Part shown: positions 1 through 20,251 of the stretch, one piece after another
Position numbering within the stretch: position 1 is the first letter of the stretch
Layout: each line of letters opens with the position of its first letter
Origin: a virus
Direction: 5' to 3' (one strand)
IMG/VR virus record: IMGVR_UViG_3300044675_002418
Location: 1-20,251 of that record
DNA: 20,251 bases
Notes under the pieces: generated by a model
What the model was told of the DNA's origin: nothing
Databases searched by the model: none
The model's input: the letters and a program-made list of their open reading frames with translations, nothing else
Made by a program: the position numbers and the translations under genes

Positions 1-446
1 TCTTTTATAGATTTTTTATTAAACAATAAAGTTTTATCATATTGAGGTGCTCTTATTCCATGCTTTATATCTGCTATCTCTGTTAATTTTTCTACATTAC
101 ACATATTGTAAGCCTCACTTTTGAATAGTGTTTGATTAGTATTTAAGTCCTTAGGTGTTATGTCTAAGAACTCATCGGCATCACAAACAATAACCCAATC
201 GGTATCTGCGTGTTTCCAAGCGTTATTCTTTATTTTAAGATAGGTACTATCACTTAGTTTGTTTCCTGTATAGTAAGGTATGTAAGTGAGGTTCGGAGTT
301 GATAAACAAATGTTCTTAGTTCCATCGGTTGACTCGTTATCATACACTATTATTTTGCAGTTAGGAAACCTATCACGATACCACTTGATGAAGTGGGGTA
401 AAATAAACTCTTCGTTAAATGTAATTACTATTATTGTCAAATTCAT
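1..446 (-). CDS. Glycosyltransferase, GT2-type (GT-A fold), 3' end cut by window
   Basis: About 148 codons are visible from an ATG at 444-446; the C-terminus lies beyond position 1. Residues 1-12 (MNLTIIVITFNE) are the usual first strand of GT2-like nucleotide-sugar transferases. They are followed by a VYDNESTDGT segment (about 34-43) and CDADEF (88-93), which fits the metal-binding DxD motif. The spacing resembles the Glyco_tranf_2_4 type. From family knowledge it would move a sugar from an activated donor to an unseen acceptor such as host surface glycan, virion protein or modified DNA; the sequence does not say which. The start codon overlaps the upstream stop by one base (TAATG), so the two genes are probably translationally coupled. 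Confidence 0.8.
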   Translation of the reverse strand, partial: MNLTIIVITFNEEFILPHFIKWYRDRFPNCKIIVYDNESTDGTKNICLSTPNLTYIPYYTGNKLSDSTYLKIKNNAWKHADTDWVIVCDADEFLDITPKDLNTNQTLFKSEAYNMCNVEKLTEIADIKHGIRAPQYDKTLLFNKKSIK

Positions 447-970
447 TATGCAACTTTTATAAAATATTGTGTTTGTAAATTAAAAGCATAACTTTCTTTT
501 GAGTTACCTGTTGTATTTTTTCTTTTAATGTAATCCCATAAACATGCTTTTTTTGCTAGTTGTTTTAAATAAAATACTCTTGTCATATAAACTGCCTCAT
601 ATTTTTTTACACTTACTCCATACTTTTCTATATCTTCTTCATAATTTACCCAAATAAATATAGGGAAATTATCATCTTTAGTTACGCCATAATCTATTAA
701 ATCATTTTGGTTAAATGTCCAAGCATATTGAGGAGATATATTAAATAAACTTTCTGCTTTAAAAAAAGGAGAAAATTGTACTTTTAATTCTGCCGATTGA
801 AACTCTTTTAAAAAATATAAATCAGGTGCAGTTTTATAAATTTCTTTTGATGGGTTTATAATTAATCCTAATCTTTCGCCATATTTATTTATAAATTGTT
901 TTTCTCTTTGCTCACCTAAGCTATACCATTCTTTTCTATCTTCCGTTTGTGGTAATATATTGTTTTCCAT
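446..970 (-). CDS. PD-(D/E)XK nuclease-like protein
   Basis: 174 aa. The order E23 ... P49-D50 ... E61-L62-K63, with a hydrophobic stretch between, fits the PD-(D/E)XK active site found in restriction enzymes, resolvases and phage nucleases. That is the only functional clue, and no target-recognition domain is recognisable. The start is the ATG at 970, one base after the stop of the upstream gene. The gene counts at about 25% GC in sampled lines, against about 31% in the gene at 972-1649, and is rich in A/T-ending codons, so it may have been acquired separately. It sits between two glycosyltransferase-context genes. It could act in recombination, DNA processing or host DNA attack. The fold call rests on motif reading only. 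Confidence 0.6.
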   Translation of the reverse strand: MENNILPQTEDRKEWYSLGEQREKQFINKYGERLGLIINPSKEIYKTAPDLYFLKEFQSAELKVQFSPFFKAESLFNISPQYAWTFNQNDLIDYGVTKDDNFPIFIWVNYEEDIEKYGVSVKKYEAVYMTRVFYLKQLAKKACLWDYIKRKNTTGNSKESYAFNLQTQYFIKVA

Positions 971-971
971 A

Positions 972-1649
972 TTATAAGTCTAATGTACTAATTCTTTTAT
1001 TGTCAATCCAAACACTTAATAATCTTTCAAGTATAAAGGTGTGAAAGGTATAATAGTCCAATCCCGTTCTTTCTTTTAATTGCTCAGGACTTAATCCACT
1101 TTTATATTTAGCATCTTTAAACGCCAACTCTGTGTACTTAGAGTCCATTAATTGTATAGCAGTCTTTAACACTTCAATATACTCTTTATATACTTTACCT
1201 TTAGCAATAAAAAAGTTTCCGTAAATAGTGTGCTTAGGTTCTGCAACTACTAAGTTTAACTCCTTGCAAATAACTTTAAATAACTTCATAAAACCTTTGT
1301 GGTTCTTTTCGGTAAACTCTAAATAAGGTTCGGGAAGTGGCTGACAAATATTAATGATGTCGTATCTTTTAAAGTGTTTCTTTACCATTGCATTGTATAA
1401 GGTGTTCTTTGTATGCCCTGTTTTATAATTAAACTTCCATGAAAACACTCCGTAATACTTATCGTCTGTAAAGGTCTTTGATAATTCAATCATAGGGTTA
1501 TACTCAAATAGGTAAGATTGTTGCTCTACACTATTTATATGGCTATTGTCGTACTCTTTTTTAAAGTAGTGATGCTGACCTTTGTCATATACGATTGATG
1601 TAACTTCTACATCGGTAAGTTCTATTGGTGTGAAGTCTATTGTTTTCAT
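972..1649 (-). CDS. Glycosyltransferase-associated protein, DUF4422-like C-terminus
   Basis: 225 aa. Residues 65-79 (YYGVFSWKFNYKTG) and the later YDIINICQP, YGNFFIAKG (143-151) and LERLLSVWI (208-215) segments resemble proteins found in bacterial capsule and LPS glycosyltransferase loci. The C-terminal part resembles DUF4422. No clear DxD is seen in the N-terminal half. With the GT2-like gene two positions downstream, it may help modify a glycan on the host surface or on virions. The start (ATG at 1649) overlaps the upstream gene by 4 bp (ATGA). The coding sequence is intact. The functional assignment is family resemblance only and moderately uncertain. Confidence 0.5.
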   Translation of the reverse strand: MKTIDFTPIELTDVEVTSIVYDKGQHHYFKKEYDNSHINSVEQQSYLFEYNPMIELSKTFTDDKYYGVFSWKFNYKTGHTKNTLYNAMVKKHFKRYDIINICQPLPEPYLEFTEKNHKGFMKLFKVICKELNLVVAEPKHTIYGNFFIAKGKVYKEYIEVLKTAIQLMDSKYTELAFKDAKYKSGLSPEQLKERTGLDYYTFHTFILERLLSVWIDNKRISTLDL

Positions 1650-2140
1650 ATCTTATTCTTAAAATAATCTTTTAAATATTGTTCGTATTCCCTTACTGCC
1701 TTGCGAACTTCAAAGTAAGGCAGTTTAATTTGCCTCTGTGCCTTTAAAATGTTCCCTTTGTGGGTAATTAAAATATCATAGATATTAGCCCAATACATTC
1801 TTTTAAAATCGTTTTTGTCTTGATTGACTTTCTCGGTCAACTTATCTAAGGCGAACTCAAAGTATTCCTTGTATTCAATCTCACTCTTTGGGTTTTCAAT
1901 ACCTACTAAACTTAATCCACTTACCATTAAACTATCTTTCTTAATGTTGTTCTTAAATGAATTGTAAGCACATTGAATTGAGTAAGCAATCATGTTTGTG
2001 TTTTCTAATTCTGTTTTGTGAATTATTCTCTCAATAACTATTGACCTCAACTCCTCCCAATCTTGTCCGTATAACTTCTTGCATACTTTGATAAGGTCGG
2101 GCGAATTGTAGATGGCTAATATGTTATCATCGGTTAGCAA
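1646..2140 (-). CDS. Sigma-like DNA-binding protein
   Basis: 164 aa. The N-terminal part (DWEELRSIVIERI, about 28-40, then AYSIQCAYNSFKNNI) resembles the helical region 2 of small sigma-70-like factors. The C-terminal part (about 125-158) looks like a helix-turn-helix with the pattern KGNILKAQRQIKLPYFEVRKAV, as in region 4. Such proteins are common in Bacteroidota phages and may redirect host RNA polymerase. The likely start is TTG at 2140-2138, directly after the TAA of the upstream 56-aa ORF; no in-frame ATG occurs before residue 50, and the ATG visible nearby is out of frame. The TTG start therefore probably depends on re-initiation from the upstream gene. It could instead be a plain HTH regulator. 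Confidence 0.5.
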   Translation of the reverse strand: MLTDDNILAIYNSPDLIKVCKKLYGQDWEELRSIVIERIIHKTELENTNMIAYSIQCAYNSFKNNIKKDSLMVSGLSLVGIENPKSEIEYKEYFEFALDKLTEKVNQDKNDFKRMYWANIYDILITHKGNILKAQRQIKLPYFEVRKAVREYEQYLKDYFKNKI

Positions 2141-2311
2141 TTATTTTTTAATTTCAGGACTATTTATTAGTTCAATTTCTTTGTCAATCATTTTTACTAT
2201 TCTCTTATAGTCATCCATTGGAATAACTTTTTTACTATTAAAGGTAAAATTAACTTCAAAGAAATCTACACCCGTTGCCTTATCAATTATTTGTGTTTGG
2301 ATTATACTCAT
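2141..2311 (-). CDS. Small hypothetical protein, 56 aa
   Basis: Starts MSIIQTQIIDKATGVDFFEV and ends NSPEIKK. The family is not recognised. The start codon (2309-2311) overlaps the TGA of the upstream 66-aa ORF as ATGA, and its TAA (2141-2143) directly abuts the TTG start of the sigma-like gene. It fills an otherwise empty 167-base gap exactly, which is the main reason to call it real. It is mixed charged and hydrophobic, without a membrane segment or cysteine motif. Confidence 0.65.
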   Translation of the reverse strand: MSIIQTQIIDKATGVDFFEVNFTFNSKKVIPMDDYKRIVKMIDKEIELINSPEIKK

Positions 2312-2508
2312 TTTAATTGGCTTTTAATGGCTTGAATATTGTCGCTTAATAGTTTGCCTACAAATAAATACTTCTTATCCTCAGCAACACTCTCAGGGGC
2401 TAACTCGTTAATGACTGAGTTAGGGATAGTAATTAATATTTGACCTTTCTTATCTATCCATTGCATTGGCTTTCTTCCGCAGTTCTTTTTGTTGTTTATC
2501 TTTTTCAT
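2308..2508 (-). CDS. Small hypothetical protein, 66 aa
   Basis: Very basic N-terminus (MKKINNKKNCGRKPMQWIDKK) followed by ILITIPNSVINEL, whose beta-strand character resembles small AbrB- or ribbon-type DNA-binding proteins, but no family can be named. The ATG at 2508 lies 15 bases downstream of the tRNA-like element, so both probably share one transcript starting near 2607. It overlaps the next ORF by ATGA. Confidence 0.6.
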   Translation of the reverse strand: MKKINNKKNCGRKPMQWIDKKGQILITIPNSVINELAPESVAEDKKYLFVGKLLSDNIQAIKSQLK

Positions 2509-2523
2509 CTTTATTTTTATTTG

Positions 2524-2603
2524 CAGTCAGGACAAGATTTGAACTTGCAATATCGGCTTGATTTTTATGTCTTGCTTCTGCGCTACCATTCCGCCACCTG
2601 ACT
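2524..2603 (-). tRNA. tRNA-like element lacking a recognisable anticodon stem
   Basis: Read on the minus strand from 2603. There is a perfect 7-bp acceptor stem, AGTCAGG (2603-2597) with CCTGACT (2531-2525). Then come T8-G9, a D-arm GGCGGAATGGTAGCGC of the tRNA-Leu type, and a 5-bp T-stem with loop GCAAG-TTCAAAT-CTTGT. Position 73 would be G, and CCA is not encoded. The 31 bases between the D and T stems are long enough for a type II tRNA, but sliding a 5-bp stem with a 7-base loop through them finds no anticodon arm. It may be a decayed tRNA-Leu-like gene or a tRNA mimic. No amino acid identity is assigned. Confidence 0.45.
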
Positions 2604-2612
2604 AATACATTG

Positions 2613-2620
2613 CAAATTTA
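2613..2620 (-). promoter_or_regulatory. Candidate -7 box (TAAATTTG) before the tRNA-like element
   Basis: TAAATTTG on the minus strand fits the Bacteroidota TAnnTTTG -7 box. It ends nine bases before the 5' base of the tRNA-like element, so the transcript would begin close to its mature 5' end. No good TTTG is seen about 19-21 bases upstream, so the call is weak. Confidence 0.4.
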
Positions 2621-2651
2621 CTTTATTTAATTAATATTTTATAGTATTTTA

Positions 2652-2807
2652 TTAACATTGATTACTCAGTTGTATTCTTACCCTGTGTTTTATCTGCATA
2701 TATCTAACCCATAACTCAAATGACTTGCACTCTTTCGCTATTGTAGTATTTAACTTAACCACTTCTTTAGGGGTTATTAGTTGTCCAAATATTGCTGCAT
2801 CATTCAT
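2652..2807 (-). CDS. Small hypothetical protein, 51 aa
   Basis: Starts MNDAAIFGQLITPKEVVKLN and ends RIQLSNQC. Its ATG (2805-2807) overlaps the stop of the DnaA-domain gene as ATGA, the signature of most real junctions in this region. It is the last gene of that early group before the AT-rich gap and the tRNA-like element. The family is not recognised; it is mostly helical and basic toward the C-terminus. Confidence 0.6.
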   Translation of the reverse strand: MNDAAIFGQLITPKEVVKLNTTIAKECKSFELWVRYMQIKHRVRIQLSNQC

Positions 2808-3253
2808 AATTGTATTTTACTTATTATTTCGTTATAATCCTGTCTAAATTGTCTGTCGGTTTTGTGTAGGTCATCAAACTTTTTAAGTGCGTATATCACT
2901 GTACTATGGTCTTGGTTACAGATAAAGTTTGCTAATACTTTTAATGATAAAGTTGTATGCTCTCTCATGTACTTGTAAAAGAAAAACCTACCTTGCACAA
3001 AGTTGCGCTCTCTTGAATTGCTCTTGATGTCAATATGATAATACTCATTGATTGTATTGAGTAATGTATCTGCTAACATATTATAGTCAACAAATATTTT
3101 AGCTTTGACTTCTTGTTTTGTATCATCATTGTAATGTAATTGACTTAATGCCTTACGATGTACTCTTGCCTCTTGTAATGCTTTAGTGTAGCTTTGACGA
3201 TGGAACTCTCTCTTCCTATCTAATTGGCTTATTGTGTGTCTATTTGGTGTCAT
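2804..3253 (-). CDS. Stand-alone DnaA domain IV-like DNA-binding protein
   Basis: 149 aa. Residues about 78-145 match the C-terminal duplex-binding domain of the replication initiator DnaA: RERNFVQGRFFFYKYMREHT followed by the signature DHSTVIYALKKF (115-126). The N-terminal 75 residues are basic and helical and carry no AAA+ ATPase. In DnaA this domain recognises DnaA boxes. A free copy could bind phage or host origin sites, act as a decoy, or serve as a repressor. It sits at the end of the recombination and early gene block. The start overlaps the upstream stop by ATGA and the next ORF in the same way. Domain assignment is strong; the role is inference. Confidence 0.85.
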   Translation of the reverse strand: MTPNRHTISQLDRKREFHRQSYTKALQEARVHRKALSQLHYNDDTKQEVKAKIFVDYNMLADTLLNTINEYYHIDIKSNSRERNFVQGRFFFYKYMREHTTLSLKVLANFICNQDHSTVIYALKKFDDLHKTDRQFRQDYNEIISKIQL

Positions 3254-3504
3254 AATTGTTTCTCTATAAATTTGTGAAATTGTGGGTACTGATTTAATCG
3301 GTTTTCAAAGTTTGCTTTTTGAACATCGTTTAACTTATACATTTGGTTTGCCTCGCCTACATTGTCAAGTATTACTACATCAAGACTAACTGCCTCAACT
3401 TTTACTTTGTCATCTTCTTTGTAGGCTGATACATATCCGCTTACCTTGTAGGTCATGTGACCTAATGCACAATGTAGGTCTTTAAGTTCTATTACTTTTG
3501 TCAT
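3250..3504 (-). CDS. Hypothetical early protein, 84 aa
   Basis: Family not recognised. The sequence alternates beta-prone segments (YKVSGYVSAY, KVKVEAVSLDVVIL) with a C-terminal amphipathic helix (NDVQKANFENRLNQYPQFHKFIEKQL). It has no membrane segment. It is coupled by ATGA to the DnaA-domain gene downstream and lies 11 bases after the gene at 3516-3728, so it belongs to the same short early operon. Confidence 0.7.
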   Translation of the reverse strand: MTKVIELKDLHCALGHMTYKVSGYVSAYKEDDKVKVEAVSLDVVILDNVGEANQMYKLNDVQKANFENRLNQYPQFHKFIEKQL

Positions 3505-3515
3505 GTTGTTTGGGG

Positions 3516-3728
3516 TTAATTTAAAACTTCAATAGTATAGATGTTGTGAATGCCTACTGATGACCAATGCGCTCCGTTAAAATCTTTAATAATTGCATGA
3601 CCACCACCTAAATGCTTAACTACATAACCACAGGCTTTCATTACATAGTAACCATCTTTGTCATAAGATTGAACTTTTGTACCGATTGGGTACATTTCTA
3701 AATTGTTGTTTTTTAATTCGTTATTCAT
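3516..3728 (-). CDS. Hypothetical early protein, 70 aa
   Basis: Family not recognised. It is a small beta-rich protein (YPIGTKVQSYDKDGYYVMKACGYVVKHLGG) resembling an SH3-like barrel. The ATG at 3728 lies only four bases after a candidate -7 box, which would make the transcript nearly leaderless. Met12 (3695), just before the conserved-looking region, is an alternative start that would leave a normal leader. First gene of the operon toward the DnaA-domain gene. Confidence 0.65.
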   Translation of the reverse strand: MNNELKNNNLEMYPIGTKVQSYDKDGYYVMKACGYVVKHLGGGHAIIKDFNGAHWSSVGIHNIYTIEVLN

Positions 3729-3732
3729 AGGA

Positions 3733-3783
3733 CAAAAATAATACTTAATTTAATATAAACAAGATATTTTTTAAATTATTTTT
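3733..3783 (-). promoter_or_regulatory. Early promoter block, copy 1
   Basis: The minus strand carries TATTTTTG (3740-3733), fitting TAnnTTTG, with CTTG about 19 bases upstream. A 20-base AT tract at 3764-3783 is identical to 6481-6500, and the bases around 3733-3746 also match 6451-6464. Nothing else is seen in the gap 3729-3818. Confidence 0.6.
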
Positions 3784-3818
3784 AAAATAGTATACAACCC
3801 TAATAAATACAAGCATCT

Positions 3819-4451
3819 TCACTTATAAATATTTAATCTTTTTTGATATTTTAACCTTAATTCAACCCTTTTTTCAGTCGTTCTTGGCAACATTTCTTCT
3901 TGATTTAGCATTTTTAATTCTAAAATTACACTTTTTGCGTTCTGAATTGCCTCTTTTATTTCCTCTTTTGTAATCTTCAATGTTGGATATTTCCTCTTTT
4001 GTTCTAAATATAAGTGATATAAGTTGAGTTTTTCCAACATTTCACGATACTCAAGTAGGTTTCCACTGAGGTGCTGATTGTCGTGGACTGACTGAGAATA
4101 CATATTGAATAAATTAAATTGAAGTGCAGGGTTTGAGCCTCTTGATGCAAAGTGTCCGCATTCATCTGTATCTTTATAAGGTCGATTACTACTTATGCAA
4201 TTACAACCTTTGTCTATTAACCTTACAATCAAGTTGACCTGTGCCTGTAATATCTTTTTCCAATAACTTAAATTCTCTAAGTCCTTTAATTTAGCTTTGT
4301 TTTCTTTTCGCTTATTGTTTGCCTCTGTCATCTTTACTTTGGGTAGGTGTATCTTTGAGTATTCAATAGCACATAAGCCCCCACAAACCATTTGAAGTGG
4401 CTTAGTGGGGGTGTATTTAGTTTTACATATCTTACATAGTTTAGGTTTCAT
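3819..4451 (-). CDS. ninG: NinG (Rap) family recombination protein
   Basis: 210 aa, about the usual length of lambda NinG. The N-terminus holds a zinc-binding set C6-x2-C9 and C23-x3-C27. The middle has the family signature: a WKKILQAQVNLIVRLID helix, then C-x-C-ISS, ECGHFASRGSNPALQFNLFNMYSQS, and HDNQHLSGNLLEYR. In lambda, NinG/Rap promotes recombination and acts on branched DNA. Its place near the ERF annealing protein supports a role in phage recombination. The ATG (4449-4451) overlaps the upstream TAA by one base. A gap with a promoter follows the stop, so it ends its operon. Confidence 0.9.
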   Translation of the reverse strand: MKPKLCKICKTKYTPTKPLQMVCGGLCAIEYSKIHLPKVKMTEANNKRKENKAKLKDLENLSYWKKILQAQVNLIVRLIDKGCNCISSNRPYKDTDECGHFASRGSNPALQFNLFNMYSQSVHDNQHLSGNLLEYREMLEKLNLYHLYLEQKRKYPTLKITKEEIKEAIQNAKSVILELKMLNQEEMLPRTTEKRVELRLKYQKRLNIYK

Positions 4452-4726
4452 TATTCCTCTGTATAACTATCTTGTAACTGACTCATCAAATCCTCATTAG
4501 CTAATTCTGCAATCTCCTCAAATAGTAAACTATCCGCTAAAAAAGGTATTTGCATTTCTAATTTTGTCACTTTGTTTGATTGCTTGTAAACTTCCAAGTT
4601 AGTTATTACTTTGACTATTTCTGCCATTGGTTGCCCATCGTCATCTTTGCCCCTTGTGTAGTAAATCTCGCAATCCATCTCGATGCAGTCTACAAATTGT
4701 TCGGTGCTATAAATTGTTTTTTTCAT
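4451..4726 (-). CDS. Hypothetical early protein, 91 aa
   Basis: Family not recognised. It is acidic overall, with IYYTRGKDDDGQPMAEIVKVITNLEVY suggesting a beta-sheet core and an acidic helical tail (LLFEEIAELANEDLMSQLQDSYTEE). It is coupled to ninG by TAATG. The start ATG lies four bases below a candidate TATATTTG box, again a nearly leaderless arrangement. Its position suggests it is co-expressed with ninG. Confidence 0.7.
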   Translation of the reverse strand: MKKTIYSTEQFVDCIEMDCEIYYTRGKDDDGQPMAEIVKVITNLEVYKQSNKVTKLEMQIPFLADSLLFEEIAELANEDLMSQLQDSYTEE

Positions 4727-4730
4727 GTCG

Positions 4731-4760
4731 CAAATATATTATTTATTTTTTAAATTCCTA
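4731..4760 (-). promoter_or_regulatory. Early promoter block, copy 2
   Basis: TATATTTG on the minus strand (4738-4731), with TAGGAA at 4760-4755. Over 30 bases it matches 6451-6480 at 26 positions, with the TAGGAA and TATATTTG boxes at identical spacing (16 bases between them). Confidence 0.6.
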
Positions 4761-4763
4761 TTA

Positions 4764-5111
4764 TTAAATTTTAGACTTTACATGGTCGATAAACATTTCA
4801 AGTTTACTTGCATAATAATTCTCAAAGTCTGCAAATCCCTCGTCCTTACTTTTCCATGCCACAAATAAAACTGCTCTCAATCTTTGGGACTTAGACTTTA
4901 TGTTTTCAAAGTCTGTCTTTATATCCTTAATCATATCCAATTCATTAGATACAAATGGTTCGTTCTTAATTGCTAAGTAACAATGATTATTTGCTATTGA
5001 GAATAACTGACCCATCTTATCGGGTGTTTCCTCATTAGTCCCGAATGATAAGACTATTGTCCTATCCTTTCGGGTTTTAATGTTTTCTAAAATACCACTT
5101 AATAATATCAT
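4764..5111 (-). CDS. Hypothetical early protein, 115 aa
   Basis: Family not named. The N-terminus (MILLSGILENIKTRKDRTIVLSFGTNE) looks like a beta strand pair, and the C-terminal half (SQRLRAVLFVAWKSKDEGFADFENYYASKLEMFIDHVKSKI) is helical. It has no membrane segment or zinc motif. It overlaps the upstream gene by ATGA and is the last gene of the ERF group before a gap and promoter. Position suggests a recombination accessory, but this is inference from context only. Confidence 0.75.
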   Translation of the reverse strand: MILLSGILENIKTRKDRTIVLSFGTNEETPDKMGQLFSIANNHCYLAIKNEPFVSNELDMIKDIKTDFENIKSKSQRLRAVLFVAWKSKDEGFADFENYYASKLEMFIDHVKSKI

Positions 5112-5557
5112 CGTACTTCTATTATTGTTTTACTTGATTTGATTGGTGGGTTTACTGATATGATGTCCCCTGTTTCATTGTCTACTATTGTCATTGGTGC
5201 TTTAATAGTTTTCAATGTGGTTTCAATCTCTTTCTTTTGTTTTATGATTTCGTTTTCTTTTTCTGATAACTCAATCCACTTAGGGTGGTTGCAATTACTA
5301 AAGTCATATTTTGCCCCTGCCTCCTTTTTCATGTAGGTAAAACCAAACGCCTCCTTATAAATGTTATCAGCATCTAAACTCTGAGCGTTTAAGTCTTTCA
5401 ACTCGGTTAAGTTCTTAATCAATTTAGTTAATGCACCATGTAGCCATTGAGTTTCTATTGAACCCTCCTGAACTTCTAATGTTAATTGATTAGTAAAGCT
5501 ATCGATTGTTTGTTTATCGTTTGCTATTTGTTTTAAAAATGATACTGCGGTTTCCAT
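5108..5557 (-). CDS. Hypothetical ERF-neighbour protein, 149 aa
   Basis: Mostly helical with a likely coiled coil at about 93-121 (HPKWIELSEKENEIIKQKK onward), then a short beta-prone tail (MTIVDNETGDIISVNPP). The family is not recognised. It starts one base after the stop of the ERF gene, so the two are almost certainly made together. It could be a partner of the annealing protein or a nuclease accessory; no catalytic motif supports the latter. Confidence 0.75.
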   Translation of the reverse strand: METAVSFLKQIANDKQTIDSFTNQLTLEVQEGSIETQWLHGALTKLIKNLTELKDLNAQSLDADNIYKEAFGFTYMKKEAGAKYDFSNCNHPKWIELSEKENEIIKQKKEIETTLKTIKAPMTIVDNETGDIISVNPPIKSSKTIIEVR

Positions 5558-5558
5558 A

Positions 5559-6101
5559 TTAAATGATGTTAAAATTTGTTTTTAATTGTGCCTCTACTTC
5601 CTTACTTACTTTGTACTTTGTTCTAATGTTCTTAAGTGTAAACTTACTGCCATCTGCAATAGCCTTTTCAATCTCTAAACATTTAGATGTTTTCTTACCT
5701 TGATTGTCAAATAGGTTAAGCCATTCAGTTGGCTCGGTTGTACTTGCAGGTGTACTTGATGCCGTGTTTGCATCGTCATCTTCTGCCTCAAGTCCTAACA
5801 ATGATTGAAGAGTATATCGTCTAAAATAAGTTATCTCACTACCTTTTTGCTGAGCGTTTAAATTTGCAGTCAATTCCAATTCACTTTCTGCAATTACTTT
5901 GCCTGTTTCAATATCTATAATTTGACTTATCACTTTGCCCTCTCTTATCGGTTGTAAGAGCATCAATCCATTTTCTGATAGGATTGGCTTAACATCATAC
6001 AAAAGTGAGTTAATATCAAAGTATTTGTTTTTAAAATGAGGATTAACACTATCCTTAGTAATAGGCTTAATCTGATTAATTGCTTTAGCTAACTTATTCA
6101 C
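5559..6101 (-). CDS. erf: ERF superfamily single-strand annealing recombinase
   Basis: 180 aa. Residues 1-112 match the ERF domain: NKLAKAINQIKPITKDSVNP at the N-terminus, FKNKYFDINSLLYDVKPILSENGLMLLQP, and the hallmark EITYFRRYTLQSLLGLEAEDDDAN (89-112). ERF proteins form rings that anneal complementary single strands during phage recombination and replication restart. After about residue 113 a Ser/Thr/Pro linker leads to a short helical C-terminus, as in other family members. It overlaps the upstream gene by 8 bp. No exonuclease partner is obvious next door. Confidence 0.92.
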   Translation of the reverse strand: MNKLAKAINQIKPITKDSVNPHFKNKYFDINSLLYDVKPILSENGLMLLQPIREGKVISQIIDIETGKVIAESELELTANLNAQQKGSEITYFRRYTLQSLLGLEAEDDDANTASSTPASTTEPTEWLNLFDNQGKKTSKCLEIEKAIADGSKFTLKNIRTKYKVSKEVEAQLKTNFNII

Positions 6102-6426
6102 TGATTACCTCCTCTCTATGTAATACTTCTACTTTAGTGTTTTTCTTAATCTCCTCAAGTTTGTGTTGAGCTAACTCAATACTAAATGCCATTGCTACAT
6201 AGTTGCTATTCTTGTAAATGTAGTAACCCCATTCTCCGATATTGTTTGAATACTCTCTACGAATTTCGTACACATCTACTTTTGCTTTAGGTGTTAAGGT
6301 TTCTTTTAACTCAGTTAGTAACTCGATTAAGAAGTCGGGTGTGTAGTTTACCTCCATTTCTTGATTGTTGAGGTCATTGTTTGCTTTTACTAAAGCCTTG
6401 TCGATTAGTTGGATTGTTTGTTGCAT
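6094..6426 (-). CDS. Hypothetical early protein, 110 aa
   Basis: Family not recognised. The N-terminal 45 residues are helical (MQQTIQLIDKALVKANNDLN, then a LLTELKETL helix). The centre has GEWGYYIYKNSNYVAMAFSIELAQHKLEEI, which reads like a small alpha/beta domain. It is the first gene of the ERF operon and overlaps erf by 8 bp. The ATG at 6426 lies 24 bases after the promoter box, a normal short leader. Confidence 0.7.
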   Translation of the reverse strand: MQQTIQLIDKALVKANNDLNNQEMEVNYTPDFLIELLTELKETLTPKAKVDVYEIRREYSNNIGEWGYYIYKNSNYVAMAFSIELAQHKLEEIKKNTKVEVLHREEVISE

Positions 6427-6450
6427 ATTGTTTAATTGTTAATACGAGTG

Positions 6451-6500
6451 CAAATATAATACTTGTTTTTTAATTTCCTAATATTTTTTAAATTATTTTT
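6451..6500 (-). promoter_or_regulatory. Early promoter block, copy 3
   Basis: Minus strand TATATTTG (6458-6451) with TAGGAA at 6480-6475 and an AT tract at 6500-6481 that is identical to 3783-3764. It drives the ERF operon. No TTTG is seen at the usual -33 distance, so TAGGAA may replace it. Confidence 0.6.
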
Positions 6501-6502
6501 AT

Positions 6503-7384
6503 TTAGAATACTTCACAACTTTCTGTGCACCCATTATTGCTATCTAAATATTCATCCCATAAAGCAATCTGCCTTGCATCTGCAATAGTTTTACTTTCAT
6601 CTTTCGCAGGTTCAAATGGTATTTCGCTTTCTTCTATAATATCATTCATTGTCATGTTATCTCTAAAAAATCTATAAGGTGGTTTTGCTTTTTCTATTCT
6701 GCTTTCAGGTGTATAATTTTCATATTTTTGTTCCATTTCTTTCCACCAATCTGTTAATTCAGGATTGTTTTTTGCAATAGTCATTAATTTTCTTAAACCT
6801 TTTTTATAGCATAAATCACAATTTCCCTCGTAGCTTTTTAATTCTAAATCAAAACTTTGTTTGCTCCAAAATAAATTAACATCACTTTTAGTCACATAAA
6901 ATAACTCTGCAAAATATAAAAATTTGTTTTTTGTTTTGGCATTCCAATCTAATCTTTTTTGTTCATCACTTCTTATACCTAAAGCAGTTTCATAATCTTT
7001 CCAACCTATGCTTTTTGCGTATGATTTAATAGGTGCTTTTTTTAATTCTCTTGAGCAATGAGGTGCGTTTTGATTTGGCAACCCATACTTAGATATAATT
7101 AATTCAAATGGCTCTCCATTTCTTGACGCATTAATATAATTAGTTATTTTATATTGAGTGCCTATACCATTTGCATTATTAACTAATGCCTCTACCCATA
7201 CAACATTAAATCCAAATTCTACATCACATTTATGTACAAATTGTAGGGTTTCCTCTCTTTCTTTTCCTGTATTAGCAAATACTACTATCATTTCATATTC
7301 TTCTTTTTTGTTTTTCAGTAACCACCATGTCATATATGCTGAGGTTCGACCACCTGAAAATGATATTAATAATTTTTTTTTCAT
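6503..7384 (-). CDS. PAPS-reductase-like PP-loop protein
   Basis: 293 aa. The N-terminus has the PP-loop SFSGGRTSAYM (8-18), then FANTGKE (36-42), CSRELKKAPI (110-119) and GIRSDE (136-141), the fingerprint of the phosphoadenosine phosphosulfate reductase / N-type ATP pyrophosphatase family. Cys189-x2-Cys192 (NCDLC) and Cys286-x3-Cys290 near the end could bind zinc or an Fe-S cluster, as in DndC-type members. Phages carry many such proteins. Roles proposed for relatives include sulfur activation and nucleic-acid thiolation; none is shown here, and no Dnd partner genes are present. GC is about 27% in sampled lines, lower than most neighbours, which hints at separate acquisition. Confidence 0.85.
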   Translation of the reverse strand: MKKKLLISFSGGRTSAYMTWWLLKNKKEEYEMIVVFANTGKEREETLQFVHKCDVEFGFNVVWVEALVNNANGIGTQYKITNYINASRNGEPFELIISKYGLPNQNAPHCSRELKKAPIKSYAKSIGWKDYETALGIRSDEQKRLDWNAKTKNKFLYFAELFYVTKSDVNLFWSKQSFDLELKSYEGNCDLCYKKGLRKLMTIAKNNPELTDWWKEMEQKYENYTPESRIEKAKPPYRFFRDNMTMNDIIEESEIPFEPAKDESKTIADARQIALWDEYLDSNNGCTESCEVF

Positions 7385-7385
7385 A

Positions 7386-7580
7386 TTATGGCAGTTTATT
7401 GATTAATAGTAACATAAATTTTATATTTTGCTCTGTTAATTGCCCACTTTCATACAAATAATTAAGGTAATTGTAGTCATAGTGAGTAGCTTTTCCGTCT
7501 TTAAATACGAAAATTAGGTTGTCTTGTTGCTGAATTTGGCAATCGGGTAGCTCTTTTTTGAGTAGTTGTATTATATCCAT
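7386..7580 (-). CDS. Hypothetical protein, 64 aa
   Basis: Family not recognised: MDIIQLLKKELPDCQIQQQ, then a beta strand (NLIFVFKDGKATHYDYNYLN) and a hydrophobic C-terminal helix (QNIKFMLLLINKLP). It lies two bases after the primase-helicase stop and one base before the PAPS-reductase-like start, so all three are likely one transcript. It shows no catalytic motif. Confidence 0.65.
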   Translation of the reverse strand: MDIIQLLKKELPDCQIQQQDNLIFVFKDGKATHYDYNYLNYLYESGQLTEQNIKFMLLLINKLP

Positions 7581-7582
7581 GA

Positions 7583-9409
7583 TTAAAAAGGTAATTTTTC
7601 TATGTTATCTTCTAAGTTAACTTCTTCACTTACTAATTGTTTAACATAATCAATCTGACTTGCAAAGGCATATCGTCTTGTAAACTTAATTAAATTAAAA
7701 TCTAAAGTGCCAACACTTCCAACAATCTTTTGACGTCTTATTTTCTTTACTTGTAGTTCGCAATTAGTCGCCTGAGGGTCTGAGCCTCTGAATGGTCTAT
7801 GATAAATCATTATATTGTCCATCTTATTGTTCCACATTGCACCTCCTGCTAAGTCGAATACATCGGGACATTCATAATTTCCCTGAGGGTCTTTGTTTCT
7901 TATTGCTTTAGGGTGTGCCACTACAATAAAAGGTATATCGTTTATCTGAGCAAACCTTTTAAAGTCTGCCAAAACCACTTCTAAATACTTATCATCACGC
8001 CCTCCTGTTTTTGAGTAGTCATTATCCATTTGGTTAAAAGGGTCAACTATAACTCCATTAACTTGTTCTTTAATAATCAACTCTAAAAACCTTTCTTTGA
8101 TATACTCAGGTGTACTTAGTATGTCTTTAGGGTAAACAAAAAAGAAATGTTTACTAATCCAATCATAAACTTGTTCATACAATTCTATTGATACTCTGTT
8201 AGGGTTCTTTGGTGTGCAATCGTCTCCAATATACATCTCTACTAAGTCATGATAAAACTCATGAGCAGGGAAATCCTCAGGTGCAAACAATGCCCACTTC
8301 CAACCTTTCTTAATTGACTTGATAAGTAGTATGTATTTTAAAAATGTTGACTTACCATAGTTACCAATCCCTGACAATAAAGTAATCTCCCCTTTTTTCC
8401 ACTTCCAAAACTCATCTAACTCAGGAACTTCGGTTGTATCTGCACTTTCATAACCTGAATGATATAGTTTTAATGCTGACTCTTTTACATCTTCTCCAAA
8501 TATTACATCTTTAGGCTTAACATCTAAGTTAAATATCTGAGGGTCTATTTGTACTTCACTTCTATTAACCCTGTCAATCAATACATCTTTTTCAAAGTAT
8601 GCACTTCCTGCCTTATTTGCATTTGATTTGTACGCACTTCTTATAGCGTGTTGTGCCTCAATACTACTAAATGAATTATCATTGATTAAGATTGAATTAT
8701 TTATAAACCTTTCAGTATCGTAATCGGATAAACCAAATCTACAACAAGCACTTGCAAGTTTAAATACAAATAGGTTTCTTTCGCCTGTCACAAAGGCATC
8801 TCCTTTATTAGTTAGCCATTTTAAAATCTTATCAAATGTTTTGCCTGAGTCTAAATCTATTTCCTTTTCTAAAACCCTTTCTATTTTCTTAGTTTTTGTG
8901 AATGGCTTTACATTGTCATTGATAAAAATATCATCATCAAAACTTTCATAGCAGACTCTCGCAACATTAACTCCTGACCTATCTATTTGTGGAAATATCT
9001 CCTGCAATGATGCAAAGTGTTCTTTGTGTTTATCCCCACTTGCAATCTTTACTAAGGCTTTAACTCCGTTGCCTGAGGGACTAACCCATGTAGCCTTTAT
9101 AAACTCCTTAGCAATCAACTCATGCTTTAAAGTTTCAACATCATCTACATCATCAAAGTCCAAAACAATAAACCCTGAATGACTTACAATCAATTCATCT
9201 TTTCTTTCTCCATTAAATATTCCTGAGAAACAAACTGAGGGTAAATTCTTTTTAAGTTCGTTTGACCTTTCTTTGTCAAGTGCTGACCTAATTAATTCAA
9301 CTTGTTTTTTTGACCTGCCTTGTTTAATTCTATTCAGGCAATCATCTATTGTAATAAAGTGAGGTTCTTTATTAAATATGTTTTTGTATATCGTACATTG
9401 TTTATCCAT
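7583..9409 (-). CDS. Primase-helicase fusion (BT4734-like N-domain + RecA/DnaB-like ATPase)
   Basis: 608 aa. Residues about 10-170 match the BT4734-like (VirE N) domain of Bacteroidota replication proteins, including GFIVLDFDDVDD (79-90) and WVSPSGNGVKALVKI (108-122), which resembles archaeo-eukaryotic primase-like cores. Residues about 190-270 form a helical linker domain. Residues 330-590 are a RecA/DnaB-type ATPase with Walker A GIGNYGKST (347-355, Lys353) and Walker B NGVIVDPFNQM (Asp456), plus a downstream VVAHPKA segment. The arrangement is functionally like T7 gp4: priming and unwinding in one chain. It is the last large gene of the replication operon and overlaps the replication-protein gene by 8 bp. 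The ATG at 9409 fits. Primase activity is inferred. Confidence 0.88.
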   Translation of the reverse strand: MDKQCTIYKNIFNKEPHFITIDDCLNRIKQGRSKKQVELIRSALDKERSNELKKNLPSVCFSGIFNGERKDELIVSHSGFIVLDFDDVDDVETLKHELIAKEFIKATWVSPSGNGVKALVKIASGDKHKEHFASLQEIFPQIDRSGVNVARVCYESFDDDIFINDNVKPFTKTKKIERVLEKEIDLDSGKTFDKILKWLTNKGDAFVTGERNLFVFKLASACCRFGLSDYDTERFINNSILINDNSFSSIEAQHAIRSAYKSNANKAGSAYFEKDVLIDRVNRSEVQIDPQIFNLDVKPKDVIFGEDVKESALKLYHSGYESADTTEVPELDEFWKWKKGEITLLSGIGNYGKSTFLKYILLIKSIKKGWKWALFAPEDFPAHEFYHDLVEMYIGDDCTPKNPNRVSIELYEQVYDWISKHFFFVYPKDILSTPEYIKERFLELIIKEQVNGVIVDPFNQMDNDYSKTGGRDDKYLEVVLADFKRFAQINDIPFIVVAHPKAIRNKDPQGNYECPDVFDLAGGAMWNNKMDNIMIYHRPFRGSDPQATNCELQVKKIRRQKIVGSVGTLDFNLIKFTRRYAFASQIDYVKQLVSEEVNLEDNIEKLPF

Positions 9410-9998
9410 AAGTTTTTTCTATATTTTTTGTATTGTTAATTTTTGCTTTGTTCTCTTCTTTAAACCACACGCCAATCATTTTTTGTTTCCAATTCTTTAT
9501 TTTATTATTCTTACTATCTGCCCAATTATTAGTTGCGTAATAATTAAATGCTTTGTTTGCAGACTCTAAAGAATATCCGTTTTCTTGAAAATAAGATTGT
9601 ACATCAGACAAAGCAGGTGGTATAAATATTTTTGTATTTACCTTAATACTTTCTTCTTGATTATTATCTATTATATATTCTTTATTCTTTATTGCATTAG
9701 GGGTATGCCCTAAGGGTATGCTATCGGGGTATCCCTCAGGGGTATCCATAGGGGGTATCCTATCAGGGTCAGTTGCAGTTTTAAATCCAACTACTTGTTT
9801 TTCAAGTGAATGCTTTTGACTTAAAAAAGCAAACTTTGTCATACCCTTTAACTCAGGTTGTATGCCTGTAAATTGATATTCACAAATTGCCATTAAATAT
9901 TCTGCCCTGTCTTTATCATTATCAATTTCTTTTGCAAGTTCATAATAGCTTTTATAAAACTTAAATTGTGTACGATTTTTAAAAGTATCTTCGCTCAT
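9402..9998 (-). CDS. DUF6291-type replication initiator / replisome organizer
   Basis: 198 aa. Residues about 8-75 (QFKFYKSYYELAKEIDNDKD, then YLMAICEYQFTG and LKGMTKFAFLSQKHSLEKQ) match the DUF6291 domain seen in phage replication proteins. Residues about 75-105 are a Pro/Gly-rich linker encoded by the 13-bp iteron block. The C-terminus (about 128-185, PALSDVQSYFQENGYSLESA ... NNWADSKNNKIKNWKQKMIGVWFKEENK) resembles the helicase-loading region of phage replisome organizers. The layout, DNA-binding domain then origin repeats then loader domain, parallels lambda O. It lies directly upstream of the helicase. The gene is AT-rich except for the linker block. Confidence 0.75.
   Translation of the reverse strand: MSEDTFKNRTQFKFYKSYYELAKEIDNDKDRAEYLMAICEYQFTGIQPELKGMTKFAFLSQKHSLEKQVVGFKTATDPDRIPPMDTPEGYPDSIPLGHTPNAIKNKEYIIDNNQEESIKVNTKIFIPPALSDVQSYFQENGYSLESANKAFNYYATNNWADSKNNKIKNWKQKMIGVWFKEENKAKINNTKNIEKTYG
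9655..9698. other. AT-rich tract beside the iterons, candidate unwinding element
   Basis: These 44 bases hold almost only A and T (for example TATTATCTATTATATATTC), in sharp contrast to the G/C-rich repeats next to them. Adjacent AT-rich DNA is where strands open at lambda-type origins. It is also coding sequence, so composition alone is not proof. Confidence 0.45.
9700..9774 (+). repeat. Five-and-a-half iterons at 13-bp pitch, candidate phage replication origin
   Basis: Units begin at 9700 (GGGGTATGCC), 9713 (AGGGTATGCT), 9726 (GGGGTATCCC), 9739 (GGGGTATCCA), 9752 (GGGGTATCCT) and a decayed sixth at 9765 (AGGGTCAGTT). The period is exactly 13 bp, which is not a multiple of three, so it is a DNA-level and not a protein-level repeat. 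The core GGGGTATCCC is an imperfect palindrome. It lies inside the replication-protein gene, flanked by an AT-rich tract, as in the lambda origin. Confidence 0.75.
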
Positions 9999-10000
9999 AA

Positions 10001-10384
10001 TTATTTAAACATTTTAAATTTATTAATGTGTTCTATAAATTCTTTGATTAATTCTCTATTATCAAAATCATCATTTGCTTGGGATAACTTACTAATTATA
10101 TTGTTTAATTCAGTTCTTAACATACCTATTGAAAATAAATATCTTAATGATGCTAAATCAAAATCTTTTAAATCCTCCTCCTGTTGATGACAAACTCTAC
10201 AAAGTGTAATTAAGTTGTCATTAGGATAATCCCATGGGTCTTTATCAGGGTAATAAATTGAATGATGGATTTCGTTTTTAATGTCTTTGTGTCCGCAAAC
10301 TTGACATGTAAAATAATCTCGCAATAAAATTTCTTTGCGTTTTTGTTTCCAACTATGAGTTGAAAGTTTTTCTGAATAATTCAT
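10001..10384 (-). CDS. HNH endonuclease
   Basis: 127 aa from the ATG at 10382-10384. Residues 27-66 carry the HNH core: C27-x2-C30, EIHHSIYYP with His40-His41, WDYPNDNLITLC with Asn55 and Cys62, and Cys65-His66. The zinc-ribbon HNH type is often found near phage replication or packaging genes and nicks or cuts DNA. An upstream in-frame TTG at 10459 would add 25 residues, but the usual family N-terminus (MNYSEKLSTHSWKQKRKEIL) begins at the ATG, and the extra stretch overlaps a structured leader. It is the first gene of the replication operon; the replication-protein gene follows after two bases. A homing enzyme is possible but no intron or intein is seen. Confidence 0.88.
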   Translation of the reverse strand: MNYSEKLSTHSWKQKRKEILLRDYFTCQVCGHKDIKNEIHHSIYYPDKDPWDYPNDNLITLCRVCHQQEEDLKDFDLASLRYLFSIGMLRTELNNIISKLSQANDDFDNRELIKEFIEHINKFKMFK

Positions 10385-10385
10385 T

Positions 10386-10500
10386 TCGTGTGTAGTTAAA
10401 TATAAGAGGGTGGTGCACACGACTACACCATAGTTTAGAACTATTTTTAACCCTCCCAATAAATTTGTTTAATATCTTAATCATCTGTCGTGTGTGATTA
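10386..10500 (-). promoter_or_regulatory. Structured 5' leader of the replication operon, candidate RNA switch
   Basis: The leader can be drawn as a three-way junction. Stem 1 pairs GGGAGGGT (10457-10450) with ACCCTCTT (10411-10404). Stem 2 is ATAGTT/AACTAT with a 3-base loop (10444-10430). Stem 3 is GGTG/CACC (10429-10426 with 10415-10412). Stems 2/3 and 3/1 abut with no linker. The stem 3 loop holds GTCGTGTG, complementary to CACACGAC at 10494-10487 (8 bp) and to CACACGA at 10392-10386, immediately before the HNH start codon (7 bp). The two pairings exclude each other. The same three 7-mers could instead be protein operators. Confidence 0.45.
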
Positions 10501-10506
10501 CGTTTG

Positions 10507-10537
10507 CAAAGTTAATTAAAGTTTTTACATTTCCAAA
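10507..10537 (-). promoter_or_regulatory. Promoter of the replication operon
   Basis: Minus strand TTTG (10537-10534), 19 bases, then TAACTTTG (10514-10507). This is a full match to the Bacteroidota TTTG-N19-21-TAnnTTTG consensus and the best promoter in the window. The transcript would begin near 10500, giving a leader of about 115 bases. The gap 10385-10548 holds only this promoter and the leader. Confidence 0.75.
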
Positions 10538-10548
10538 CTTTATTTTAT

Positions 10549-11016
10549 TTATTTTTTGAATGAGATATAAATCCCTACTAAAATCATGACAAAAGCAAAC
10601 CAAATCCACTTAGTCCATTGTGGTATTTCTTTTTTAGTGATGACCTTATTTACCCTGTAAAATTCTTTTATAATAGTATCTTTAGTTATTGTCTGCCAAA
10701 GTTCTTTAGTTTTCCACCTAATTATAGTCTTAACTTTAACCCCTCCACTATCTACAAATAGAGTATCAAATTCATTATTAGTTTTGAATTGTACGAAAGT
10801 ATCGTACACCTGACCGAAAGTTGTGTCGTAAAACTTAATAGTATCGTTTTTAAAGCACTTTAAAGCTATTGCCTTACTACTTATACGTTCGCACTTTTTT
10901 GATGCGCTACAAGACGATAAAAATAATAGTATAAAAATAAATCTATAAGCAAACCAATAAAATAATTTAGTAGGCATTTTTTTAAATATGTTAATTTGTC
11001 TAATTGTGTATTTCAT
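10549..11016 (-). CDS. Candidate unimolecular spanin (lipoprotein with C-terminal membrane anchor)
   Basis: 155 aa. A signal sequence (about 15-35, rich in Phe/Ile/Leu) ends in the lipobox LSSC with Cys36, predicting outer-membrane lipidation. A periplasmic part of about 95 residues with beta-prone segments follows. Residues about 134-152 (WTKWIWFAFVMILVGIYISF) form a membrane segment ending in KK. A lipoprotein end plus an inner-membrane anchor in one chain is the architecture of u-spanins, such as T1 gp11, which fuse the membranes in the last step of lysis. It sits at the end of a chain of holin-like genes and a wall-enzyme gene. Met14 is an alternative start. No homologue was compared. Confidence 0.7.
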   Translation of the reverse strand: MKYTIRQINIFKKMPTKLFYWFAYRFIFILLFLSSCSASKKCERISSKAIALKCFKNDTIKFYDTTFGQVYDTFVQFKTNNEFDTLFVDSGGVKVKTIIRWKTKELWQTITKDTIIKEFYRVNKVITKKEIPQWTKWIWFAFVMILVGIYISFKK

Positions 11017-11087
11017 GACGATAAAATTAATGCAATAAAACTTATTAGAATAACTGCCTTAATAAAAGTTTTTAGATAAATATTCAT
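11013..11087 (-). CDS. 24-aa membrane microprotein
   Basis: Encodes MNIYLKTFIKAVILISFIAL plus ILSS: a short basic head and one continuous hydrophobic helix. Its ATG overlaps the stop of the upstream holin-like ORF (11084-11087) and its TGA overlaps the ATG of the spanin-like gene (11013-11016), both as ATGA. Without it the two genes would be separated by 67 bases with no such coupling. It could be a holin, an antiholin or just a coupling ORF. Confidence 0.5.
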   Translation of the reverse strand: MNIYLKTFIKAVILISFIALILSS

Positions 11088-11275
11088 TTTATTTTTAATT
11101 GAGCAATAACAAAGTTAAGAACACCAACTAATACAAGTATAATTCCCTTAATAGTTTGCTTTAAAGTATCTTCAAATGGAAACATCTCTATTGCCTTACT
11201 CTCTTCAATAGCAATTACACAAAGATATACGATGTTAAGTATTCCTAATATTTTAGTTTTTTTAGTTAGTTTCAT
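11084..11275 (-). CDS. Small two-helix membrane protein, holin-like
   Basis: 63 aa with two hydrophobic stretches, about 9-24 (LGILNIVYLCVIAIEE) and 43-60 (GIILVLVGVLNFVIAQLK), a charged N-terminus (MKLTKKTK) and a basic C-terminus. Size, topology and position directly after the DUF5675 gene fit a phage holin, which would release or trigger the lytic enzyme. It shares ATGA overlaps with both neighbours. No specific holin family is recognised. Confidence 0.6.
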   Translation of the reverse strand: MKLTKKTKILGILNIVYLCVIAIEESKAIEMFPFEDTLKQTIKGIILVLVGVLNFVIAQLKIK

Positions 11276-11700
11276 TTGATTGATATAAATATTTCCTCAG
11301 TTTTTTCTACCTTTTTTAACTTAGCCATTAATTTAGAATAGGCTATTTTAGATTGACCTACAAAGTCTTTTGAAGTTGTCATGCCTACAATTAAACACCC
11401 CTCAGTGTGTGCTGAGGTGTTACCTGAGTGTATTCTAATACCTTGAAATCCTTTAACATTAAGTAGTAAAGGCATATACTCTTTAAATCTTGGACTAAAT
11501 GTAATAGCAACTCTATAAGTTCCTTTAGGTATTGCAGTTTCAGCATAAACTTTTTTAGCTTTGATTTCTGAGTCTGTCATGATTGAGTCTAAGCCTCTGT
11601 CCATATCCTCTAAGACATAGCAAAAGAACTCCCCATTAATAAGTAGTTCACCAATAGTTGACTTTGTAGTTCTTGTTTTTCTGTTTAATTCTAATATCAT
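11272..11700 (-). CDS. DUF5675 protein, likely peptidoglycan-acting
   Basis: 142 aa from the ATG at 11698-11700. The start is fixed by an ATGA overlap with the 52-aa ORF upstream and by the family N-terminus (MILELNRKTRTTKSTIGEL). A longer reading from 11754 would overlap that ORF. Key segments are IPKGTYRVAITFSPRF (58-72) and IRIHSGNTSAHTEGCLIVG (88-106), with His91, His98 and Cys102 arranged much like the His...Cys active site of YkuD L,D-transpeptidase-like folds. DUF5675 proteins are common in Bacteroidota phages near lysis genes. A role in cutting or remodelling cell wall is inferred from position and these residues. Confidence 0.8.
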   Translation of the reverse strand: MILELNRKTRTTKSTIGELLINGEFFCYVLEDMDRGLDSIMTDSEIKAKKVYAETAIPKGTYRVAITFSPRFKEYMPLLLNVKGFQGIRIHSGNTSAHTEGCLIVGMTTSKDFVGQSKIAYSKLMAKLKKVEKTEEIFISIK

Positions 11701-11855
11701 ATTCTTTTGATAAGTGGTTTTAAAAAGTAAAGTAATATTCCTGCACACAAACACTCAACAAAGAAAGTCAGCACAAAGAAAGTAACTCCCATGACTGCCA
11801 ACATAAAAGTTAAGTTTGCTAAAAATTCTATAAATTCGTTGATTAAATAATTCAT
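11697..11855 (-). CDS. 52-aa membrane protein, holin-like
   Basis: Starts MNYLINEFIEFLANLTFMLA and continues with a second very hydrophobic stretch (VTFFVLTFFVECLCAGILLYF), ending KPLIKRI. It probably forms one or two membrane helices with a basic cytoplasmic tail. ATGA overlaps at both ends (11852-11855 and 11697-11700) tie it to the coiled-coil membrane protein and to the DUF5675 gene. It is a holin or antiholin candidate. Confidence 0.65.
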   Translation of the reverse strand: MNYLINEFIEFLANLTFMLAVMGVTFFVLTFFVECLCAGILLYFLKPLIKRI

Positions 11856-12088
11856 TGTTTTATTCTTAATAATTCCTCAATTCTTGATTTCTCGCAATTT
11901 AATAATTTAATTTCTAAATCTTCTATTTGTTTTTCAAGTTTTAATCTCATTTCTTTTTGCTCAGATTTCAATTCGTCTTTTAATCGTTCATAAGCATTGT
12001 ACTGAAGATATATGACCGCCCCTAACAATATAGCAATTAAGCCTTGTTTCTTTAAACTATCAAATAAAAATTGCCAATCGAATATCAT
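11852..12088 (-). CDS. Membrane-anchored coiled-coil protein, 78 aa
   Basis: One N-terminal membrane helix (about 15-30, QGLIAILLGAVIYLQYN), then a long charged coiled coil (about 33-75, with repeats of Leu/Glu/Lys such as KEMRLKLEKQIEDLEIKLL). This resembles an inner-membrane spanin or a BhlA-type holin-like protein. As a full spanin-like protein occurs at the end of the cassette, a BhlA-like or accessory role is as likely. It is coupled by ATGA to the next ORF. Confidence 0.65.
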   Translation of the reverse strand: MIFDWQFLFDSLKKQGLIAILLGAVIYLQYNAYERLKDELKSEQKEMRLKLEKQIEDLEIKLLNCEKSRIEELLRIKQ

Positions 12089-12106
12089 CTGTATCTATCG
12101 TCTAAT

Positions 12107-12511
12107 TTAATTATCATTAGTATCATTTGTAGCCATTTTGGTAGGCGGATTTTCATCATGTTCTATGCTTTTTATACTATGATTATTGTCTAACAAATGT
12201 AATATAAAATCTAAAACTTTCCCAATATATGACAATTTACCCATTAATTTATTTTTCCCTAGTACACTACTAATGGTTTCATCAGGGTTTCCAAACTTAT
12301 GACCGCCTGTTTTTATCATGATGTCATTGAATAATTTAGCTAAAAAACTATTTGCATGTTGGTCAGTAGCTAAAGCACATCTAAATAAATATTCATCTAA
12401 ACTATTCCACCCACTTTTAATGAGGGTTAAAACAACTGAGTAAGTAAATGCAATAGGGTAAATAACCCCTGCTAAAAATATTGATACTAAAAATAAAATT
12501 AAACCTATCAT
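12107..12511 (-). CDS. Hypothetical membrane protein, 134 aa
   Basis: One strongly hydrophobic N-terminal region (about 1-32, MIGLILFLVSIFLAGVIYPI then FTYSVVLTLIKSG) followed by a soluble helical part containing KFGNPDETISSVLGKNK and ILHLLDNNHSIKSIEHDENP, and a polar tail. The GNPDETISSVLGKN motif looks conserved-type and occurs, as far as I recall, in other Bacteroidota phage proteins of unknown role. It precedes the lysis chain and is coupled to the upstream gene by ATGA (12508-12511). Function unknown; membrane location is likely. Confidence 0.6.
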   Translation of the reverse strand: MIGLILFLVSIFLAGVIYPIAFTYSVVLTLIKSGWNSLDEYLFRCALATDQHANSFLAKLFNDIMIKTGGHKFGNPDETISSVLGKNKLMGKLSYIGKVLDFILHLLDNNHSIKSIEHDENPPTKMATNDTNDN

Positions 12512-12984
12512 AAAATTACTAAATTATTGTTTATTACTTGCAACTCTACATAGTCCCACAAAGGCATTAAGGCTCTCTTTAACGCCTCATAGTTTCCACT
12601 ATCTAACTCTGCTCTAAATTCACTCCACATAAAGTAAGCTAAATTAACTACCTTATCATTATTGTGAGTGTCTAAAGGTATTTCAAAACCACTTAAAACA
12701 AACTTATTCTCGGGAAATGCCCATTGATATATCTCAGGTATAACTACTGCATAAGGACTTAATGGCGGTGGTGTAAAGTCTAATGGTGCGAAAGGGTCAA
12801 ACTCCTCAGCATCGCTATACTTTTTTGTTACATCGTCTGCTATTACATAGAATGTACCTAATAGGTCAATGGGTTGAGCGTAAGAAGTTGTAGTATCGTC
12901 TAATGAGGGTTGTATATTTTCCCCATGATTTATTATTTGAATAAAATCAAATGCTTCTTTTTTATTTGTGAATTTAAAATACAT
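12508..12984 (-). CDS. Hypothetical protein, 158 aa, after the tail adhesin
   Basis: Family not recognised. It has a soluble, acidic, Pro-rich middle (EEFDPFAPLDFTPPPLSPYA) and a C-terminal part rich in aromatic residues (YFMWSEFRAELDSGNYEALK, WDYVELQVI). It overlaps the adhesin-like gene upstream by 11 bp, so the two are coupled and may work together, for instance as a tail-fibre chaperone or tip protein. That is inference from position only. Confidence 0.6.
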   Translation of the reverse strand: MYFKFTNKKEAFDFIQIINHGENIQPSLDDTTTSYAQPIDLLGTFYVIADDVTKKYSDAEEFDPFAPLDFTPPPLSPYAVVIPEIYQWAFPENKFVLSGFEIPLDTHNNDKVVNLAYFMWSEFRAELDSGNYEALKRALMPLWDYVELQVINNNLVIL

Positions 12985-13795
12985 TGTAATAATCGTTTTG
13001 ATTGTCGTTTATGTCGTTTCTTTGTGATGATTTATCTGCTTTCCAAACTATAAATTCTGATACTAAACCCTCATAATTAAATGCAGCAGAACCTCCGTAT
13101 ATACCAAATAAATAATTTGCCCAAGCCGTAGTTGTTCCATTTTGTTGAACTTCTATTTTATGCCCATTTAAGTGTGTGTAAACATCACTCCGAGAAGTTC
13201 CTGTAAATAATGATTTGTTTGCATATAATGTCGGTGTACCATAAGCTAAAGTAATTGTTGTACTACCATTTCCATTTTGTGCAATATAATCTGCCTCACT
13301 ACCAAATGCACTACCTGTTGATTGTTTAATGTATGTTGTTTTAGAATTTGACCTTACTATATATGTATCTTGTCTTGCGTTGCCTCTTAAATCATTGTTA
13401 TTGAAAAAAGCAACATTTAAAATATTAACACAAGGTAAACCGCCCAATAGTTCAATAGTTCCTGCATTTACTATTCTTGGTTGTAAACTTGCAGTTGTTT
13501 GTGTAAAATGATTTGCACTCCCATTTTGATTATACCATGTTACAACAAAACCATTATTAGCACCTACAAATGTAGATAATGCAGTTGTGTCTAAAGGGCT
13601 ATCTACTGCACTTGAAAGAAAGTTAATGTCTTGTTCTGTATTATCACTTGACCTCCTTACTCTTATTGCTGCACCTGAATAAACCGCATTAGGGCTTAAC
13701 TTTCTAAGAGAATATGCAGCAGCAGGAACGCCAAACAAATCAGTAAAATACGCTGCACTTGCAAAACTTCCGTAATATATGTATATTCTACTCAT
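12974..13795 (-). CDS. AbfB-type (arabinofuranosidase-like) tail adhesin
   Basis: 273 aa. Residues about 20-100 (AAAYSLRKLSPNAVYSGAAI, RVRRSSDNTEQDINF, NGFVVTWYNQNG) match the N-terminal part of the alpha-L-arabinofuranosidase B catalytic domain fold (ConA-like beta sandwich), which phages reuse in tail fibres and receptor-binding proteins. The rest is beta-rich and ends in EFIVWKADKSSQRNDINDNQ, as in LamG-like tail proteins. It probably binds host surface glycan; catalysis is not shown. It is coupled to the 570-aa structural gene by TAATG at 13793-13797. Confidence 0.75.
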   Translation of the reverse strand: MSRIYIYYGSFASAAYFTDLFGVPAAAYSLRKLSPNAVYSGAAIRVRRSSDNTEQDINFLSSAVDSPLDTTALSTFVGANNGFVVTWYNQNGSANHFTQTTASLQPRIVNAGTIELLGGLPCVNILNVAFFNNNDLRGNARQDTYIVRSNSKTTYIKQSTGSAFGSEADYIAQNGNGSTTITLAYGTPTLYANKSLFTGTSRSDVYTHLNGHKIEVQQNGTTTAWANYLFGIYGGSAAFNYEGLVSEFIVWKADKSSQRNDINDNQNDYYNVF

Positions 13796-15507
13796 TAGTA
13801 TGTTCCTGTTAATTTAAAAAACCCTGCACTTGTTGTTATTGTACGCTTTACTACTAAGGTGTCTGTATTAGCTAATACTAAAGGACTTGAAAACGCTGCA
13901 AAAGAACCGCCATTTTTACTTAGTGTAATTGAACCACTACCCCCATCATTTGTTGTTGATGTAAAAGTTCCTGCACTTTCAGCATCAATAGTTAATGTTT
14001 CCATTGTATCACTTCCTGACTTAAATAAACCTTTTATAAATACCTCTTTAGGTAGTGTTATGTTTAATGTTCTACCGCTTATATCAAAGTTTAAAGGGAT
14101 TATATTAGTAGTTACATTGATAGTTCCTACACTCGGTATAAATCCACTTGCAACCCCATTGTTTTCAATAGATTGAGTAGGTAGTATTAAACCCTCAGTT
14201 GCTTTTACAAGTTGTGAGTAAGTTGGGCTAACTGCAGCGTTGGTAATTGATGAGTCGCCTACATTATAACTTGATGTATTTTCAGCCTTAACACTTACGG
14301 CACTAATTAAAACTCCATCCGATTTATTGACATTAACACTACTATCATTTATTGTGATGTTTTCAGTTGCCTCTGCTAATATCGGTTCGGTTTTTAAAGT
14401 AGTTCCAATGCTATCTTTAATGACTGCTGTTGAGTCGTTTATTGTGATGTTTTCTGAGGCTTGGGCTAAAATGTTTTCGGACTTTAAAGTAGTACCTACT
14501 GAATTTTTTATAACTGCAACTGAGTCGCTAATACTTATATTTTCAGTTGCCTCTGCTAAAATATTCTCACTCTTTAAAGTGTTATTTGCTGAGTCCTTTA
14601 TAACTGCTACACTATCATTAATAGTAATATTTTCACTTGCAGTTGCTAATATGTTTTCACTTTTTAAAGTCGTTCCTGCACTATCTTTGATGACCGCTAC
14701 ACTATCCGCAACATTGTAGCTACTTGTTCCCTGAGCTAAAATTGAACGACTACTTATTAAAGTAGATGCACTATTGTTTACATTTAAAGTACTATTGCCT
14801 ATAACCTCAGTAACACTTCCACCACTTGGGATTGTACCCGTATAAAGTACATTGCCTAAACTATCCTCAATGGTATAACTTGCATCAGGACAACTTCCGC
14901 CACTTGTATTAACTATCCATTCGCCACCTATTAAGCTACCTACTAAAGCACCTAATTGGTCTTTAACTACTACATTAAAGTTAGTATCGCTTGGTGCATT
15001 GCCATAAACAACTGAATTAATTAGTATTCGGGCATCTTTACATGGGTTGCTTGGACTTGGAATAGCTGAACTTAAAGGTATTGCACAACTATTAAAGTCG
15101 TAAAACTCCTCAATCCCTATATCTACAAAGTGCCCCGTTACTTCATCGCCCCATTTCTCCCAAAAAGGGGTTATTGTATTTGAACTTGTGATGCTAAAAC
15201 GCTCATTTGTGCCCAACTTCATCCAATAAGCTAAGGTGTCTAAGGCTATTAATTGAGTATCACTCTCTACTTCTAACTCATTACCCTCAGATTTAAGTAC
15301 TCTGTCCGCTATTACTACTCTGTAATTTCGTGTGTAGCTTGTTCCGGATAGGTTTCCGCCTAAAGGATAAACTAACATCAAAGGATAGATTAAGTTTTCG
15401 TAGGCTTGTTGTTCAAATTCCTGTGCATACAAAAAAGAATGGATTTGGTAATGTCCACTTGCAAGTAACTCAAACTCACTTTTTATTTGATTTGCTGTCT
15501 TTTGCAT
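13795..15507 (-). CDS. Neck/tail structural protein with six 30-aa repeats
   Basis: 570 aa. Residues 1-150 form a compact domain (MQKTANQIKSEFELLASGHY, YPLGGNLSGTSYTRNYRV, FVDIGIEEFYDFNSCAIP) that looks like a neck or tail-completion domain. Residues about 160-237 are a beta-rich linker. Residues 238-417 are six 30-residue units, the middle four close copies of DSVAVIKDSAGTTLKSENIL plus ATASENITIN, the first and last divergent like end caps. The C-terminal 150 residues are beta-rich, Ser/Thr-rich and Gly-rich. Position after the head connector and before an adhesin suggests a fibre or whisker at the neck or tail. The start at 15507 lies 68 bases after the connector gene. Confidence 0.65.
   Translation of the reverse strand: MQKTANQIKSEFELLASGHYQIHSFLYAQEFEQQAYENLIYPLMLVYPLGGNLSGTSYTRNYRVVIADRVLKSEGNELEVESDTQLIALDTLAYWMKLGTNERFSITSSNTITPFWEKWGDEVTGHFVDIGIEEFYDFNSCAIPLSSAIPSPSNPCKDARILINSVVYGNAPSDTNFNVVVKDQLGALVGSLIGGEWIVNTSGGSCPDASYTIEDSLGNVLYTGTIPSGGSVTEVIGNSTLNVNNSASTLISSRSILAQGTSSYNVADSVAVIKDSAGTTLKSENILATASENITINDSVAVIKDSANNTLKSENILAEATENISISDSVAVIKNSVGTTLKSENILAQASENITINDSTAVIKDSIGTTLKTEPILAEATENITINDSSVNVNKSDGVLISAVSVKAENTSSYNVGDSSITNAAVSPTYSQLVKATEGLILPTQSIENNGVASGFIPSVGTINVTTNIIPLNFDISGRTLNITLPKEVFIKGLFKSGSDTMETLTIDAESAGTFTSTTNDGGSGSITLSKNGGSFAAFSSPLVLANTDTLVVKRTITTSAGFFKLTGTY
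14257..14796 (-). repeat. Six in-frame 90-bp tandem units
   Basis: Each unit is 30 codons inside the 570-aa structural gene. The four middle units share most residues but differ at many third codon positions (for example ILAEATENI against ILAQASENI with different codons), so the protein repeat is old or kept by selection. They are coding repeats, not CRISPR. Confidence 0.8.
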
Positions 15508-15607
15508 TGCTCTCTATTACTTTAATTAGGTTCTTTTTTTTAAATCCGTATTTTTTACAATCCTGTTCGGATAGTTTATAAATATCTACCTTTTTTTCTT
15601 CTTGCAT
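15476..15607 (-). CDS. Possible small ORF overlapping both neighbours, 43 aa
   Basis: Reads MQEEKKVDIYKLSEQDCKKY followed by GFKKKNLIKVIESN and a basic tail. It covers the 68-base gap between the connector and the 570-aa gene and overlaps each by 32 bases, which is more than other junctions here. The composition looks protein-like and the gap is otherwise empty. It is uncertain whether it is expressed. Confidence 0.35.
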   Translation of the reverse strand: MQEEKKVDIYKLSEQDCKKYGFKKKNLIKVIESNAKDSKSNKK

Positions 15608-16091
15608 TGTTTACATTTATGTTAGGGATTTCTGAATAATTTTTTACGCATTTATAAAGTGGATAATCTGTATAATTTTCTAGCAAATAATCCACTAAAT
15701 TGACACGATAATTCTCAGCTATGTTTCTGTACTTAGTTTGAATAATTGACATACCCGAAGTGTCTAATGGTTGCCCATTATCTGAACTACCTACCATTAA
15801 GGCTTTATTCTTTATCTTGTAGTTTACATCTATTACTAATTCGCTAACTACTTTATTGATTAAATAAGGTTGTATGTAGTCAGTTAATAAGGTTGTATTT
15901 AATGCACTTACACTCTCAGCGTTTACCTGAGTGATTAACTCAGCGTATAAGTCCTTACCTATTACTTGCTTTAAATAGATGTCTTGAACCATTATTAATG
16001 TAGGTTGCAATAGTTTACTATCTACATTCTCATTGATTACTGATTGGTCTTTTATAACCTCTATCGATATAAATTGTGGTGTTAAACTCAT
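15576..16091 (-). CDS. DUF6712-type head-tail connector protein
   Basis: 171 aa. The all-helical pattern (FISIEVIKDQSVINENVDSK, LLQPTLIMVQDIYLKQVIGK, DLYAELI, then TLLTDYIQPYLINKVVSELV and NIAENYRVNLVDYLLENY) matches DUF6712 proteins, which sit in the place of gp6-like adaptors that close the portal ring after packaging. It follows the portal stop by one base. The tail NARRKKGRYL is basic. The fold is recognised by pattern; adaptor function is from family position. Confidence 0.7.
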   Translation of the reverse strand: MSLTPQFISIEVIKDQSVINENVDSKLLQPTLIMVQDIYLKQVIGKDLYAELITQVNAESVSALNTTLLTDYIQPYLINKVVSELVIDVNYKIKNKALMVGSSDNGQPLDTSGMSIIQTKYRNIAENYRVNLVDYLLENYTDYPLYKCVKNYSEIPNINVNNARRKKGRYL

Positions 16092-16092
16092 A

Positions 16093-18054
16093 CTATTTTT
16101 TTCTTACTATTACTTGGGCCCACCAATGACGACATTGTGGAAAGTTTTGGTCTAAATCACTATTGTGATACCAACCTCCTTTATACTTCCAAACATCGGT
16201 GTTGTACTCTTTCATATCGTTGTTCAAGTTGTTTATTTCCTCCCTCGTGTATAATCTTTCTTGGCCTATTAACTTTGCACAAAAATCTCTATTCTTACTA
16301 TCTTTAGGCCCTGCATACTTCCATCGTGTTTCAAACTCTATCAATGTTTCAGGCTCTACTACTTCTTTAATATCAAAGTTCGGTGCAGTTTGTGAACCTC
16401 CCAAAGTACCACCTACTAAGTTCTTTTCAATCAACTTTTGTAATGCTTTTTCAACATCAAAATCCAAATCTTTTTTAGCTCTGTTAATGTCCAACTTCTT
16501 TAAATTTTTATCTAAGATATATTTTAATAGTGCATCTTCATCACTTGCAAATTCAAACTTATCTGCTGACAATCCTATTAATGCAAATTTAGACAAAATA
16601 ATTGAATCCATGTTAGCATCTAAATTCTTTTTTTTAAACGCCTCAGTTGGTGGTGTTGCTACTTCGGGTGCTAATTGTTCCCCTCCTTGTTCAGGTGGTA
16701 AGCCTACTAATGCTCTTATCTCATTTGCAGTCATTGATGCAATAACCTTGTTAGCTACTAATGGACTTAATGAGTTAATTGCCTCAGTAACTTCTGCTGC
16801 ACTATCACTTGTTTTCTTAACCACTTTATTCAAACCTATATTAAATTGACCCTCTATTAAATTTCTCATTTCATCACGAGTTAAAGATGCCATCAACATT
16901 GAGTCTGTTATTTCAATACCTAAACCTTTTAATGGTTCAATTCTTAAAACAGGACTTAATCCACATTCTTTTAAAACCCAATTTATTTCTTTTTCATATC
17001 GTTGTTGATTAGGTTCGATGTAGTTTAAGTTTAACATTTGCCAAGCTAAATCAATCTCACTTCGACCACCTAATTGACCCTCTGTTTTAATACCAAAAAG
17101 CATTCCGTTAATAACTTCATGCCCTCTGATTATTCTATCTTGAACATCTTGTTTTAAAGACTCAAATTGTTTATCTAAATCAGTAGGTTTAATACTTTCA
17201 ATCTTAGGTGCTTCTGTATTTAAGTCTGCAAATTGTATCATGATTTGTCCTGCGTTATCGGTATTGCAAAACTTATCGTAAAACTTGCGTTCTATTTCGT
17301 CTTGTTCTTGTGGACTTGGCACACCACCCATAAGGGTAATCATTGCACCCGCACTAAATCCTGTCTTTACATTTACTAAGTGAAAGTTTGAAACTTCAAT
17401 ATCGGTTTCAATATCTACGATACTTGCGTGATATTCGGGTAAAGGGTAACCTCTGAACTCAGGTCTATAATCAGGAAAATAAACTAATTGAACCCCATCT
17501 TTTTGTTTAGGGTCAAATGGTTTTATTGCCTTTACATCTTTAGGTAATTGATTAAATTTACTTTTAAAGTTTTTCTTTGTTGATTGGTTTCGTGTCCACT
17601 CTTTTGAAACGTAATAAATTTGACCACTTACACTCAATCTTACTTGTTCATAAGGTTGATGGAAAACACTCATTAATTTACCACCCACAAAAAGCAACTT
17701 CAAATAATAACCTCCAAATATTTTAGAGTCTATTATCGCCTTTCTCATTAATTCATCAAAGGAGTCATTTGGATTTGGATTGGCTAATAGTTGTCTTAAC
17801 TCTGCACTCTCAAATCCGTTCTTTATAGTCCACCCTTGTCCATTAATAAACCTTACCTTACCATTCACAATAGCGTGATGTAAGCCACATCTATTATATA
17901 AGTAAGTTAAATAATCGGGGTACTCATTATTCGTACCATTGATGATAAATTGTTCGCCATTGTTTTCAATAAACTCAGGGGTTTTATGCTCATACATCGG
18001 CACACTTGAAAACGCATATTTACGCTCCAAAGACTTTTCTTGTTGTTGTTCCAT
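16093..18054 (-). CDS. Portal protein with MuF-like C-terminal domain
   Basis: 653 aa. Residues 1-440 are a phage portal: KYAFSSVPMYEHKTPEF at the start, NEYPDYLTYLYNRCGLHHAI, the wing/stem region IETDIEVSNFHLVNVKTGFS, and clip-type LKQDVQDRIIRGHEVINGML. Residues about 440-560 are a helical linker with TANEIRALVGLPPEQGGEQL. The last 80 residues (RWKYAGPKDSKNRDFCAKLI, YTREEINNL, GGWYHNSDLDQNFPQCRHWW) resemble the MuF/SPP1 gp7 minor-head domain, with Cys and CRH motifs. The portal forms the 12-mer DNA gate. The fused MuF part may replace a separate minor head protein. The start at 18054 overlaps the upstream gene by 35 bp. Confidence 0.85.
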   Translation of the reverse strand: MEQQQEKSLERKYAFSSVPMYEHKTPEFIENNGEQFIINGTNNEYPDYLTYLYNRCGLHHAIVNGKVRFINGQGWTIKNGFESAELRQLLANPNPNDSFDELMRKAIIDSKIFGGYYLKLLFVGGKLMSVFHQPYEQVRLSVSGQIYYVSKEWTRNQSTKKNFKSKFNQLPKDVKAIKPFDPKQKDGVQLVYFPDYRPEFRGYPLPEYHASIVDIETDIEVSNFHLVNVKTGFSAGAMITLMGGVPSPQEQDEIERKFYDKFCNTDNAGQIMIQFADLNTEAPKIESIKPTDLDKQFESLKQDVQDRIIRGHEVINGMLFGIKTEGQLGGRSEIDLAWQMLNLNYIEPNQQRYEKEINWVLKECGLSPVLRIEPLKGLGIEITDSMLMASLTRDEMRNLIEGQFNIGLNKVVKKTSDSAAEVTEAINSLSPLVANKVIASMTANEIRALVGLPPEQGGEQLAPEVATPPTEAFKKKNLDANMDSIILSKFALIGLSADKFEFASDEDALLKYILDKNLKKLDINRAKKDLDFDVEKALQKLIEKNLVGGTLGGSQTAPNFDIKEVVEPETLIEFETRWKYAGPKDSKNRDFCAKLIGQERLYTREEINNLNNDMKEYNTDVWKYKGGWYHNSDLDQNFPQCRHWWAQVIVRKK

Positions 18055-18418
18055 TTGTAAAAATTATTCTATCGGTTAAAATTTTATCGTATCTCATTAT
18101 CCCTGTTTCTACTATTTCATTAGACAATTTATAATCTAAATTAGTAGTTGATATTTGAGCATAAATATAGTATTCGTATTCATCTCCTAAACTTAATTTA
18201 AGTTGACCTAATAAAGGATTGGGAGTAGTTGTTTGTGTTGTTATGGTAAACTTGTTGTATCTTGTTTTATAGGTACTTGTATCTGATTGGATACATACAT
18301 ATTCCACGTTGGTCTGCTTGTTGACAAACCTAAAAAGGTAAGTAGGTGCGTTAATCGTTGTCTTTTCAGTCAACGTTAAGACTACTATGTTGGCGGTATT
18401 TTCTTGTAATAATATCAT
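18020..18418 (-). CDS. Hypothetical virion-region protein, 132 aa
   Basis: Family not named. It is a beta-sandwich-like protein (ANIVVLTLTEKTTINAPTYL, FRFVNKQTNVEYVCI, KLSLGDEYEYYIYAQIST, EIVETGIMRY) resembling small Ig-like structural proteins seen between capsid and portal genes in Bacteroidota phages. It is the first gene after the terminator and overlaps the portal start by 35 bp, so translation of the two is likely linked. A decoration or neck role is possible. Confidence 0.65.
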   Translation of the reverse strand: MILLQENTANIVVLTLTEKTTINAPTYLFRFVNKQTNVEYVCIQSDTSTYKTRYNKFTITTQTTTPNPLLGQLKLSLGDEYEYYIYAQISTTNLDYKLSNEIVETGIMRYDKILTDRIIFTNGTTTRKVFGA

Positions 18419-18423
18419 GTTTT

Positions 18424-18454
18424 AAAAAAAGGGGTGTCAATCTCTCAACACCCC
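18424..18454 (-). terminator. Intrinsic terminator after the capsid genes
   Basis: Minus strand: GGGGTGT (18454-18448), a 10-base loop, ACACCCC (18437-18431), then seven T (18430-18424). The stem is a perfect 7 bp. It separates the abundant capsid-class genes from the portal and neck genes, so downstream expression needs read-through or another promoter. Confidence 0.85.
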
Positions 18455-18478
18455 CTCCCCATTTATGAAAACAACACT

Positions 18479-18988
18479 TTATGCTATCAATGCAGCAATA
18501 GCTGATGACTCTATTTTAAGGACATCAAGTTTTTCCTCGCCCGTCAAAGTGATTACATAACCACTCATGTCGGCTGCTGCAGTTCCTGTGGCGTATCCAC
18601 CCTCTGCAATTTGTAATCCTCTTGAAGTTCCAAATAACCAATACTCACCATTCTCATCCAAAACAATAGCAGCAACTGTTTGAGCAGCTAAAGCCATCAT
18701 TTCGTTTCTTTTGGTAATATCGTACTTTGGTAAATTCATTGTGATGTTCTGAGCGTAGAAACGACCTCCTACTGCTCTATCGCCACTTGGCACTGATGTT
18801 GCCGAACCTCCACCAACGGGTACTTCATAGGCGTAAAACTTTTTGCCTCCTACCATAGTGATGGTTGCAATGCCTGAAGATACCGCAGGTGTTCCAATTC
18901 CGCTTAACTCTGCCAAATAAATCTTGGATATACCGCCCTTACTTGAGCGGCAATCCAAACTAAATCCTGTGCTTAATATACAACTCAT
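18479..18988 (-). CDS. Virion structural protein, 169 aa
   Basis: Starts MSCILSTGFSLDCRSSKGGI and is Gly/Ala-rich and beta-rich. It has FYAQNITMNLPKYDITKRNE, EYWLFGTSRGLQIAEGGYAT and YVITLTGEEKLDVLKIESSA. The WLFGTSRGLQ...G...MSGYVITLTGEE pattern recalls tail-tube or decoration proteins, where a beta sandwich is followed by a turn and a long strand. It lies between the major capsid gene and a strong terminator, consistent with high expression like the capsid. It could be a tail-tube-like or head-decoration protein; I cannot decide from sequence. Confidence 0.6.
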   Translation of the reverse strand: MSCILSTGFSLDCRSSKGGISKIYLAELSGIGTPAVSSGIATITMVGGKKFYAYEVPVGGGSATSVPSGDRAVGGRFYAQNITMNLPKYDITKRNEMMALAAQTVAAIVLDENGEYWLFGTSRGLQIAEGGYATGTAAADMSGYVITLTGEEKLDVLKIESSAIAALIA

Positions 18989-19007
18989 AAGTTATAAAAT
19001 TAAAGGG

Positions 19008-19964
19008 TTAAACTAATTTAAAGGTAACTAACTCATCACCGAAACGTATTTGAGTTCCTAATTTAGCAATCAATCTTGCTATGATTGTATTATCTTTACG
19101 TTCGTAGAATACGTCTAAAGACTCATACTCATTCGGTGCATCTGTACCAATAACATAGTTTGATTTACGAGTTAAGTGTATTCTGTTTGTACCTGTTAAA
19201 CCATGTAAAGCAGTTACTCTTAATCCAAATGATGGTATAATTATTGAACCCGTAGCATAAGGACTAGCTTCTTCTGTAGCACCATAGTGGAAGTTGTTTA
19301 GAGTAAAATACGCTTGTAACAATTTTCTAAAAGTATCCCATCCACAAACAAACTCTAAGTCAGTTTGACCTGCAAGTGAGTTAGGGATTAAGTTTACCAT
19401 ACCATTAAATATTCCTATTACGTTACCTGTGGTAATACCTGTACCTGTTGAGATTGAAGTAGGGTTACCATTGATTGGACTTGCAGCGTCTATGATTTGG
19501 TTAAAACCAATTACACCTGATGCACCACCTGTAACACCTTGCCACAATAACACCTCAACTGCTGCTGCTACCTTTGCAGTATAGTACTCAGCGAATGCAG
19601 CCTCAATTGGCATGTTCTCGTAAGTTGAACCTTGAGGTAAGAATTGCTGAGTGTAAAAAGTTTCTAAGTCAGAAGGACAGAAAGTCTTTTGGTCATAGAA
19701 AGGATATACTTGAATTTCTTTTTTGTCGAAAATCACATCACCTGATGAAGTCAAACCACATCCTGATTTAGCTCTAAGAGTAACATCTACATCCATGTAG
19801 TTTATTTGCTCTTTGAACTTGATGCCTGATTGAACTTGACCGCTTAAGTAAGCAGAAGTTGCTCCACTAAATACCGCTTTAGTAAATAGTTCTAAGTTTG
19901 TTTGGTCAACATACGCAGTTAAATTGTCTGTGTCGAAACCAAATTTTAATTTTAAATTTGCCAT
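19008..19964 (-). CDS. Major capsid protein (HK97 fold)
   Basis: 318 aa, a usual length for a small phage capsid protein. It shows alternating segments of E-loop and P-domain type: GIKFKEQINYMDVDVTLRAK, VYPFYDQKTFCPSDLETFYT, AFAEYYTAKVAAAVEVLLWQ (a spine helix), FVCGWDTFRKLLQAYF and GLRVTALHGLTGTNRIHLTR near the A-domain end, then LIAKLGTQIRFGDELVTF. It follows a coiled-coil gene that may supply scaffold or protease parts. Subunits would build the icosahedral shell. The start (ATG at 19964) is eight bases after the upstream stop. No signal peptide. Confidence 0.85.
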   Translation of the reverse strand: MANLKLKFGFDTDNLTAYVDQTNLELFTKAVFSGATSAYLSGQVQSGIKFKEQINYMDVDVTLRAKSGCGLTSSGDVIFDKKEIQVYPFYDQKTFCPSDLETFYTQQFLPQGSTYENMPIEAAFAEYYTAKVAAAVEVLLWQGVTGGASGVIGFNQIIDAASPINGNPTSISTGTGITTGNVIGIFNGMVNLIPNSLAGQTDLEFVCGWDTFRKLLQAYFTLNNFHYGATEEASPYATGSIIIPSFGLRVTALHGLTGTNRIHLTRKSNYVIGTDAPNEYESLDVFYERKDNTIIARLIAKLGTQIRFGDELVTFKLV

Positions 19965-19972
19965 TTGTTTAT

Positions 19973-20251
19973 TTATTTTATTTTTGTTTGTTCGTATTTG
20001 AATTGTGAAGTTAATCCATCTAAGTAAGACTTAGGTTTAGATTGAGTATTGAATTGGTGTTGAGTAGGTTCAGCTACTAAAGTCTTAACAAGTTCTAAAA
20101 CATCTTCGGTTAATTTGTTAGACTCTTTAATTTGTGCGCTAAATTTTTCCTCTACTTTGTTTATTGATTTCTCAAAGTTTGACTTCAACTCAGCATTTTC
20201 AGTTTCCAATTTAGTAACCATTTCTGTTAATTTTTGGATTGCCATTTCTTG
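19973..20251 (-). CDS. Coiled-coil protein, likely C-terminal part of a scaffold or prohead protease
   Basis: The frame is open to the window edge (at least QE before the first in-view Met at 20245), so the 90 residues seen may be only the C-terminus. They form a charged coiled coil (KLTEMVTKLETENAELKSNF, EEKFSAQIKESNKLTEDVLE) and a polar tail. A scaffold delta-domain, alone or at the end of a prohead protease, normally lies just before the major capsid gene, which fits this place. If the Met at 20245 is the true start, it is a separate scaffold-like protein. Confidence 0.6.
   Translation of the reverse strand, partial: QEMAIQKLTEMVTKLETENAELKSNFEKSINKVEEKFSAQIKESNKLTEDVLELVKTLVAEPTQHQFNTQSKPKSYLDGLTSQFKYEQTKIK

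Follow-up and report, generated by a model that had tools for sequence, protein, structure and literature searches.

What is the function of six small minus-strand open reading frames (ORFs) that are chained by ATGA overlaps, and does each of them encode a protein in its own right? The chain lies in a 20,251-base virus record, analysed here in full and hereafter called the window, and combines tightly packed membrane ORFs with a small gene for a wall enzyme that lacks a signal peptide and with a lipoprotein gene whose product has a C-terminal membrane helix. We consider it likely that the phage is tailed and of Flavobacteria type and that these genes form its lysis cassette, comprising one or more holins, a YkuD-type DUF5675 endolysin and a u-spanin, in which ATGA joints serve as exchange borders and the 24-aa ORF is a cut-off signal peptide. 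A lysis cassette had been proposed in a sequence-only reading of this DNA, and that proposal is well supported by exchange at the enzyme slot, by a lipobox paired with a C-terminal membrane helix in the last protein, and by synteny in other phages.

The six ORFs (78, 52, 142, 63, 24 and 155 aa) and the five ATGA overlaps (11855-11852, 11700-11697, 11275-11272, 11087-11084 and 11016-11013) were all reproduced with the positions and lengths first listed for them (Table 1). A seventh, previously missed ORF lengthens the ATGA chain to six: it overlaps the end of the gene for a 134-aa protein, and its stop forms an ATGA with the start codon of the 78-aa gene. In two related contigs, L005 and L028, this ORF has 26 codons and is nearly overlap-free, the upstream gene being shorter there, and 3 of 3 changes between these contigs in its last 20 codons are synonymous. 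The 134-aa ORF is itself ATGA-joined (12511-12508) to a preceding 158-aa ORF. Across related contigs, pN/pS values of 0.06 to 0.25 (0.17 for the 52-aa ORF, 0.16 for the 142-aa ORF, 0.08 for the mature part of the 155-aa protein and others in Table 1) mark the cassette ORFs as real genes under clear selection.

Table 1 Features of the cassette and its upstream border (window coordinates).
Feature	Coordinates	Strand	Basis
134-aa anchor protein, membrane segment at N-terminus; gene precedes the lysis genes	12107..12511	-	PHROG 3342; pN/pS 0.11
Missed small ORF, 24 aa, MMKIRLPKWLQMILMIIKLDDRYR	12085..12159	-	Open in 10/10 covering contigs
78-aa membrane protein with coiled-coil-like helix	11852..12088	-	pN/pS 0.06; weak PHROG 739 match
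52-aa very hydrophobic membrane protein	11697..11855	-	No family match
DUF5675 predicted enzyme, 142 aa	11272..11700	-	PF18925, 1e-31; slot exchange; model
63-aa protein with two membrane segments	11084..11275	-	pN/pS 0.25; topology
24-aa ORF, putative detached u-spanin signal peptide	11013..11087	-	Fused to spanin in five relatives
155-aa u-spanin-like lipoprotein	10549..11016	-	Lipobox LSSC; C-terminal membrane helix
104-nt segment with second signal peptide	10913..11016	-	In split-form contigs, absent from fused-form contigs

ATGA is the most frequent joint in the window, found at 11 of 36 adjacent gene pairs, so five in a row is no more than mildly unusual: when the 36 joints were shuffled, a run of at least five ATGA arose in 3.2% of orders (P about 0.03), exceeding chance only moderately. 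The claim that such coupling implies a fixed stoichiometry does not hold, because the output of translationally coupled genes can differ several-fold (PMC6728339) and because ATGA is common in this window.

Relatives were collected from IMG/VR scans with five region proteins plus border patterns. The same cassette occurs in about a dozen IMG/VR contigs, and a sister clade (L031-L044) shares the 134-aa anchor; those of its contigs that extend far enough also have a homologous last gene. Among isolates, relatives of the anchor are found mostly in Flavobacterium phages, and also in Olleya and Caulobacter phages, which together represent the nearest isolates. In Flavobacterium phage tooticki, the anchor homologue comes just ahead of a holin and an amidase, and in Muminvirus, too, the anchor directly precedes these two. 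Muminvirus resembles the present cassette in having this homologue ahead of the lysis genes but carries one larger holin (PF05105) and an Amidase_2 enzyme, whereas the window has several tiny membrane ORFs. A TerL family search across related contigs gave no match, and a scan of genome contigs with the 134-aa protein found no relative, so no prophage or host link emerged. Elsewhere in the window, a 570-aa ORF (13795-15507) with several near-identical repeats of the SVAVIKDSAGTTLKSENILA type is probably a tail or fibre protein, and a DnaA C-terminal DNA-binding domain (PF08299, 2e-11) occurs in a 149-aa protein (2804-3253) encoded near NinG (3819-4451) and ERF (5559-6101) genes.

Within the cassette, the 78-, 52- and 63-aa ORFs are intact and under purifying selection, and none of them matched a holin family in Pfam, PHROGs or NCBIfam. 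The 63-aa protein has two membrane segments and Lys-rich ends; for these features it is preferred as the holin and is a candidate class II-like one. The 52-aa protein is a candidate holin or antiholin. The 78-aa protein, with one membrane segment followed by a charged, coiled-coil-like helix bearing one conserved Cys, matches PHROG 739 ('Rz-like spanin') weakly (7e-4), and we leave its assignment undecided between holin-associated and i-spanin-like. The 52-, 63- and 24-aa products had all been called holin-like; the first two stay candidates, whereas the 24-aa ORF drops out as a putative detached signal peptide. In relatives that keep the flanking genes, the 24-aa ORF is broken as a separate unit, and the 52-, 63- and 78-aa ORFs are not.

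The 24-aa ORF stands alone in six contigs (the window, L004, L010, L012, L025 and L026); in five others (L002, L003, L005, L027 and L028), two of them near-identical, it is joined to the spanin gene in one reading frame. The fused form reads MNIYLKTFIKA...LILSSC and then continues into the mature spanin, 144 aa in total, whereas the split form has TGA at the lipobox cysteine codon where its fused relatives have TGT. After this TGA, the split contigs carry a 104-nt segment that encodes another signal peptide, complete with a lipobox (in L004, just the first 56 nt are visible, at the contig end). Since the fused contigs use the same codons as the spanin signal peptide, the 24-aa ORF is best read as that signal peptide, truncated by a stop in place of the lipobox cysteine, rather than as an independent conserved gene. 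Split and fused forms interleave in a tree of mature spanins; this tree lacks well-supported branches and does not tell which state is older.

These observations weigh on an alternative that we regard as unlikely, namely that the cassette encodes a holin, an antiholin and further small lysis proteins, with the 24-aa ORF an independent gene and ratios fixed by ATGA. The 78-, 52- and 63-aa ORFs are indeed conserved and hydrophobic, and the 24-aa ORF is intact in 6 of 6 split contigs, where its dN/dS is about 0.26 in its own frame and about 1 in the others. Yet the same codons form a spanin signal peptide in five contigs, the ORF stops exactly at the lipobox cysteine codon, the joints are of the window's commonest type, and coupled translation does not lock ratios (PMC6728339). 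The low dN/dS could mean that the ORF retains a role or that it was recently exchanged with fused forms, and for this reason it may still be used while separate. One version of such a role strikes us as possible though rather doubtful: the orphan signal peptide, made by splitting a lipoprotein gene at its lipobox cysteine and adding a second signal peptide, would persist, serving as a functional membrane peptide or as a reinitiation leader regulating the spanin or holin, with phages of one group switching between the split and fused forms.

The 155-aa ORF had been described as wall-related, which stands, but its product is more exactly a lipoprotein that ends in a membrane helix. It has a lipobox (LSSC, Cys36) and a hydrophobic C-terminal segment (134-155); the lipobox Cys is invariant in nine homologues of two clades that share 33% identity with each other, and the C-terminal membrane helix is present in every complete homologue, the sister clade included. 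Its low-confidence predicted model (pLDDT 47) consists of a short helix, four strands (pLDDT below 50 there) and then the membrane helix, and the u-spanin T1 gp11 has the pattern of a short helix, about four strands and a membrane helix (PMC6139136). T1 gp11 likewise has an N-terminal lipobox and a C-terminal membrane helix and is the last gene of its lysis cassette. The 155-aa protein departs from this type in that its signal-peptide region is polymorphic (split or fused) and its mature form carries two more cysteines (Cys42 and Cys54), whereas the 58 catalogued u-spanins are without a further periplasmic cysteine, a reported trait rather than a definition (PMC6139136). Neither the protein nor its sister-clade homologue had a match in 50,697 phage records. 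In one sister-clade contig (L042, 5688-6130), the spanin gene is immediately preceded by an additional gene, for a 60-aa lipoprotein, that is ATGA-joined to it. Judged by its sequence, the 155-aa protein has u-spanin architecture, and a membrane-fusing function is predicted. Translation may start at either 11016 (ATGA) or an internal ATG at 10977; the latter stays a candidate because codons 1-13 appear unconstrained (0.5 synonymous against 4.5 non-synonymous changes).

The same features speak against, and make improbable, an arrangement in which the 78- and 155-aa proteins are a two-component i-spanin/o-spanin pair instead of a holin-associated protein and a u-spanin. The N-terminal membrane helix, coiled coil, conserved cysteine and Rz-like PHROG match of the 78-aa protein would suit an i-spanin, as would the extra cysteines of the 155-aa protein suit its partner. 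However, the 155-aa protein itself carries a membrane helix at its C-terminus, which the sister clade keeps while showing no evident homologue of the 78-aa protein, and three genes separate the two ORFs.

In the slot flanked by the 52- and 63-aa genes, the window and four contigs (L002, L003, L004 and L005) encode DUF5675, four others (L024, L026, L027 and L028) encode Amidase_2 (3e-12) and L025 encodes an M15_3 peptidase (6.5e-15); in the sister clade the slot holds CHAP (2e-15) or M15_4 (2e-19). Those of the DUF5675, Amidase_2 and M15_3 contigs that were compared all share the same slot borders, AAAAGAAT-ATGA on the left and ATGA-AACTAA on the right. Averaged over enzyme-discordant contig pairs in 15-base bins, identity at the left border falls from 0.87 just before ATGA to 0.43 in the bin starting with ATGA and 0.21 beyond, and at the right ATGA it climbs from 0.38 to 0.96. 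To go by these alignments, the wall enzyme is swapped between close relatives exactly at two ATGA joints. Each contig searched has one enzyme family among the three models used (DUF5675, Amidase_2 and M15), the contigs being incomplete, and no second enzyme of the Amidase_2 or M15 family was found in the DUF5675 contigs searched.

Modules besides the enzyme reassort too. The 52-aa gene is identical in DNA between L002 and L025, whose enzymes differ; the 78-aa gene is only 1% different between L005 and L028, whose enzymes also differ; and L010 has a 63-aa allele that is 28-33% different from every other, its neighbours unchanged. The 78- and 52-aa slots are evidently exchanged as well, because in L024 (5443-5848) different membrane ORFs of 87 and 49 aa replace them. 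The ERF-type recombinase encoded in the window is a plausible agent of this mosaicism.

What had been one unnamed wall enzyme can now be named, as DUF5675 with a YkuD-like model. The 142-aa ORF matches DUF5675 (PF18925) with 109.6 bits against a curated cut-off of 26.7, and all 19 of the VIA-align matches listed for its predicted model (pLDDT 82.6) are L,D-transpeptidase-fold (YkuD-family) enzymes (Z 6.8-8.8), the best of those listed being Pgp2 (Z 8.8), Csd6 (8.0) and LdtMt2 (about 7.8). His91 and Cys102 are invariant in 7 of 7 divergent DUF5675 homologues; Cys102 lies within TEGC, fitting the [ST]xGC context, and His, Gly and Cys are all invariant in these seven. The YkuD signal thus comes from VIA-align and the motif; Foldseek with the model gave nothing significant, a PDB sequence search found no match and Pfam, with E allowed up to 1, returned nothing for YkuD. 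On balance, a YkuD fold is likely for DUF5675. The predicted fold and an H...TxGC-type motif are held in common with Campylobacter Pgp2, Helicobacter Csd6 and LdtMt2, whereas the phage protein has only 10-19% identity to them, is small, lacks a signal peptide and is encoded in a phage lysis cassette. It has no hydrophobic segment, and hence neither signal nor SAR, as in a canonical holin-dependent endolysin.

Positional evidence also comes from an unrelated record, the circular Manatee Spring phage MW202455.1 (L084). A partly unannotated stretch there, in which few genes are marked, has DUF5675 flanked by membrane ORFs on one side and an Rz/Rz1-like pair on the other. This apparently complete lysis cassette (2353-4093) starts with two membrane ORFs, followed by DUF5675, by an Rz-like protein and, via an ATGA joint, by an Rz1-like lipoprotein. 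LD-endopeptidase activity occurs in the YkuD family (PMC12729407), and YkuD domains are found among catalogued phage lytic proteins (PMC8310338). Together with the exchange with Amidase_2 and M15 enzymes, the YkuD-like model and the MW202455 cassette, these precedents lead us to infer that DUF5675 is a holin-dependent endolysin cutting at an L,D bond, both activity and bond being predicted. That DUF5675 instead alters the wall for another purpose, such as modifying stem peptides during infection, is in our view quite improbable: most characterised YkuD-fold enzymes do cross-link or trim, with LD-endopeptidase activity in few (PMC12729407), but the one-for-one exchange with an amidase and an M15 peptidase at the same joints, the failure to find a second such enzyme in the DUF5675 contigs searched and the holin/Rz/Rz1-type setting in MW202455 all argue for a lytic role.

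DUF5675 is present in at least 187 phage records, among them crAss-like, Bacteroides and Vibrio phages and Microviridae, and we found no paper testing its function. Proteins of crAss-like phages labelled 'L,D-carboxypeptidase/transpeptidase' belong to the same family (40-55% identity), and in cr85_1 the gene adjoins those for a lipoprotein and a membrane/coiled-coil protein annotated as a lysis regulator/holin; their function is a database label, whereas slot exchange with known lytic enzymes provides independent evidence here. Two homologues (L007, 3001-3462; L009, 5001-5462) are open only if TGA is tryptophan, and reading through on that basis led us to reject the idea that they are broken genes. 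A third (L008, 5001-5459) is open only if TAG encodes an amino acid. Stop-codon recoding therefore touches the DUF5675 lysis gene.

Under the lysis-cassette reading, one or two small membrane proteins would open the inner membrane, our best guess being the 63-aa protein as holin and the 52-aa protein as its partner or antiholin. Cytoplasmic DUF5675 would then cleave stem peptides through a YkuD-type Cys/His active site, most likely at an L,D bond at diaminopimelate, and such cleavage would open 4-3 cross-links. The 155-aa protein, its lipid in the outer membrane and its C-terminal helix in the inner, may then fuse both in the manner of a u-spanin. The ATGA overlaps would permit termination-reinitiation translation and mark module-exchange borders, and a stop at the lipobox cysteine would have detached the 24-aa signal peptide in lineages with the 104-nt replacement-signal segment.

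The locus is a well-preserved lysis cassette of a known kind; its record of module exchange is unusually clean, and the candidate endolysin family is new. On a small scale, it illustrates clearly how modules are exchanged at gene joints, and it indicates that a lipoprotein signal peptide can detach as a tiny ORF that resembles a gene. The main use of the cassette is as positional evidence for DUF5675 as a lysis enzyme: one-for-one exchange with two lytic enzyme types makes DUF5675 a well-supported candidate endolysin family and a target for assays.
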